In this document: positions 1 through 64,000 of the stretch, in pieces
Position numbering within the stretch: the stretch's first letter is position 1
How the letters are laid out: the number at the start of each line of letters is the position of its first letter
Assembly (NCBI RefSeq): GCF_003614945.1
Contig: NZ_QYCZ01000001.1
Location: 1,444,001-1,508,000 of the forward strand
Direction of reading: 5' to 3'
Origin: Bergeyella cardium
GTDB taxonomy: Bacteria; Bacteroidota; Bacteroidia; Flavobacteriales; Weeksellaceae
Length of the DNA stretch: 64,000 bases
Notes under the pieces: generated by a model
Seen by the model: the letters and a program-made list of their open reading frames with translations, nothing else
The model's database searches: none
What the model was told of the DNA's origin: nothing
Program-made: the position numbers and the translations under genes

Positions 1-1609
1 GTTTTCCTTCTACGATATTCACTACGAGGTCGCCAGGCTTGTTTTGCTCGCCTACAATCATACCCATATAGACTTCCTCACCTGGGTCTACAAAGAAACG
101 ACCCCTGTCTTGAAGTTTTTCTATGGAATAGGCGGTGGACTGGCCTTGATTTTTAGAAATAAGCACCCCATTTATACGGCTTGGGATAGCCCCTTTGAAG
201 GGTTTATACTCACTGAAGCGGTGCGCCATAATCGCCTCTCCTGCCGTAGCGGTAAGCATCTGAGAGCGGAGACCGATAAGCCCTCTGGAAGGGATATCAA
301 ACTCCAAGTGCTGCATCTCGCCTTTGGTTTCCATAACGAGGAGGTCGCCCTTCCTCTGGGTAGCGAGGTCTATTACTCGGGAGGAGTATTCCTCTGGCAC
401 ATCTACCACCATTGTTTCATAAGGCTCGCATTTCTCACCATCGATTTCCCTTAGAATAACTTGTGGCTGGCCAATCGTCATCTCATAGCCCTCTCTCCTC
501 ATCGTTTCTATCAGTACGGAGAGGTGGAGAATCCCCCTACCGAATACGAGGAAAGTATTGGCATCATCGGTAGGCTGCACCCTGAGAGCAAGGTTCTTCT
601 CGAGCTCCTTTTCAAGGCGGTCTTTCAGGTGATTGGAAGTTACATACTTGCCATCTTTACCGAAAAATGGTGAGTTATTAATACTGAAAGTCATATTAAG
701 CGTAGGCTCATCTATAGCAATTCTGTCGAGTGGCTCGGGGTTTTCTAAATCCACGAAAGTATCACCAATCTGGAACTTATCAAAGCCCACTATAGCACAG
801 ATATCTCCCGCGAAAACCTCCTGAACTTTCTTCTTGCCAAGCCCCTCGAATACATAGAGCTCCTTTACCTTACCTTTGATAATCTGGTCGCCCTCCTGAG
901 CGAGACCTATCCACTGCCCCTCCTTTACGGAGCCTCTGGCTACTTTACCAATGGCTATTCGCCCAAGGAATGAGGAGTAATCCAAAGAGGTAATCTGCAT
1001 TTGGAGGCTGCCCTCCTCTACTTTCGGTGCGGGTACATATTTCAGTACTCCATCGAGGATGGGGAGGATGCTATCGGTCGGTTCCAAACTGGTATTAAAC
1101 CAGCCTTGCTTAGATGAGCCGTAATAGGTTGGGAAATCGAGCTGCTCCTCAGTGGCATCTAATGCAAAGAAGAGGTCAAAAACCTTATCGTGAACCTCCT
1201 CTGGTCGGCAGTTTTCCTTATCTACTTTATTGATCACTACAATAGGTTTCAGCCCGAGCTGAAGCGCCTTTTGAAGCACAAAACGGGTCTGAGGCATAGG
1301 CCCCTCAAAGGCATCTACGAGGAGGATAACCCCATCTGCCATTTTGAGTACCCGCTCTACCTCTCCACCGAAGTCAGCGTGCCCAGGAGTGTCTATTACA
1401 TTAATCTTTGTGTTTTTGTAATTGACGGAAATGTTCTTGGACAGGATGGTAATCCCTCGCTCTCTCTCGAGGTCGTTATTGTCCATAATAAGTTCTCCGC
1501 TCTCCTGATTTTCCCTGAAAATATTCGTAGCGTGAATGATTTTGTCTACCAAAGTAGTCTTACCGTGGTCCACATGTGCGATAATCGCAATATTTCTAAT
1601 GTCTTGCAT
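1..1609 (-). CDS. typA: TypA/BipA ribosome-associated GTPase (C-terminus cut by window edge)
   Basis: Translational GTPase of the EF-G family that binds the ribosome and affects 50S assembly and stress or cold adaptation. The reverse-strand reading starts [20 protein letters not shown], with the P-loop (AHVDHGKTT) near residue 10, the switch II motif [10 protein letters not shown] and the NKVD specificity motif. These are followed by the beta-barrel domain and an EF-G-like domain containing [20 protein letters not shown], which is typical of TypA rather than LepA. About 536 of the usual ~600 residues lie in the window; the C-terminus runs off the left end. A TAnnTTTG box lies 19 nt upstream of the ATG. 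Single-gene unit as far as visible. Confidence 0.95.
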
Positions 1610-1627
1610 CGTGATTTTTTTCGGGGG

Positions 1628-1635
1628 CAAAAGTA
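1628..1635 (-). promoter_or_regulatory. -7 promoter box of typA
   Basis: Reverse-strand TACTTTTG matches the Bacteroidota TAnnTTTG -7 box. It ends 18 nt before the typA ATG. Confidence 0.6.
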
Positions 1636-1729
1636 AGGTTTTTTATTAGCTTCTCGCAACTGGCAATTGGCTGCTGGCTATTAGCTTTTGGATTCTGGCG
1701 GTGTGTGGTTAGTTTGTGATAATCGCCTG

Positions 1730-1759
1730 CCACGCTGTGGCTGCATCACCTGCAAGGTG
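1730..1759. repeat. Paired small hairpins, dispersed intergenic element
   Basis: CCACGCTGTGG (1730-1740) and CACCTGCAAGGTG (1747-1759) are two short perfect hairpins separated by CTGCAT. A related arrangement, a hairpin ending in TGTGA followed by CTGCCTCA and a second hairpin, lies at 11940-12012. They sit between typA and the nuclease gene. Function unknown. Confidence 0.4.
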
Positions 1760-1795
1760 TGCTTCCTCTGCTAAGGGGTTAGTCAATAAATACAC

Positions 1796-1803
1796 TATAT
1801 TTG
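1796..1803 (+). promoter_or_regulatory. -7 promoter box of the S1/P1 nuclease gene
   Basis: TATATTTG matches TAnnTTTG and lies 25 nt before the ATG at 1829. Confidence 0.6.
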
Positions 1804-1828
1804 CAGGCTTTTTAAATATTTAGAAACA

Positions 1829-2629
1829 ATGGGAAAAATAAATCTAAGACTCTTGATGTTTATCGGGTTGCTAATGTCTAGCTATGTATTTTCGTGGGGC
1901 ATTACAGGGCACAGGGTAATCGCAGAAATCGCAGAGAGACACCTCACAAAGAAATCTAAAAAAGAACTGAGAAAACTCTTCGGAAAAGAGAAAATGGCGT
2001 ACTGGGCAAATTGGCCAGATGCTATAAAATCTGACTCCACAGACACTTGGAAAGACACCTTCGTTTGGCATTACATCAATGTAGAACCGCAGGCAGATTT
2101 TGCAGCCTTTAAAACCGCAGTAAAAGCGCAAAACAAACCCAATGTCTACAACCAGATTTTAGCTCTCTCCGAAACGATAAAAGACAAAAAACGACCGAAA
2201 GAAGAACGAAAAACAGCAATTATCTTCCTCATCCACCTAATGGGAGACCTCTCACAGCCTATGCACACAGGAAGAGCAGAAGATTTAGGAGGAAACAAAA
2301 TAGAAATCACCTACTTTGGAAACAAAACCAACCTCCATTCACTCTGGGATAGCAAGCTGATAGACGCTCAAAAATACAGCTATACAGAATATGCCACCCT
2401 ATTGGATACAAAAAATAAAGAAGAGATTAAAGCAATACAATCTGGCACGCTGATGGACTGGCTATATGCCTCCCACAAAGCAGCAAATAAACTCTACGCT
2501 GCCACCCCCGCAGGTAGTAAATTGGGCTACGAATATCAATATAAATTCACCCCTCTACTTGAAGAACAGCTAAGAAACGGCGGTCTCCGACTCGCAAAAG
2601 TCCTCAATGAACTTCTGAGGGACAATTAG
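1829..2629 (+). CDS. S1/P1-family zinc nuclease, secreted
   Basis: Exported single-strand-specific nuclease/phosphomonoesterase of the S1/P1 family, which uses three zinc ions. The first ~22 residues form a signal peptide. Cleavage would expose the Trp of SWGITGHRVIAEIA as the new N-terminus, and in this family that Trp and the nearby His are zinc ligands. The central motif HLMGDLSQPMHTG and NLHSLWDSKLI supply further His/Asp ligands. The 266 residues match the usual bacterial length. It is probably periplasmic or secreted and used for nucleotide scavenging. It has its own promoter and is followed by the separately transcribed Fic gene. Confidence 0.9.
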   Translation: MGKINLRLLMFIGLLMSSYVFSWGITGHRVIAEIAERHLTKKSKKELRKLFGKEKMAYWANWPDAIKSDSTDTWKDTFVWHYINVEPQADFAAFKTAVKAQNKPNVYNQILALSETIKDKKRPKEERKTAIIFLIHLMGDLSQPMHTGRAEDLGGNKIEITYFGNKTNLHSLWDSKLIDAQKYSYTEYATLLDTKNKEEIKAIQSGTLMDWLYASHKAANKLYAATPAGSKLGYEYQYKFTPLLEEQLRNGGLRLAKVLNELLRDN

Positions 2630-2707
2630 GAGAGAGAGATTGTTTTCCTCTTTTTGTTGTTTATTTAAATTGGGGCTGCTTTTCTTATTTTAATTTTTGG
2701 GCAAAAA

Positions 2708-2802
2708 CTTAACTAAACCCATCCCTTATTTTAATTTTTAATAAAAAACTTAATTAACAAACCTCCTTAATTAAATTTTAGGCGAAAAATTTAATTAAGG
2801 AG
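2708..2802. promoter_or_regulatory. Operator-like repeats and perfect 17-bp inverted repeat before the Fic gene
   Basis: A perfect 17-bp inverted repeat occupies 2763-2779 and 2786-2802 with a 6-nt centre. It ends 13 nt before the TATCTTTG box at 2816, where the -33 region should be. Its core CTTAATTAA also occurs at 2749-2757, with a variant CTTAACTAA at 2708-2716. This looks like an operator set. A terminator for the nuclease gene is possible, but no T-run follows the right arm. Confidence 0.5.
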
Positions 2803-2815
2803 ATCTATTAATTTA

Positions 2816-2823
2816 TATCTTTG
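2816..2823 (+). promoter_or_regulatory. -7 promoter box of the Fic gene
   Basis: TATCTTTG matches TAnnTTTG and lies 23 nt upstream of the ATG at 2847, just downstream of the inverted repeat. Confidence 0.6.
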
Positions 2824-2846
2824 CATAAATCTTAACTAAAAAAAGT

Positions 2847-3992
2847 ATGCAAGATTTTAAAGCAGGGAAGTATATCAATCAAGGATATTATAAAAGTTTT
2901 CAACCTGAGCTCATCAACCGTAATTGGTTGCTTAATGATATGGAGATTATATCTCTATTAAGTAAAGCAGATATTGAACTCGGCCGTTTAGATATGTATT
3001 CTAAATATGTTAATATTGATATGTTTATACAAATGCATATTACAAAAGAGGCTACGCAATCTTCTAAAATTGAGGGAACTCAAACCAATATAGAGGAGGC
3101 ATTCTTAAAAAAAGAAGAAATATTAATAGAACGAAGAGATGATTGGGAAGAAGTACAAAACTACATCTCTGCGATGAAAGAAGCAGTAAAACTCCTACAC
3201 ACCTTTCCTTTTTCCTCTCGTTTAATAAAGCAAACCCATAAAATTCTATTACAAGGAGTAAGAGGCGAGCATAAACTACCTGGAGAATACAGAAGCAGTC
3301 AAAACTGGATAGGAGGTGCTACGCTTAATGATGCTGTATTCATCCCCCCAGCAACTTCCAGCTTATCTGACTTAATGTCTGATTTGGAAAAATTTGCTAA
3401 TGATGAATTTAATCAACTCCCCATTCTAATAAAAACAGCCATCATCCATTATCAATTCGAAACCATCCACCCCTTTTTAGATGGTAATGGCAGAGTAGGA
3501 AGATTATTAATTACACTCTACTTAGTGATCTGTGGCATTCTGGAACAGCCTATTTTATACCTATCTGACTTCTTTGAAAAGAACAGAATGCTCTACTACG
3601 ATAACCTAATGCGAGTAAGAACTCATAATGACTTGAAACAATGGTTAAAATTCTTTCTCACAGGTGTAATAGAAACTTCAAAAAAAGGAATAAGAACCTT
3701 TGATGATATTCTTCAACTACAAAAATCAACAGAAGATAAAATAAAAATATTAGGAACTAAAAGTTCATATGCACTGAAACTGCTTACCTATATGTATGAA
3801 AAACCTGTTATAGATGCCACCACAGCAGCAGCCGTTATTGAAAAAACAAGCGTAACCGCTTACAAACTAATAGAAAATTTAGAAACCTTAGGTATTCTTA
3901 CTGAAATTACAAGAGCGACAAGAGGAAAACTCTACATCTTTAAAGACTATATTGACCTCTTTCAAGAAAGAAGTAAAGGTAGAGATTTTTAG
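2847..3992 (+). CDS. Fic family protein (AMPylator), class II, with C-terminal winged helix
   Basis: Fic-domain enzyme that transfers AMP (or another nucleotide moiety) to protein hydroxyls. The core motif HPFLDGNGRVGR begins at His208 and holds the catalytic His and the phosphate-binding Asn-Gly-Asn-Gly-Arg. An N-terminal inhibitory helix motif SSKIEG (residues 72-77) fits the (S/T)xxxE(G/N) pattern of autoinhibited class II Fic proteins. The last ~80 residues resemble a winged helix-turn-helix, common in bacterial Fic proteins of ~370 residues. The operator-like repeats at its promoter suggest autoregulation, which is inference. No antitoxin gene is adjacent, in line with intramolecular inhibition. 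Confidence 0.9.
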   Translation: MQDFKAGKYINQGYYKSFQPELINRNWLLNDMEIISLLSKADIELGRLDMYSKYVNIDMFIQMHITKEATQSSKIEGTQTNIEEAFLKKEEILIERRDDWEEVQNYISAMKEAVKLLHTFPFSSRLIKQTHKILLQGVRGEHKLPGEYRSSQNWIGGATLNDAVFIPPATSSLSDLMSDLEKFANDEFNQLPILIKTAIIHYQFETIHPFLDGNGRVGRLLITLYLVICGILEQPILYLSDFFEKNRMLYYDNLMRVRTHNDLKQWLKFFLTGVIETSKKGIRTFDDILQLQKSTEDKIKILGTKSSYALKLLTYMYEKPVIDATTAAAVIEKTSVTAYKLIENLETLGILTEITRATRGKLYIFKDYIDLFQERSKGRDF

Positions 3993-4006
3993 ACAGAAGC
4001 CAGAAG

Positions 4007-5386
4007 CTACATCGTCATTCCAATGTCTATTCCTTTGATTTTACGATAGAGGTCGGTGGCAAAATTATCAGTCATACCCGATACAAAGTCTATCACCCCA
4101 AGTACTTTTTGATAATCGGAGAACTCCTTACCATTGATGCTGCCTTCGTAGAGGAATTGCTTAGGGATAAGTTTCAGAGCTTTTTTATCGTAGGCTTTTC
4201 GCTCGGTTTTTGGCTTTAGAATTGGGAAAATAAAGTGATTAAGGAGCTCATACATTACATTATAACCTGCGTTCTCTATCTCTACCACCGCTTTATGATT
4301 GTAGATTTTCTCGATTGAGAATTTCTCTATGTCTTTCAGAGCCTGATTGCTCTCCTTATGTATATCCAAAAGGGCGGTATTAAGGTTCCCGCTCAGGATT
4401 TCCTCAAAATTCTCTTGGTAGAGGCTCAGTGCTTTATTGATAAGAGTATTGATAACTTTTGCACGGAGGTAGGAGATTCTCTCGTTTTCATTGGTAATTT
4501 GGGAGAGCTTTTTCTGAATCCTGCTAATGTCGCTCCCTACACCGCTGGACTGCACCAGCCCAAAGAATAAATCCTCACAATCTGCCGTAGAGACAATGCC
4601 CAGCCTGTGTGCATCTTCCATATCGATAATATTATAGCAGATGTCATCTGCCGCCTCTACAAGCCATACGAAAGGGTGTCTTTTGTAGATTAATGGCTCC
4701 TGCTGCTCCTTCATCATACTCGTTTCCTCCGCAATCTGTTGGAAAGTAGCTTTCTCATTCTGGAAGAAGCCGAATTTCTTACGGTGAAGCTTGCCTTCCA
4801 CTTTTGCCACCGCTTCGCAAGGGTATTTTGCAATGCTTGCCAAAGTGGTAAGGGTAAGCTGAGCACCCCCTACATCTTTACCCGTTTGCTGGTGGGTAAG
4901 CACTCGGATGGCATTAGCATTCCCCTCAAAATTGAGAAGGTCTGCCCACTCCTTGTCATTAAATTTATCTTTAAGAAGTGTCTCATTTCGCTCAAAAAAG
5001 CTGGCGATAGCATCTTCGCCAGAATGCCCAAAAGCGGGGTTGCCAATATCGTGGCAGAGGCAAGCCGACGCCACTACATTGGAGAGATTATAAAGGTAAA
5101 AATTTTTAGAATCTTCGGTAAGTTCATCTTTAAAACGCTCAGTAATAAACTCGCCCACCAAACTGCCAAGGCTACGCCCCACAGAGGAAACTTCTAAGGA
5201 ATGCGTAAGCCTGTTATGTACGAAAACACTGCCTGGTAGGGGAAAAACCTGAGTCTTATTCTGCAACCTGCGGAAAGCGGAAGAAAAGATAATCCTGTCA
5301 TAATCCCTCTGGAAATCCGTTCGCGATGCCTTAGTGGGAACATCTTGCCCCGTTCGCTTATTGGTATAAAGATGATTGAGATTCAT
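4007..5386 (-). CDS. dgt: Deoxyguanosinetriphosphate triphosphohydrolase-like protein
   Basis: HD-domain dNTPase that cleaves dNTPs to nucleoside plus triphosphate and so shapes dNTP pools. The ligands of the HD metal site are visible in HNRLTHSLEVSSVGRSLG (near residue 60) and CLCHDIGNPAFGHSGEDA (near residue 112). The N-terminal YDRIIFSSAFRRLQNKTQVF is the family signature. Length 459 aa, normal. It is the last gene of a four-gene operon (marC, small membrane protein, menA, dgt), beginning 18 nt after menA. Confidence 0.93.
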   Translation of the reverse strand: MNLNHLYTNKRTGQDVPTKASRTDFQRDYDRIIFSSAFRRLQNKTQVFPLPGSVFVHNRLTHSLEVSSVGRSLGSLVGEFITERFKDELTEDSKNFYLYNLSNVVASACLCHDIGNPAFGHSGEDAIASFFERNETLLKDKFNDKEWADLLNFEGNANAIRVLTHQQTGKDVGGAQLTLTTLASIAKYPCEAVAKVEGKLHRKKFGFFQNEKATFQQIAEETSMMKEQQEPLIYKRHPFVWLVEAADDICYNIIDMEDAHRLGIVSTADCEDLFFGLVQSSGVGSDISRIQKKLSQITNENERISYLRAKVINTLINKALSLYQENFEEILSGNLNTALLDIHKESNQALKDIEKFSIEKIYNHKAVVEIENAGYNVMYELLNHFIFPILKPKTERKAYDKKALKLIPKQFLYEGSINGKEFSDYQKVLGVIDFVSGMTDNFATDLYRKIKGIDIGMTM

Positions 5387-5404
5387 AAGACTGAACGAAA
5401 AAAG

Positions 5405-6334
5405 TTAATTAAAAAAATTAAGCCCAAAAGCCATAAGTACAGCCATCATAAGGGTAATGATGCCAACTTGTTTCAGGAATGGGTCAAGGTCTTTCTGTTT
5501 TTTGGTCTGCAAGATACTTCGCCTGAGTTTGGTCAGTGGGAAGAAGAGAATCATTACAATAAAAGCATAATAATTCTGCGTCTGAAAGAATTGATTTACC
5601 CCCAAGAATATGAGAATCAGAACCAGTGGAAGCTGCATCAGGAGCATTTGATACACCATCGCTCCACGGAAGCCGAGCCTCAATGCAAGTGTATTTTTCC
5701 CTGAGATTTTATCGCTCTCCATATCCCTCATATTATTGAGATTTAAGACTGCTGTACTCATCAAACCGATAGCCGAAGCAGGAAGGAGAATATCCCAGCT
5801 AAAAGATTTCGTAAAAAGGAAATAACTCCCACAAACCGATACCAGCCCAAAGAAAATAAAGACCATAATATCTCCCAGCCCCATATAGCCATAAGGTTTT
5901 TTGCCCACAGTATAGCCTATGGCAGCCAAGATACACGCTAAGCCAAGCCCTGTAAAAATCAAAAACTCGTAGATAAAATCAAGAAAAAAAGCCAGATAGA
6001 GCAAAGCAAGAGTAGCTACCAGAGAGAGGAGGGAGAAGAGAAGCATTGCATTTTTCATCTGCTTAGGACTAATCTTCCCAGAGGCTACGGCTCTGTTCTC
6101 AGCAGTATGGGTTCGGTGTGTGTCTGTGCCCTTTACACCATCGCCATAGTCATTAGCAAAATTAGAAAGCACTTGGTACAAAAGCGTAACGAGGATTGCA
6201 AGAGCAAAAATCTTCCAGTCCCAGTCAGCTCCCTGCAAACCAAGCCTCCATTTAGCAATAAAAGCCCCCATAACAATCCCACTAAGAGAAAGCGGAAGCG
6301 TACGAAGGCGAGCAGCTTTAATCCAATCTAGCAT
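5405..6334 (-). CDS. menA: 1,4-dihydroxy-2-naphthoate polyprenyltransferase
   Basis: UbiA-family membrane prenyltransferase that joins a polyprenyl chain to 1,4-dihydroxy-2-naphthoate in menaquinone synthesis. Both Asp-rich Mg-pyrophosphate motifs are present: NFANDYGDGVKGTD in the first third and NNMRDMESDKISGKNTLALR past the middle. About eight hydrophobic helices are spread over 309 residues. It lies 3 nt after a small membrane-protein gene and 18 nt before dgt, so the operon is tightly packed. Other men genes are not in the window. Confidence 0.93.
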   Translation of the reverse strand: MLDWIKAARLRTLPLSLSGIVMGAFIAKWRLGLQGADWDWKIFALAILVTLLYQVLSNFANDYGDGVKGTDTHRTHTAENRAVASGKISPKQMKNAMLLFSLLSLVATLALLYLAFFLDFIYEFLIFTGLGLACILAAIGYTVGKKPYGYMGLGDIMVFIFFGLVSVCGSYFLFTKSFSWDILLPASAIGLMSTAVLNLNNMRDMESDKISGKNTLALRLGFRGAMVYQMLLMQLPLVLILIFLGVNQFFQTQNYYAFIVMILFFPLTKLRRSILQTKKQKDLDPFLKQVGIITLMMAVLMAFGLNFFN

Positions 6335-6337
6335 ATA

Positions 6338-6532
6338 TTATTTTTTCTTTCCGATAGAGCCCCACGCATTTAAAACAAAAACAAGCAGCAGCCCTACAAT
6401 ACCCGCAGACAAAGATAATACAAGACTTGTATTCTCCTCGTGAAAAAAGCCGATTTCATAGTCAATCGCATAAAGACTCGCCCCAATAAACAGGATAAAC
6501 AAGACGATGAATATCTTATAAAATATCTTCAT
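6338..6532 (-). CDS. Small two-helix membrane protein
   Basis: A 64-residue protein with a hydrophobic helix at about residues 4-24 and another at about 38-58, ending GSIGKKK (a cytoplasmic basic tail). I do not recognise the family. It is squeezed between marC (6 nt) and menA (3 nt), which supports a real translated gene. No catalytic residues are visible. It is probably an inner-membrane protein. Confidence 0.65.
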   Translation of the reverse strand: MKIFYKIFIVLFILFIGASLYAIDYEIGFFHEENTSLVLSLSAGIVGLLLVFVLNAWGSIGKKK

Positions 6533-6538
6533 TTCAGA

Positions 6539-7144
6539 TTAATTAAAGTGAATGTAATTCTCTAACAAATGCGCAAAATTAGCCGTAAATAGCTTTATAG
6601 AAATCGCAAGCAGGATAATACCAAATACCTTTTTAAGCACTTGAAGAGTATCATCCCCCAGCTTATTCTCTATCCAATTCGCCGATTTTAAGACGATATA
6701 GACGATGAGAACATTCATCAGAATAGCGATAATAATATTAATATCGTGGTACTGAGCCTTGAGAGAAAGCGTAGTGGTAAGCGATGCTGCTCCTGCTACA
6801 AGAGGGAATGCAATCGGGACGATAGATGCGGAATTAGACTCCCCACCCTTTTGGATTTCTATACCCAAAATCATCTCCACAGCAATAATAAAAAGTACGA
6901 AAGCTCCCGCAATGGCAAATGAATTAACATCTACCGCTAAGAATTTCAAAATCTTTTCACCGATGAATAAAAAGGAAATCAATATTAACCCCGCAACAAT
7001 AGATGCCTTACCAGAATCTATCTTGCCAAATTTTGATTTTAAGCTCACAATAATAGGAATAGACCCAATAATATCTATTACCGTAAAGAGCACCATTGTA
7101 GCTGAGAGTGATTGTCTTAAATCAAAACCTGAAAGGATATCCAT
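6539..7144 (-). CDS. MarC family integral membrane protein
   Basis: Six-helix inner-membrane protein of the MarC/UPF0056 family. The family was once linked to multiple antibiotic resistance but its substrate is unknown. Hydrophobic segments are spread over all 201 residues, and the segment FPLVAGAASLTTTLSL corresponds to the conserved P-x-x-x-G-P/A-like region of the family. It is the first gene of the marC-menA-dgt operon, with a TATTTTTG promoter box just upstream. Length matches the family. Confidence 0.88.
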   Translation of the reverse strand: MDILSGFDLRQSLSATMVLFTVIDIIGSIPIIVSLKSKFGKIDSGKASIVAGLILISFLFIGEKILKFLAVDVNSFAIAGAFVLFIIAVEMILGIEIQKGGESNSASIVPIAFPLVAGAASLTTTLSLKAQYHDINIIIAILMNVLIVYIVLKSANWIENKLGDDTLQVLKKVFGIILLAISIKLFTANFAHLLENYIHFN

Positions 7145-7160
7145 TTATTTAAATTTTTCG

Positions 7161-7168
7161 CAAAAATA
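7161..7168 (-). promoter_or_regulatory. -7 promoter box of the marC-menA-dgt operon
   Basis: Reverse-strand TATTTTTG matches TAnnTTTG and ends 16 nt before the marC ATG. Confidence 0.55.
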
Positions 7169-7185
7169 TCATTTTATTTTCGGAA

Positions 7186-8901
7186 TTACGAAATATGATT
7201 TAAAATTGATTTCAAACGGATATGTATCTCTAAAATATTATCTTTTAAAGGAATTGGCCTGTATTTCTCATGCTGTATTCTTTGCAATAATTCCTGATAA
7301 TCCTTAAAAAATTCATTCTTTTGCTCGCTAATATATAAAGCCAAATCAGTATAACCTCCCTTTTGATATTTTTTATCTAAATCTGAGAGCAGTGGCTCCA
7401 CATTCTCCAAATAAGCGGTATAATTTTCATCTTTAATCAACCTATCGAGGTCATCAAGGGTAAATGCTGGATCGGCGAGCTGCTCATCTCTCAATTTCTT
7501 TTCTATATCGGAGATGTTTTCCTCTTTTTCAGCAGGGGGCTGTGGCTTGCTCTTCCCTTTTCTTAGAAAGATAAGGGCTACTGCTAATATCCCGAAACTA
7601 CTTATAATAAACGCCAGATTATCCCAAAGAGCATCGAGGAAAGTTTTTTCTATTTCCTTTTTATCGGTCTTTAAGATGGGGATATTTACATTATCTATAA
7701 TCTTATCGGTATAGTCATTTACCTTATCCAGAGCTGTTTTTTGCTCATTTACTTGCTGCTAGGTAAGGATATTATAGCTTATGGCCTTTGCTCCTAAATC
7801 TATATACCTCTCCTTTTCTGGACTGAAATAAGAAAACTCTGAGGTATGCACTTCTATACGCCCTGCCTGTGTAGGAACCACTACATAATCTGCCTCTATA
7901 CTCCCCGAAACGCTTTCAGAAGTGGTTTTTATATTTTGCCTAATCTTCGGAGGGAATACCTTATACTGCTCCGTTTCTTTTATAACTGGCAGAAGTTTTT
8001 TGGTGAGATTGCCCTCCCCTTTTAGTTTCACTGTAATATTTATCGGTTTACCTACTTCTATATTCTGCTCCTTCTGAGGGCTTGTAATTTCTATTTTAAA
8101 TTCTCCCACTGCATTTTTAAAACTCAATGGGCTCTCAGCAGGAAGCCTCTTCACTCTTAGGTCAGCACCATTAGATTTTATCCTTTCGGTTTCCACACTT
8201 GCCATTATCGGGTCTATCATAATCAGCCCTGCCTCTTCGGGGAAGAGAAGATACACCGCAACCGTCTGCGAAGCTACTTGTGAATACCTGTCAAGCTCTA
8301 TATCTGAACGCGAAAAGCTCACGGGGAAAAATTCTACATTCTTCTGCCTCGGTTGGATAATATTTTTAAACTTCCTCAAGCTGTTAAAATCCCTGCTATA
8401 CGCCTTTAAAACTGCCTTTACAGGCTGGAAAGGATAGACTTCTCTATCCTCAACCTCCATATTGAGATAGACTTCTGCAGAGGGGAGCCTGTTTACCGCT
8501 CGCTCAGGAGATTTAATATCCGCTACACTGATTTCAAAAGGCTCGGTTTTATAGACTTTACCATTTACCTTTACCAGTGCGGAACCTATCTTTAGATTCC
8601 CTGAATTTTTCGGTTGGAGGATGATCTGATAAACCATCTGAGAGATTGCTGTATTGGTTACCGGATCAAATACACTATTCTTACTCGAGCCTGACCCTCT
8701 TTCGTAGAACTGAGAGAAATCCGGTAGTCTAATGGGCGTTTCCTGCACCATATCTGCTCCGTTGATTTCAAGTGTTACGGTAAGCTCTATCAAATCTTTG
8801 GTAGTATATTCCCTCTTATTGGTAAGCAATTCTATATTTACCTGAGCATAAGACTGCACAGAGCACCATAATAAAACGATATATAAAAGTCTATTGCTCA
8901 T
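7186..8901 (-). pseudogene. batD: BatD-like protein interrupted by an in-frame TAG
   Basis: The aerotolerance protein BatD is a periplasmic Ig-like protein anchored by a C-terminal membrane helix. The reading begins at an ATG overlapping the batC stop (TAATG). It has a signal peptide (SNRLLYIVLLWCSVQSYA) and beta-rich repeats, and stops at TAG 7759-7761. The same frame then stays open for 190 further codons, containing the expected membrane helix (LAFIISSFGILAVALIFL) and a cytoplasmic tail, and ends at 7186. No ATG restarts the second part, only a TTG at 7494. The intact product would be ~570 aa. The cause is a single nonsense change, not an indel. The visible product (380 aa) would lack its anchor. 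Confidence 0.85.
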
Positions 8902-9629
8902 TACCAATCTTTCTCATTGCTTTGGGGAACGGAGTAAGTATTTTTATTAAGGATTTTTCTTGCGGTTTCCTGCTCCCTGCTTTTCACTCTTTCGAGCAGG
9001 GCATCTTCTAAGTCTTTCGGCATTCGCTCTCCGTCGTTTTTGCCTTTGTTTTGTTTTTGATCAGTGTTGCCATCATTTCCTTGCTGGTTTTGGTCTTTAC
9101 CTTTCGGGGGCTTCCCATTGTTCTCATCTTTGGGGGTGTTATTCTGATCTTTTTGTTGTTGATTTTTATCCTGCTGATTTTGGTTCTGCTGGCTCTGCTG
9201 ATTCTCCTTATCTTTCAGTTTTGCGATTTCGTAATTCTTTCTCACCTTTTCATTATAGGGATCATTTTTCAGTGCTTTTTTGTAGTATTTAGCGGCTTTT
9301 GCAGGGTTTCCAGATTGCATATAGGCATTCCCGAGGTTATAATGGGCTGCCATTTTATCCTGCTTTGTTTTGGCATTTGCTTCTGCTTTTTTGTATTCAG
9401 CCATTGCCTCGTCATACTTTTTCCCCTTATACAAGGCATTCCCAAGGTTATAATGAGCCGAAAAGTCTTTCTCCTTTTGCTTTACTGCCTGCATAAACTT
9501 GGCCGATGCCTCATCATAATTTTCCTTCTCAAAAGCTCTATTTCCTTCAAATATCGAAGTCTTATACCGCTCCTGAGCCGTAGCAAAAAACACAAAAAAC
9601 ACTAGTAAAGAATAAATTTTTCGCATCAT
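8901..9629 (-). CDS. batC: BatC-type TPR protein
   Basis: Exported tetratricopeptide-repeat protein of the Bacteroides aerotolerance (Bat) cluster. The start MMRKIYSLLVFFVFFATAQ gives a signal peptide and lies 14 nt after a TACTTTTG box; in-frame codons further upstream lack such support. Three TPR units follow: NRAFEKENYDEASAKFMQAV, then HYNLGNALYKGKKYDEAMAEY and HYNLGNAYMQSGNPAKAAKYY. The C-terminal third is a low-complexity Q/N/K linker. The stop codon overlaps the batD start. Unlike common flavobacterial loci, no batA/batB precede it; the upstream sequence is the palindrome array. Confidence 0.8.
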   Translation of the reverse strand: MMRKIYSLLVFFVFFATAQERYKTSIFEGNRAFEKENYDEASAKFMQAVKQKEKDFSAHYNLGNALYKGKKYDEAMAEYKKAEANAKTKQDKMAAHYNLGNAYMQSGNPAKAAKYYKKALKNDPYNEKVRKNYEIAKLKDKENQQSQQNQNQQDKNQQQKDQNNTPKDENNGKPPKGKDQNQQGNDGNTDQKQNKGKNDGERMPKDLEDALLERVKSREQETARKILNKNTYSVPQSNEKDW

Positions 9630-9643
9630 CTCATTTCCAATGG

Positions 9644-9651
9644 CAAAAGTA
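9644..9651 (-). promoter_or_regulatory. -7 promoter box of batC-batD
   Basis: Reverse-strand TACTTTTG, 14 nt before the batC start, supports starting the gene at 9629. Confidence 0.55.
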
Positions 9652-9753
9652 TTTGTTTTAATGTTAAAAGAAGTTTTACAATCTGTTAAATTTCGGTTAA
9701 AAGCAGCACACCGTAGCCGGTGAGGCACTTAGGCGGTAGGCGATAGACGGCGG

Positions 9754-9982
9754 TTTTTTTTAGCGAATAATTATTTTAATGATGAAAAAAAAACTTTTAT
9801 GCGTCGGTTAAATCACTGATGAAAAAAAATATTTGTGCGTCGGTTAAATAACCGACGGCTGCCAATGAATAATTTTAACTTTCGGTTAAATAACCGACGG
9901 TCGCCAATGAATAATTTTAACTTTCGGTTAAATAACCGACGGTCGCCAATGAATAATTTTAACTTTCGGTTAAATAACCACT
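9754..9982. repeat. Palindrome array A (core CGGTTAAATAACCG)
   Basis: After a T-rich header (9754-9790), CGGTTA cores begin at 9805, 9841, 9883, 9925 and 9967, i.e. spacings of 36, 42, 42 and 42 bp. From 9841 on the core is the inverted repeat CGGTTA-AA-TAACCG, and the 9967 copy loses its last bases. The units between cores are nearly identical (ATGAATAATTTTAACTTT framework). It lies between divergent batC and gpmI. No gene is seen in it. Confidence 0.85.
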
Positions 9983-10005
9983 AAACGATAAGCAACAAGC
10001 AGCAA

Positions 10006-10232
10006 TTTTTTTTAGCAAATAATTATTTTAATGATAAGAAAAAAATAAATTTTCCTTTCACTATTTAGTGAATGGAAAAAAAAATTTTTGCTTCCACTAA
10101 TTAGTGAATGGCAGAAAATGAACAAAAACGAGCTTTCACTAATTAGTGAATAGTAGAAAATGAATAAAAACGAGCTTTCACTAATTAGTGAAAAGTAGAA
10201 AACAAACAAAAGCGAGCTTCCACTAAGCTGAA
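10006..10232. repeat. Palindrome array B (core TTCACTAATTAGTGAA), sister of array A
   Basis: It starts with the same T8-AGC(A/G)AATAATTATTTTAA header as array A, exactly 252 bp (6 x 42) downstream. CACT cores begin at 10059, 10095, 10137, 10179 and 10221, spacings 36, 42, 42 and 42, the same as array A. The middle cores are perfect 16-bp palindromes; the last is a half-site. Framework CTTTC...ATGAATAA is shared with A, but the palindrome is a different sequence. Confidence 0.85.
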
Positions 10233-10307
10233 ATTAATAGAAATAATATTTTACTATTATAAAACTATTCGCACTTTGATTTTAATCGTATTTCGCTTGA
10301 GTTTTCT

Positions 10308-10315
10308 TAACTTTG
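10308..10315 (+). promoter_or_regulatory. -7 promoter box of gpmI
   Basis: TAACTTTG matches TAnnTTTG, 52 nt upstream of the gpmI ATG. Confidence 0.55.
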
Positions 10316-10367
10316 TTAGCGCAAAAAATTAAGCAACTTATTCATTAATTCAATAAAAAAATATACT

Positions 10368-11897
10368 ATGGCACACAAAGCATTACTCGCAATTTTAGAC
10401 GGTTGGGGACTGGGCAAAGACCCAAAAATCTCTGCAATAGACCAAGCCAAAACCCCTTTTATGGACTCCTTTTATCAGAAATTCCCCCACACCACCCTCG
10501 AGGCGAGCGGTATGGCAGTGGGCCTACCCGCAGGACAAATGGGCAACTCCGAAGTAGGGCATATGAATCTCGGTGCTGGAAGAGTGGTCTATCAAAACCT
10601 CGTGAAGCTCAATATGGCAGTGGAGAATAAAACTTTAGGTAAAGAGCCTGCCATTCTATCCGCATTTCAGTATGCTCAGGAGAATAATGCTGCGGTGCAT
10701 TTCATCGGTCTATGCTCAGATGGGGGGGTGCATTCTCATATCAACCACCTGAAAGGGTTGCTCTCCGCAGCTAAGGATTTCGGATTGAGAGACAATGTCT
10801 TTGTACACGCCTTTACCGATGGGAGAGATTGCGACCCACACTCGGGGAAAGGCTTTATCACCGACTTACAGAGCTTTATGAACCAGAATGTAGGGAAGCT
10901 CGCCACCATTGTCGGGAGGTATTACGCTATGGATAGAGACAAGAGATGGGAGCGCGTAAAACTCGCTTATGATGTGATGGTAAATGCCACTGGTGCTCCT
11001 GCACAAGATGCGGTGGAAGCCATACAAAAGTCTTATGATGAAGGCATTTCAGATGAGTTTCTGAAACCTATTGTCTGCATTGATGAGCATCAAAACCCCA
11101 TAGCCAAGATTAAAGATGGTGATGTGGTCTTCTGCTTTAATTTTAGAACCGATAGAGGCAGGGAAATCACCGAAGTACTCTCTCAGCAGGATTTTCCAGA
11201 TTTCGGTATGCACAAACTGAACCTCCACTACATCACAATGACGAATTACGACAGTGAGTTTAAGGGAGTACAAGTAGTCTTTGATGAAGAAGTCCTCACC
11301 CATACCCTCGGTGAAATCCTCGAAGCCAATGGCAAAAGGCAAATCCGCACCGCTGAAACCGAGAAATATCCCCATGTAACTTTCTTCTTCTCTGGTGGCA
11401 GGGAGGAGCCTTTCAATGGAGAAAAAAGAATCCTCTGCCCAAGCCCGAAAGATGTAGCTACTTATGACTTAAAACCCGAAATGTCTGCCTACGACATTAC
11501 GAAAAACATATTACCAGAAATAGAGCAAGAAAGCGCTGATTTCATCTGCCTCAACTTTGCAAACACCGATATGGTAGGGCATACGGGTGTTTTCTCTGCT
11601 GCCGTAAAAGCTGCTGAAACCGTAGATGAGTGCATAGGAAAAGTTGCCACCACAGCATATGAGCACGGCTATACGGTATTTATCCTCGCCGATCACGGTA
11701 ACTCGGATGTAATGCTCAACCCAGATGGCACACCCAACACCCAGCACTCTACAAACCTCGTCCCTCTCATTGTAATGGATAAAGACAAAACTTGGACACT
11801 AAGACCTGGTAAATTAGGAGATGTAGCTCCATCCATTCTTACCGCTATGGGCATCACCATTCCAAAAGAAATGACAGGGGAAGTGATTATTGAGTAG
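10368..11897 (+). CDS. gpmI: 2,3-bisphosphoglycerate-independent phosphoglycerate mutase
   Basis: Cytosolic glycolytic enzyme that interconverts 3- and 2-phosphoglycerate using two Mn ions. The N-terminal LAILDGWGLG (first metal Asp) and MGNSEVGHMNLGAGR (nucleophilic Ser near residue 62) are present. The C-terminal NTDMVGHTG and LADHGNSDVM supply further metal ligands, and RGREITEV marks the substrate-binding domain. 509 aa is standard length. It is a single-gene unit between the palindrome arrays and a strong hairpin that probably ends its transcript. Confidence 0.97.
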   Translation: MAHKALLAILDGWGLGKDPKISAIDQAKTPFMDSFYQKFPHTTLEASGMAVGLPAGQMGNSEVGHMNLGAGRVVYQNLVKLNMAVENKTLGKEPAILSAFQYAQENNAAVHFIGLCSDGGVHSHINHLKGLLSAAKDFGLRDNVFVHAFTDGRDCDPHSGKGFITDLQSFMNQNVGKLATIVGRYYAMDRDKRWERVKLAYDVMVNATGAPAQDAVEAIQKSYDEGISDEFLKPIVCIDEHQNPIAKIKDGDVVFCFNFRTDRGREITEVLSQQDFPDFGMHKLNLHYITMTNYDSEFKGVQVVFDEEVLTHTLGEILEANGKRQIRTAETEKYPHVTFFFSGGREEPFNGEKRILCPSPKDVATYDLKPEMSAYDITKNILPEIEQESADFICLNFANTDMVGHTGVFSAAVKAAETVDECIGKVATTAYEHGYTVFILADHGNSDVMLNPDGTPNTQHSTNLVPLIVMDKDKTWTLRPGKLGDVAPSILTAMGITIPKEMTGEVIIE

Positions 11898-11939
11898 TAG
11901 GCGGTAAGTAGCAGAAGGTTAAACTACAGCAAGAGTCTA

Positions 11940-12012
11940 TCACACTGTGACTGCCTCATCTCACGGGCTATGGTACGAAGAAGAATTAGATGGATGTACC
12001 ATAGTCCGTGAG
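11940..12012 (+). terminator. Long hairpin after gpmI (probable terminator / dispersed element)
   Basis: A 17-bp inverted repeat (11960-11976 with 11996-12012, one G-T pair, 19-nt loop) is followed by a moderately T-rich run. It is preceded by the small hairpin TCACACTGTGA (11940-11950) and CTGCCTCA, an order like that at 1730-1759. It probably terminates gpmI. The rest of the gap up to 12147 shows no gene. Confidence 0.5.
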
Positions 12013-12147
12013 GTATTTTCTTTGTTTCTGGGGTATTACTAAAAATTATTATGTTTACAATTTAGCATTAAAAACAAAAGTTTTAAAGAACTTTCTAACA
12101 TCGTTTTTGACTTATTTTTAAAGCAAGAAGTTTCTACTCTGAAGTTC

Positions 12148-12276
12148 TTACATCCGATTTCTTCTCAGCACTAAAAAACAGCTACAATCTTTACATTTAT
12201 ATCTTTGTCGCTCACCTACAAAACCCGCTTTAATCTTATCTGGTAATTGACATTTGGTACAGTTTATCCAGGTAAA
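12148..12276 (-). pseudogene. Transposase N-terminal zinc-ribbon remnant
   Basis: A 42-codon open stretch with no start codon reads INCTKCQLPDKIKAGFVGER, then QRYKCKDCSCFLVLRRNRM and a stop. Two CxxC knuckles with the spacing and KxGF...RQRYKCKDC signature are typical of the zinc ribbon at the N-terminus of IS1/ISL3-like and related transposases. The catalytic part is absent. It is best read as an insertion-sequence remnant. Nothing else is recognisable between 12013 and 12315. Confidence 0.5.
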
Positions 12277-12315
12277 TTATAAAAAATACAAAATTAACAA
12301 CACCAAATTTAAAAT

Positions 12316-15003
12316 TTAAAATTTATAACTAAGATTAGCTCCGAATGATATTGGTGTAAAGAAATCATACTCTTCTATACTTCCATTATTCAGATTTTTG
12401 CGTGCAGGACGGCTATTCAGCACATTATATACATATACCGATGCTTGGAAGCCACTTAGAAAATTCTTCGTAACCCTCAGATGAATATTGTGCAATACCT
12501 TACCAAGCCTCTGTGTGGTAGTCTCTGTTGCCTGCCTGTGAATATTCTGATATTTTGCATCTGACCTCTCTGATTCTGGAATTGGATGATAGGTGAGATT
12601 CCTGTCATAATAGCCTTCGGGATATTTATTGTTTGCATCTACATAGAAATTATCCAGGAGGAAAGTATTGGTCTGCAATGCCAATATAAGCCCTACTTGG
12701 GATAAGTGATAAGCAAAAGTGCCATTGATTCTCGCATTCTCAAAAGCATTCCCCCCAGCAGTAAACACTCCATAAGTATACTCACTGGTTTCTATATTAG
12801 ACTTTTGAAGATAGCGCACATCAGATTTATCATCGGTTCGTACATAGGTAGCATTAAGGGCAACTTCCAAGTTTAGTGCTTCTATTCTTTTAAAATTTAT
12901 CCCCAGCTCAATACCTTTATCTACTGAATTAAGCGCATTGGTAATACGGCTGTGTGTATAATAATAATCTTTCTGCCCGATAATCTGATAAGTAGGTGGC
13001 TGATTACCATTATAATTGATTTTTACATCAGAAATCTGGGTTTTATTAAGCTCTGATACATTGGTAAAACCATCAAAAAGTTTATTATAATAAGCTGTAA
13101 GGCTGAGCATTGCAAATGGAAGTTTATAATCTAAACCCACTTCTGTTTTCCAGCTTTTAGATGGTTTTAAATCCACATTATCCCCTTTGGTTACTACGGT
13201 TTGCATTACGGCTACATTATATTTACCTGGCAGTCGAAAGTCCCCTATCAGGTAATCTAAAAATCTATCTCCCGTATAGAGCTGTGCAAGAGTAGGTGCT
13301 TTTGAGGTAAGCCCTACCCCACCTCTCAGGCTTATATTTTTATACTTATACGAAGCATTAAACCTTGGTGATAGGGTTTTTATACTGTTCTGAATATCCA
13401 ATCTGAGCCCCGCATTTAAACTTAATGATGAGTACTCACCTATATCTTTCCTCAAATTATCCTGTAAGTAGGCAGAGTACTGCACACTTGCGGGTACATT
13501 TTTAGAGTAGTCATAGTCCCTATACCCCATATTGCTCGCAGCATTAGATATCCCTACAATTGCCGAATTGGTAGTACCAAACCTCCCTCTACCGATATTA
13601 TCACCAAAGATAAAAGCTCCACCAGCAGATATATTATGCCTCCATTTATTCCTCGATTCTATGAGTTTATACATCTCTACATTCATATTGAGGTTAATCG
13701 GTATGCCTTCTACATTCCTCTCAGTCATAAAGGTTACGGGGGTGTAAGGTGCATAATACACCGAATTCTCCATAGCAGTACCGTAAGGTCTTCCACCTAA
13801 ATTGACGAACTGCTTATCTATATTTGTCTGCTTATCGTAGCTGAATCTCACATTTGCAGAGAGTCCATCTATCCATCGGTCTTTAAATTTCATCGTAAAA
13901 TTATCAGAGAGAACAAACCCCACTTTTGATGCTTTTACATACCTCGCCTTATAGTCGTCTGGGTCAGTTTTACCTTCATCCAGATTCTTTGCATACTGGA
14001 AATTGATTTTATTCCTTACAGTCTTATCTCTACTGCTCATCTCCCAAAGTATTTTACCTACAATTCTTTTATAGTCAGTAAGGTTATTCCTCGGGTTAGG
14101 GTTTGCATCCATATAGTTGATAAGAAAATTAATAGCATCTCCTTTTTTATTAATCTGAAAACCTTTGGTAACATCTACCTGATAAGTTCCCCTTTGCAAT
14201 GAAGCGTTTATTTGAAGAGGTTTTTTGCCCGATTTCGTCTCCACGATAATGAGCCCTGTCGTAAGATCTCCGTATTTTGCATCTGGAATCCCCTGCACTA
14301 CTTTTATATTTTCTATATCTCCTACGGTTATCTCTCTGAGGTCTGCCCCATAGTTTGGTAAGGATGGAGTGGGTATATCCGTTCTGGAAGAAAGTCCTCT
14401 GTACACCGCCGAATATGGCGAACTGTACTGCTGCATATTCTCATTATTAGAAACTGCCAATCCATCTACGAGTACAGATACCCCTGCAGCTTTATTCCCA
14501 TAGGAATCGTTGTTTCTATTATTAAGGCTTTGGCCACTACCGGTTCGGAAGACTACATTCTTAAACTCATTATTGTTAAGTGGCTTTATAAACTGACCTG
14601 GGAGCTGTGTAAGCACATCTGCGATAGAAAAGGACTGATTATTTTTTATCGCTTCTTCCTTTATGTCTATTTCTGAAAATCTGCGCCTTTTTGCTGTAAG
14701 CTGCACTTCCTTTATGTATATCGTAGCTGGGCTAAGGAGTACTTCCATATTCTCCTCTGCTCTCTGCTTTATTTCGGTATAGCCCGAAAGAATAAATACC
14801 AGCTCTTTATGCCCTTTTAAATCTATTTTAAAGCTCCCGTTAGCATCTGTCAGTGTCCAAGAATCTGTACCTTCTGGGCTAATCTTTACATTTTGCAAAC
14901 TCTTGCCCGTCTCTTTATCCAGCACCACTCCCTGTACTACCTGTGCATAAGACAACCCCATCAATAACAAAAATCCAAAGAATAAAATCTTTCTTCTCTT
15001 CAT
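12316..15003 (-). CDS. TonB-dependent outer-membrane receptor with carboxypeptidase-like N-domain
   Basis: Outer-membrane receptor using TonB energy. The order is a signal peptide (MKRRKILFFGFLLLMGLSYAQ), a carboxypeptidase regulatory-like beta-sandwich (VVQGVVLDKETGKSLQNVKI), a plug domain (SIADVLTQLPGQFIKPL ... VSVLVDGLAV ... VQGIPDAKYGDLTTGLIIVETKSG), and a ~600-residue barrel ending in the aromatic FGANLSYKF. About 895 aa. The ATG at 15003 is preferred over an upstream TTG (15009) because the signal peptide begins there. The substrate is not evident; no SusD partner or siderophore genes are adjacent. Confidence 0.9.
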   Translation of the reverse strand: MKRRKILFFGFLLLMGLSYAQVVQGVVLDKETGKSLQNVKISPEGTDSWTLTDANGSFKIDLKGHKELVFILSGYTEIKQRAEENMEVLLSPATIYIKEVQLTAKRRRFSEIDIKEEAIKNNQSFSIADVLTQLPGQFIKPLNNNEFKNVVFRTGSGQSLNNRNNDSYGNKAAGVSVLVDGLAVSNNENMQQYSSPYSAVYRGLSSRTDIPTPSLPNYGADLREITVGDIENIKVVQGIPDAKYGDLTTGLIIVETKSGKKPLQINASLQRGTYQVDVTKGFQINKKGDAINFLINYMDANPNPRNNLTDYKRIVGKILWEMSSRDKTVRNKINFQYAKNLDEGKTDPDDYKARYVKASKVGFVLSDNFTMKFKDRWIDGLSANVRFSYDKQTNIDKQFVNLGGRPYGTAMENSVYYAPYTPVTFMTERNVEGIPINLNMNVEMYKLIESRNKWRHNISAGGAFIFGDNIGRGRFGTTNSAIVGISNAASNMGYRDYDYSKNVPASVQYSAYLQDNLRKDIGEYSSLSLNAGLRLDIQNSIKTLSPRFNASYKYKNISLRGGVGLTSKAPTLAQLYTGDRFLDYLIGDFRLPGKYNVAVMQTVVTKGDNVDLKPSKSWKTEVGLDYKLPFAMLSLTAYYNKLFDGFTNVSELNKTQISDVKINYNGNQPPTYQIIGQKDYYYTHSRITNALNSVDKGIELGINFKRIEALNLEVALNATYVRTDDKSDVRYLQKSNIETSEYTYGVFTAGGNAFENARINGTFAYHLSQVGLILALQTNTFLLDNFYVDANNKYPEGYYDRNLTYHPIPESERSDAKYQNIHRQATETTTQRLGKVLHNIHLRVTKNFLSGFQASVYVYNVLNSRPARKNLNNGSIEEYDFFTPISFGANLSYKF

Positions 15004-15022
15004 TGCCAATAAAATATTAGCG

Positions 15023-15030
15023 CAAATTTA
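15023..15030 (-). promoter_or_regulatory. -7 promoter box of the TonB receptor gene
   Basis: Reverse-strand TAAATTTG matches TAnnTTTG, 19 nt before the ATG. Confidence 0.5.
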
Positions 15031-15140
15031 TTTAAAATTAATTTAGATTATTCACCTTGCTTAAAATTTAATTTTGGTATGAGAGTACAGACTTCCGCCC
15101 TTTGAAATAAGAAACTTATGATTAATTTATAGATAGATAC

Positions 15141-15530
15141 CTATTGCTTACTACCTACTGCATATAACTTGCTACCTAAACCGAGATACATAAGAAGAAC
15201 ACCGATAAAATAGCAAAGAATATCTAACCAAGAAAATGAATTTCCAATGACAATATACATTATACTCCCTTCTTTAAAGCCGAGTAGAGTAGCCAGTTTG
15301 AAATACTGAGCAACCTCTACCAACACAGAAAACAGGAATATATAAATAAGAAGTGTACCCTTGTTTTTTATATTAAAAAAGCTGAGAATAGCGGTGTAGA
15401 GGAGCATTACAACCAATACATCGCCTATATAGGCTCTAAGGAGAAATATGTCTTTCCAAATAGTAGCGATACAAACCTCTATACCAAAAATGATTAGGCT
15501 AAGAAGCCCATATCTCAGATTAAATCTCAT
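15141..15530 (-). CDS. DUF2809 family small membrane protein
   Basis: A 129-residue protein with about four membrane helices. It has the conserved RAYIGDVLVVMLLYT segment and the C-terminal FSWLDILCYFIGVLLMY that mark DUF2809 (VanZ-like in hydropathy). The function of the family is unknown. It is transcribed divergently from the MFS gene at 15633 and is probably its own unit. The C-terminal YAVGSKQ follows directly after the last helix. Confidence 0.8.
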   Translation of the reverse strand: MRFNLRYGLLSLIIFGIEVCIATIWKDIFLLRAYIGDVLVVMLLYTAILSFFNIKNKGTLLIYIFLFSVLVEVAQYFKLATLLGFKEGSIMYIVIGNSFSWLDILCYFIGVLLMYLGLGSKLYAVGSKQ

Positions 15531-15602
15531 CTCTGTTTGCTTTTAAAGGCGCAATTTTAAGAATATTTAAACATCTTTTAATAGATATCTTTTAGTTTTT
15601 TA

Positions 15603-15610
15603 TACTTTTG
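15603..15610 (+). promoter_or_regulatory. -7 promoter box of the MFS / CDF pair
   Basis: TACTTTTG matches TAnnTTTG and lies 22 nt upstream of the ATG at 15633. Confidence 0.55.
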
Positions 15611-15632
15611 TTCAAAATAATTTTTAAAAAGA

Positions 15633-17111
15633 ATGTCTCAAAACCGAACGAAGACCACAAGCAAAACGGGAATAAAAAATAACCCTAAAATAATGAATGC
15701 TTGGGCAGCCTATGATTGGGCAAATTCTGTTTATTCATTAGTAATCACCTCTACCATCTTCCCAATTTACTACTCACTACTCACAACCAAAGGCTATAAA
15801 AAAGAATTTATAGAGAGCACCCAGCAGTGGATAAAAGTTCCTGAGAGATATTTCCTTAAAATCTTTGGGGAGGCTTATCACCCAGATGCCGTTTATGGCT
15901 ATTCGCTCACGGCATCATTTATTATTGTGGTGCTGCTGTCTCCATTCCTCTCTTCGCTGGCTGATACTATTGGAAATAAGAAATCTTTCCTCCAATTCTT
16001 CTGTTATCTTGGGGCTACATCGTGTATGGGCTTAGCGATTTTTACGGGGATGAATACCGTTTTCCTCGGGTTGCTGTTCAGTATTACAGCGAGTGTTGGC
16101 TTTTGGGGAAGTTTGGTTTTCTACAACTCATTCTTGCCAGATATTGCTTCGCCCGACAGGCAAGATGCCCTCTCTGCAAGAGGATATGTATACGGCTATG
16201 TAGGCTCTGTTGTATTAGTAATCATCTGCCTTTTACTGATAAAAGTAGCCGCACAAACCGCTGAAGAATCCAAGCTATACACAAGGGTGAGCTTCCTGCT
16301 TACGGGTGCGTGGTGGTTTGGCTTCTCTCAGTACACCTTTAAGCACCTGCCACAGTTTGGGAGCGTGAAGGACAATCTTCCGAAAGATTTAGTACTGCTC
16401 AACTATACCAATATCTTTAAGAAACACGCCAAGCAGGGAGGCTTTTTCACTGTTTTAATGGATAATATTCGTTTTTATATCGATATTGGTAAGCAGAGTT
16501 TTAAAGAACTGTTCAAAGTACAAAAGCAGCTCTTTGAGGATAGAAACTTGAAGTTCTTCCTTTCGAGTTTTTTCTTTTACAGCGTAGGTATGCAGACAAT
16601 CTTCCTGATGGCAACCCTCTTCGGAAGCAATGAAATCAACTTGGAACAAGGGAAGCTCATCGCTACTTTACTCATCATACAGATAGAGGCGATTATCGGT
16701 GCCATAGTCTTCTCCAAACTCTCCCAGAGGATAGGAAATAAAAATGTTATCTCTATTACGGTAATACTTTGGATTGTTGCGTGCCTCGGTTCGTATCTCC
16801 TGAACAAAGAAAACCCAAATGTAGAGTACCAGTTCTACGGCATTGCGGGGATTATTGGCTTAGTAATGGGCGGTTTGCAAGCGCTCTCCCGCTCTACCTA
16901 CTCCAAACTGCTACCAGAGAACTCTATGGACAATACTACTTTCTTCGGGTTCTATGATGTATTGGAGAAACTCGCGATTATCTTCGGTACCTTTATCTTC
17001 TCAGCGCTAATAGACCATTTTAATAATATGAGATACGCCGCCTTGTCTATGAGCTTCTTCTTTTTCATAGGTTTGGTGCTGATTAGGTTCATCAAGGCGA
17101 AAAAAAGTTAA
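15633..17111 (+). CDS. UMF1-type MFS transporter (Atg22-like)
   Basis: Twelve-helix major facilitator carrier, 492 aa. The N-terminal MNAWAAYDWANSVYSLVITS is the signature of the UMF1/Atg22-like group (vacuole-effluxer-like). SSLADTIGNKKSF is the MFS loop-2/3 motif, and GGLQALSRSTYSKLLPE lies in the second half as in relatives. The substrate in bacteria is unknown. It is followed 20 nt later by the cation-diffusion-facilitator gene, so the two are probably co-transcribed. Confidence 0.88.
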   Translation: MSQNRTKTTSKTGIKNNPKIMNAWAAYDWANSVYSLVITSTIFPIYYSLLTTKGYKKEFIESTQQWIKVPERYFLKIFGEAYHPDAVYGYSLTASFIIVVLLSPFLSSLADTIGNKKSFLQFFCYLGATSCMGLAIFTGMNTVFLGLLFSITASVGFWGSLVFYNSFLPDIASPDRQDALSARGYVYGYVGSVVLVIICLLLIKVAAQTAEESKLYTRVSFLLTGAWWFGFSQYTFKHLPQFGSVKDNLPKDLVLLNYTNIFKKHAKQGGFFTVLMDNIRFYIDIGKQSFKELFKVQKQLFEDRNLKFFLSSFFFYSVGMQTIFLMATLFGSNEINLEQGKLIATLLIIQIEAIIGAIVFSKLSQRIGNKNVISITVILWIVACLGSYLLNKENPNVEYQFYGIAGIIGLVMGGLQALSRSTYSKLLPENSMDNTTFFGFYDVLEKLAIIFGTFIFSALIDHFNNMRYAALSMSFFFFIGLVLIRFIKAKKS

Positions 17112-17131
17112 ACCTTAAAACTTAAAATACT

Positions 17132-18049
17132 ATGGAGCATTCACACGAAGGGCATTGCCACCACTCAGTAAGCAGTCTGGATGCTATAAACCGAGCTTTT
17201 TATATAGGCATCGGGCTGAATCTTTTGTATACAATTGTGGAATATGGCGTAGGGTTCAGCATTAATTCTCTGGCGCTTATCTCGGATGCCAGCCACAACC
17301 TTAGCGATGTTGCGAGCCTCATCATCTCCCTGCTGGGAATGAAGCTGGCACAAAAAGCTGCAAGCCGTACCTATACCTATGGATATAAGAAAGCCTCTAT
17401 TTTGGCTTCGCTCATCAATGCTATTCTGTTGGTGTTTATTGTTGCGAATATCTGTATAGAAGCTGTGGAAAGGCTAAGTCTTCCGCCCAATGTAAAGGGT
17501 TTGGATATTAGTATAACCGCATTTGTAGGGGTGATGATCAACTCGGTTTCTGCATTTCTGTTTTATAAAGGTCAGAAGCAAGATATCAATATCAAAGGGG
17601 CTTTTCTTCACCTAATGGTCGATGCTTTAGTTTCCGTAGGGGTGATTATCTCTGGCGTCATTATCTCACTAACGGGTTGGAATGCAGCCGATATTTTCAT
17701 CAGCTTTGTAATAGCAGCGGTGATATTAGTCTCCACTTGGCACTTACTCACCGAAAGTCTGAAACTTATATTAGACGGAGTGCCTGCCGACATCAATACA
17801 AAGGAAATACAGCAGGCAATAGAGCAACACCCGATGATTGACAGCCTGCACCACCTCCACATTTGGGCAATGAGCAGCTCTCAGAATGCCCTCACTGCAC
17901 ATATTGTCTTAGCACAGGAAATAAGCCTTGCCGATACCGAACAAATAAAAAAAGAACTACGGCACACATTAGCCCACAAAAACATACACCACTCCACCTT
18001 TGAAATGGAAGTAAAAGGCTGCCACTGTAAACAAGAGGAGTGCGATTAG
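17132..18049 (+). CDS. Cation diffusion facilitator (CzcD/ZitB-like metal exporter)
   Basis: Inner-membrane zinc (or Co/Cd)/proton antiporter. The His-rich N-terminus MEHSHEGHCHH is typical of ZitB/CzcD. Helix 2 carries SDASHNLSDV (metal site HxxxD-type) and helix 5 HLMVDALVS. The C-terminal cytoplasmic domain includes SLHHLHIWAMSS and ends with a Cys/His-rich tail (CHCKQEECD), likely metal-sensing. 305 aa, normal. Second gene of the operon with the UMF1 carrier. Confidence 0.92.
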   Translation: MEHSHEGHCHHSVSSLDAINRAFYIGIGLNLLYTIVEYGVGFSINSLALISDASHNLSDVASLIISLLGMKLAQKAASRTYTYGYKKASILASLINAILLVFIVANICIEAVERLSLPPNVKGLDISITAFVGVMINSVSAFLFYKGQKQDINIKGAFLHLMVDALVSVGVIISGVIISLTGWNAADIFISFVIAAVILVSTWHLLTESLKLILDGVPADINTKEIQQAIEQHPMIDSLHHLHIWAMSSSQNALTAHIVLAQEISLADTEQIKKELRHTLAHKNIHHSTFEMEVKGCHCKQEECD

Positions 18050-18113
18050 AGAAGTTTGATTTAATGAAAGGCTTTACGGTTAAATATCTAATAGTAGATA
18101 AGTACTAACAAAA

Positions 18114-18154
18114 AAAATAGAGACTCTTATATTAAAAAAAGAAATCTCTATTTT
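18114..18154. terminator. Bidirectional terminator between the CDF gene and the metalloprotease
   Basis: AAAATAGAGA (18114-18123) pairs perfectly with TCTCTATTTT (18145-18154) around a 21-nt loop. It lies between convergent genes ending at 18049 and 18191. Confidence 0.6.
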
Positions 18155-18190
18155 CGTAATTCTATGAACATCAAAAAATCTTTAAACAGC

Positions 18191-20299
18191 TTATTGCTTT
18201 ATAAATTTCAGATGAAGGGCTCCTTTTGGAGTTTCTATACTTAGGATATAATTTCCATTAGATAACTCAGATACATCATAATTCTGCTGTGGAGCAAATG
18301 ATTTTAAAAGTCTAGCATTGATATCAAAAACTTTAATTTTTGAACTCTGTGGCAACCCTTTCAGTGAGAAACTGCTCTTTACAGGGTTTGGATAGATAAG
18401 TATATCTGATGACTTTAAATCAGTGATTTCTGCAGCAAGACTTGGGTCTTCCTCTACAATGAAACCACCTCTGGCACTTGGTGCTTTTTCGGTAATATCA
18501 AAAGCTAAACGGTCTATCACTTCCACTTTTATAATCCCAGCATTTACTTTGAGCTTTGCCGAGCCTACTTCTATCTCACCGATATTGATATTTGGCAATG
18601 TTACTTCACAATTTCCATTATTCTCAACCTCCTCTGCAAGAGTATATTTAAAGGTTTGCCCCCAATCATCAGAAAGGAGTATTCTCACTTTGGAATCCGC
18701 ACCAAAAATAGCTTCATCTACTTCCCAATTGAGGTTGATTTTCTCGCCTCCTTTATACTTTTTCTTTATTGCGGTAGTGATTTTAAATGGTTTGCCTTCT
18801 ATGACTTTTACGGTAGTCTGTGCAAGGTCGAAATTCGTAATAAAATGGTTCTGAGTACTCATTTTAGGGTCGCTCGCAGCAAGCCAGAAACTAAACTCTC
18901 CCGTAGTATCCTGAGGCGGTTGGCTGTCATAGATAGCTCCACCCCTCAAATTGGTATCATATTCTCGTTGAAAACTAACAGGATTGGTCTGAGTGGGCTT
19001 ATATGCCTTATAAATACTTATAGATGGGGAATTTAAAAGACGAACATCCCTCTGCTGAGCCGAGTAGCTGAGGGCATCTCCATCCGCATCGGTAGCAGGA
19101 ATATAGAATTGGAAAAAAGTATTTTTCGGAATGATATATTCGGTTTTGAGCTTGGATTTATCAATTACAGGAGGGGTATTGGTAAGCTGCTCACCATAAG
19201 GAATATTAGGAAAATTGGCATCTCCTCTCACCTGAGTCCTCTTTTTGTCAATATAGTAAGGAAGAGTTGTGATTCTCTCCCTCATTCGCTGGATACTGGA
19301 TAGAGAGAAGAAGTTACGAGGTGCTCCATAGCTCATCACAGATTGTCCGCGACCTGGCTCTGTTTTTTCGGAGTCACTCTGCACCACTTGAGTAGAAAAG
19401 GTATGCCTCCCTCCAAAGAGATGCCCAATTTCGTGGGCTATCGTTTCCTTAGAATAGTTACTCACAACAGCCGCTGCCTTGCCACTATCGTAAGCACCAA
19501 AGATATACGCAAGCCCTACGATACCCGTACGGCTAAAACCCGAGAGCCAAAGCCCAGAATCAAAGTTCTTATCTCCGATAAGCGCACCTATATTGCGAGT
19601 TGCATAGCTAATGATATATTCTGGTGTATGATAATCATAAACCATCTCATTTGCAGCATCTTTTATGATGAGTTTTTCATCATTTATCAACTCAAAACGA
19701 ATACCCAAGTCTCTCATATAGACTTCATTGAGAAAAGCTTCGGTCTGCGCCCAGAAATCCTTGACTTTTTGTACATCCGAATTAAAATAATAATCTGAAT
19801 AGCGGTTATATGCCACTGCAATAGCAAGCCTGTAAACCCTAAGAATCTCAGTATTTTTAATTTGAGGAGCTTCACTGCCTTCAGAAACAGTATCAAGGTA
19901 ACGCTTAGCAGACTCACTCTGGTGAATGAGCTCATCTGTACCGCACTGCCCTTCCTCAGAATGATTCTCTTCAGTATAATGAAGCTCACCATTATCAGTA
20001 TTGATAAAGTACTCCTTTCCATTGTATGACAGGTTCCCAGAAACTGCGTTTGGGCGAATAGAAAGCGTACCGATAAGATTTCCATTGGAATAGCCTACAA
20101 AAGTTCGGATGCCCTCACGAGAGAAGGCGGTTTCTCTCTCCTGCCATTGGATAGTCAGCGGGTTACCTGGCAATGGAACCGCCCAACTTATCGCTTCTGA
20201 ACGATGGAATAATCTCACAATATCCCTTACCTTCTGTGCGCAAAGATTCTGTACAAGTCCTAACAAAAGCAGTACAAAAAATGTCTTTTTTATATTCAT
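18191..20299 (-). CDS. Secreted reprolysin-like zinc metalloprotease with T9SS sorting domain
   Basis: A 702-aa exported protease. It has a signal peptide (MNIKKTFFVLLLLGLVQNLCAQ), a propeptide region, and a metzincin catalytic domain with HEIGHLFGGRHTFS (HExxHxxGxxH zinc site) and the Met-turn VMSYGAP. Ig-like modules follow (INLNWEVDEAIFGADSKVRILLS). The C-terminal type IX secretion sorting domain begins ILIYPNPVKSSFSLKGLP and ends in KFIKQ. It is therefore exported by T9SS and surface-attached or released. It lies 8 nt after the damaged paralogue with which it shares an operon. Possible role: nutrient or host-protein degradation (inference). Confidence 0.9.
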   Translation of the reverse strand: MNIKKTFFVLLLLGLVQNLCAQKVRDIVRLFHRSEAISWAVPLPGNPLTIQWQERETAFSREGIRTFVGYSNGNLIGTLSIRPNAVSGNLSYNGKEYFINTDNGELHYTEENHSEEGQCGTDELIHQSESAKRYLDTVSEGSEAPQIKNTEILRVYRLAIAVAYNRYSDYYFNSDVQKVKDFWAQTEAFLNEVYMRDLGIRFELINDEKLIIKDAANEMVYDYHTPEYIISYATRNIGALIGDKNFDSGLWLSGFSRTGIVGLAYIFGAYDSGKAAAVVSNYSKETIAHEIGHLFGGRHTFSTQVVQSDSEKTEPGRGQSVMSYGAPRNFFSLSSIQRMRERITTLPYYIDKKRTQVRGDANFPNIPYGEQLTNTPPVIDKSKLKTEYIIPKNTFFQFYIPATDADGDALSYSAQQRDVRLLNSPSISIYKAYKPTQTNPVSFQREYDTNLRGGAIYDSQPPQDTTGEFSFWLAASDPKMSTQNHFITNFDLAQTTVKVIEGKPFKITTAIKKKYKGGEKINLNWEVDEAIFGADSKVRILLSDDWGQTFKYTLAEEVENNGNCEVTLPNINIGEIEVGSAKLKVNAGIIKVEVIDRLAFDITEKAPSARGGFIVEEDPSLAAEITDLKSSDILIYPNPVKSSFSLKGLPQSSKIKVFDINARLLKSFAPQQNYDVSELSNGNYILSIETPKGALHLKFIKQ

Positions 20300-20307
20300 T
20301 ACTCTAT

Positions 20308-23157
20308 TTATTTTTTGATGATTTTAAATGTATGTAAAATGTTATCAGCCTCTACATTAACGATATAAACTCCCGCTGGCAAGTCTGATACAATATACCT
20401 CTGCATCTTACCAAAAGATTTGAATTGCTTACCTGAAAGGTCATAGATTTTCAGATTAAAATCTCCCTCTACACCTTCTACTACAAAGGAATCTTTAAAG
20501 GGATTTGGGTAAATTCTAAGAGATTTTACTTCCACTTCATCAGTTGAAAGCCCAGCATCATCAGGGTCTATAGTGAATGTCTGTACATATCGGTTTACAT
20601 TACCTGAACGGTCTTCTGCAAGCCAAACATACTTCTTCTGCTTCTTGCCATTAAGCTCACCAGCTTCCCAGCCTTGGGAAACTTTAACTGCCCCATCGCA
20701 ATTATCAACAGCTGTAAGCCCTTGCTGAGCGGGAATATCGGCTTCTGTCTTTACTATTTGGTCTTTTGGATAGTCTGACAACTCAGGCGGTGTAGTATCT
20801 TGTACCAATATCACTTGTGAATGAGCCACAGGAGATACTTTATCAGCAGAAGCATACCACGAGCGGATGAGTTTATAATTTCCATTCCACAAATCAATCT
20901 TTTCCTCTGTAAATTCTATTTTGGTTGATTCATCACCCCCCGTTACCTCTAACTTTGGTACTTCTGGAAGCTGGCTATCCTTACATTGAAAATGAATATC
21001 CTTAGGCAAATCTCCGACGAATTTTAATCTATCTTTTTCTATATAAATATACTGAGTAAAGCTGTTTTTATTACCGCAGTTATCGGTTGCTTCCCACTTA
21101 CGGAGAATATAATGGAGGTGATTTTCCTCTTCATAATCAATATTTGGGATATTATTACCCGTACCACTACAAGATGAAGTAGCGGTAACCTCTGCTTTTG
21201 GAGGAATCTCAGTTTTTTTAACGGTAATTACAGGCTCTGGAAGATTTTTAAAAACGATTTTTGGTTCATAAACCTCCATTGGGCTGGGCTCTTTCAGACT
21301 TCTTCGGGTATAAAGCGCATAGGCAATATGGTCTATCACTTCTACCTTGAAAATCCCTTCCACCTTATGTTTCGTTCTTTCTGACCCCCAGCTCCAAACC
21401 TTTCCTGCCTTTCTTATTCCTGCTGGTAGGCTTACTTTATACTCACCATTATTGGGAACTTCATCTGCTAAGACATACTTATAGGTTTTTCCATAGTCAT
21501 CTGAGAAAAGTATACGAACTTTAGTATCATTCCCAAAGATATTTCTGTCTACATCCCATTTAATGGTAATAGTATCCCCTTCTTCCATATTTGAAAGTGG
21601 CATTACCGAAGTTATTTTAAAGGGAGTACCATCTACTATATTCAGATTCACTTTTTCTATATCATACTGAGTAGCGTGTGGCTGCTGATGAGCTTTCCTC
21701 CCTCCATCACTTACGCCCAACCAAAAGGTATACACTCCTCTATCCGATGGTTCTGGTGAAGAATAAGGCACTTTCTGAATTTCATACTCATCTTCTCCAT
21801 CATCATTTCCAGGATTAGTCAATACCCTCTCATACTTAGCTTCATATTTAACTGTATTATCCTTAGACGGGCTGTAAGCAATGAAATTTGCCTTCCCTGG
21901 CTGGTCTATATCCGCCTGATGAGCCATATACAGCAGTGCATCATCCTCTGGGTCGGTAGCATCTATCCTAAATTGGAAGAAAGTATCGGGTGGGATTTTG
22001 TACTCTGGCTGTAGTTTTGCACGATTAATCAATGGCGGTCGGTTATTGGTATTAATTCCATAAAAAGGTATCGTGGCCGACTTCTCACCTACCCAATGTT
22101 TATGTTCTTCATCGGAATAATAACCTGGATTATAAAATACTCTCTCCTTAATTTTCGATGCACTGACCAATGAGAAGAATACATCATCATCCTTAAAACC
22201 ATATCCCATTATAGAAGTTCCACTAAGGGGCTCTGTACTGTAAGTTATAGGGCCATTACTAAATGTATGCTTTGAGCCAAACAAATGACCTACCTCGTGT
22301 GCCAGCGTATAATTGTTATTAGAGACCAATGCACTCCCTTTGGTGCTTTTATTATAGAAGCCTCCCAGCGTTGCAATACCCAATACCCCTTTTGCAGGCT
22401 CGGTAACCATCACTCCTACTTCATAATTATTCTCACCGATTAAGCCATTAATCTTTTGGGTAGAATTGGAGATAATATAATAAAGATTTGTAGTATTAAA
22501 CAGCTCTTTGTCTTTGGTATCTATAATAAGTCTATCATCATTAATCACCTTAAACTTCATCGCAAGGTCTCTCATATAAAGTTCATTAAGCACCACCTCT
22601 GCCGATGCCTAGTAACCTCTAACCCTCGCCTTATTAAAGCCAAATGTTCGAGAAAAATAGCTGTAATCAATCGTAATAGCCAATCGATAAACCCTAAGCA
22701 CAGGGTCTGTATAAACAAATTTTTACTTCTTATAATCTACTCTCAAAAAGCTCTTTTCTTCAGCGCTATCAGACGCACAAAAGTTCCCAGAGCAAGTTCC
22801 ACAATTCATATCTGCACCTGAGGTACTAATCACAACTTTCCCCTGTCGAGTATCAATATGATAAGCCTTTCCTACCCACTGAATACTTCCAGAAATATCA
22901 TTTCTCTGCACCGACAATGCCCCTACCAATTGTTCATTATAGTATCCTATAAAAGTTCGGATTCCTTCCACTGCAAATGAGCTTTCACGCTCATACCATT
23001 TTACGGGTACCGATTCATTTCTATCTGTTTGCACCGCCCATTCCACCTGTTTTTTCTGTGAAAATAACGGCAAAATGCTTTTAACAGACTGCTGAGCTTG
23101 TAAAATTTGCATAAAAGCCAATAATACAAGTCCCAAAAAAGAATTTAAGAACTTCAT
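20308..23157 (-). pseudogene. Reprolysin-like T9SS metalloprotease broken by two in-frame stops
   Basis: Paralogue of the next gene. The signal peptide and propeptide part read 23157-22726 up to TAA (22723-22725). The same frame continues (DPVLRVYRLAITIDYSYFSR, matching ILRVYRLAIAVAYNRYSDYY in the intact paralogue) to a second stop, TAG 22609-22611, aligned with a Trp in the paralogue. It is then open to 20308. The downstream part keeps the zinc site HEVGHLFGSKHTFS, Met-turn SIMGYGF, Ig/HYR-like modules and a sorting domain (RIYPNPFKDSFVVEGVEGDF). The whole would be ~950 aa. No frameshift is needed, so these are true nonsense changes. The downstream ORF alone lacks a signal peptide. Confidence 0.85.
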
Positions 23158-23216
23158 AAGCTGAATTTTTAAGAATCTTATTATTAGTTTTTCTGATGAA
23201 TATTAAAAAATGGCGA

Positions 23217-23224
23217 CAAAGTTA
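23217..23224 (-). promoter_or_regulatory. -7 promoter box of the metalloprotease operon
   Basis: Reverse-strand TAACTTTG, 59 nt before the start of the broken first gene. The operon promoter is intact, so the second protease is probably still transcribed. Confidence 0.5.
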
Positions 23225-23261
23225 AGATAATTTAATTTAACCTCTCTCTGCTACCTAAGTA

Positions 23262-24310
23262 CAAAACAAATATTTTTAATTTAATTACTTTTGTGGATAT
23301 CACACAGCATCCATTCCCATAGAGTAACCAAACAGGGCGTTGTGAATTGCTTTCAATTTGATTAGTTTTGTGGATATCACACAGCAGCATATAGCTCCAC
23401 ACATTAGCGCCTTTAGTTGTGAATTGCTTTCAATTTGATTACTTTTGTGGATATCACACAGCCCAACCCTTTTAATGAGATTAGAAATTTAAGTTGTGAA
23501 TTGCTTTCAATTTGATTACTTTTGTGGATATCACACAGCTCAAATAGGTAGAATTGAAGAACCTACTTTGTTGTGAATTGCTTTCAATTTGATTACTTTT
23601 GTGGATATCACACAGCATTGGAAATGTTTGGAATTTCTTATACCATGTTGTGAATTGCTTTCAATTTGATTACTTTTGTGGATATCACACAGCTTATTCC
23701 TAGTACTCGGTAGAGGTACCGGTAGTTGTGAATTGCTTTCAATTTGATTACTTTTGTGGATATCACACAGCTGTATCTGAGTACTGGGCAATATCCCCCT
23801 AGTTGTGAATTGCTTTCAATTTGATTACTTTTGTGGATATCACACAGCGGTGTCTCTGGAAAAGAATATAGCGCACCAGTTGTGAATTGCTTTCAATTTG
23901 ATTACTTTTGTGGATATCACACAGCCAGGGGCTGTATTTAAATCGCTATAATGTTGTTGTGAATTGCTTTCAATTTGATTACTTTTGTGGATATCACACA
24001 GCAACAAATATGCTCATACTCTAAAAATAATAGTTGTGAATTGCTTTCAATTTGATTACTTTTGTGGATATCACACAGCATATAGTTGTTATTAGTGTTT
24101 TCTTGTATAGTTGTGAATTGCTTTCAATTTGATTACTTTTGTGGATATCACACAGCGGTGCAATTTACATCACCATTGGGCAGGGGGTTGTGAATTGCTT
24201 TCAATTTGATTACTTTTGTGGATATCACACAGCGTTTTGAAAGTTTATGCTAACAAATTAGCAGTTGTGAATTGCTTTCAATTTGATTACTTTTGTGGAT
24301 ATCACACAGC
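23262..24310 (+). CRISPR. Type II-C CRISPR array, 14 repeats, 13 spacers
   Basis: Repeats of 47 bp begin GTTGTGAATTGCTTTCAATT and end GGATATCACACAGC. They start at 23262 (degenerate), 23339, 23416, 23493, 23570, 23647, 23725, 23802, 23879, 23956, 24033, 24110, 24187 and 24264. Spacers are 30 bp, except the sixth (31 bp, 23694-23724). The first repeat has lost similarity in its first 16 nt. The second has one change (C to G at repeat position 27). The strand follows from pairing of repeat nt 1-25 with the tracrRNA anti-repeat. Nt 2-4 (TTG) and 25-32 (TACTTTTG), 20 nt apart, form a promoter within each unit. The array converges on cas2. Confidence 0.98.
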
Positions 24311-24313
24311 CTC

Positions 24314-24350
24314 AAAATAAAAACCTTTGTTAATCAAAGGTTTTTATTTT
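24314..24350. terminator. Bidirectional terminator between CRISPR array and cas2
   Basis: A perfect 16-bp stem (24314-24329 with 24335-24350, 5-nt loop) with A-rich left and T-rich right ends. It can terminate both the array transcript (plus) and the cas9-cas1-cas2 transcript (minus). Confidence 0.85.
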
Positions 24351-24367
24351 TAATCAGAATTGAAAAT

Positions 24368-25596
<1,229 letters not shown>

Positions 25597-25611
25597 AGTT
25601 TTTAATTTATG

Positions 25612-28600
25612 TTAATACTCTCCTACGCTAACAATATCCCCAAGATGATTAATTCTAACCTTTATAATATTATTAATACCTATTAAACTTTCTCGTTTCC
25701 AAGTTATATTTTTTAAAGAGATGTCCATCTGCACATTTGTTTCCAAATGATGTCTAAAAAAATAATCTTTAGTAGAGAGCTTCTGAACTCTAAACAAATT
25801 AGGACTAATTATTTTCTTATTTTTAGGGTCTAATAAGTCTATTTCATTAGGATTAAAGCCTGTTTCTTTATTTGGAAAAACAAACATTTCATTTTGTTTC
25901 ATTGTAAATAAAAATATCCATCCTAAATGCTGATTATAAGTTTTATCGATAACAGGAAGCCCTTGCTTTGCTCTTGCTACTGCTTCAAAAAATGAAACTA
26001 CTTTTTCTTGTAAATTACCTTTATTATCTCTATAAATAGCTATATGATGATTATTGCCCGTTTGGATAAAGTCCGCTGGGATGGGATTACCTTTTTTATC
26101 AAGAATTTCATTTCCTAAGTGGTCTTTTTTAGTATGAATAGCCTCTGCATTTTTCACACCGCTTATTGTAACTCGTTTGATAGCAATTCCTTTTTCTTTA
26201 TTAAGCCAAATAGGATTTTTATCTAAATCTGAAAAGGCCTTTTTAGGATCGTTATCATATTCTTTCAGACGCTCTTTTAGAATCTTCTTTATTCCTTCAT
26301 CTAGGATTTTATCTATCAACTTCTCAGTCTTAAAATTATCTGGATTGATGTCTTTTCTAATAGAATAGTCTACCTCTAACCAAACTAACTTAACTTTCTC
26401 AGGCATCACCTTTTGCTTAGAATCATCTAAATAAATTGGATTTTTTTCTAATGAATTTTTACCTGTAAATGCTTTCTTAGGGTCATTATTATTTTCTTCT
26501 AATCGAGATTTTAAAAGATTTTTAAACAATGGATTGGAAACTTTTTCAATGGTTTCACTGTCAAACTTAACTCCTACTTTTTCCTCTTTACTCACATAGT
26601 AATGATACTTTCCATAAACAGTTTCTTTATGTAGTTGTCCTCTTGGCGTTAGAGTATCTTGAGACCTATTATTCTTACCTGAAATTTTGTTTTTATTTTT
26701 AGTAGTAACCTTATTTTTTGCTTTGTGAGAAATAAGGACTGACTCTAAATGCGCCTTTACTACCTGACGGAAATTGGGTATTGGCTCTTTAAAAACTCTT
26801 TTTTCATTTCCATTTTTATCCTTAATTTTCTCAGTCTCTAAATTCTGGATATTTATGATAACATTATGCTCCTTATGATTTTCATCTTTTCGGGCATTTA
26901 AGTAATTAAGATACTGGATATGGGTATGTTTGGTAAAAGCAACAGTAAGCGCATCCATTGCGTGATGACGATGATCGTTTCGTTTTGTCCAATCTGTAAT
27001 TACTTCCACTTTCTGCCCAAACTTTCGCTCTTGCATTTCCGTTAGTCCCAAGGCTCTATATTTGGGCAAATTGAGCTCTTTCATCACATTGATTAAATCC
27101 CAATCTTCTCTCAATCTGTCTGTAATATTTCCTGATGTAGAGACTATGCTTTTGGTAATTTGTAAGAGCATTTCTTTTGCTTTCTTAGAAATATACTGAG
27201 TTTCCCTAAGGTCTCTCTCTATAAATCCATCTCCTATTTCCGATTCTTTTTTTAGTAGTTTTTGATATTTAGCCTTAGAGATGATATTTTTTTGGTAAAG
27301 ATCTTCTACTCGAGAAAGATAATTTTCTAATTCACTGTTATAATTACTTTCTATAAAATCATAAGCCGTACGATCTCCTTTCTTTAAATTAACATCTCTG
27401 AAAGCTATTGTTTTATTAGAAAAACTATCATCAAACAATCTGGATTTTGGGATAATATGCTCAATATCCACTTGATTAGTGAATAACTTTTCCCTTGAAA
27501 TATATTCATTGGTATATAAATCTTTATAGCCATTATCCTTTAATTCTTCATAAAGGCGATAACGGACGATATCATTTTTAGTAGGGTTAGGAATGCCGAA
27601 CTCTGGTGACTTCAAAATAGCTATTATTTTTTCATTTCTGGCTTTTCCGTCTCTAACTTGCGTATCTAATTCCGCTCGTTCCTTAGCATTTTTCTTCAAT
27701 TCACGAGCAAGCTCTATTCTTATCTCATCAAATTTAAAGTTTTTATCTTCTTTTCTGTATTTATCTATCAGACTATTAACCACATTTACCATCTGATTAA
27801 GAATTTTTTCTACTACAGGCTGGCGCAAACTATTCTTCTTAATAGGCTCTAACTTTTCTTTCAATACTCGTTGTTCATTTTCCTCCTTGGTTAAAGAATT
27901 TTTAGAATGCTTAAATCCAGCTAATTTACAAGCATCACTCAATTTATTTTCTTTAATATAAGGATAAATTTTCCGTATTGCCTTAGTTGAGAGGTTTCCA
28001 TAATCAGTTAAAAATATGATGTCGGCTAATATCTTGGCATATTCTTCTTTAAAGCCAAATTTATCTTCTAATAGCTTATATAATTTTTCATTTCCGCTTT
28101 TAGAATTATCACCTTCATAGGAATACAATAAATGCCAAAGTTGATAAGATGCCTGCTTTTCAAATTCTTTTTGTTTTAGCTCAGCATTAAACTCAAGAAT
28201 ATCGGTACTGATATTTATCGTTTCAAAAATCTGTTTTACAATATTTTTTATCTCTAATGATGGGATATTTAAATCATCTAATTGTATATCACTCTTTGTT
28301 GATTTCACTTTTACATAGTCTGAAATACTATGACCAGATAAATCTATAATTTTTAAATAAGCATCATAGAGCTGTCTATTGGTTTTATTCCCTTCAATCT
28401 GCTTATAATTAAGTTCCCATTCCTTTGAGCTAAGCCCTAATAATTCTAAGATTTTAGACGATGAGAGATTTCCTTTCAAATTTAATTCATCAAACAACAA
28501 TTGTTTTTGCTCAAGACTTAATATAAAAATCTCTTTATCTTCATCTACAAACAATTCCTGTGCGGTTTCAAGAGCTTTTCTTTTCCTGCTATCTTTTTTC

Positions 28601-29877
28601 CTTACAGTAACATTATGTAGATTTTGCCAGATTTTAAACTCCTGAAACAGTGGTGATGACCTCGGTGCTACTCGAGAACCTATAAGTTTTTTAACTAATT
28701 TCCCATCTTCTTTTACAATTTCTATTTCTTTACTTTCAAATTCACAAAAACCGATTAACCCTTTCTGAGATTTCAGTTTTCTTTGATAGAATATCACTGT
28801 ATCTCTAATTTCCTTTTTCAGATTATTCGTCAAGATATCTGGATAAAATTGAGCTTGGGTAGACCATATTTTTTCAAACTCATCTAAGTAATCCTGACGG
28901 TAAAACACCTGATTTTTTAATGAAGTATGAGGGTTCTTTTGTATCTGCTCCCACAAATATTCACCTACGGTTTGTTTATTGAAATAAAGCTCTTTGCTAC
29001 GATCAGAAATTGCTCCCAAATAACCACTTGAATTATTGAGATTATTGTTTATTTCAGTAATGACATACGCTAATTCTTCTTTGCTTAACTTTTCAGATAT
29101 GGCTTTAGCACGCCACAGGTAGGCTTGTAATTTTTTTTCTTCTCTGCTGCCTTTATTTTCAGCTGTATAGATTTTATATTTTGAAAGAAATGCAGCACTT
29201 GTTGCTTTCTGACCCTTTCCTTTTAATTCTATATAAAACTCATCGGTTAAAATATCTGCATAAAATTGCTTTTGAAAATCCCAAACTCTATCGAACTCAT
29301 TTTGTAAATCTGAACGATAAAAATCGGGTATGCTTTTATTTCCTTTATTTATTAGCTGATAAACAAACTGCCCAGGTGTTAAGTTCTGTTCATAAAGTTT
29401 TCTTGCTATAGACATACCATCTATCAGCTGACCTTCTTCTTCATTTTTTGCTTTTCTGCTGCTTTTATAGCCTCTTTTTTTATTAATGATAAGAAATAGT
29501 CTTGCTAATTCTGATAAACTAACCTTTTGTTTAGCCGCTTGGGCTCTTAGCTTTAAAGTTTGAAAAGTTGTACCCTTCCCTTCTTCTGCTAAAACAGTAT
29601 TTTCAGTTATAATTTTATTTTCTTTTAAAATCTTTATTAAGACTTCTCTTCTGAGTTTAAATCTCTGTAAATTTCTCCTTGCGGAGCGCTTACTGGTTCT
29701 ATCTGCATTTACAGAGATTGATTTCCCTTTTTCAAAGTTGGATAATTCATCCGTTGTTAGAGGATTTACCCGAACACCTATTTCCTTTATTAGGGATTTT
29801 TCTGGAGTTTCTCCTTCTACTACATAAGCAAATCCTATTGATGTCGTCCCCAAATCGAGACCTAAAATTCTTTTCAT
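25612..29877 (-). CDS. cas9: Type II-C Cas9 endonuclease
   Basis: RNA-guided DNA endonuclease, 1421 aa from the ATG at 29877 (MKRILGLDLGTTSIGFAYVV). An in-frame extension to 29958 is rejected because it would run through the tracrRNA promoter and anti-repeat start. RuvC-I Asp8 is in the first motif. The arginine-rich bridge helix is RTSKRSARRNLQRFKLRREV. The HNH motif DIEHIIPKS places the catalytic His at 807, and RuvC-III HHAMDALTVAF has Asp975. The long C-terminal half suits Bacteroidota II-C proteins (~1400 aa). It heads the cas9-cas1-cas2 operon. All catalytic residues appear intact. PAM preference cannot be read from sequence. Confidence 0.97.
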   Translation of the reverse strand: MKRILGLDLGTTSIGFAYVVEGETPEKSLIKEIGVRVNPLTTDELSNFEKGKSISVNADRTSKRSARRNLQRFKLRREVLIKILKENKIITENTVLAEEGKGTTFQTLKLRAQAAKQKVSLSELARLFLIINKKRGYKSSRKAKNEEEGQLIDGMSIARKLYEQNLTPGQFVYQLINKGNKSIPDFYRSDLQNEFDRVWDFQKQFYADILTDEFYIELKGKGQKATSAAFLSKYKIYTAENKGSREEKKLQAYLWRAKAISEKLSKEELAYVITEINNNLNNSSGYLGAISDRSKELYFNKQTVGEYLWEQIQKNPHTSLKNQVFYRQDYLDEFEKIWSTQAQFYPDILTNNLKKEIRDTVIFYQRKLKSQKGLIGFCEFESKEIEIVKEDGKLVKKLIGSRVAPRSSPLFQEFKIWQNLHNVTVRKKDSRKRKALETAQELFVDEDKEIFILSLEQKQLLFDELNLKGNLSSSKILELLGLSSKEWELNYKQIEGNKTNRQLYDAYLKIIDLSGHSISDYVKVKSTKSDIQLDDLNIPSLEIKNIVKQIFETINISTDILEFNAELKQKEFEKQASYQLWHLLYSYEGDNSKSGNEKLYKLLEDKFGFKEEYAKILADIIFLTDYGNLSTKAIRKIYPYIKENKLSDACKLAGFKHSKNSLTKEENEQRVLKEKLEPIKKNSLRQPVVEKILNQMVNVVNSLIDKYRKEDKNFKFDEIRIELARELKKNAKERAELDTQVRDGKARNEKIIAILKSPEFGIPNPTKNDIVRYRLYEELKDNGYKDLYTNEYISREKLFTNQVDIEHIIPKSRLFDDSFSNKTIAFRDVNLKKGDRTAYDFIESNYNSELENYLSRVEDLYQKNIISKAKYQKLLKKESEIGDGFIERDLRETQYISKKAKEMLLQITKSIVSTSGNITDRLREDWDLINVMKELNLPKYRALGLTEMQERKFGQKVEVITDWTKRNDHRHHAMDALTVAFTKHTHIQYLNYLNARKDENHKEHNVIINIQNLETEKIKDKNGNEKRVFKEPIPNFRQVVKAHLESVLISHKAKNKVTTKNKNKISGKNNRSQDTLTPRGQLHKETVYGKYHYYVSKEEKVGVKFDSETIEKVSNPLFKNLLKSRLEENNNDPKKAFTGKNSLEKNPIYLDDSKQKVMPEKVKLVWLEVDYSIRKDINPDNFKTEKLIDKILDEGIKKILKERLKEYDNDPKKAFSDLDKNPIWLNKEKGIAIKRVTISGVKNAEAIHTKKDHLGNEILDKKGNPIPADFIQTGNNHHIAIYRDNKGNLQEKVVSFFEAVARAKQGLPVIDKTYNQHLGWIFLFTMKQNEMFVFPNKETGFNPNEIDLLDPKNKKIISPNLFRVQKLSTKDYFFRHHLETNVQMDISLKNITWKRESLIGINNIIKVRINHLGDIVSVGEY

Positions 29878-29917
29878 AGTTATGAGTTTAAAAATTTGTG
29901 TAAAGTTAATAATAATT

Positions 29918-29948
29918 TTGCTTACTAATAATAATTTTTCTACATTTG
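29918..29948 (+). promoter_or_regulatory. tracrRNA promoter (TTG-N20-TACATTTG)
   Basis: TTG at 29918-29920, a 20-nt spacer and TACATTTG at 29941-29948 form a full -33/-7 pair. Counting the last G as -5 puts +1 at 29953, exactly the first base of the anti-repeat. Confidence 0.75.
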
Positions 29949-29952
29949 TCCC

Positions 29953-30039
29953 AATCAAATTGAAAGGAATTCACAATAAGGATTATTCCGTTGTGAAAAC
30001 ATTTGGGTCGCCTCTTGTCCATAATCAGGAGGCTTTTTT
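29953..30039 (+). ncRNA. tracrRNA
   Basis: The anti-repeat 29953-29977 is complementary to repeat nt 1-25 apart from one mismatch and one G-U pair. It is followed by a small nexus hairpin around GGATTATTCC (29980s), a single-stranded stretch, and a terminator stem (30010-30017 with 30026-30033, 8 bp, 8-nt loop) before T6. It is encoded divergently from cas9. Processing sites cannot be read from the sequence. Confidence 0.9.
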
Positions 30040-30375
30040 ATGAGAAAATCTGTACTTTATTTCGTTATTGGAACGACTATTAGTTTTATTATTAATTATT
30101 TTATCTTAAATGCAGGAGTTGGTTGGCAACTCAATCTATTTTATGGTATGGCCTTTGGGCTGGGTTGGGGATTAGCTTATTTTGTAGATCAGCCAAAATG
30201 GAAACTTCACAAGAAAATGAGTATTTCATTTATAGGGATTATTATTCTATTAATTATTGGGCGCTTATTTTTTAATTCTATACTTGTAATCCCTTCTATT
30301 ATTAGATTTTCTACTGTATTTGTTGCATATTATCTGATTGCAAGTTTTAAGCAAAGTAAATCCTTAAGACAATAA
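30040..30375 (+). CDS. Small membrane protein directly after tracrRNA
   Basis: A 111-residue protein, unrecognised, with about four hydrophobic helices (for example LYFVIGTTISFIINYFIL, and MSISFIGIIILLIIGRLFF). The ATG begins within the end of the tracrRNA T-run. The 3' arm of the tracrRNA terminator contains GGAGG (30028-30032), 7 nt before the ATG, an ideal Shine-Dalgarno position although Bacteroidota rarely depend on one. No other promoter is obvious, so expression may need read-through of the tracrRNA terminator. It does not look like Csx27/Csx28 beyond being a membrane protein. Confidence 0.6.
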   Translation: MRKSVLYFVIGTTISFIINYFILNAGVGWQLNLFYGMAFGLGWGLAYFVDQPKWKLHKKMSISFIGIIILLIIGRLFFNSILVIPSIIRFSTVFVAYYLIASFKQSKSLRQ

Positions 30376-30723
30376 ATAAAAAAAGAGGTTAGATTTCTCT
30401 ATCCTCTTAATACGCAATAACTTTTTTCATTACTTGTGCTTAATTATTTGCGTATTTTCATCATTTGTGTTTTATTTTTTTTCAATAATGAGTGTTTTAT
30501 AATTTTCTCATCATTTGTGTTGCTTTCTTTAAATTCAATTTTAATGCCAAAATAAAAATCACCAATGAAATCCTAACAAACCCACAACATATATCACTGA
30601 TTACAAATAACAAAAAAATATCCACTAAAATAAATTCATTAATCATCTCCTTTCTTTCAATTCTTACCTATAAAAAGGAGGTTCTCTTTCAATTTTTATA
30701 GTTTTCTCTATATTTGCCCTTGT
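30376..30723. other. AT-rich intergenic stretch with a hairpin and short repeats
   Basis: Near its start an imperfect hairpin (30383-30393 with 30398-30408) may end the preceding gene. Further on, TCATCATTTGTGTT occurs twice (about 30459 and 30508), with a weaker copy near 30429. A 69-codon plus-strand ORF (30492-30701) has lysine/isoleucine-rich low-complexity sequence and no promoter; I do not call it a gene. Confidence 0.4.
30709..30716 (+). promoter_or_regulatory. -7 promoter box directly before the PF10136-type gene
   Basis: TATATTTG ends 7 nt before the ATG at 30724. The predicted +1 (about 30721) leaves a leader of only ~3 nt. Confidence 0.6.
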
Positions 30724-32745
30724 ATGTCAGTTTTAAAGATTAATAGAGAGCGTTATAATCATATTTTAGAGAGATACTTTACTTTTAAGAATGAGACTAC
30801 TTCGGTGGAGCCACTGATACAGATAATGAAGAGTTTCAGGAAAGAAAAGTTTTCCATCATATTGAATTTTCTCATTCATCACCCAGAGATTGCTAATAAT
30901 TTCGGGTATTATATTCAAAATCTCTTTAATGGGAAAACATTTAATTTATCATTAACCGAATCTAATATCTTAACCGAAAATTCTTTCTTTCCCGAACTTA
31001 AAAAAAGGGTACTCAACGCTGTTCTCCCCCCTATCTCCAATGAAAACTCTATTGGTTACATTGTTGATAATGTCTCCGTAATTCCATCGGTAGATTTAAA
31101 ATACTTCAAACAGATTCCGCAAGAGGAATTGGACAAATTTTTTGAGCTACTCGGGATATCTGACTACATTACAAAACCTTCCGTAAGGAGAAGTTTGCTC
31201 TATTCTGCTAATGTATTAGCTTGGCGAGTAATAGGAAACGCTATGGATATGGAAGTACTCCGTATGGTTCCAGAATATCAGAATCTTGGCAATCCTTTTT
31301 TGGCTCTTCAAAATGAGCTTGACACTCTTATCTCTGAGTTTAAGCAAAATCAAAACTTCCAATTGCATTCTAAAGATGAACTGACAAAGCAACTAAAGAT
31401 TTATTGGAAACAATGTGAGGAATTCGTAGATACCGCCTTCAAAAACTCCTCAGCCTATGGTATCTCTGGGCGTACCAACCAGTCTTTATTAAAGATCAGG
31501 CAGCAGCTTAACCGAATGAAAGAGGTACTAATGCTCCTCGTCATCGATGAAGAAAAAGATATACTCCATAATTCTCAAAAGCTCTTCTTAAACATCTTAG
31601 AATACAAGTCTCACAAGAATAATGTGAAGGAACTTGCTGATGACAGCACCCGCCTCCTCTCCCATCTCATCACAAATCATACGGCAGAAACAGGTTCTCA
31701 CTATATCGCTTCAGGAAAAAAGGCTTATGTCAATATGTTTTGGAAAGCGAGCGGTGGTGGAGTGATTGTTGGTGCCCTTTGCGTTCTAAAAATGATGTAT
31801 TCTTACAGCCCTGGCAGTGAGTTTATGCACGCGATACTCTATTCGTTCAATTATGCTATGGGGTTCATTATGATTTACTTGATGCATTATACCCTCGCTA
31901 CCAAACAGCCTGCGATGACGGCCGCAACTATGGCAAAAGCCCTCTCATTAGGTGAAAATTCTGAGAAAAATTACCTTGCTTTCGCTTCCGTTGTCTCCAA
32001 ACTTTTCCGAACGCAGTTTATCGCCTTTATAGGAAATGTATTGTGGTCGTTTCCTGTGGCTTTAGTTCTTATTTATGGCTTGGATGTACTTTTCAATCAG
32101 AATTTTGCCGTAGATAAAGCCGATAAATTTCTAAAAGAGCTCAATCCTTTTGAGTCTAAGGCAATATTACACGCTTCATTAGCGGGTTTCTTCCTCTTTA
32201 TTTCGGGGATTATCGCTGGGAATGCTTCCAATAACTCCGTGTTTTACCAAATGCCAGAGCGAATTGCTAAAAACCCGATGATTAACCGAATATTCGGGAA
32301 TAAATTCGCAAACGGTCTCTCAAATTTCTATGCTAAAAACTGGGCAGGGATTACTTCCAACTTTTGGTTTGGGGTATGCCTTGGAGTTACGGGACCTATC
32401 GGGAAATTTTTGGGAATTGATATAGACATTCGTCACATCACTTTCTCATCTGGAAACCTTGCGCTGGGGCTCTACGGTAAGGGCTTTGATGTCGTTGCTT
32501 CCACCTTCTGGATAGCCTTTATCACCGTCTTTATCATTGGATTTTTCAACTTTATTGTGAGTTTTGGACTCTCAATCGTCCTTGCATTACGCTCTCGAAA
32601 GGTCTATTTCTCGGAGTTTATTCGTATTTCCAAAGTTACTTTCAGGTATTTTATGGAAAATCCACTAAGGTTCTTCATTCCACTGAAATCCAACTTAGAT
32701 TCAAGCGCCAAAGAGATGCTAGACCAAACCGTCTCCAAGAAATAA
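30724..32745 (+). CDS. Membrane protein of the 'site-specific recombinase Gcr' family (PF10136-like)
   Basis: A 673-aa protein with a soluble helical N-terminal half and a C-terminal half of several membrane helices (GGGVIVGALCVLKMMYSY, MGFIMIYLMHYTLATKQPAMTAATMA, FIAFIGNVLWSFPVALVLIYG). The motif YTLATKQPAMTAATMA and the GFFLFISGIIAGNASNN segment match what I know of PF10136. The family is annotated 'site-specific recombinase', but a polytopic membrane protein makes that name doubtful. It has its own promoter with an almost leaderless start. True function unknown. Confidence 0.65.
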   Translation: MSVLKINRERYNHILERYFTFKNETTSVEPLIQIMKSFRKEKFSIILNFLIHHPEIANNFGYYIQNLFNGKTFNLSLTESNILTENSFFPELKKRVLNAVLPPISNENSIGYIVDNVSVIPSVDLKYFKQIPQEELDKFFELLGISDYITKPSVRRSLLYSANVLAWRVIGNAMDMEVLRMVPEYQNLGNPFLALQNELDTLISEFKQNQNFQLHSKDELTKQLKIYWKQCEEFVDTAFKNSSAYGISGRTNQSLLKIRQQLNRMKEVLMLLVIDEEKDILHNSQKLFLNILEYKSHKNNVKELADDSTRLLSHLITNHTAETGSHYIASGKKAYVNMFWKASGGGVIVGALCVLKMMYSYSPGSEFMHAILYSFNYAMGFIMIYLMHYTLATKQPAMTAATMAKALSLGENSEKNYLAFASVVSKLFRTQFIAFIGNVLWSFPVALVLIYGLDVLFNQNFAVDKADKFLKELNPFESKAILHASLAGFFLFISGIIAGNASNNSVFYQMPERIAKNPMINRIFGNKFANGLSNFYAKNWAGITSNFWFGVCLGVTGPIGKFLGIDIDIRHITFSSGNLALGLYGKGFDVVASTFWIAFITVFIIGFFNFIVSFGLSIVLALRSRKVYFSEFIRISKVTFRYFMENPLRFFIPLKSNLDSSAKEMLDQTVSKK

Positions 32746-32783
32746 TGGATACCAATCACCAATAAGCCTGCACATACGGCTTC

Positions 32784-33080
32784 TTAGATGATTTCTACTG
32801 TCTCAAATGTGTCTTCCCCGAAGTTTTCTTTGATTTTTTTCAGGAGGAATGAGCGTTTGAATTGTAAATCATTTCTAAGTATCGGAGATTTTACGATAAT
32901 AATGAGTTTTTTCTGCTTCAAATCCACTTTTTCAATCTCTTTGAAGCTCTCTGTCCCCATATATTCCGCGAGAAAACTCTTTACCTCAAGGGCTAAGAGC
33001 TTATTTTCAAAGCCATAAATCTTTGCAAAGGCTTTTACCAGCTCGGAGGACTGATATTCTCTCTTTTTTCGCTGTTTCAT
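32784..33080 (-). CDS. DUF721 (DciA-like) domain protein
   Basis: A 98-residue protein with the DUF721 fold: an N-terminal basic helix (LVKAFAKIYGFENKLLALEVKSF), then beta strands with KKLIIIVKSPILRNDLQFKRS. DUF721 includes DciA, the replicative helicase loader/regulator of bacteria lacking DnaC, so a role with DnaB is possible. It follows the 33087-33659 gene by 6 nt, hence co-transcribed. Bacteroidota DciA homologues are usually this short. Confidence 0.8.
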   Translation of the reverse strand: MKQRKKREYQSSELVKAFAKIYGFENKLLALEVKSFLAEYMGTESFKEIEKVDLKQKKLIIIVKSPILRNDLQFKRSFLLKKIKENFGEDTFETVEII

Positions 33081-33086
33081 CTCGTA

Positions 33087-33659
33087 TTATTTCGATTTTC
33101 TAAGGACTTTTCTCAGCTTTTTCGCAAGGTCGTTTATCGCACCTTTCGTCCCCACCTGTACAGAATTCTCCGCTGAGCCTAATAACCTCATATTCTTCCT
33201 ATAAGTATTGTATTCCGTCTCTGTTATGAGGCTCCCCTCTGCATCATAGAGCTTCATACTCACCACCACTTGGTTAGAGAACACATACTTTCCAAAACCG
33301 ACCTTAAAATACTTAACACGAGGCAGTACTGCATAGCTTGCACCGTTATTTTTGCAGTATTCTCTGATGATTTCGGGAGAAATTTCCTCAAAACTCATCA
33401 TTGCATCCACACGGAGAACTTTCCTGCCTTTCAAAGAGGCTACCTTATCCGTCAATGCAGAGAAAAAAGCCAGATTCGTAGGCTCCTTAATCTCCTCCAC
33501 ATCAGGGAACACCTCTGGGCTAAAGTACAAAACCGTCTCCTCTCTCTCCTGCTGGAAATTCTGCATTCCCCGCCCCGATGCCAATACCTGAGCGCCAGCC
33601 CATCCTAAACCTCCAACGAGGAAAATCAATGCAAAAACAGCTAATCGTTTTCTATTCAT
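33087..33659 (-). CDS. Exported protein of unknown function (stress/lipoprotein-like)
   Basis: A 190-residue protein from the ATG at 33659 (MNRKRLAVFALIFLVGGLGWAGAQ, a signal peptide or N-terminal anchor). The mature part has mixed alpha/beta character (EYCKNNGASYAVLPRVKYFKV..., VVVSMKLYDAEGSLITETEYNTY), resembling periplasmic proteins that sense or assemble in the envelope. I do not recognise the family. It leads a two-gene operon with the DUF721 gene. A TATATTTG box sits 16 nt upstream, supporting the start at 33659 rather than six codons earlier. Confidence 0.7.
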   Translation of the reverse strand: MNRKRLAVFALIFLVGGLGWAGAQVLASGRGMQNFQQEREETVLYFSPEVFPDVEEIKEPTNLAFFSALTDKVASLKGRKVLRVDAMMSFEEISPEIIREYCKNNGASYAVLPRVKYFKVGFGKYVFSNQVVVSMKLYDAEGSLITETEYNTYRKNMRLLGSAENSVQVGTKGAINDLAKKLRKVLRKSK

Positions 33660-33674
33660 ACCAATTATAGGACA

Positions 33675-33682
33675 CAAATATA
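33675..33682 (-). promoter_or_regulatory. -7 promoter box of the 33659 gene and DUF721
   Basis: Reverse-strand TATATTTG matches TAnnTTTG, 15 nt before the ATG. Confidence 0.55.
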
Positions 33683-33700
33683 ATACTTTCCTTTCTTGAA

Positions 33701-33766
33701 ATACTGTAGTCAGTGAGGTGATTATTTATTTCCTTTGACCTAATACTATAGCTAATGAGGTGATTA
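33701..33766. repeat. Direct repeat with 42-bp period
   Basis: ATACTGTAGTCAGTGAGG (33701) and ATACTATAGCTAATGAGG (33743), each followed by TGATTA, are exactly 42 bp apart. Next to them GCCATGGC...GCTATGGC (about 33784-33809) can form a hairpin. They lie between the MFS gene and the 33659 gene. Confidence 0.6.
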
Positions 33767-33809
33767 GCTTAAATACTCGTCATGCCATGGCTGACTGCCT
33801 TGCTATGGC

Positions 33810-35045
33810 TTAATACTCCATATTGCGGAGTTTTAGGTTTTTGAGGGCTACGAGAAGGGCAATAAGGAGGGTCATACTGCCACCGAAAATTACCGAGCGG
33901 GTTACGCCCATTAGTTTTGCAGCAAGGCCACTTTCAAACTGCCCCATTTCGTTGCTGGACATTATAAATATAGAATTTACACTGAGAACGCGCCCCCGTA
34001 TCTCGTCTGGAGTCTTAAGTTGGACGATTGTCCCACGAATAACGACGGATATTCCATCTAACATCCCGCTCATCATCAATAAAATAAAGGATAGCCAATA
34101 GATTTTTGAAAACCCAAAACCGATAATACAAATTCCAAAACCCGCAACTGCCATCAAGAGAATTTTCCCCTGATTTCTTCGCAGTGGGATGAAGGATAGC
34201 GTGATAATGATGAGCATAGAGCCTATATCGGTGGCGGCATTTAGCAGACCGAAGCCCTCTGCCCCTACTTTTAGGATATCGGTAGCAAAAACAGGAATCA
34301 TCGCCACTGCACCACCGAAAAGTACGGCAAACATATCGAGGAAAAGCGCCCCAAGAATCTCCTTCGTCTTATAAATATAAAGCACACCCTCTTTTATACT
34401 CTCCATAATCCTAATGTTCTGGTTATTGTTCTCAGATGGTTGCTTCTGGAGCCCCCAAAAGAAGAGCGAAGCGATGAGCATAAGGCTCATAATCACTATC
34501 AGCGTCCATTCTACACCTATTTTCCCGATCAGTATCCCTCCGATAGCGTGCCCACCAACAGATGCAGTGAGGAAGGTGGATTGGTTCAGGGTAATGGCGT
34601 TGGGTAAGGTGTCCTTTGTAACGATTTTTGGAATCATAGACGGGATAATGGGACCAAGAAACGCCCTGCTGATGCCCGTAAAGAAAATAACCCCGTAGAT
34701 GACATAAGTTATCTGGTGATTGCTAAGCCCCCAGCCCTCCGCACTAAACGCCAGAAGCCCCAGCACGGCTACCAACAGGACATAAGCGTAATTGCAGATG
34801 AGGAGAAGCCTTTTTTTCTCGTTCATATCAATAACATAGCCTGCATAAAGAGCTGATGACACGGCAGGAATGACTTCCGATAAGCCGATGAGACCAATGG
34901 CGAAGGGGTCTTTTGTGAGTTGATAGACCCACCAGCCAAGTAAAGTGCCAAGCATCCTAAAAGCGAGGATTAAAAAGAATCTTCCTACGAGTAAGCCCCT
35001 AAATTGTGCGTTTTGTAGGGTTTTAAGCGGGGTTAATGAAATCAT
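33810..35045 (-). CDS. MFS transporter, EntS/MFS_3-like
   Basis: A 411-aa twelve-helix major facilitator of the MFS_3 group, which includes enterobactin exporter EntS and macrolide exporters. The N-terminal FRGLLVGRFFLILAFRMLGTLLGWWVYQLT and the loop motif YAGYVIDMNEKKRLLL match. The second half ends with DEIRGRVLSVNSIF, the typical conserved Arg-Gly-Arg segment of this group. The substrate is unknown. Not clearly in an operon: dnaE ends 92 nt upstream on the same strand. Confidence 0.88.
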   Translation of the reverse strand: MISLTPLKTLQNAQFRGLLVGRFFLILAFRMLGTLLGWWVYQLTKDPFAIGLIGLSEVIPAVSSALYAGYVIDMNEKKRLLLICNYAYVLLVAVLGLLAFSAEGWGLSNHQITYVIYGVIFFTGISRAFLGPIIPSMIPKIVTKDTLPNAITLNQSTFLTASVGGHAIGGILIGKIGVEWTLIVIMSLMLIASLFFWGLQKQPSENNNQNIRIMESIKEGVLYIYKTKEILGALFLDMFAVLFGGAVAMIPVFATDILKVGAEGFGLLNAATDIGSMLIIITLSFIPLRRNQGKILLMAVAGFGICIIGFGFSKIYWLSFILLMMSGMLDGISVVIRGTIVQLKTPDEIRGRVLSVNSIFIMSSNEMGQFESGLAAKLMGVTRSVIFGGSMTLLIALLVALKNLKLRNMEY

Positions 35046-35137
35046 TAATGATGTTTATTAATCGGTTTTCAGTCTCGGTAAAGAGACCAGAGGTTATTAC
35101 GAATGAGTTGAAGAGCAGCATTAAGGTTTTCACAATT

Positions 35138-38100
35138 TTAGTTGAGATAAAACTGGAATTTGTTGTTTTCAACAAAGAACTTGATGAAGTCTCCATCTAT
35201 TTTAATGCTCGGCCTTATGGTATTGAGCTCGAGATGGGAGTTATTCTCCTTATTTCTGAGGTAGAATCTGAGCTTTTTATCACCGAAATTCTCTTGTATC
35301 ACTTTGGAGAGGAATTCCAAGTCTTCTTGCCTGAAATCTTGTATATCTACTACAACGGAAAGGCTGTTAGCAAAGCGCTCAAAAGCGTCCTTAAGCTCCA
35401 TTACATCTACTACATTGAGGTATACTCTGCCGTCTTTGGACATTGAGTACTTCACTTTGAAAATAAGGAACCTTTGGAGGTCTATTTTGTCTTTGAGGCG
35501 GAGATAATCCCTGTCACCCAAACGGAAAGAATAGCTCCCCGAATAATCTTCCAGTGTTACAAAAGCAACTTTCTCTCCCGAGTTTCTTCCGTCTCGTATG
35601 AGGTATTCGGTAACGAGTCCTGCGACCATATTTTCGCGCACAGCGGTATTCATCGCCTGCTTGGTCTTATAATCTACGGTTTCAAAGAGTTTCAGCTGCT
35701 CCGCCCCGAAATTTTTATCGCGATAGGCATCCAACTCATCGAGATTTAAGAATCTGAACTTGCCTCTTGCCTCTATTACTTTGGCCGCATTCTCCACTGG
35801 TTCTTCAGCATCGCCCATTTCAATATCTATAAGCTCATCTGTGAGGGTATCATCTGCTTCTTCCTGGCTTTCATTGTATGCTGGCTGAGCTTTGTCGAGA
35901 AATTCTTCGTCTGTATTTTTAGTTTCTACCACTTCCTTTTTACTTAGCAATCCTTGAATGAATTGATACTGATATTTAAACTCATCTAACGGATGAGATG
36001 AAAGGTAAAAGCCGATAATCTCCTTCTCACGATTGAGTTTGTGCATATTTTGCCATTCTGGAGCAGGTGCTATCTTGGGTTGCTCTATCTGTACCTCTTC
36101 AGCAAAGTCTGCAAAGAGGGAGTTTTCCATTTCATTTCTGCTTTCTTGGAAGGATTGTCCGTATTTAAGGAGTCTTTCTATGGTGGTTCTATTCGCATTA
36201 TCTTCTTGGAAGTACTGCGCACGGTGGTATTCATCTACCTCATCAAAAGCTCCTGCTACCACTAAACTCTCCACCACTCTTTTATTAATCTGAGAGGCTG
36301 GTATGCGTTCAAAGAAGTCATATATATCTTTAAACTTACCTTGCTGGCGGGTCTCTACGATAATTTCGCTCGGTCCCTCACCTATTCCCTTGATTGCTCC
36401 CAGACCAAAGCGAATCTGCCCCTTATCATTTACGGAAAACTCATACTGACTTTCGTTTACATCTGGCCCGAGTACATCTACCCCCATCGCTTTGCAGTCC
36501 TCCATAAACATTGTGATTTGCTTTGTGTTATTCAGGTTATGCGTCATCACACTTGCCATATATTCCGCAGGATAATTTGCTTTCAGATAGGCTGTTTGAT
36601 AGGCAATATAGGCATAACAGGTGGAGTGAGACTTATTAAAGGCATATTCTGCAAAGGCTTTCCAGTCGTTCCAAATCTTCTCGAGTTTTTCCTCATTCAG
36701 ATTGTTCTTCTTTCCTCCTTCTATAAACTTGGGATACATTTTATTGAGGACATCTATCTGCTTTTTCCCCATTGCCTTTCTGAGTGTATCGGCTTCACCT
36801 TTTGTAAAGTTTGCCAGCTTCTGAGAGAGTAGCATTACTTGCTCTTGATAAACCGTAATTCCGTAGGTTTCCTTTAAATACTCTTCGGTTTCGGGAAGGT
36901 CATACACAATCTCTTCTATGCCGTGTTTTCTGTTGATAAAGTTTGGGATATACTTGATTGGACCTGGTCGGTAGAGGGCATTCATCGCAATAAGGTCGGC
37001 AAATACGGTGGGTTTCAGCTCCCGCATATACTTTTGCATTCCCACACTTTCGTATTGGAAAATCCCTATTGTCCTACCCTCTTGAAAGAGCTGATAAGTC
37101 TTCTCATCTTCCAGTGAAATCTCATCTGGATTTATATCTATATCATAATTATCTTTAATGAGTTTAATCGCATCACGGATAATGGATAAAGTCCTAAGCC
37201 CGAGGAAATCCATCTTTAAAAGTCCTGCTGCTTCGGCTACTGAATTATCAAATTGAGAGACCAGCACATCGGAATCCTTAGCCGCAGTGGTAATAGGGAC
37301 GAGGTTGGAAATATCTTCTGGAGTAATGATAACCCCGCAGGCATGTATTCCCGTATTTCTAATGCATCCCTCCATCTTCTGAGCAGCAGAGAGCACTGGG
37401 AATCGTGCATCTTTCTTATTATCCAAGATGGTTTTCATCTCATCTACCAGTATTTTATCTTCCGGAGGGAGCTTTTCATATTTTTTGAATGCCTTAGCGA
37501 TATTCATCCCTGGTGCTGGAGGCACGAGTTTCGCAATGCCTTTCGTATCTGGAATGGAATATTCAAGAACACGACCAGCATCGGTAATTGCCGACTTACC
37601 ACCGAGAACAGAATAGGTAATAATCTGTGCCACATTCATCTTGCCATACTTTTCTACTACCCATTTAATAATCTTGTCTCTCCCTTCATCATCAAAGTCT
37701 ATATCTATATCGGGCATTGAGATTCTCTCAGGATTGAGAAAACGCTCAAAGAGGAGGTCGTATTTAATAGGATCTACATTCGTAATTCCAATACAGTATG
37801 CCACTGCCGAGCCTGCTGCCGAACCTCGCCCAGGACCTACCCATACGCCCATATTGCGGGCTTCATTACAAAAGTCCTGCACAATGAGGAAGTACCCAGG
37901 ATAGCCTGTATTGGCGATGATTTCTAACTCAAAATCGAGCCTCTCACGAATCTCATCGGTGATTTCCTCATATCTTCTCTTGGCTCCTTCGTAGGTAAGA
38001 TGTCTTAGGAAAGCATTTTCTCCTCGCTTGCCTCCGTCTTTTTCATCTTCTTCGGACTGAAACTGCTCAGGAATCTCAAACTTGGGGAGGAGAACCTCTC

Positions 38101-39757
38101 TCTTCAAGGCATAAGGCTCAAACTTTTTGAGAAAGTCCTCATACGCCTCAAAAGCGGTGGGATAATGGCTAAACGCCCGCTTTATCTCCTCACGGTCTTT
38201 CATATCATAGTCTTTTGAGGGTAAGCCTTTCCTCTTACCAAAGCCTCTACCAACAGGAGTGGAGAGCTTTTCACCGTCTTTTATACAAAATAAAATTTCC
38301 TGTATGTGTGCATCCTCTTTGGAGGTATAATAAGTCTCATTCTGAGCCAGAACTTTCACATCATATTTCTCTGCCCAGCGGAGGAGGATATCATTCAGAT
38401 ACTCTTCTTCGGCCAAGCCGTGGTTTTGGATCTGTACATAGAAGTCCTCTCCAAAAGCATCCTTCCACCATTTGAATACTTGCTCGCCTTTGGTCTCTCC
38501 ATATTCTAAAACAGCATTGGGTATATCGCCATTAAGCCCTGAAGAAAGGGCAATTACATCTTCCTTATGCTGAAGAATCCATTCTTTTGAAACCCGAGGT
38601 ACACCGAAGTAAAAACCATTAACAAACCCAAGGCTGGAGAGTTTTGCAATATTCTTATACCCTCGGAAATTCTTGGCAAGGAGGACTACATTCGTCCTGC
38701 GGTCGGGGTCATCTTTGGTAAACTGCTTTTGTTCTGGTCTGTCTGAGATATAAAACTCACATCCGATAATGGGAATGAGTTGTTTTAGCGGTGGAGGGGT
38801 TTCATCTGGATGATTATCTATGAATTCCTGATGCTTTTTCTTTAAGTCTCCATTGGCTTTCTCGACTTCATTAACAAACTTAAAGGCACCCATCAAATTG
38901 CCAAAATCTACCATCCCCACAGCAGGAAAATCATTCTTCAAGGCTTTATTTACCATATCGGAATGGTGGGTAGAGGCCTGGAGGGAGGAAAAAATACTGT
39001 GATTATGAAAATTGAAATAACTCCCCAAATCCATCTCCTGTGGGGTTTGGGAAGCACCCTGTTTTCTCTTGTTAAATTCTGCTATCTGGCTTCGAATAAC
39101 GATAGGGAAAGGCTTTATGGGCTCGGTATGCAGGCTTTGGAAATGTGAAATAACACTCTCTTCCACACCAAGGTCAGCCGCACTGATAATCCCCCGCCTA
39201 AGCATCTCAAAGAATACTTGTGCCGTAGCATTTACATCGGCTGCGGCATTGTGGGCTTCATCAAACTTAAAACCATAGAGCTTCTCATAGAGTTCCTCGA
39301 GTTTTGGGGGCTTGAGCCTGCCTGTATTCCCTTGAGGAATCGCGGTGAACTGCGTACCAAGCCACATAGTATCGGCTTTTGGGAGGGCTTGCAACTTATC
39401 AGCAATTCCTTTTCGGTAAAATTCTGCTCCTACAATCTTATAATCAAAATCAATGTTCTGCCCCACACCGAATTTACACTTCTCAACCGCCTCAGCAAAG
39501 TGCTTGAGGACGGTCTCCAAGTCATCACCAATTTCATTGGCAATACTGGTCGTAATCCCGTGTATTTGCGAGACATTAAACGGTATATCGTAGCCTTCGG
39601 GCTTGATAATGAAGTCTTGGTTGTCTATAAGTTTGCCGTTTTCATCGTGGATTTGCCAAGCGAGCTGCACCATTCTCGGCCAGTTGGAAGAATCGGAAAT
39701 CGGTGCATCAAAATTTTGGGGTAAGCCTGTAGTTTCGGTATCAAAAACTAAATACAT
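35138..39757 (-). CDS. dnaE: DNA polymerase III alpha subunit with fused N-terminal proofreading exonuclease
   Basis: Replicative polymerase, 1539 aa. Residues 1-~190 form a DEDDh 3'-5' exonuclease (YLVFDTETTGL, NIDFDYKIV, HNAAADVNATAQVFFE). Then come a PHP domain (YFNFHNHSIFSSLQ...), the C-family polymerase palm with PGRGSAAGSAVAYCIGITN and the catalytic PDIDIDFDDEGRDKI, the fingers, a tandem HhH region and an OB-fold (VAGLVTEYLIRDGRNSGEKV). Fusion of DnaQ-like exonuclease to DnaE occurs in Flavobacteriales and makes a separate epsilon less necessary. The promoter box TAGTTTTG lies only 4 nt before the ATG, so the mRNA is probably leaderless. Confidence 0.96.
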   Translation of the reverse strand: MYLVFDTETTGLPQNFDAPISDSSNWPRMVQLAWQIHDENGKLIDNQDFIIKPEGYDIPFNVSQIHGITTSIANEIGDDLETVLKHFAEAVEKCKFGVGQNIDFDYKIVGAEFYRKGIADKLQALPKADTMWLGTQFTAIPQGNTGRLKPPKLEELYEKLYGFKFDEAHNAAADVNATAQVFFEMLRRGIISAADLGVEESVISHFQSLHTEPIKPFPIVIRSQIAEFNKRKQGASQTPQEMDLGSYFNFHNHSIFSSLQASTHHSDMVNKALKNDFPAVGMVDFGNLMGAFKFVNEVEKANGDLKKKHQEFIDNHPDETPPPLKQLIPIIGCEFYISDRPEQKQFTKDDPDRRTNVVLLAKNFRGYKNIAKLSSLGFVNGFYFGVPRVSKEWILQHKEDVIALSSGLNGDIPNAVLEYGETKGEQVFKWWKDAFGEDFYVQIQNHGLAEEEYLNDILLRWAEKYDVKVLAQNETYYTSKEDAHIQEILFCIKDGEKLSTPVGRGFGKRKGLPSKDYDMKDREEIKRAFSHYPTAFEAYEDFLKKFEPYALKREVLLPKFEIPEQFQSEEDEKDGGKRGENAFLRHLTYEGAKRRYEEITDEIRERLDFELEIIANTGYPGYFLIVQDFCNEARNMGVWVGPGRGSAAGSAVAYCIGITNVDPIKYDLLFERFLNPERISMPDIDIDFDDEGRDKIIKWVVEKYGKMNVAQIITYSVLGGKSAITDAGRVLEYSIPDTKGIAKLVPPAPGMNIAKAFKKYEKLPPEDKILVDEMKTILDNKKDARFPVLSAAQKMEGCIRNTGIHACGVIITPEDISNLVPITTAAKDSDVLVSQFDNSVAEAAGLLKMDFLGLRTLSIIRDAIKLIKDNYDIDINPDEISLEDEKTYQLFQEGRTIGIFQYESVGMQKYMRELKPTVFADLIAMNALYRPGPIKYIPNFINRKHGIEEIVYDLPETEEYLKETYGITVYQEQVMLLSQKLANFTKGEADTLRKAMGKKQIDVLNKMYPKFIEGGKKNNLNEEKLEKIWNDWKAFAEYAFNKSHSTCYAYIAYQTAYLKANYPAEYMASVMTHNLNNTKQITMFMEDCKAMGVDVLGPDVNESQYEFSVNDKGQIRFGLGAIKGIGEGPSEIIVETRQQGKFKDIYDFFERIPASQINKRVVESLVVAGAFDEVDEYHRAQYFQEDNANRTTIERLLKYGQSFQESRNEMENSLFADFAEEVQIEQPKIAPAPEWQNMHKLNREKEIIGFYLSSHPLDEFKYQYQFIQGLLSKKEVVETKNTDEEFLDKAQPAYNESQEEADDTLTDELIDIEMGDAEEPVENAAKVIEARGKFRFLNLDELDAYRDKNFGAEQLKLFETVDYKTKQAMNTAVRENMVAGLVTEYLIRDGRNSGEKVAFVTLEDYSGSYSFRLGDRDYLRLKDKIDLQRFLIFKVKYSMSKDGRVYLNVVDVMELKDAFERFANSLSVVVDIQDFRQEDLEFLSKVIQENFGDKKLRFYLRNKENNSHLELNTIRPSIKIDGDFIKFFVENNKFQFYLN

Positions 39758-39761
39758 CTTG

Positions 39762-39769
39762 CAAAACTA
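39762..39769 (-). promoter_or_regulatory. -7 promoter box of dnaE, predicted leaderless
   Basis: Reverse-strand TAGTTTTG, then CAAG, then ATG. A TTG lies 21 nt upstream of the box (39791-39793). With the final G at -5, +1 is the A of the start codon. Confidence 0.6.
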
Positions 39770-39879
39770 AATTTCGGGTAAAATTAGGGCAAAAAAAGTT
39801 CAGAAAAAAATCGTTTCCTCTCGCCCAATTTCTGTATAGACTGAGCAAAACGCAAATTTTTGAGGATGAAAATTTATCC

Positions 39880-39887
39880 TACTTTTG
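39880..39887 (+). promoter_or_regulatory. -7 promoter box of the acetyltransferase gene
   Basis: TACTTTTG, 20 nt before the ATG at 39908. It excludes the in-frame ATG at 39860, which lies upstream of it. Confidence 0.55.
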
Positions 39888-39907
39888 TAGGAATTAAAAA
39901 TCATTCA

Positions 39908-40198
39908 ATGGATACAATAAAGTTTGAAAGAGAGGATGATGGCACCACTGGAAGATTCATTATCTACGATGGAGAAATCTTTGCTGGGGAGATGACTTAT
40001 AAGTGGGCTGACAGCAAAACCCTCCTCATTGACCATACAAGGATAGAAGAGGCTTTTGGAGGGCGCGGACTGGGGAAGCTCCTCGTAGCCGAAGCAGTAA
40101 AATTTGCCCGAGAGCAAGGAATAAAGATTATCCCCCTATGCCCATTCGTAAAAGCTGTATTTAGCAAAGTCCCTAGCCTGGAAGATGTGAAGAAATAG
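39908..40198 (+). CDS. Small GNAT-like N-acetyltransferase (YidJ/YjdJ type)
   Basis: A 96-residue minimal acetyl-CoA-binding protein of the GNAT-like (PF14542) group. It carries the acetyl-CoA loop EEAFGGRGLGKLLVAEAVKFAREQG and ends with the family motif IKIIPLCPFVKAVFSK. The substrate is unknown. The start at 39908 (MDTIKFERED) is chosen because the promoter box lies just before it. It is followed by a lipoprotein gene, 46 nt on. Confidence 0.88.
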   Translation: MDTIKFEREDDGTTGRFIIYDGEIFAGEMTYKWADSKTLLIDHTRIEEAFGGRGLGKLLVAEAVKFAREQGIKIIPLCPFVKAVFSKVPSLEDVKK

Positions 40199-40244
40199 TA
40201 TTTTAATGAAAAATATTGTACTAATCTATTAAAATCAAAAACTA

Positions 40245-40973
40245 ATGAGAAAATCATTGGTAATAATACTCTTGTTACTATTATCTATCAACTGTACATC
40301 CATAAAGAGAGAAAATAATTGGGCAGGAACTTATATTCTTCAAGACAATAAATTATATCAGGCTTTATCCGAGCATAATTATTCAAACATAGAAATCCAT
40401 AAAAATGGAAATTATACTCTAAATAAAGTAAAAATCTCTTTTTCACCCGTAATAGAACAATGTAGTTATGCCTCAAAAGGGAAGTGGTCTGCTGTTTCAG
40501 ATAATGTAATGGAAATCACCAGTGAAAATTATTATACAAAACAAAAGGGCTTTGATTATCAAATAAAAAAAGAAAATAAATACTCACAAGATAGTTTGTA
40601 TATACAGGTCCATCATTCTGCTCATTCTCTCCCTTTAAAATTAAGATTTGCATTCAATTATAATAAAACTATCTTAACAGACAAAACATATATTGCTCTG
40701 CCCAAATCAAAATATCTATGGAATAGAGAAACACCCATAAACCATATCAACTTTGAATTAAATGCTGATATATCAGGAACAGAAGTTTATAAAAGTAGAA
40801 TATTATTTAATATTTTTGATGAATATATAAACACTGAAAAGTATAACTTTCTAACGATTAATTTACTTCATTTTGACCGATGCTTTTTTGAATTTGAACC
40901 TTACTACCAAGATTTTATTTATATTAAAGGAAAAAACAAATTACTATGGAAAGGAAAAGTATGGAAAAAGTAA
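40245..40973 (+). CDS. Lipoprotein of unknown function
   Basis: A 242-residue protein with a lipoprotein signal (MRKSLVIILLLLLSINCTSI, lipobox SINC). The mature domain is rich in beta strands and Tyr/Asn/Lys (NWAGTYILQDNKLYQALSEH...). No family recognised. Its base composition is more A+T-rich than the flanking housekeeping genes, which suggests an accessory gene. The following lipoprotein gene starts inside its last codons. Confidence 0.7.
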   Translation: MRKSLVIILLLLLSINCTSIKRENNWAGTYILQDNKLYQALSEHNYSNIEIHKNGNYTLNKVKISFSPVIEQCSYASKGKWSAVSDNVMEITSENYYTKQKGFDYQIKKENKYSQDSLYIQVHHSAHSLPLKLRFAFNYNKTILTDKTYIALPKSKYLWNRETPINHINFELNADISGTEVYKSRILFNIFDEYINTEKYNFLTINLLHFDRCFFEFEPYYQDFIYIKGKNKLLWKGKVWKK

Positions 40974-41399
40974 GGAATACGATATTTATTACGATTGTAA
41001 TTTTTATTGTCAGTATCGGCTTGCTCTACTCCTATTTATAACTCCCAAATTCCTATCTCTAATAATATAGAAATCGCATTAGGTATAAAAAATAATAGGA
41101 ATTATATACTGCTATTAAACAAGTCTATAGATGGAGATTCCATAAGTTTAAGTAAATTTCTAAAAATAGATTATATATATGATGCGGCAGCATATGATCA
41201 CGGATATATACTACTTCAATTATTAGAAAAAATAGGAGATACTCAACTTTCTAAAGAACTTCAAAAATTAAATAAAACAGAAATCAAAACTGTTCAAAAC
41301 TATTTTAATCTAGGAGTGGATGGAATAGATTCACAGGAAGTACAGCAATTACAAAAAAACTATCCTAAATCGTTTGAAATACTGAAAATAAGAAAGTAA
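40961..41399 (+). pseudogene. Lipoprotein gene with frameshift inside its signal peptide
   Basis: From ATG 40961 the frame reads MEKVRNTIFITIVIF, an ideal signal-peptide start, then goes out of frame near 41000-41006 (ATTTTTATT). A one-base shift gives LLSVSACSTPIYNSQIPISN, a perfect lipobox, and 125 more codons to the stop at 41399. The second part has no good start codon (only TTG 41007, in the middle of the signal peptide). The mature protein has no recognised family. Either a real frameshift or a sequencing error at the T-run. Confidence 0.6.
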
Positions 41400-41452
41400 G
41401 TTTTCTAATATTTCCAACCTTAATAATTTAACTATTAGTCAGTAAATATAAA

Positions 41453-41477
41453 AAAATCCAGATTTTATCTGGATTTT
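41453..41477. terminator. Bidirectional terminator overlapping the mltG stop codon
   Basis: An 11-bp perfect stem (41453-41463 with 41467-41477, 3-nt loop) with A-run before and T-rich sequence after, between convergent genes. Confidence 0.75.
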
Positions 41478-42504
41478 AGTTTTTAATATTCCTTTGGTTG
41501 AGCCATTGCTGGTATTCTCTGGCGTTTTTTGCGTGCTCGGCATCATTGTCTGTAAAACGGTGGAAGCCGGGGCGCTTCGGGTCGGCACACATATAAATAA
41601 AGTGGTTGTGCTCCGCATTTAGAACGGCATCTACCGAGCTTTTATCTACGATGCAAATGGGACCAGGGGGGATTCCTGCATTCATATAGGTATTGTATGG
41701 CGAAGGGGTTTTCAGATCCTTATACAGCACTCGGCGGATTTTGGTGGTGAAGTTCGTCTCTTTATTTATGGCGTAGATTACGGTGGGGTCGCTTTGGAGC
41801 TTCATCCCCTTTTTGTATCGGTTTAAGTAAAGCCCTGCGATGGTTTTCTGCTCATCGGTCTTACCCCCAGATTCCTTATAAACGATGGAAGCAAGGGCAT
41901 AAATCTGCTCTCTGCTAAGCCCAGACTGCTCTTCCAGAGCCTTTCTTTCGGCATTCCAAAAGTCGTTATATTGGTTTTCAAATTTCGTAAAGAAGTCCTT
42001 TGGGCTTACCGTCCAAAAGAATTGATAGGTATCGATAAAGAAGTATTTTTTTAGGTCTTCGGCATCGGTATAGCCTTTATCTTGGGCTATTTCATTCAAT
42101 CCCTTGATGAATGAAAGGGAGTCTGCCTCAGTCTTCCTCACGACCCTGCCGACCATCTGATAAACATCATAAAAGTCGCCTATTCGGAAGGTGTTTGGTA
42201 CTTGGTTCCCTGCCTTTATCATATTCACAAGGTCGGTATTATTTGTACCTTGCTTTATCTGATAGCGCCCAGCTTTGAATGCTTTAGGCAGGTGTTTGTT
42301 TCTAGCAACTTCCTCAAAACTGTGCTCATTAGCCACATAAGGCGATAGGGAGTCTAGTATCTGCTGGAAGCTGGCATTATGATGAATGTGGATAATGCCC
42401 TCTTTTTTGACATTGGAAGCATAGTATTTCCTGTAAAAATTAAATCCTAAATAGCTACCTACTCCCCCAATGATAAGGATGATGAAGAAAAATATTTTTT
42501 TCAT
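41476..42504 (-). CDS. mltG: Endolytic murein transglycosylase MltG
   Basis: YceG-family lytic transglycosylase that cuts nascent glycan strands at the membrane and helps set their length. It has a single N-terminal helix (IFFFIILIIGGVGSYLGFNFY), a LysM-like domain, and the catalytic domain with ASIVYKESGGKTDEQKTIAGLYLNR (catalytic Glu), LQSDPTVIYA and SPYNTYMNAGIPPGPI. 342 aa, normal. It lies 12 nt after dapF. Confidence 0.94.
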   Translation of the reverse strand: MKKIFFFIILIIGGVGSYLGFNFYRKYYASNVKKEGIIHIHHNASFQQILDSLSPYVANEHSFEEVARNKHLPKAFKAGRYQIKQGTNNTDLVNMIKAGNQVPNTFRIGDFYDVYQMVGRVVRKTEADSLSFIKGLNEIAQDKGYTDAEDLKKYFFIDTYQFFWTVSPKDFFTKFENQYNDFWNAERKALEEQSGLSREQIYALASIVYKESGGKTDEQKTIAGLYLNRYKKGMKLQSDPTVIYAINKETNFTTKIRRVLYKDLKTPSPYNTYMNAGIPPGPICIVDKSSVDAVLNAEHNHFIYMCADPKRPGFHRFTDNDAEHAKNAREYQQWLNQRNIKN

Positions 42505-42516
42505 TGAAGTTAAAAA

Positions 42517-43284
42517 TTACTCATTAATCTCTCCACAAAAAACCTGCTGAGCGGGACCTTCTAACCAGATATTTTGGAAGGAACTTCCGTACTGCTCGGC
42601 ATAGACTTTAAGGTTTCCGCCCAAGACTTTTACCTCTATCGCTGCTACTTTATGCTGTTGAATGTAGGTAAGTGCTGCTGCCGTAGCACCCGTTCCACAA
42701 CTGAAAGTTTCATCTTCTACCCCACGCTCATAGGTGCGTACAAAGAGGCGAGCATTTCCCTCCAATTCCTCCACAAAATTGACATTAATACCCTCCTTCT
42801 GGTAAGTTTTGGAATTTCGGATGTTATAACCATTTTGAAAGACATTATAACCCTCCAAATTCTGGACATATTTCACAAAATGCGGAGAACCCGTATTTAA
42901 AACGAAAGCCTCTCCATCAGTTTTTATCTCCTGTACATCTATCATCTTCAGCTTTATGAGCCCGTTGTTTATCTCCGCTTCGTGTAGCCCATCTATGGCA
43001 TTAAAAGTTGTTTTATGCTCAAATATGTTGAGGAAATGAGCAAAGGCTACGATACAACGCCCACCATTTCCGCACATCGTGCTTTCGTTTCCATCGGAAT
43101 TATAATACAGCATTCGGAAATCCGCAGTATGGTCTTCTTCAAGTAGAATGAGACCATCGGCACCTATTCCAAAACGCCTGTTGCAAAGCCTTTCTATATA
43201 TTTCTGCTCTTTTGGGAAGGTCTGATTGCGGTTGTCTATCATCACAAAATCATTTCCTGTTCCCTGATACTTATAAAATTTCAT
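42517..43284 (-). CDS. dapF: Diaminopimelate epimerase
   Basis: Converts LL- to meso-diaminopimelate for lysine and peptidoglycan. The two catalytic Cys are in TMCGNGGRCIVAF (near residue 75) and ETFSCGTGATAAAL (near residue 195). The N-terminal YQGTGNDFVMIDNR is the family signature. 255 aa. It is in the same direction as mltG, both acting in cell-wall synthesis. Confidence 0.96.
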   Translation of the reverse strand: MKFYKYQGTGNDFVMIDNRNQTFPKEQKYIERLCNRRFGIGADGLILLEEDHTADFRMLYYNSDGNESTMCGNGGRCIVAFAHFLNIFEHKTTFNAIDGLHEAEINNGLIKLKMIDVQEIKTDGEAFVLNTGSPHFVKYVQNLEGYNVFQNGYNIRNSKTYQKEGINVNFVEELEGNARLFVRTYERGVEDETFSCGTGATAAALTYIQQHKVAAIEVKVLGGNLKVYAEQYGSSFQNIWLEGPAQQVFCGEINE

Positions 43285-43326
43285 AGACTGATTATCGTTT
43301 CTAATCCAAATAAAAAGAGGAGTTTA

Positions 43327-43869
43327 TTATCTCCTCATACTTCTCTGTGTATTTTCAGAAGAAGAATTTTGCTGAACTCCCGAGTTTCTGGAAGAGCTGT
43401 TTCTCACCTCTACTCCACCACTTCGGTAGGAATTGTTATCCGAGCTCTGCCTTCTCTGATTCTGATTGCTGTGGGTGTTCATCTGTATGCCCGGGCTTTG
43501 GTTGGTATTGTTGCTTCTGTTATAGCCATTATTGTTTTGATGACCTTGATTTCGGAAACCACCACTACCTCCTCTATTTTCGTAATAATTATTATAATTC
43601 CTCTGAATGTAGATTTTCTGCCTGTTGGTTCCATAGTAGTAAGGGATACCATTGTCGTAATAGTAATTAAAATCATTCCTGTAATAGTATCCATCATTTC
43701 CATAGTAACCACCCTGCCCATAGTACACCTGCGGAGCATAGTAGTATCCATTTTGATAGAAAGGCTCATAATACTGCTCGTTTCCTGAATAATTATCTGG
43801 ATAGATAACGCAAGAACTAAGACTCATAGCAACAGCCACACCCAGAGAAATTTTTATTAACTTTTTCAT
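43327..43869 (-). CDS. Tyr/Asn/Gln-rich lipoprotein
   Basis: A 180-residue protein. It has a lipoprotein signal (MKKLIKISLGVAVAMSLSSCVI; Cys after LSS) followed by a low-complexity Tyr/Gly/Asn-rich region (YYAPQVYYGQGGYYGNDGYY...) and an Asn/Ser/Arg-rich tail. Many flavobacterial genomes carry similar short low-complexity lipoproteins of unknown role. Probably outer-membrane attached. It lies between dapF and pnuC on the same strand, with small gaps (42 and 22 nt). Confidence 0.75.
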   Translation of the reverse strand: MKKLIKISLGVAVAMSLSSCVIYPDNYSGNEQYYEPFYQNGYYYAPQVYYGQGGYYGNDGYYYRNDFNYYYDNGIPYYYGTNRQKIYIQRNYNNYYENRGGSGGFRNQGHQNNNGYNRSNNTNQSPGIQMNTHSNQNQRRQSSDNNSYRSGGVEVRNSSSRNSGVQQNSSSENTQRSMRR

Positions 43870-43891
43870 TGTCTTTATTTTTTAATATTGA

Positions 43892-44557
43892 TTAAACTAA
43901 AGCTCTTTTAGTCTTCCGCCAGCTGAGATAGCCCAGTATGGCGAGCACCGTAAATATCAAATACTGCACCGAAGTAATCCCAAGCCCTTTATAGAGGTAC
44001 ATTGGCACGGAAATGAAGTCTCCTAAAATCCAGAATATCCAGTTTTCTATTCTTCGTTTTGCCATCAGCCACATCCCGACCAAAAATATGGCGGTAGTTA
44101 CAATATCCAGTTTATTTGCCCAATCCAAATGAGAGAAATCAAGGCTAATCCCCTCCATAGAAAATTTATTATTAATAAAAGGTTTATAATAATAAACAAT
44201 ACTCACCAGCACAATGCTCAATATAAAGAGCAAAAGGCTATATACCCACTCTTTTTTAGTGGTATTGGTTACTTCTATATGGATATTATCTTCTGAACTT
44301 TTAGACCAGAGAACCCAGCCGTAGATACTCATCACGGTGTAGTAGAAATTAATCATCAAATCACCAAAAAGTCCGAAGATAAAGAGTATATAAACATAAA
44401 TTACGGTAGAAATAATCCCCGTAGGATAGACCAATATATTCTTTTTTATAGAAAAGAACACACTGAGCAATCCAAAGACCGCTGCAATAGCTTCCAGTGC
44501 TATTTGAGAAGCCTCATATTCCTCATAAGGTCTAATAAATAAGTCGTAAAAATCCAT
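43892..44557 (-). CDS. pnuC: Nicotinamide riboside/mononucleotide transporter PnuC
   Basis: Seven-helix inner-membrane facilitator for nicotinamide riboside or a related vitamin. The motif MSIYGWVLWSKSSE includes the substrate-binding WxxW, and the C-terminal half has IENWIFWILGDFISVPMYLYKGL. 221 aa. It follows argS by 1 nt, so it is in the HMG-CoA-synthase/argS operon. No riboswitch is visible, and substrate specificity (NR versus thiamine) is not certain. Confidence 0.9.
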   Translation of the reverse strand: MDFYDLFIRPYEEYEASQIALEAIAAVFGLLSVFFSIKKNILVYPTGIISTVIYVYILFIFGLFGDLMINFYYTVMSIYGWVLWSKSSEDNIHIEVTNTTKKEWVYSLLLFILSIVLVSIVYYYKPFINNKFSMEGISLDFSHLDWANKLDIVTTAIFLVGMWLMAKRRIENWIFWILGDFISVPMYLYKGLGITSVQYLIFTVLAILGYLSWRKTKRALV

Positions 44558-44558
44558 C

Positions 44559-46325
44559 TTACATTCTATTCACCACACCAATACCGAGAAGGGAGAGGCA
44601 TTTCTTAATCACCTCTGCTGTAAGTTCAGAAAGATAGATACGAAGCTCTTTCAGGTCTTGGTTTTCATTATTGAGGACAGGATTATTTTGGTAGAAAGCA
44701 TTATAAGTCTTCACTACTTCATAGACATAATTGGCAATATGCGCAGGGCTTAGCGTATTTGCTGCCTTAGACACCACTTCTCGGTAGTCTGAGAGCAGGC
44801 TGATTAAATCTTTTTCGTATTCATTCAGTACAAGGCTATCGTTTATTGATGAAGAACGGCTACCTGCCTTCGCGAGCAGGGATTGAATCCTCGCATAAGT
44901 GTATTGAATGAAGGGTCCTGTATTTCCATTGAAGTCTATACTATCCTTAGGGTTAAAGAGCATTTTCTTTTTAGGATCTACTTTCAATATGAAGTATTTG
45001 AGAGCTCCCAAGCCTACGGTTTCGTAGGATTTTTCTTTCTCCTCATCGGTGAGCTCTTCTAATTTACCGAGCTCTTGGGCTTTTTCTTTTGCGGTTTCAT
45101 ACATTTCCTGCATCAGGTCATCTGCATCTACTACCGTTCCTTCTCGGGATTTCATCTTTCCATCTGGGAGCTCTACCATTCCATACGACAAATGATAGAG
45201 ATGCTCTGCCCACTGATATCCTAATTTCTTCAAGATTTTAAAGAGTACTTGGAAATGATAATCCTGTTCATTCCCCACAGTATAGATAAGCCTTTGGATA
45301 TCGTTCTGTTTAAAGCGTTCTACTGCCGTTCCCAAGTCCTGAGTCATATAAACGGAGGTACCATCGGAGCGGAGGAGCAGTTTTTGGTCGAGCCCCTCAT
45401 CGGTAAGGTCTATCCATACCGAGCCATCTTCTTTCTGGTAGAATATTCCCTTGCTTAATCCCTCTTGTATAAGGTCTTTACCGAGCAGGTAGGTATTGCT
45501 CTCGTATTGCACTTGGTCAAAATCCACTCCCAATCGCTTATAAGTCTGATTAAACCCATCATACACCCAAGTATTCATCATTGACCAGAGGTTTCTCACG
45601 GTTTCATCAGATTTTTCCCATTGTAGGAGCATATTTTGAGCTTCAATAATACTTGGAGCTTGCTTCTTTGCAGATTCTTCATCCAAGCCTTGCTCGCTCA
45701 TCAGCTGCTGTACTTCCTTTTTGTAGAGTTTATCAAACTCTATATAATAATTTCCTACGAACTTATCTCCTTTGGTTGAAGTGCTCTCTGGCGTTGCACC
45801 ATTGCCGAGTTTTTCCCACGCAAGCATAGATTTACAGATGTGTATCCCTCTATCATTGATAATCTGGGTTCTCACAACCTTGTATCCATCTTCTTTTAAG
45901 ATATTTGCCACAGAAAAGCCCAGCAAATTATTACGAATATGCCCCAAGTGTAGGGGTTTGTTCGTATTTGGGGAGGAATACTCCACCATAACGGTTTCAT
46001 TTTTCGGGCTAATGCGTTCCAGATTCTCCTTTATACCGCTCAAGCACTGAGTAAAGGCTGTATCTTTCAGCTTAAGGTTAAGGAAGCCCTTTACAATATT
46101 GTAGCTTTCTATAAAACCTACGGTCTCCACCAGCCTATCACCGATTTCAGTTGCAATAAGGTCAGGATTTTTCTTCAAAGCCTTCACAAGGGGGAAGGTT
46201 ACGAGGGTAAAGTCTCCTTCAAAGTCGGGTTTCGTCTTTTGGAGCTCAGTTTCTATACCTTTTATCTGGTAGATTTCAGCTAAAGCCTCTTGTATATAAG
46301 GTTGTAATCTCTCTTTAATATTCAT
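44559..46325 (-). CDS. argS: Arginyl-tRNA synthetase
   Basis: Class I synthetase charging tRNA-Arg. The HIGH-type signature is PLHLGHIRNNLLGF in the first third. The KMSKS-like site is GKMKSREGTVVDADDL. An N-terminal Add1 domain (tRNA D-loop binding) and a C-terminal DALR anticodon-binding domain ending SLLGIGVVNRM are present. 588 aa. It lies 18 nt downstream of the HMG-CoA-synthase-like gene. Confidence 0.97.
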   Translation of the reverse strand: MNIKERLQPYIQEALAEIYQIKGIETELQKTKPDFEGDFTLVTFPLVKALKKNPDLIATEIGDRLVETVGFIESYNIVKGFLNLKLKDTAFTQCLSGIKENLERISPKNETVMVEYSSPNTNKPLHLGHIRNNLLGFSVANILKEDGYKVVRTQIINDRGIHICKSMLAWEKLGNGATPESTSTKGDKFVGNYYIEFDKLYKKEVQQLMSEQGLDEESAKKQAPSIIEAQNMLLQWEKSDETVRNLWSMMNTWVYDGFNQTYKRLGVDFDQVQYESNTYLLGKDLIQEGLSKGIFYQKEDGSVWIDLTDEGLDQKLLLRSDGTSVYMTQDLGTAVERFKQNDIQRLIYTVGNEQDYHFQVLFKILKKLGYQWAEHLYHLSYGMVELPDGKMKSREGTVVDADDLMQEMYETAKEKAQELGKLEELTDEEKEKSYETVGLGALKYFILKVDPKKKMLFNPKDSIDFNGNTGPFIQYTYARIQSLLAKAGSRSSSINDSLVLNEYEKDLISLLSDYREVVSKAANTLSPAHIANYVYEVVKTYNAFYQNNPVLNNENQDLKELRIYLSELTAEVIKKCLSLLGIGVVNRM

Positions 46326-46343
46326 TTCAAAGCGTTTAAAAAA

Positions 46344-47669
46344 TTATTTAAAATCGTAGTATCTGGCACCTATTTTCACAGGATTTTCTTTTTCTATTGC
46401 TAGCAGTCCAAAGCCTTTATAGTTCGGATTAATGGGGTCTTTCAGCTGCTTGAGGTGAAGTTTTTCATAAGTTTCAAAACTAATAGCTTTTCTGCCCGCT
46501 AATGTCTCAAATAAATTCCATTTACTGGCTATATCTTTCCATTTTTCTGCTATTTTCCCTGAGAATACTTTAGATTTGGAACCGCTTCCGTAGGAGAGGA
46601 AGCCTATTTCCTCACCGCCAAGCTCTTCGCCCTCATCATAGCTGACTTGCAATGCCGAAATAAGCGCCATAAACACCGATGCCGTGTACATATTCCCAAT
46701 TTCGGAAGACGCCCTCTGCGAAGACTCTATTTTTTGATTGATCAGCTCAATATACCCCTCCGATTTGGCTACGGCTTTCTGCTCCTCGGCGGTAGCATAT
46801 GGCAGACTGTTCTCCAAGCTGTAAATCTCAGTAAAAATCCTCTTCCCGTGGAAAGCATACGGCAGATGGAAGATAAGGAATCTCCATTGTTCATAAGGCT
46901 TTACTGCTCCTGTTTGGCTTTTGTAATGTTCATAAGCCTCGCGGATTCTGTCTTGATAACATTGGTTGGAATACTGCCCATCAAATACGGGTTCATCGGT
47001 GAAGAGCTCTATCTTTTCGGGCATTTTATCTGTTGCTGTACTCAGGTTTTTCTTGTCCTCCTGTCTTCGTGGTTTGAAGAAATCAAAAACGCTCTCCATA
47101 GCCACTCCAAAGGTTGGGTTGATCTCTACAAGCCTTGGGTTTGCACTGATGAGGAGCGCCACTGCACCGCCTCCTTGTGTATATTCACCAGAAGACTCCA
47201 GTGCATATTTGGCATAGTCTGAAGCTATAACCACTGCTTTTTTATCAGGGTTTGCCCTCACAAAATCAAGGCAGCTGTGGAGTGCATCTACCCCACCTAT
47301 GCAGGCAAAAGTGAGGTCCGTTACATCACAATTTCTAAAAACCCTCTCACCAAACTCGGGCTCAAGGGCTTTTTCTACCATTTCCACAGCATAGCTGGCA
47401 GTGGGTTTTGCTGCATCTATAGCGGATTCTGTTCCTAAATAAATTCTGCTGATATCTTTTGGATGAATGCTATAATCTCTCACAAGCCTGAGCAATGCCT
47501 CAGCGGCAAATGTTGCCGAATCTTCGTACAAGTCTGGCAATGCCATTTTCTGTAGCCCTAATCCTTTTTCCAATTTTGCAGGTTCAATATTCCTGCGCAG
47601 TGCCAGCTCACTTATCTCCAAATAAAGCGAAGGCAAATAATAGCTTACGGCGTCTATACCAAAAGTCAT
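46344..47669 (-). CDS. Hydroxymethylglutaryl-CoA synthase family protein
   Basis: Thiolase-fold condensing enzyme. Flavobacteria make isoprenoids by the mevalonate pathway, in which HMG-CoA synthase joins acetyl-CoA and acetoacetyl-CoA. The Cys nucleophile is in DLTFACIGGVDALHSC (near residue 127), with the active-site His in FLIFHLPYAFHGKRIF and the terminal GSGSKSKVFSG glycine loop. 441 aa is slightly longer than classical MvaS. First gene of the argS-pnuC operon, with its own promoter box. Confidence 0.85.
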   Translation of the reverse strand: MTFGIDAVSYYLPSLYLEISELALRRNIEPAKLEKGLGLQKMALPDLYEDSATFAAEALLRLVRDYSIHPKDISRIYLGTESAIDAAKPTASYAVEMVEKALEPEFGERVFRNCDVTDLTFACIGGVDALHSCLDFVRANPDKKAVVIASDYAKYALESSGEYTQGGGAVALLISANPRLVEINPTFGVAMESVFDFFKPRRQEDKKNLSTATDKMPEKIELFTDEPVFDGQYSNQCYQDRIREAYEHYKSQTGAVKPYEQWRFLIFHLPYAFHGKRIFTEIYSLENSLPYATAEEQKAVAKSEGYIELINQKIESSQRASSEIGNMYTASVFMALISALQVSYDEGEELGGEEIGFLSYGSGSKSKVFSGKIAEKWKDIASKWNLFETLAGRKAISFETYEKLHLKQLKDPINPNYKGFGLLAIEKENPVKIGARYYDFK

Positions 47670-47686
47670 TTTATATAATTTTCTTG

Positions 47687-47694
47687 CAAAGATA
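47687..47694 (-). promoter_or_regulatory. -7 promoter box of the HMG-CoA-synthase/argS operon
   Basis: Reverse-strand TATCTTTG, 17 nt before the ATG. Confidence 0.6.
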
Positions 47695-47741
47695 GCAATT
47701 TGGCTTCTAGCTTTTGGCTAAGTGCCCGACCGGCTACGATG

Positions 47742-47854
47742 TTTTACAATAAACTTTATATCAGCGGTTATGTTTTGTAAAATAGTCTTTACAAGTATTA
47801 GAAAGGGTATTTACAAGGGGAGTAAAGCATTCATTCGCAACTTTGGCTTGTAAA
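47742..47854. promoter_or_regulatory. Cluster of five TTTACAA motifs before the DUF4349 gene
   Basis: TTTTACAA (47742), TTGTAAAA (47775), TTTACAAG (47788 and 47810, 22 bp apart) and CTTGTAAA (47847) lie in both orientations within 113 bp upstream of the ATG at 47873. This could be an operator cluster. Confidence 0.35.
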
Positions 47855-47872
47855 TATTAAAAACAAAAAACA

Positions 47873-48778
47873 ATGAAAAGAATGAATTTAAAATCCGTTA
47901 TTAGCTTAGGTATTTTAGCTTTTGTGCTGTCTTGTGCTAAGCACGAGGGTGGCTACACAGACGAAGCAGTGATGAGTAGCATAAATGCAGAGGAAATAGA
48001 AACCGAAGATGTTTCTTATGCCGCTACTCAGAACCTGCCCGATAGAAAATTCGTAAAAACCGCAATGGTAGATATGGAGGTAAAAGATGTATACGAAACT
48101 ACCGTAGCAATAGAAAATGAACTGAAAAAAATCGGTGGGTTTATTACCAATAGCAGTATTGAGAGCGAGATTATCTCCGATAAAACCTATAATACCTCTA
48201 ACGAAGATGCAGTGCTTATCAGGAAATATCAGACTTATAACCGAATGACGGTACGCGTGCCCAGCCAGCTCCTCGGTGAGTTTCTACACACAATCAACCA
48301 GAACAAACTCTTCCTCAATTCCCAAATCATCAATGCTGAAGATGTAACCAACAATGCCAAAATAGCCGAAATACAAAGGCAAAACAATCAGAAGACAGCA
48401 CAAATGATAGACAAAATGAAAAACAGTGGAAAAAAAGTAGAGCTCACAAAACAAAATCTGGACGATGATGCCCAACAGCAAATCTCCCAAATAACACTAA
48501 ACGATGATTTGAAGTACAGCGAAGTGTCAATCAACCTAAAAGAACCTAAAATACGGATTGCGGAAATCCCCGTAACCAATACTCAGCATATAGAAAGTAA
48601 ATATCAGGTAAATTTCTGGTATGATGCTCAAGATTCTGTAATCTCTGGCTTCTACTTCTTCCAAAAGGTATGCATTGGGCTGCTATACATTTGGCCTTTA
48701 TTCATTATTCTGGCAATTATTTTCTATTTCGTTAGAAGAAAAAGGATTTTGGCTTCTAAAAAGAAATCTGAAAATTAA
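47873..48778 (+). CDS. DUF4349 domain lipoprotein
   Basis: A 301-residue envelope protein. It has a lipoprotein signal (SLGILAFVLSCAKHEGGY; lipobox LSC), the DUF4349 domain (DRKFVKTAMVDMEVKDVYETTVAIENELKKIGGFI) with a coiled-coil stretch (AKIAEIQRQNNQKTAQMIDKM) and a C-terminal membrane helix (VCIGLLYIWPLFIILAIIFYFV) with basic tail. The function of DUF4349 is unknown. Single gene with unusual TTTACAA motifs upstream. Confidence 0.85.
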   Translation: MKRMNLKSVISLGILAFVLSCAKHEGGYTDEAVMSSINAEEIETEDVSYAATQNLPDRKFVKTAMVDMEVKDVYETTVAIENELKKIGGFITNSSIESEIISDKTYNTSNEDAVLIRKYQTYNRMTVRVPSQLLGEFLHTINQNKLFLNSQIINAEDVTNNAKIAEIQRQNNQKTAQMIDKMKNSGKKVELTKQNLDDDAQQQISQITLNDDLKYSEVSINLKEPKIRIAEIPVTNTQHIESKYQVNFWYDAQDSVISGFYFFQKVCIGLLYIWPLFIILAIIFYFVRRKRILASKKKSEN

Positions 48779-48853
48779 TTTCTTATCAATAATTGAATTT
48801 TATTTGTGAGGTATAAGGATTTCATTTAAATTTGACGAGCAAAAATCAATGAA

Positions 48854-49231
48854 ATGAATACACCATCAGAATTAAAGTACACAAAAGACCACGAATGGAT
48901 TAAAATTGAAGGGAATGTAGCAACAGTAGGGATTACCGACTTTGCACAGAGCGAGCTTGGCGACATCGTATATATAGATGTAGATACCCTCGATGAAGAA
49001 CTCTCCGCAAATGAAGTATTCGGTAGCGTAGAAGCAGTAAAAACCGTATCTGACCTATTCCTACCCGTGTCTGGAAAGGTAATCGAGGTAAATGAAGCCC
49101 TAGAAGATGAGCCGGAATTAGTGAATAGCGACCCTTATGGAAAAGGCTGGATTATTAAATTAGAAGTAGCCGAAGGTACAGACCTCTCCCAGCTCCTCTC
49201 CGCAGAACAATACCTTGAAGTTATTGGATAA
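48854..49231 (+). CDS. gcvH: Glycine cleavage system H protein
   Basis: Lipoyl carrier of the glycine cleavage complex, 125 aa. The lipoylated Lys is in [18 protein letters not shown] (near residue 63), and the fold motif [24 protein letters not shown] is at the N-terminus. The other gcv genes are elsewhere. The reading overlaps the start of the next gene by 17 bp. Confidence 0.97.
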
Positions 49232-49580
49232 GATTAATAACATACTCAGTAAGACTTTGCCCATTTATTGGGCATTTCTTACTTATATGCTCCTCCGCCC
49301 AGCTAAGCAAATCCCCCACAGCCTTTTTGTATTCCACGGTGTGGATAAAGTGCTCCACTTTCTTATTTTTACATTGCTGGGCTTCCTCTTTCGGCTAAGA
49401 TTCCCTCAGCAATCTTTCATCAAATGTATCCTGATACTCTTTTCCTATGCCTTGATTACAGAAATCCTTCAAGGGATAATGAACCTCGGGCGCTCTATGG
49501 AAGCATTAGACCTGCTGATGAATACTTTGGGGATAATCTCAGGGTTCTTCGGTGTAAGGCTGATGGATAAGCATCAATAG
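49215..49580 (+). CDS. VanZ family membrane protein
   Basis: A 121-residue small membrane protein of the VanZ-like family, with helices such as [41 protein letters not shown] and [19 protein letters not shown]. The motif DKVLHFLIF (conserved His) and the ALITEILQ Glu are family hallmarks. The start is uncertain: the first in-frame candidate is TTG (49215) inside gcvH, and the first ATG is 23 codons later inside the first helix, so TTG is preferred. Function unknown. Confidence 0.8.
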
Positions 49581-49595
49581 GATAAATAACACTCT

Positions 49596-50303
49596 ATGGA
49601 TAAGGATAAAAATACATTTGCAAAAAAAGTAGTTCGCTTTAATGAAAACCTCCATTATGCTGGGGAACTCCCCAAAGGATTTGATGTATTAAACCCCTAT
49701 CTGGATAATCCCGAAACCTTAAAAGTGATGGCAGAGTTCTATCAGAAATATTATGATGACCACAATGCTCGCAGATTTATTATCGGGATAAACCCCAGCA
49801 GACACGGTGCAGGAGTTACAGGAGTGCCTTTTACCGATACCAAACGCTTGAAATCCGATTGCGGGATAGAGATGAAATCTGCCTATACACACGAAGTGTC
49901 TTCAGTTTATGTGTATGATATGATTAATCAATACGGTGGTACGAAGGATTTCTACCGAGATTTTTATATCAACTCTCCGTTTCCGCTGGCAATCGTCCGT
50001 AAGACAAAAGACGGTAAATGGCTTAATGCAAACTATTATGATGACAATGAGCTATTCGCTATGGTAAAAGATTTTATGATTGAATCTTTAAAGAAACATA
50101 TCAGCCTGGGATTGGATACTGACGAAGTTTTCATACTCGGGAAAAAGAATGCAGACTTCATAAAAAAGCTAAACAAAGAAACACATTTATTTGATAAAAT
50201 GACCGTTTTGGAGCATCCAAGGTATATTCAGCAATATAAATCCAAAGAAAAACAACTGTATATTGACAAGTATTTAATGGCATTTAATAACGAAGAAAAA
50301 TGA
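49596..50303 (+). CDS. SMUG2-like uracil-DNA glycosylase family protein (DUF4918)
   Basis: A 235-residue protein of the uracil-DNA glycosylase superfamily, SMUG2/DUF4918 group. The catalytic motif RRFIIGINPSRHGAGVTGVPF is near residue 60-80 (GINPS loop), and the late motif MTVLEHPRYIQQY provides the second active-site loop. It probably removes uracil or oxidised bases from DNA. It lies 15 nt after the VanZ gene and overlaps the next start by 4 bp. Confidence 0.82.
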   Translation: MDKDKNTFAKKVVRFNENLHYAGELPKGFDVLNPYLDNPETLKVMAEFYQKYYDDHNARRFIIGINPSRHGAGVTGVPFTDTKRLKSDCGIEMKSAYTHEVSSVYVYDMINQYGGTKDFYRDFYINSPFPLAIVRKTKDGKWLNANYYDDNELFAMVKDFMIESLKKHISLGLDTDEVFILGKKNADFIKKLNKETHLFDKMTVLEHPRYIQQYKSKEKQLYIDKYLMAFNNEEK

Positions 50304-50746
50304 GAATAGATAAATTCCTTTGGAGCGTAAGAATCTATAAAACCAGAAGTATAGCTGCAGATGAAATTAAAAAGAACAGGGTAAGCCTCGGGAGCCAGCC
50401 CGCTAAAGCCTCAAAAGAGATAAAAGTAGGGGATGTTATCAGCATTAAGAAAAATCAGATTGAACTAAAAATTAAAGTTCTCCAACTTCCCAAAAGCCGA
50501 TTAGGAGCAAAGCTGGTACCCGATTATATCTCTGACCAAACCGATAAAGAGCAATACGAAATCCTTAAAATGAAACGGATGCAACAAAACTACTACCGAG
50601 CAAAAGGAGAAGGAAGACCTACAAAAAAGGATAGAAGAGATATCGGTGAGTTTCTTGAAAATACAGAGTCTGTTTCTATCTTAAATACCGATTGGGATGA
50701 TTTCTTTAATTCCTTAGACGATGATACTACCGAAGAAGATGAATAA
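50300..50746 (+). CDS. S4 RNA-binding domain protein (Hsp15-like)
   Basis: A 148-residue protein with an N-terminal S4 domain (MRIDKFLWSVRIYKTRSIAADEIKKNRVSL) and a basic middle (KMKRMQQNYYRAKGEGRPTKKDRRD), as in Hsp15 (HslR), which recycles stalled 50S subunits with nascent chains. It ends in an acidic tail that overlaps the convergent aroK by 20 bp. Last gene of the gcvH-vanZ-SMUG2 series. Confidence 0.88.
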   Translation: MRIDKFLWSVRIYKTRSIAADEIKKNRVSLGSQPAKASKEIKVGDVISIKKNQIELKIKVLQLPKSRLGAKLVPDYISDQTDKEQYEILKMKRMQQNYYRAKGEGRPTKKDRRDIGEFLENTESVSILNTDWDDFFNSLDDDTTEEDE

Positions 50747-51239
50747 TCTCCTCTGAAACCTCATCTACGCTTTTATTATCGGTATCTACTGTATATTTCG
50801 CTTGATTGTAATAAGGCGTTCTCTCAAAAAGATGCTTTGCAATAAACTCTGAAAGGTCTTCGTCTTTTATTCTAGCGATTAATACCCGTTTGGATTTATT
50901 ACGCAGCAGTCTCCTAAAAAGGCTTCCCACACTTGCCCTTAGAAACACGGATTCTGACTGAGAATTAATCATCTCCATATTATTATAATAAACAGGAGTG
51001 CCTCCCCCAAGGCTCAGTATAAGGTCGCTCTCGGTTTTAAGTACATCTTCCAGAACTTCTCGCTCTGCTTTTCGGAAGAAAAGCTCACCTTTTTTTTCAA
51101 ATATTTCCGTTATCGGCATCTTATATCGAGATACAATTTCTTTATCGAGGTCAATAAGTTTAAAATTGAGTTTTTTACTTAATATTTTGGCTATATGCGA
51201 TTTGCCACTTCCCATATATCCCACGAGAGAAATTATCAT
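50727..51239 (-). CDS. aroK: Shikimate kinase
   Basis: Phosphorylates shikimate in chorismate synthesis. P-loop GYMGSGKSHIAKIL (residues 7-20), the shikimate-binding Asp in LIDLDKEIVSR, ILSLGGGTPVYYNN (GGG shikimate motif) and the lid region LFERTPYYNQA are all present. 170 aa. It is convergent with, and overlapping, the Hsp15-like gene. Confidence 0.95.
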   Translation of the reverse strand: MIISLVGYMGSGKSHIAKILSKKLNFKLIDLDKEIVSRYKMPITEIFEKKGELFFRKAEREVLEDVLKTESDLILSLGGGTPVYYNNMEMINSQSESVFLRASVGSLFRRLLRNKSKRVLIARIKDEDLSEFIAKHLFERTPYYNQAKYTVDTDNKSVDEVSEEIIHLLR

Positions 51240-51292
51240 AATTTTATTTTTGACAAAAGTGGAAAAAAATTTTGAGGTTTTAAAAAAAACTG

Positions 51293-51300
51293 TATATTTG
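51293..51300 (+). promoter_or_regulatory. Promoter of the tRNA cluster
   Basis: TATATTTG with TTTG at 51271-51274 upstream; predicted start about 51305, ahead of the first tRNA at 51346. Confidence 0.65.
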
Positions 51301-51345
51301 CACCACTTTTAACGGAGATAAGTAAATATCTTTATTAAAGTGGCA

Positions 51346-51418
51346 GACCTGGTAGCTCAGCTGGTAGAGCAATACACTTTTAATGTATGGGTCCTGGGTT
51401 CGAATCCCAGCCAGGTCA
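51346..51418 (+). tRNA. tRNA-Lys (TTT)
   Basis: A 73-nt cloverleaf. Acceptor GACCTGG pairs with CCAGGTC, anticodon loop CTTTTAA with anticodon TTT, T-loop GGTTCGAATCC. CCA is not encoded in full. Confidence 0.97.
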
Positions 51419-51450
51419 CAAGAAAGGAATTTTGTTCATTTGACATATTA

Positions 51451-51534
51451 GCCTGTGTGGTGAAATTGGTAGACACGCCATCTTGAGGGGGTGGTATCCT
51501 TTCGGATGTGCTGGTTCGAGTCCAGTCGCAGGCA
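51451..51534 (+). tRNA. tRNA-Leu (GAG)
   Basis: An 84-nt class II tRNA with a long variable arm (GGTATCCTTTCGGATGTG). Acceptor GCCTGTG pairs with CGCAGGC (one G-U). The anticodon loop TTGAGGG gives anticodon GAG. CCA not encoded. Confidence 0.95.
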
Positions 51535-51546
51535 CTATTTAAGACC

Positions 51547-51619
51547 GACCTGGTAGCTCAGCTGGTAGAGCAATACACTTTTAATGTATGGGTCCTGGGT
51601 TCGAATCCCAGCCAGGTCA
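51547..51619 (+). tRNA. tRNA-Lys (TTT), second identical copy
   Basis: Identical in sequence to the copy at 51346, 201 bp downstream, flanking tRNA-Leu. Confidence 0.97.
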
Positions 51620-51671
51620 CAAGTTTGCTGAAAGTAAATTTTTTCATATTAATATTTTGTGATTTGGTGTT

Positions 51672-51700
51672 TTAAGAGCTCTCATTTTGAGGGCTCTTAA
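51672..51700 (+). terminator. Terminator of the tRNA cluster
   Basis: A 13-bp stem (51672-51684 with 51688-51700, one G-U, 3-nt loop) followed by TTCTTTTAT. Confidence 0.75.
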
Positions 51701-51721
51701 TTCTTTTATATACCTCAGCGC

Positions 51722-52552
51722 TTATGAAATTCTTAATCTGACAATCCGCTGATTAAACCTTCTATAAAAGCGAGGTATCTTATAAAGCATTCGGAAAATA
51801 AACGGAAAACGCTTCTGGTCATAATCACTCATATAATACTCTTTCTCCAAATGAATTTTCGGATTCCACTTCTCCATTTCCCGAGTAAATAGCTCGCTCC
51901 ATTTAAATTCTGGTACATTGCCATCTCCTACTTTGCTTACAGTATCGTGGTGCTTAGCCTGCTTCACGAGTACATAAGCAAGTATATCAAGCAATACAGT
52001 AGCTTCTTCAAATTCCTGGCAAACCTTTTGGAAAAATGCTTCCACTTCATTTTTTGGAAAATACATCAGTACGCCTTCTAATATAATAAGTACAGGCTTT
52101 TGATGCGCTTTTACGATATCTATCCATCGATAATCAAATAAAGACATAGCCAAGAAAGTATGATGAGCACTTTCATTAAAAAATCGCTTGCGAAGTTCTA
52201 TTGATTCTGGGACATCCAGCTCATACCAATGGGTAACCTCAGGCGCTCCCAAGCGTTCATAACGGGCATCAAGCCCTGCTCCAAGCTGTATAACCACTGC
52301 ATCAGGGTTCTTTTTGATAAATTCATTCGCTTCTTTATCTATTAAACTAGCCCTTATACATACGCCTACCTGAGACATTACCGACTTTTTAAACTTCGTA
52401 AAATCGTAATCTACCTGCTCCAAAATCTCCACTGCTTTTTCATCTTTTAGCAATGGATTGGGGCGTTTTATTTCTTCGGCTTTTGCCCAAAGGGTGATGA
52501 GCATTGTTTCTGGAATTTGTCCAAGATTTTGTGTTGATTGTAATACTGACAT
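51722..52552 (-). CDS. Class I SAM-dependent methyltransferase, leucine-carboxyl-methyltransferase (LCM) family
   Basis: A 276-residue methyltransferase of PF04072. SAM-binding motif I is AVVIQLGAGLDARYERLG, the acidic strand end is THWYELDVPESIELRKRFF, and LIILEGVLMYFPKNEVEAFF is the LCM-family motif. The substrate is unknown (members methylate carboxyl or small-molecule hydroxyl groups). It is transcribed from its own TAACTTTG promoter, downstream of a FecA-like receptor on the same strand but separated from it by a terminator. Confidence 0.85.
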   Translation of the reverse strand: MSVLQSTQNLGQIPETMLITLWAKAEEIKRPNPLLKDEKAVEILEQVDYDFTKFKKSVMSQVGVCIRASLIDKEANEFIKKNPDAVVIQLGAGLDARYERLGAPEVTHWYELDVPESIELRKRFFNESAHHTFLAMSLFDYRWIDIVKAHQKPVLIILEGVLMYFPKNEVEAFFQKVCQEFEEATVLLDILAYVLVKQAKHHDTVSKVGDGNVPEFKWSELFTREMEKWNPKIHLEKEYYMSDYDQKRFPFIFRMLYKIPRFYRRFNQRIVRLRIS

Positions 52553-52574
52553 TTTTAAAAATTTTTAAGTCTAA

Positions 52575-52582
52575 CAAAGTTA
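52575..52582 (-). promoter_or_regulatory. -7 promoter box of the methyltransferase gene
   Basis: Reverse-strand TAACTTTG, 22 nt before the ATG. Confidence 0.55.
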
Positions 52583-52616
52583 TTCATAATCATAAGGAAA
52601 ACCACTATCTTAAAAC

Positions 52617-52651
52617 AAAAAGGGAGTAGATTTATAATCCACGCCCTTTTT
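52617..52651 (-). terminator. Terminator of the TonB receptor gene
   Basis: AAAAAGGG (52617-52624) pairs with CCCTTTTT (52644-52651), with further partial pairing inside. It lies just after the receptor stop. Confidence 0.7.
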
Positions 52652-52662
52652 AATAAAGCATA

Positions 52663-55176
52663 TTAGAATGTAAAGTTCATCCCCGCTACAAAATTGCGCC
52701 CTACACCTGGTATAAATGATGCGATATTCTCATTTGTAGGTTTAGGTGCTCCCGAAGGAACAGGAAGCGGTGGCGTAGGAACAATATCTCTTATCAGATA
52801 GCTGGATGCATACACCTTATCTGCAAGGTTATTCCCTTGAACAAAGACCGTCCATTTATTCCATTTATAGCCTAATTTCGCTCCAATTAATGTATAAGGG
52901 TCTTGATAAACCGTATTTCTATGATCGGTTGGAGTTTTAGTCCAAATAGATTCTGCATTTACTTCTGCAAAAACTCCTATCGGATGCTTATAATCCAGCA
53001 CCACAAAGCTATAATGCTCTGGAATACCTGCTACTTGCTTGTTTTTATACAAGTCTCCTCCTCCTGCAAAGTAGAAATCACTCCAATTATAATTGACATA
53101 AGCCGTAAAGCTATCTCCCTTAGATGAGAAAACATTCTGTGCAAAGGTAGATTGCAAGCCTGCCTCTATACCTCTATGGATGGTATTATACGGAGCATTT
53201 ATCGTCTCTCCTCCTATTCCGATATCGGTAGAAAGCGTAAAGATTTCATCTTTCACCCAAGAATTATAGAAGCTCACATTCCATACGAAAGCCTTACCAA
53301 AATCCCCCTTAGTACCTAATTCAAAAGTTGATGCCTTCTGAGCTTTCAAATCTCTTACCTCTATAGAAGTACCACTCGAATTCATATTTGAAGGTCCAAA
53401 TTTCTTTTGTAGAGGATTAAAACCTCCAGAAATATTCACAATCTCCAAGAATGTAGGCGGCTCATAGCTAAGGCTGAAATTGGAATAAAGCTGTACATTC
53501 TCTTTCGGTTTATAGATAGCCCCCACTTTTGGATTAAAGCCAAAATAGTCAAAACTTCCTCCAATATTCTTGGTAGGGTTAGGCACAGGGACATTTACTT
53601 GTGTACCATTGGGCTGAAGAACGATAAAAGGTCTCGTTTTAGCAGTGTAGAGATCTTCTATCTTTCTACTGTCCCAGCTTGCTTGCACTGCCACATTAGC
53701 GAGGAACTTATCAGTAAATTTATAAGTATCGCTAAGGTAGATTACATTGTGGTAAGATTTTAAATTCTCCCGCGCAAAGAGTCCTGCCCTCTCCCCTCCT
53801 TTATGAAGGAAGAAAGACTGCCTCATCACCCCATAGCCAAACTGCGCACCCAGTGAAAAATCATTTTTCTCAGATTTATTATCATAATTCACCTTGATGC
53901 CATAGTCGTTATTGAGGTCTCTCCTCATATTGTAAGGAAGAGGATAGGTAAACTGATCTTCTGCAAACTGGAAGTACAGCATACCAGAGAGGGTATTATT
54001 CTTATCTATTTTATAGACAGATTTACTTCCGATGCGGGCAATTTTCGCACTTCTATTGGGGTGGTCTCTTTTCACATTAGGACCAGCAACATAGTGCGGA
54101 GGTTTTACCACAGGTGCTCCCCCGATCTGCTTCCTATCGGTTTCCATCTGATACCTCGTGAGCGGACCAGGAATATCAAAGTATAAATCCGTAAACGATG
54201 CATACAATCTCGATTCAAAATTCTCCGAGAATCTTCGCCCCATATTGAGCAAAGCATTAAATCTTCTGGAAGTATTGTGCTCCCTAAATCCATTGCTATG
54301 ATTATAAGAAACCGATGCAAAAACATCATTCTTTCCTTTTACAAATCCTGATGAAGCTGCTACATTATAATAATCAAAGCTACCACCTTCTACTTTTAGG
54401 CTCAGTGGTGAGGCATTATATCCATTCTTGGTTACGAAATTCATAGCACCGCCCAGTGTAGAGCCTCCATACTCCAAAGCATTTGCTCCTCGGTAGATTT
54501 CCACAAGGTTAGATGCCTGAGGCTCCAGCACACCTATAATATAAGCACCATCTGAGAAATTAATCGGGATACCATCTTGTAGGAGAGCTATCCCTCGAGA
54601 TTGTGGGTTGGACTGGATACCCGAGCCACGAACATTGAGACGAGGCTGGTCATTCCCCCCGAAAAATTCCTGAATTACCACCCCTGGCTGCCTGTGCAAA
54701 GCATCTTTCAGCGTTTGCGAGCGCTGAGAACTGAGAGCTTTTAAATCCGCAAGATTCGTTCCCCCAGCGATTTTATCGAGTTTTTTTCTGGAAAGCGATA
54801 CCGAATTAGAAATTAAGCTCGGATTATCGGTAATTACTACTCCCTCTATAAGTGTAGCATTTCGGTGGAGCACTACATCTGCATAGGTTACGCGGTTCTC
54901 ATTATTTTGAAGGGCAACTTCAGTGGAGAGGCTCTCGTAGCCGTCTTTGCTAATCACAATTACGGGCGTTGCATTCGCAGGCAGATTAAGGAAATAATTC
55001 CCCTTTTCATCGGTGATTACCTGCGTCTGCGGATCGTCTTTCATATAGAGTTTTACATTTGACAATGGGTTTCCATTTTCATCTAAAACCCTTCCTTTCA
55101 ATTTGCTACTTTGAGCAAAAGCTAAGCTACCCAAAGTGGTAGCCAGCACACATAATGATAGTTTAGTTAAATTCAT
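52663..55176 (-). CDS. TonB-dependent siderophore-type receptor (FecA-like)
   Basis: An ~837-aa outer-membrane receptor. It has a signal peptide (MNLTKLSLCVLATTLGSLAFAQ), a carboxypeptidase-like domain (LKGRVLDENGNPLSNVKLYM), a plug (DALHRQPGVVIQEFFGGNDQPRLNVRGSGIQ ... GIPINFSDGAY ... ALEYGGSTLGGAMNFVT) and a barrel ending GRNFVAGMNFTF. The plug order resembles FecA/ferric siderophore receptors. A second in-frame ATG lies two codons upstream (55182). The substrate is not evident and no Fur box was identified with confidence. Confidence 0.9.
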   Translation of the reverse strand: MNLTKLSLCVLATTLGSLAFAQSSKLKGRVLDENGNPLSNVKLYMKDDPQTQVITDEKGNYFLNLPANATPVIVISKDGYESLSTEVALQNNENRVTYADVVLHRNATLIEGVVITDNPSLISNSVSLSRKKLDKIAGGTNLADLKALSSQRSQTLKDALHRQPGVVIQEFFGGNDQPRLNVRGSGIQSNPQSRGIALLQDGIPINFSDGAYIIGVLEPQASNLVEIYRGANALEYGGSTLGGAMNFVTKNGYNASPLSLKVEGGSFDYYNVAASSGFVKGKNDVFASVSYNHSNGFREHNTSRRFNALLNMGRRFSENFESRLYASFTDLYFDIPGPLTRYQMETDRKQIGGAPVVKPPHYVAGPNVKRDHPNRSAKIARIGSKSVYKIDKNNTLSGMLYFQFAEDQFTYPLPYNMRRDLNNDYGIKVNYDNKSEKNDFSLGAQFGYGVMRQSFFLHKGGERAGLFARENLKSYHNVIYLSDTYKFTDKFLANVAVQASWDSRKIEDLYTAKTRPFIVLQPNGTQVNVPVPNPTKNIGGSFDYFGFNPKVGAIYKPKENVQLYSNFSLSYEPPTFLEIVNISGGFNPLQKKFGPSNMNSSGTSIEVRDLKAQKASTFELGTKGDFGKAFVWNVSFYNSWVKDEIFTLSTDIGIGGETINAPYNTIHRGIEAGLQSTFAQNVFSSKGDSFTAYVNYNWSDFYFAGGGDLYKNKQVAGIPEHYSFVVLDYKHPIGVFAEVNAESIWTKTPTDHRNTVYQDPYTLIGAKLGYKWNKWTVFVQGNNLADKVYASSYLIRDIVPTPPLPVPSGAPKPTNENIASFIPGVGRNFVAGMNFTF

Positions 55177-55279
55177 AAGCATTTATTTTTATCCGTTACA
55201 AATTAAGATATAATATTTAAGTCTCACAAGTATTTTTTTTGATTTCATCACTGCCCACCTTTGGCTCATAAATAATACT

Positions 55280-55287
55280 TACCTTTG
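55280..55287 (+). promoter_or_regulatory. -7 promoter box of the acyltransferase gene, nearly leaderless
   Basis: TACCTTTG ends 6 nt before the ATG at 55294. Predicted +1 about 55292. The alternative TTG start at 55285 lies inside this box and is rejected. Confidence 0.6.
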
Positions 55288-55293
55288 CTCGCG

Positions 55294-55845
55294 ATGAACC
55301 ACTCCACCCTACAAAAAGATTTTTACAGAGAAAGCGGCAAGTGGCTTTCCTTATTTCAGATGCTAAAAAAGTGTATCAACCCCAATCTACACTTTATTTT
55401 TGTCCTTAGAATGTGCCAGAAGTACTCCCAAAAGCCCTTTCTCGGGCTAATGTGGAGATATCTACTGAGAAAATATCAAATAAAATACGGCTTCCAAATT
55501 TACCCTGAGACGGAGATTGGTGCGGGGCTTTATCTCGGGCATTGGGGGGCACTGGTCATCAACCCAAAAGTAAAAATTGGGAAGAACTGCAACATAGCCC
55601 AAGGCGTAACCATAGGTCAGCAAAATCGAGGAAAAAACGAAGGATTCCCCACCATAGGAAACGAAGTCTGGATAGGCACCAATGCCGTTATCGTAGGCAA
55701 TATCACGATTGGCGATAATGTCCTCATCGCGCCCAATTCTTTTATCAACTTCAATGTGCCGAGCAATGCCATAGTAATGGGAAACCCTGCAAGTATCTCC
55801 CCAAAAGAAAACGCTACCGAAGGCTATATTAATCATAAAATATAG
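55294..55845 (+). CDS. Hexapeptide-repeat acetyltransferase (serine O-acetyltransferase-like)
   Basis: A 183-residue left-handed beta-helix acyltransferase using acetyl-CoA. The N-terminal helical part (FYRESGKWLSLFQMLKKCINPNLHFIFVLRM) resembles CysE and cell-surface polysaccharide acetyltransferases. Hexapeptide turns follow (IYPETEIGAGLYLGHWGALVIN, NCNIAQGVTIGQQNRG, VWIGTNAVIVGNITIGDNVLI). It probably acts on a sugar or capsule precursor, although serine acetyltransferase activity cannot be excluded. Divergent from the TonB receptor. Confidence 0.78.
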   Translation: MNHSTLQKDFYRESGKWLSLFQMLKKCINPNLHFIFVLRMCQKYSQKPFLGLMWRYLLRKYQIKYGFQIYPETEIGAGLYLGHWGALVINPKVKIGKNCNIAQGVTIGQQNRGKNEGFPTIGNEVWIGTNAVIVGNITIGDNVLIAPNSFINFNVPSNAIVMGNPASISPKENATEGYINHKI

Positions 55846-55926
55846 CCCTTATTTAGCTCAATTTTTTTAATCAAGCGGTCTCTAAACAGGAGCGTTCAGA
55901 AAGCATTTCGTATCTAAAATAATGAA

Positions 55927-55934
55927 TATATTTG
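55927..55934 (+). promoter_or_regulatory. -7 promoter box of the Uma2 gene
   Basis: TATATTTG, 61 nt before the ATG at 55996. Confidence 0.5.
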
Positions 55935-55995
55935 CATTGCATCTGGAGATATTCCGAAGCAAAACCCTAAGTTGAACCCTTAAAAACCCTAAAAA

Positions 55996-56585
55996 ATGGC
56001 TGAAGTATTAAAATTTGAAGACCTAAACCTCAACGGCTCTTATACCTATGCCGATTATTTATTGTGGAAGTTTGAAGATCGAGTGGAGCTTATTAAAGGG
56101 AAAGTTTTCAGAATGGAGGAAACTCCTCCAAGAAGAACACAATCAGTATATAGAAACTTAGTCTATTTTTTAGGAAATTATTTTTGGAAAAAGACCTGTG
56201 AATTTTATCCCCCCCCTTTGATGTTCGTCTTACCACAAAGGACAAGGGAGATAATCAAGTAACCACCGTGGTTCAGCCTGATTTATGTGTGGTCTGCGAC
56301 CCAGAAAAATTGGACGATAGAGGCTGCGTTGGCGCACCAGATTTTATTATAGAAATCCTCTCGCCAGGCAATTCTACGAAGGAAATGAGAATTAAATACG
56401 ACCTCTACGAAGAGAGTGGCGTGCGAGAATATTGGATTGTAAAGCCCGCCTATGAGGAAATTGCTCAATATGTCCTTGAAGACGGAAAATACACCCTAAA
56501 AAACACCTTCGTAGGAATAGAACAAGAGATTTCTCCCTACATTTTCCCTGATTTAAAAATTATTTGGGCAGATATTTTTGCGTAA
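55996..56585 (+). pseudogene. Uma2 family endonuclease-like protein, frameshifted at a C8 tract
   Basis: The Uma2/DUF820 family has a PD-(D/E)XK-type fold and unknown biological role. The first part (MAEVLKFEDLNLNGSYTYAD..., LIKGKVFRMEETPPRR) runs into a run of eight C (56209-56216), after which the frame is lost. With one C more (or two fewer) the protein continues PPFDVRLTTKDKGDNQVTTV, then VVQPDLCVVCDPEKLDDRGC and GAPDFIIEILSPGNSTKEMR to the stop at 56585. As given, the product ends after ~89 aa. The tract is a candidate slippage (phase-variation) site, though homopolymer sequencing error is possible. Confidence 0.8.
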
Positions 56586-56652
56586 TAGAAATCCAAGCCT
56601 CTTTTTCCTCTTTCTCCTAAATCCCCCCCCTCCAAAATAAGAAATTATCCCA

Positions 56653-56705
56653 AACTCGTTTTCTTGGGGCTGTCCAATTTTCGGACAGCGCCAAGACAAC
56701 GGGTT
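56653..56705. repeat. Long inverted repeat downstream of the Uma2 gene
   Basis: Two 23-bp arms (56653-56675 and 56683-56705), 20 of 23 matching, around a 7-nt loop. It could be a terminator, a small mobile-element remnant (MITE) or a structured RNA. No T-run follows immediately. The remaining gap 56706-56804 shows nothing else. Confidence 0.6.
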
Positions 56706-56804
56706 TGGCGTTTTCCAATGATTTATTAGCAATAATCCAATGGTTTTATTGAGAATTTAATAATTTAAACCCATAAGAGTAAGGGCTCAAGGGGAGTGTA
56801 TCGG

Positions 56805-57368
56805 TTATTTGTTGTTAAACGCATTCATCGTATTGATGAGCCCTGCAAAGACGAAGGAGAGGGCAGCATTAGCAAAAACCTCTATTCTCTCGGGGAGGAG
56901 GGCGCTTTCCTCGGGGCCCCACTCTCCGATGACATAATCCACCTGCCTGCCTCGCTCGAAATCTGAGGAAATCCCAAACCTGAGCCTTGCGTAGGCTTGA
57001 GTTCTGAGGAGGTCTTGGATGTTTTTTAGCCCATTATGCCCCGCATCCGAGCCTTTGCCCTTAAGCCTTAGGGTGCCGAAGGGCAGGGCAAGGTCATCGG
57101 TGATAACGAGGAGGTTTTCAAGGGGGATGTTTTCTTTTTGCATCCAGTATTTGAGGGCATTCCCCGAGAGATTTACATAGGTATCGGGTTTGAGGAGGAG
57201 GACTTTCCTGCCTTTGTATTTGCCTTCGGCGAGCCAGCCATAGCTGGTGCTATTAAATTTCGCTTCTATTTTCTCGGCGATCTTTTCCACGATTTTAAAA
57301 CCGATATTATGCCTTGTGTTTTCGTACTTCTCGCCTTTATTTCCGATGCCAAGAATGAGGTATTTCAT
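56805..57368 (-). CDS. pth: Peptidyl-tRNA hydrolase
   Basis: Frees peptidyl groups from dropped-off tRNA. N-terminal LGIGNKGEKYENTRHNIGFKI carries the catalytic His (near residue 20), and GSDAGHNGLKNIQ and RLRFGIS are conserved family segments. 187 aa, normal. It begins 59 nt after the HAD gene on the same strand, so it may be the end of the TRIC-HAD-pth transcript. Confidence 0.96.
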   Translation of the reverse strand: MKYLILGIGNKGEKYENTRHNIGFKIVEKIAEKIEAKFNSTSYGWLAEGKYKGRKVLLLKPDTYVNLSGNALKYWMQKENIPLENLLVITDDLALPFGTLRLKGKGSDAGHNGLKNIQDLLRTQAYARLRFGISSDFERGRQVDYVIGEWGPEESALLPERIEVFANAALSFVFAGLINTMNAFNNK

Positions 57369-57427
57369 AAGTTTTAGTAAAGAATTTTAATACGATTTTG
57401 ATGAATAAAAAGCCTGATGAATTAAGG

Positions 57428-58087
57428 CTAAAAATACGCTTGGATGCGCTCTGCTTTGAGGTCATCGAAGGTAGAGACCACGATATTTGCCAAGTCATAA
57501 TTCTGATTTTTGGAGTTCTCACTACGATAGGCGGCGCAGAAAATATTCGCCCTATGGGCAGCGAGGATGCCGTTGGTAGAGTCTTCAATCACCATACATT
57601 CACTTTTGGAAGCGCCAGAAAGCTCGGCGGCGAGGTTAAAAACCTCAGGATGGGGTTTGGATTCTTTGAGCTCGGCACCGCTGACTTTTGCTTTGAAGAA
57701 ATGCCCGATATTAAAGCGCTCGAACACCCAGTTGATGGTATTCATCGTGGCGGAAGACGCCAAAACCATCGTGATACCGTGCGCCCTGTAATTTTCAAAA
57801 AGGGAATAGACACCTGGCAGGAGCTGAAAATCGGAATCGTGGTCAAAGAGGTATTTAAAGTACTTTCTCTTGATTTCCGAAATCTCTTCAACGGATTGGG
57901 AGAGGCTAAATTTTTGGATTAAAAGCTCGCAAACTTTCTTGGTAGAATTTCCTGTAAAGGAGGAATAAAGCGCATCGGAGACCTCGATATTTAAATCTTC
58001 AAAGGTCTTAAAATAGGCTTTTTTGTGGAGAGGCTCGGTATCTACGATCACGCCATCCATATCAAATAAAACAGCTTTTAGAGGCAT
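57428..58087 (-). CDS. HAD-superfamily hydrolase, beta-phosphoglucomutase-like
   Basis: A 219-residue HAD subfamily IA phosphatase or phosphomutase. The DxD motif is in LKAVLFDMDGVIVDTEPLHKK, the second motif Ser in TMVLASSATMNTINWVF, the Lys in AELKESKPHPEVFN and the Asp pair in CMVIEDSTNGILAAHRA. The start at 58087 (MPLKAVLFDMDG) is chosen; an in-frame upstream extension would overlap the TRIC gene and lacks support. The substrate is uncertain. It lies 20 nt after the TRIC gene. Confidence 0.88.
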   Translation of the reverse strand: MPLKAVLFDMDGVIVDTEPLHKKAYFKTFEDLNIEVSDALYSSFTGNSTKKVCELLIQKFSLSQSVEEISEIKRKYFKYLFDHDSDFQLLPGVYSLFENYRAHGITMVLASSATMNTINWVFERFNIGHFFKAKVSGAELKESKPHPEVFNLAAELSGASKSECMVIEDSTNGILAAHRANIFCAAYRSENSKNQNYDLANIVVSTFDDLKAERIQAYF

Positions 58088-58107
58088 ATTTAGTTCTTTA
58101 TTATCTA

Positions 58108-58734
58108 TTATCTTTCGTTTTTTGGGAGGTAGAATTTCGGGATTTCCCATTCGTATTTCACAGCGAGAATCCTTATCGCCACGATGAGGAAGATGGTGAA
58201 AAGATGGATAGGCACATAGGGAAAGGAGGTGTATTCTTTCAGGAAGAGGAACATAGAACCACCAACGATACACGCCGTAGCATAGATTTCTTTACGGAAA
58301 ACGAGGGGGATTCGGTTGAGCAAAATATCCCGAAGGATACCTCCGAAGCAGCCCGTAATCGTCCCCAAAGTGATACAGATTATAGGATCTAAGTGTGCAT
58401 TAAGCCCTTTTTGTATCCCTACGATGGTGTAGAGCCCCAGCCCGAAGCTATCAAATACGAAGAGGGTAACCTTAAAATCGGTCTCCACAGATTTAAAAAT
58501 CATTGAAAGAAGGGTAACCGCAAGAATCATATAGAGGTACCAGAGGTCATTCAACCAAAACGGAGGTACATCGATAAGTAAATCCCTTACTGTACCGCCT
58601 CCCACCGCCGTAACAAACGCAATGATGAGCACCCCAAAAGGGTCTAATCGCCTTTGCATAGCGGCAAAACTACCCGACATAACGAAGGAAATCATCCCTA
58701 AAAATTCAATGATGAAATTAAACTGTTCGTACAT
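58108..58734 (-). CDS. Trimeric intracellular cation channel (TRIC/YadS, UPF0126) family protein
   Basis: A seven-helix membrane protein, 208 aa, with the two inverted glycine-rich repeats GGGTVRDLLIDVPPFWL and GGILRDILLNRIPLVFR typical of UPF0126, now assigned to TRIC-like channels. The ion specificity in bacteria is not known. First gene of a TRIC-HAD unit, with the TACTTTTG box 32 nt upstream. Confidence 0.9.
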   Translation of the reverse strand: MYEQFNFIIEFLGMISFVMSGSFAAMQRRLDPFGVLIIAFVTAVGGGTVRDLLIDVPPFWLNDLWYLYMILAVTLLSMIFKSVETDFKVTLFVFDSFGLGLYTIVGIQKGLNAHLDPIICITLGTITGCFGGILRDILLNRIPLVFRKEIYATACIVGGSMFLFLKEYTSFPYVPIHLFTIFLIVAIRILAVKYEWEIPKFYLPKNER

Positions 58735-58766
58735 ATTTGAAACTTATATTTAGCCAATAGGTTTTG

Positions 58767-58774
58767 CAAAAGTA
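58767..58774 (-). promoter_or_regulatory. -7 promoter box of the TRIC-HAD operon
   Basis: Reverse-strand TACTTTTG, 32 nt before the ATG. Confidence 0.5.
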
Positions 58775-58819
58775 TCTTATTTAGGCTTAAGTCCGAAATG
58801 CAAAGCTGCTTTTCTCTGC

Positions 58820-61800
58820 TTAGATGATTTTGATAAGGCTGCCCCTCTCCTCATCTTTGGTAATGGAGAGGCTGAGGGGGATTCTCTCTTTCAGCTCCTC
58901 GATATGGGAGATAATGCCTACAATCCTGTTTTCTTTTTGGAGATTCATTAGGGTTTCAAAAATGATATTGATGGATTCCGAGTCTTGAGTACCGAAACCT
59001 TCGTCTATAAAGAAGAAGTTTTTCTCTGCCTTTGCTTCGGTTTGTACCGACTCTGCGAGGGCAAGCGCCAAACTGAGAGAACACTGGAAAGCCTGCCCTC
59101 CTGAAAGGGTTTTCACACTTCGGCTCCTGCCTTCGTTGAGGTAATCTATAATTTCAAAATCATTATTCTCATTGAGCTGAATGCTTAGCTGCCCTCGCGT
59201 CATTCTATGGAAGCGGGTATTGGCGTGGTGGCAAAGCTGCCTTAGGAAAATGGACGAAACATATTCTACGAAACCCGCCCCCTTAAAGAGTTTGAGCATT
59301 ATACTGAGGTTTTCTGCCCTTTTCTGGATTTTATCGTGCTCGGCTATGAGGTTCTTTTTTTCATCGAAGAGTTTTTCCAGCCTTTCTATTTCCGCTTCTA
59401 TTTTGGTTAAAATTGACTGCTTGGTATCCTTTTCCTTTTGCTTTTCTAAAAACTGAGCTTGGGTGGAGATAAACTGCTCCTCGTTAAAAGCAACTCCTTT
59501 GAACTTCAATTCTAACTCCTCAATAGCGTTTTTCAATGTTTTAAAATCTACCCAAAAATCGGCTACCTCTTTCCTAATTTCCACTATATTGATATTCTGT
59601 GTGAGGATTTTTTCTACCTCTTGCTGAGACTGCATCTTGTGCTCCTGCATCGTTTTTCTAAACAAATCAGTATGGGTAGTGAGTGATTTATTTAATTCTG
59701 ACAAGCGATTTTCTAAATCATTGAGGCGGGTGCTTTGCTCGGCAAGTTGGATGGACAAAGTACTAAGCTGCTCGGTAAGAATTTGATATTTTTCCTCTAC
59801 GCCCTTGTTCTGCTGGGCGATTTGTTTGAGTTTTTGCTCTACATCGCTGGGATTTTCATTTTCAAACGAATCAAAACTCAGTTGCTTTAATGATTTTTCT
59901 AATGATAAAATCTCTCCTTTCTTTTCCGATGCTTCGGAGGTGATTTTTTCTAAGCCTTTCCTGTACTTCCCTAGATTTTCAGTTTCCTGCTCTTGGGATT
60001 TTTGAATTTCTAATTTTTGAGACTCTAATTTTTCTATTTGCTTTTCTACCTCAAAGCTCTGCTGCTTTTTCTGCTGAAAGCCCTCAAAATCATCTGCACT
60101 GAAACCCTCCCAAATAAAAAGACGATGATGAGCCGAGATTTGCAAATCTATCTCTTTTAGCTCGGTATCTTCCTTTTGGAATTGCTCTTCCAAAGACTGT
60201 CGCTTGCCCAAACTGTTTTCCCAATCTTTCTCCTGAGAGAGTAAGGTTTTCAGCTGTCGTTCTATGCTTTCCCATTCTTTTTCTACACCTGAAAGAGCCT
60301 CGCTCACATCTTCAAAATGGGTGATATTGGGGTGCTCCTTAGAACCACAAAGCGGGCACGACTCGCCTGAATGCAGCGCCGTTGTGAATCGTGAGAGCTC
60401 TCTCTGCACTTCCAGCTGACTTCTCTTTTTAGAAAGCTCAGCTTTTTGTTTCTCCAATCGCTCGATTTCTATGGAAAGTTTTGCCTTAAAATCTCCACCA
60501 TCTCCCTCTGAAAATAGAGGAATATTCTTCATCTCTTCATCAATACGGTTGAGCTGATTTTGTATTTCTTTTATCCTGTCTTTCTGCTTTTGTTTTCTCT
60601 CGGTAAGGTTGATTTTTTTATCAAACCACTGGCTCAGGTTGCTGATAAGCTGGTGGTCTATTTTAAGCGCTTTTTGTTCTGATATTTTCTTATCTAATGC
60701 CTCTATTTCTCTCTTTTTTTCTTCTAAAATCTGCTCTGTTTTTTCTATTTCTTTATTCCCTTTTTGTATTCTTTGGTTGAGGATATCAAAGCTCTGGGAA
60801 AGGTGTAATATTTGGAGAATATTGGCTAAATCCTGCTCCTCTTCTTTTGTTTTGCTGAGATTTTCATACAGGGGAAGGAGGCTACTCAGCTCATTTTTTA
60901 GTTTCTGCTCATTCACTTGAGTTTGGCTGAGTTCTATTTTCTGATGGTCCCTTTTTTCCTGTGCTGACTGTAATTCTGTTTTTAATCTTCTCTCATCTGA
61001 AAGAAGAGTATAGAATGCTTTATACACCGCCTCGAACTGATCGGCTTGCTGGGCTTTTTGGGTAAATTCTGCTTCTCTTTGGGCGAAGGTATTGAATTTT
61101 TTCTTTTTATCTATAAGCGCTTCCCAATCGGTTTTTAACAGCTTTAGCAGCTGATATTCCTCTGTGATTTTCTCAAAGGCGAGACTGATTTCCTTAAAGG
61201 CTTTTTTCTCTGTGGCGAGATGGGTTTTATTTTCATTAATCTGCTCTTCGGTTACCTGCTCAAAACTTTTTAACTGCCCTTCGAGATGATGGAGAATGGT
61301 ATTATTCCTTTCGTTGAGGAGCTTTGCTTTTTCAGCCAAATCAAATTTTTCAAGGCTGAAAATCTCCTTCATCATTGTAGTTCTATCCTTTGCTCCGAGC
61401 TCGATGAACTCCTTAAACTGCCCTTGGGGAATGATAATCGTCCGCTTAAAGTTGGTATAGCTGAGCCCGATAATTTTCTCTGCATTGGTATGGTCTAACG
61501 GGAGCCAGTCATTATTTTTCCATTCGTAGAAAGTAGCTGTAGTCTTACTCACCTCTTCGAACCTCTTGGAACTTCGTTTAGATTCTCTTATAATGCGGAA
61601 CTTTTTTTCCTCGAAGTTTTGAAATTCAAAGCAGATATAGGAAAGATTAGACTTTAAGTTCATCATATTATAGGTGCGCTTATCCCGCTGATTAAGCCTT
61701 TCGGTTTCGCCATAAAGCGCAAAGGTAATCGCCTCTAAGATGGAGGATTTCCCAGAGCCGACAGCCCCAAAAATACCGAACACCCCCGCCGATGTAAGCT

Positions 61801-61870
61801 GGGAAAAATCTATCGTCTGCCGCTGCTGATACGAATACAGCCCTTCTATGATTAATTTTAGTGGTAACAT
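58820..61870 (-). CDS. sbcC: Exonuclease subunit SbcC
   Basis: Rad50-type ATPase of the SbcCD nuclease, which opens DNA hairpins and processes ends. Walker A is GIFGAVGSGKSSILEAITFAL (near residue 35). Long coiled coils flank a zinc hook CPLCGSKEHP (near residue 500). The ABC signature VKTLSGGQAFQCSLSLALALAE and Walker B NFFFIDEGFGTQD are near the end. 1016 aa. The ATG follows the sbcD stop directly (TAAATG), a translational coupling. Confidence 0.96.
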   Translation of the reverse strand: MLPLKLIIEGLYSYQQRQTIDFSQLTSAGVFGIFGAVGSGKSSILEAITFALYGETERLNQRDKRTYNMMNLKSNLSYICFEFQNFEEKKFRIIRESKRSSKRFEEVSKTTATFYEWKNNDWLPLDHTNAEKIIGLSYTNFKRTIIIPQGQFKEFIELGAKDRTTMMKEIFSLEKFDLAEKAKLLNERNNTILHHLEGQLKSFEQVTEEQINENKTHLATEKKAFKEISLAFEKITEEYQLLKLLKTDWEALIDKKKKFNTFAQREAEFTQKAQQADQFEAVYKAFYTLLSDERRLKTELQSAQEKRDHQKIELSQTQVNEQKLKNELSSLLPLYENLSKTKEEEQDLANILQILHLSQSFDILNQRIQKGNKEIEKTEQILEEKKREIEALDKKISEQKALKIDHQLISNLSQWFDKKINLTERKQKQKDRIKEIQNQLNRIDEEMKNIPLFSEGDGGDFKAKLSIEIERLEKQKAELSKKRSQLEVQRELSRFTTALHSGESCPLCGSKEHPNITHFEDVSEALSGVEKEWESIERQLKTLLSQEKDWENSLGKRQSLEEQFQKEDTELKEIDLQISAHHRLFIWEGFSADDFEGFQQKKQQSFEVEKQIEKLESQKLEIQKSQEQETENLGKYRKGLEKITSEASEKKGEILSLEKSLKQLSFDSFENENPSDVEQKLKQIAQQNKGVEEKYQILTEQLSTLSIQLAEQSTRLNDLENRLSELNKSLTTHTDLFRKTMQEHKMQSQQEVEKILTQNINIVEIRKEVADFWVDFKTLKNAIEELELKFKGVAFNEEQFISTQAQFLEKQKEKDTKQSILTKIEAEIERLEKLFDEKKNLIAEHDKIQKRAENLSIMLKLFKGAGFVEYVSSIFLRQLCHHANTRFHRMTRGQLSIQLNENNDFEIIDYLNEGRSRSVKTLSGGQAFQCSLSLALALAESVQTEAKAEKNFFFIDEGFGTQDSESINIIFETLMNLQKENRIVGIISHIEELKERIPLSLSITKDEERGSLIKII

Positions 61871-63082
61871 TTATTCTGCTGTTAGGATTTCATTAAACAA
61901 ATCTTTCAGTTCTTGATTAGGGTTTTGCCCCTCCATTTTATATCTGAAATAATCCTCAAAAACCGAGTTTATGCTTTGGTTAAGATTAATTTCTCTCTCC
62001 TCTTTTGGGCTCTCTGCCTGCTTTTGCGAGAGCTTTGGGATTAAATAAACAATGCCTTGATGGGTTTGGTAAAGCATTTTCCGTTCTTCAGCTTTTAAAA
62101 AGTCTTCGGTTTCCAGAGTGAGCTCTACAAGAGTGTGAGGGTGCTCTCTAAGCCATTCTAAAGCGGCATCTACGCCTTTGAAAGACTTTCTATGCAGTGG
62201 CTTTCCGCTGCTGAGGGGGTGCTTTTCAAAGGTAACGGGCTTCGCGGGCTCTGCAGTGATGATGACGGCGTATTTGGCTTGCCCCGCCTCGCTAAAACTG
62301 TATGCTATGGGCGAGGATGAATAGACAATCGGGTGCGTTTCTGTGCCGATATTCTTATATCCGTGCAAATGCCCCAGTGCCGTATACTGCACCTGAGGGG
62401 GTATGGCATCGGAGAAAATCATATCTGCATTCCCTATCTTTATCGGCTTTTCGCCGTCAGGCTCTTCGAGAATCTCACCCTCTTTCGGATTCATATAAAG
62501 GTGAGTAATGAGGAGATTTACGCCTTTATCATCGCAGAATTTATCTGCCAGAGAGCGCCAATTGTCTGCTAAAATTTGGTTGAGCTTATTTTCTTTTTCT
62601 TCTTCGAGGTTTTGTTTTAGCCGAATTTCATTCGCATAAGGCGTGTGAAGTATCCGCACGGGATAGTCATATTTCTTGAACTGAATTTCGATAAACCCAG
62701 ATTCAGATTTTGTAATCCTGAAGTCTCTGAGCTCGAATGGTGGAACCTCGGCGTTGGGCTGACCGATGAGAATGATGCCACACTCCCTCGCGAGAGGATT
62801 CGGAGCATTGATGAGGGAGGGAGAATCGTGGTTGCCGGCAATCGCAACGACGGCACGGCTCCCCTCTTTTGCGAGGCGCTTTAGCGACTTATAGAAAAGG
62901 TCTATCGCTGCAGTGCTGGGGTAGAAACTATCAAATAAATCGCCTGCGACAAGCACTAAATCTACCTGCTGCTGCTCGGCGAGGTTGAGGAGCTCGTCCA
63001 TCACGGCTGTTTGTTCTTCGAGGCGAGAGAATCTGTCTAACTTTTTACCCAAATGCCAGTCCGCCGTATGTAGAATTTTCAT
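61871..63082 (-). CDS. sbcD: Exonuclease subunit SbcD
   Basis: Mre11-type calcineurin-fold nuclease partner of SbcC. Metal-binding motifs are HTADWHLGKKLDRFSR (start), LVLVAGDLFDSFYP, AIAGNHDSP, LLITHLYMNPK and TALGHLHGYKNIG. 403 aa. Directly coupled to sbcC. A TATTTTTG box lies 20 nt upstream. Confidence 0.96.
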   Translation of the reverse strand: MKILHTADWHLGKKLDRFSRLEEQTAVMDELLNLAEQQQVDLVLVAGDLFDSFYPSTAAIDLFYKSLKRLAKEGSRAVVAIAGNHDSPSLINAPNPLARECGIILIGQPNAEVPPFELRDFRITKSESGFIEIQFKKYDYPVRILHTPYANEIRLKQNLEEEKENKLNQILADNWRSLADKFCDDKGVNLLITHLYMNPKEGEILEEPDGEKPIKIGNADMIFSDAIPPQVQYTALGHLHGYKNIGTETHPIVYSSSPIAYSFSEAGQAKYAVIITAEPAKPVTFEKHPLSSGKPLHRKSFKGVDAALEWLREHPHTLVELTLETEDFLKAEERKMLYQTHQGIVYLIPKLSQKQAESPKEEREINLNQSINSVFEDYFRYKMEGQNPNQELKDLFNEILTAE

Positions 63083-63102
63083 ACACTTATATTTCTAATG
63101 CA

Positions 63103-63110
63103 CAAAAATA
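63103..63110 (-). promoter_or_regulatory. -7 promoter box of sbcDC
   Basis: Reverse-strand TATTTTTG, 20 nt before the sbcD ATG. Confidence 0.55.
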
Positions 63111-63186
63111 CTAAAACCCAGAATGTGATGAGCCAAAACAGAAGCGAATAAAACTAAGCCTCTATTGCCAAAAGGGCTAATTGTTG

Positions 63187-63194
63187 TATTTTTG
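63187..63194 (+). promoter_or_regulatory. -7 promoter box of the cyclotransferase gene
   Basis: TATTTTTG, 21 nt before the ATG at 63216. Confidence 0.55.
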
Positions 63195-63215
63195 AGGCAA
63201 ATTTTAGCAAAGAAA

Positions 63216-64000
63216 ATGAAAAAATCAATCATCATCGGGATATGTGCCTTGGGACTTCTTACTTCCTGCAATAAAGACGAAAAAATCCTCAATACACTCA
63301 ATGATTTCAACACTTCTATGGAGGAAAAAGGCTACCACTTTGGAGATAAAATTAGCCTACCTGCAGAGGTTTTGGAGGATGCAGAGAGCATCAGCATCAG
63401 CTTTGGGGATAAGGAAACCAATACCCTCGCCATCAGCCCAGATTTTTTCTCTCTTGGGGATAATGCGGTAACTTTCATCATCCAAAAGAAAGATGGAGAA
63501 AGCCTTTACCAAGACGCTATAATCAATGTTTTCTCAAAGACGGAGGAGAAAAATATAAACTTCAAAATAGAGAAAGAATACAATAAAGAAAAGGTATTTA
63601 CTCAAGGCTTCCAGATTGAAGGAAACACGATTTACGAGAGCGATGGGCAAAATGGAAGCTCAAAAATATGGAAATACTCGCTCGGAGAGACTACACCCAT
63701 AGCTTCTACTCCTCAGCCAGATGAAGTATTCTCAGAGGGGGCAACTATCGTTGGCGATAAAGTCTATCAGCTCACTTGGAGAAATAAAATAGGCTTCATT
63801 TACGATAAAAACAGCCTAAAACTCCTCTCTCAATTTGATTATCCCAATATCATCGGTGAAGGCTGGGGGCTTACCTACAATGGCAAGGAACTCATCCTCT
63901 CCGACGGCTCAAAGAATCTGTATTTCCTCAATCCTGAAAAGCCATCAGAGGTAGTAAGGCAGATTTCAGTAGCGGGAAATAAAGAGATTTATGATAACCT
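63216..64000 (+). CDS. Glutaminyl-peptide cyclotransferase (glutamine cyclotransferase family), 3' end cut
   Basis: A lipoprotein-type beta-propeller enzyme that forms N-terminal pyroglutamate. Signal MKKSIIIGICALGLLTSCNK (lipobox LTSC). After an Ig-like start domain the cyclotransferase fold begins FTQGFQIEGNTIYESDGQNG, then QLTWRNKIGFIYDK and EGWGLTYNGKELILSDGS, all family motifs. About 261 of the usual ~340 residues are in the window. In Bacteroidota with T9SS this activity modifies exported proteins that begin with Gln after signal cleavage, and the metalloproteases here would be candidates (inference). Confidence 0.88.
   Translation, partial: MKKSIIIGICALGLLTSCNKDEKILNTLNDFNTSMEEKGYHFGDKISLPAEVLEDAESISISFGDKETNTLAISPDFFSLGDNAVTFIIQKKDGESLYQDAIINVFSKTEEKNINFKIEKEYNKEKVFTQGFQIEGNTIYESDGQNGSSKIWKYSLGETTPIASTPQPDEVFSEGATIVGDKVYQLTWRNKIGFIYDKNSLKLLSQFDYPNIIGEGWGLTYNGKELILSDGSKNLYFLNPEKPSEVVRQISVAGNKEIYDN

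Follow-up and report, generated by a model that had tools for sequence, protein, structure and literature searches.

Two palindrome arrays in Bergeyella cardium as putative orphan copies of a DNA site linked to DUF6261 genes

Two arrays of one layout between divergent genes

The window, the 64,000-nucleotide stretch of Bergeyella cardium DNA analysed here, carries at 9754–10232 two arrays of palindromic cores, A and B, which have the same layout and different palindromes. As an earlier sequence-only reading had stated, the arrays are non-coding: they are intergenic, lie between divergent genes and contain no gene. The features of the locus are the following (cores are given without strand).

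8901–9631, minus strand: gene for a TPR-repeat protein, divergent flank, likely start at 9631
9754–9793, plus strand: T/A-rich header of array A, TTTTTTTTAGCGAATAATTATTTTAATGATGAAAAAAAAA, from the header comparison with B
9805–9818: array A unit 1, incomplete or hybrid core CGGTTAAATCACTG, then an A/T-rich 36-bp first spacing
9841–9854: array A complete core CGGTTAAATAACCG
9883–9896: array A complete core CGGTTAAATAACCG
9925–9938: array A complete core CGGTTAAATAACCG
9967–9980: array A final core, truncated, CGGTTAAATAACCACTAA
10006–10045, plus strand: T/A-rich header of array B
10059–10070: array B header core CACTATTTAGTG; the next core is 36 bp and an A/T run away
10095–10106: array B core CACTAATTAGTG
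10137–10148: array B core CACTAATTAGTG
10179–10190: array B core CACTAATTAGTG
10221–10232: array B final core, partial, CACTAAGCTGAA
10368–11897, plus strand: gpmI-like phosphoglycerate mutase gene, flank, named from sequence by inference

Half-cores start at 9805, 9841, 9883, 9925 and 9967 in array A and at 10059, 10095, 10137, 10179 and 10221 in array B, which matches exactly the spacing of 36, 42, 42 and 42 bp previously read in both. The common header also held up, since positions 9734–9793 and 9986–10045, 252 bp apart, are identical at 48 of 60 sites, far above shuffled sequences (18.5 ± 3.4, maximum 31 in 5000 shuffles). The palindromes do differ as described: all three complete cores of A are CGGTTAAATAACCG, and B runs in order through CACTATTTAGTG in the header unit, three perfect copies of CACTAATTAGTG and a partial CACTAAGCTG. 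The edge units of A, first and last, are truncated or hybrid (CGGTTAAATCACTGA and CGGTTAAATAACCACTAA), and the hybrids at its start (CGGTTAAATCACTGA) and end (AACCACTAA) fit a common descent of the two arrays from a single array type. TRF detected both arrays, and the promoter-like element of gpmI, TAACTTTG, sits between array B and gpmI, outside the array.

The framework said to be common to the two arrays survived only in part. In register, the 28-bp spacers of A and B agree at 16 of 28 positions, the best of all rotations (shuffle P ~0.0006), but the flanks of the B cores vary. Thus ATGAATAA, supposed to come after each core, follows one B core only, the others being followed by ATGAACAA or CAAACAA, and in place of a constant CTTTC before each core, CTTT precedes some B cores and CTTC the others. 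The spacers recur too, those of A being nearly identical to one another and those of B similar, so a CRISPR array, defined by identical repeats with unique spacers, was rejected for this locus. At another place in the window (23339–24316), 47-bp repeats GTTGTGAATTGCTTTCAATTTGATTACTTTTGTGGATATCACACAGC with spacers of ~30 bp and a period of 77 have the look of a type II-C CRISPR array.

Tandem arrays upstream of DUF6261 genes

The core CACTAATTAGTG occurs 11 times in the 1.96-Mb genome, always within one of four arrays (at 367.7k, 786k, 1422k and in the window), and a sequence search found array-related DNA at the same places. The header unit of array B is also present in the B-type arrays at 367.7k and 786k of the same contig (G000:C1). 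The 786k array lies directly upstream of a gene for a 237-aa protein (G000:C1:786304-787017; MKKLLTTARITEVGD...), assigned by Pfam to DUF6261 (PF19775), and in a Bergeyella zoohelcum MAG a diverged array (CACTATTTAGTG) precedes the homologue of this gene. Array B shares its core with the array upstream of the 786k gene and thereby meets the adjacency and same-core test for the array family, and the 42-bp tandem period of both A and B meets the 41/42-bp test applied to DUF6261-linked arrays. The other three B-type arrays (367.7k, 1422k and the window) have no DUF6261 gene. For array A, the core pair was found only in the window, with no second copy in this genome or its 147 relatives (148 family genomes); no DUF6261 gene paired with it emerged from that search of the genome and its 147 relatives for the A core, and viral contigs did not contain the pattern. 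Both window arrays are orphans. The likeness of the A spacers to those of B suggests, as far as sequence can tell, that A may come from the same array lineage after a specificity switch.

Orphan copies accompany other gene-linked arrays as well. At 174k, the array in front of the DUF6261 gene (L082 type, G000:C1:174.0k-174.6k) is the longest in the genome, with about ten nearly identical 41-bp units (ATTCGCGTGAATCTTG...), and has three extra copies at 384k, 469k and 1355k; L089-type arrays have extra copies in B. zoohelcum. The long array and the DUF6261 gene behind it sit within a mosaic of other short intergenic repeats. One short repeat, GCACACCGTAGCCGGTGAGGCAC, present in more than a dozen genome copies, adjoins array A (window 9708–9733) and also abuts several L082-type orphan arrays.

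To define the family, a protein was counted as DUF6261 when its Pfam profile score exceeded the gathering cut-off of 27 bits; the proteins of L010:2805-3515 and L023, for example, score 68.1 and 84.7 bits. The family is patchy, found in 45 of 148 family genomes, often as several genes per genome (four in B. cardium), and in 6 of 296 genomes of a phylum-wide sample. Because that sample was too sparse, the independent test set was made up of the remaining DUF6261 genes of the family together with two distant genomes. We scanned 450 bp upstream of each gene for a tandem period against shuffles. In the first set, a significant period was detected for 39 of 59 genes (37 in an initial run with fewer shuffles), and every one was 41 or 42; in the independent set, 15 of 20 genes had a period of 41/42 and one had a period of 55. 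Over both sets, 54 of 79 DUF6261 genes have a 41/42-bp array within 450 bp upstream, while the far-upstream, downstream and gene-body controls yielded no such period in either set. In the remaining 25, about a third, no array of this period was detectable.

The same rule is followed by arrays that are unrelated in sequence, in Capnocytophaga catalasegens (CGGACATTTGTCCG), Labilibacter sediminis (TTACGATATCGTAA), several Treponema and B. zoohelcum (TTCACTGCAGTGAA). A length of 41–42 bp corresponds to four turns of B-DNA. Since 41 cannot be divided by three and the arrays share no sequence, selection is the simplest explanation for the period itself. In the absence of binding data, the persistence of this period across unrelated arrays gives comparative support to the earlier suggestion of a phased protein-binding array. 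At 2684–2779, directly upstream of a Fic-like gene (2847–3992), the window contains one more tandem array of 41 bp, in which the palindromic words are CTTAATTAAG; it has the period of the DUF6261 arrays beside another gene family and may be a parallel case or act as the Fic gene's operator.

Each array has its own palindrome, built of two ~5-bp arms around an even-centred gap of ~4 bp, and palindromes are about 3.5-fold enriched in the arrays over shuffles. Dyad gaps of 0, 2, 4 and 6 are enriched (z 2.5, 8.8, 11.0 and 5.2), most strongly at 4, and gaps of 1, 3 and 5 are at background; a gap of 13 is also enriched (z 5.3), without explanation. Among small gaps, this restriction to even values is what a protein with two-fold symmetry would require of duplex DNA, its half-sites of ~5 bp being separated by one turn. 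Direct reading of the arrays shows that palindromes of two kinds alternate at 21-bp intervals in some subfamilies.

At one edge of the gene-linked arrays, a promoter-like TAnnTTTG element was found in 16 of 55 cases against 4.4 ± 2.0 expected, an excess that fits autoregulation. Among the genes flanking DUF6261 none is conserved and no ParA/ParM-like NTPase was recognised. With no conserved neighbour, the gene and its array look like a stand-alone module and not like a classical partition or toxin-antitoxin operon. NCBIfam holds no name for DUF6261, the literature searched mentions it barely (the name appears once), and nothing relevant on phased palindrome arrays in these bacteria was found there. 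One subfamily member gave no match in plasmid and phage collections. On one IMG/VR contig (L159:5001-5702), a DUF6261 gene with a TTCACTGCAGTGAA-like array stands beside Dam-methylase-like and phage-end-like genes, a setting which indicates that the module can ride on a prophage.

Covariation of array core and DUF6261 N-terminus

The comparison of proteins with their arrays by residue window was limited to pairs of >60% identity, where arrays are comparable. In a scan of 8-column windows that controlled for the remainder of the protein, residues 1–8 were the window most strongly associated with array similarity (partial r 0.45, against 0.29 for the 95th percentile of windows and 0.35 for the best window elsewhere). 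Only columns 4, 6 and 7 stand out within the N-terminus (r 0.28, 0.41 and 0.29, against a background 95% value of 0.17 and maximum of 0.30), and columns 9–40 are near zero. Columns 3, 5 and 8 are hydrophobic (83, 94 and 96%), and the core-tracking columns 4, 6 and 7 are variable and mostly non-hydrophobic. Over all pairs, a partial Mantel test gave a weak value of 0.06–0.07, far above permutations of the N-termini within clusters (null −0.17 ± 0.03), none of 2000 of which reached it; permutation was kept within clusters because pairs are not independent. Most of the weight in these statistics comes from two large subfamilies, MKIxLxxLSTKDLATL and MNxI[DE]LxxLRNAEYL. In the RITEVGD subfamily, which pairs with array B, the register of the N-terminal alignment is less clear than in the two larger ones.

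Individual correspondences can be listed. Residues S/V/R at positions 4/6/7 go with core TGCA, T/S/K with AAAAC..GTTTT, T/A/R with ATAC..GTAT, D/(P or T)/K with TCGGG..CCCGA and (D or E)/(R or Q)/(L or M) with TCCGG..CCGGA. The proteins L110 and L114, the clearest such pair, are 95% identical outside the N-terminus, where they read DLRML and DLTKL, and their cores are TCCGG..CCGGA and TCGGG..CCCGA, respectively. L122 and L137, 90% identical, have different arrays, whereas L137 and L124, only 75% identical, have the same array and a common N-terminus, MKISLVRL; among close relatives, then, the array does not follow overall protein similarity. Paralogues within one genome mostly differ in their N-termini. 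The earlier proposal of a repeat family in which the core is swapped as one piece gains comparative support from the way the core varies with specificity-like residues in the neighbouring DUF6261 protein. From the window alone, neither the partner gene family nor the orphan status of both arrays nor the residues matching each core can be seen.

An AF2 monomer model of DUF6261 (pLDDT 91) is an all-helical bundle in which residues 1–9 are extended and helices span 10–26 and 34–85; the isolated N-terminal 59 residues fold as a helix at low confidence, which is uninformative. Foldseek against PDB and BFVD returned nothing under E 0.001, a comparison with PDB sequences gave one insignificant hit, and the best VIA-align Z, 10.7 to helical bundles of the pectin methylesterase inhibitor type, is in the range expected of any helical bundle. 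No ribbon-helix-helix protein appeared in either the Foldseek or the VIA-align list. The median pI of DUF6261 proteins is 7.7, and many of them lack a basic character. Because the extended-helix-helix order and the residue pattern resemble ribbon-helix-helix (RHH) proteins, the modelled N-terminus is possibly RHH-like, which we put forward as a hypothesis and not as family membership. RHH proteins are intertwined dimers of a strand-helix-helix fold, and the model covers a monomer. In RelB, S3, D5 and R7 contact bases, and I4, L6 and I8 form the hydrophobic core (PMC2812701). DUF6261 would share with such autorepressors (RelB, Arc, MetJ, CopG) a short N-terminal strand of alternating contact and hydrophobic residues followed by helices, and palindromic operators next to its own promoter. 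It differs from them in its ~230 residues with a long helical bundle, in the lack of a sequence or fold match and of a toxin partner, and in operator arrays that are far longer and keep to a 41/42-bp period. If positions 6 and 7 made contacts while 8 was buried, the pattern would not be the strict alternation of RHH proteins, and the N-terminal strand is only inferred.

A putative module and competing explanations

We consider it probable, without DNA-binding data, that both window arrays are orphan copies of a cognate DNA site which belongs to a module made up of a DUF6261 protein and its upstream palindrome array. What was established is the association of array and gene, the fixed period, the dyad geometry, the covariation of core and N-terminus and the orphan copies; all of this evidence is comparative, and DNA binding, cooperativity and purpose are inferred from it. 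Palindromes 41–42 bp, or four helical turns, apart would all face one side of the DNA. A DUF6261 dimer would read each palindrome through its N-terminal segment, by residues 4, 6 and 7 of an amphipathic, strand-like MKIxLxxL, and dimers may bind the array cooperatively, with the helical remainder of the protein holding neighbours together. The gene-linked array beside the promoter would probably autoregulate the DUF6261 gene, orphan arrays would be secondary binding sites, and paralogues would avoid cross-reaction by keeping different cores. Change of the core throughout an array could come about if units are homogenised, by unequal exchange or conversion, and if array and reader must change together, so that a core swap would follow a change in reader specificity.

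Array B (CACTAATTAGTG) is most likely read by the DUF6261 protein encoded at G000:C1:786304-787017, for which no binding data exist, and array A (CGGTTAAATAACCG) may go back to a different DUF6261 specificity, the gene for which is either absent or has escaped recognition. Any purpose given to the arrays, be it autoregulation or a centromere-like complex, is an inference. A broader proposal, that DUF6261 and its array form a previously undescribed stand-alone, centromere-like or selfish module, in which three N-terminal residues and the whole array switch together, many insulated specificities exist per genome and the window arrays record one switch, is offered only tentatively. A family of unknown function would gain a testable job, sequence-specific DNA binding, and the many natural protein/site pairs would make a three-residue recognition code readable. 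Such sets are rare and would be useful for studying the evolution of DNA specificity and for the design of insulated regulators. Why one bacterium keeps several insulated, rapidly changing DNA-binding modules is a question that this raises.

The alternative that fares best differs on purpose and not on DNA binding as such. It holds that DUF6261 spreads on or bridges gene-linked and orphan arrays, organising or clustering DNA as SopB/ParB_F does on sopC, with cores comparable to incompatibility groups. The sopC site of the F plasmid consists of twelve repeats of 43 bp, in each of which a ParB_F dimer binds a 16-bp inverted repeat (PMC9178275), and this architecture is very close to that of the DUF6261 arrays, with tandem units of near-equal length, an inverted repeat per unit and an array that adjoins the gene of its binder. 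The mostly different N-termini of paralogues in one genome and the scatter of orphan arrays over the chromosome agree with such a role, but no ParA/ParM-like NTPase or conserved neighbour stands beside DUF6261, the one subfamily member searched had no match in plasmid or phage collections, and the distribution is patchy (45 of 148 family genomes). We regard this explanation as possible, though rather doubtful. Moreover, DUF6261 is not ParB by any profile match, its array lies upstream and differs in sequence between most genes, and orphan arrays are found on chromosomes. By our analysis sopC is the closest known arrangement, by likeness of layout and not by descent. Plasmid partition systems (ParB/parS, ParR/parC), which require a neighbouring NTPase gene, were rejected as a class for DUF6261, the flanking genes of which are not conserved.

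Physical linkage could also make the N-terminus follow the array without reading it, if arrays and the 5' ends of DUF6261 genes recombine together. Judging from the sequences, arrays and 5' gene ends are indeed transferred together to some extent: substitutions are clustered in the first codons of L110/L114 and L124/L127, two close pairs, and array type also correlates with the 30 bp that precede the ATG (partial r 0.40). Silent sites of codons 1–10, however, track the array no more than background while amino acids 4, 6 and 7 do, so the amino-acid signal does not come from linkage alone. Residues 11–30 do not track the array either (0.06), and linkage would leave the fixed 41/42 period across phyla without explanation; as a full account we find it improbable.

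The structured repeat RNA that had been considered, in which transcribed hairpin arrays would be recognised by shape, was not supported and seems more improbable still. Whichever strand is taken, arrays A and B do fold better than shuffled sequences (z −3.4 to −4.8), palindromes are kept while their sequence changes, and some promoters lie 5' of the array, which would place it in a leader. Any palindrome array, however, folds well and equally on both strands, and mismatches gave no clear G·U excess on one strand (GT 14, AC 10). At hairpin-sized loops only even gaps are enriched, although a hairpin loop would tolerate gaps of 3 and 5, and no loop motif was seen. The fixed 41–42 period between unrelated arrays fits the helical phasing of DNA, and a search of Rfam gave no match above any gathering score, only two sub-threshold chance hits.

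Simple satellite drift, named at the outset as the refuting case, or a mobile repeat of the non-autonomous, REP/MITE-like kind that is unconnected to any binding protein can be dismissed as scarcely credible, since the period and dyad geometry stay constant without sequence conservation, the arrays covary with the protein, no terminal repeats were seen and RAYT adjacency is confined to 3 loci, even though the copies are dispersed between genes, arrays abut other short repeats and RAYT-like transposase genes lie near three DUF6261 genes. REP elements with RAYT resemble the putative DUF6261 module in combining one gene-linked repeat set with dispersed orphan palindromic copies, but DUF6261 lacks a transposase signature, and its arrays show strict helical phasing and no strand-asymmetric REP features. 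A REP/RAYT system, which has a Y1, IS200-like transposase gene, was ruled out for DUF6261, which matches no transposase family. The RAYT/IS200-like transposase genes themselves (YTHKNPVEAGFV...KYSSARNY) are found 0.4–1 kb upstream of DUF6261 at L128, L130 and L138, with REP-like GCTGGCGCGAGC words near them.
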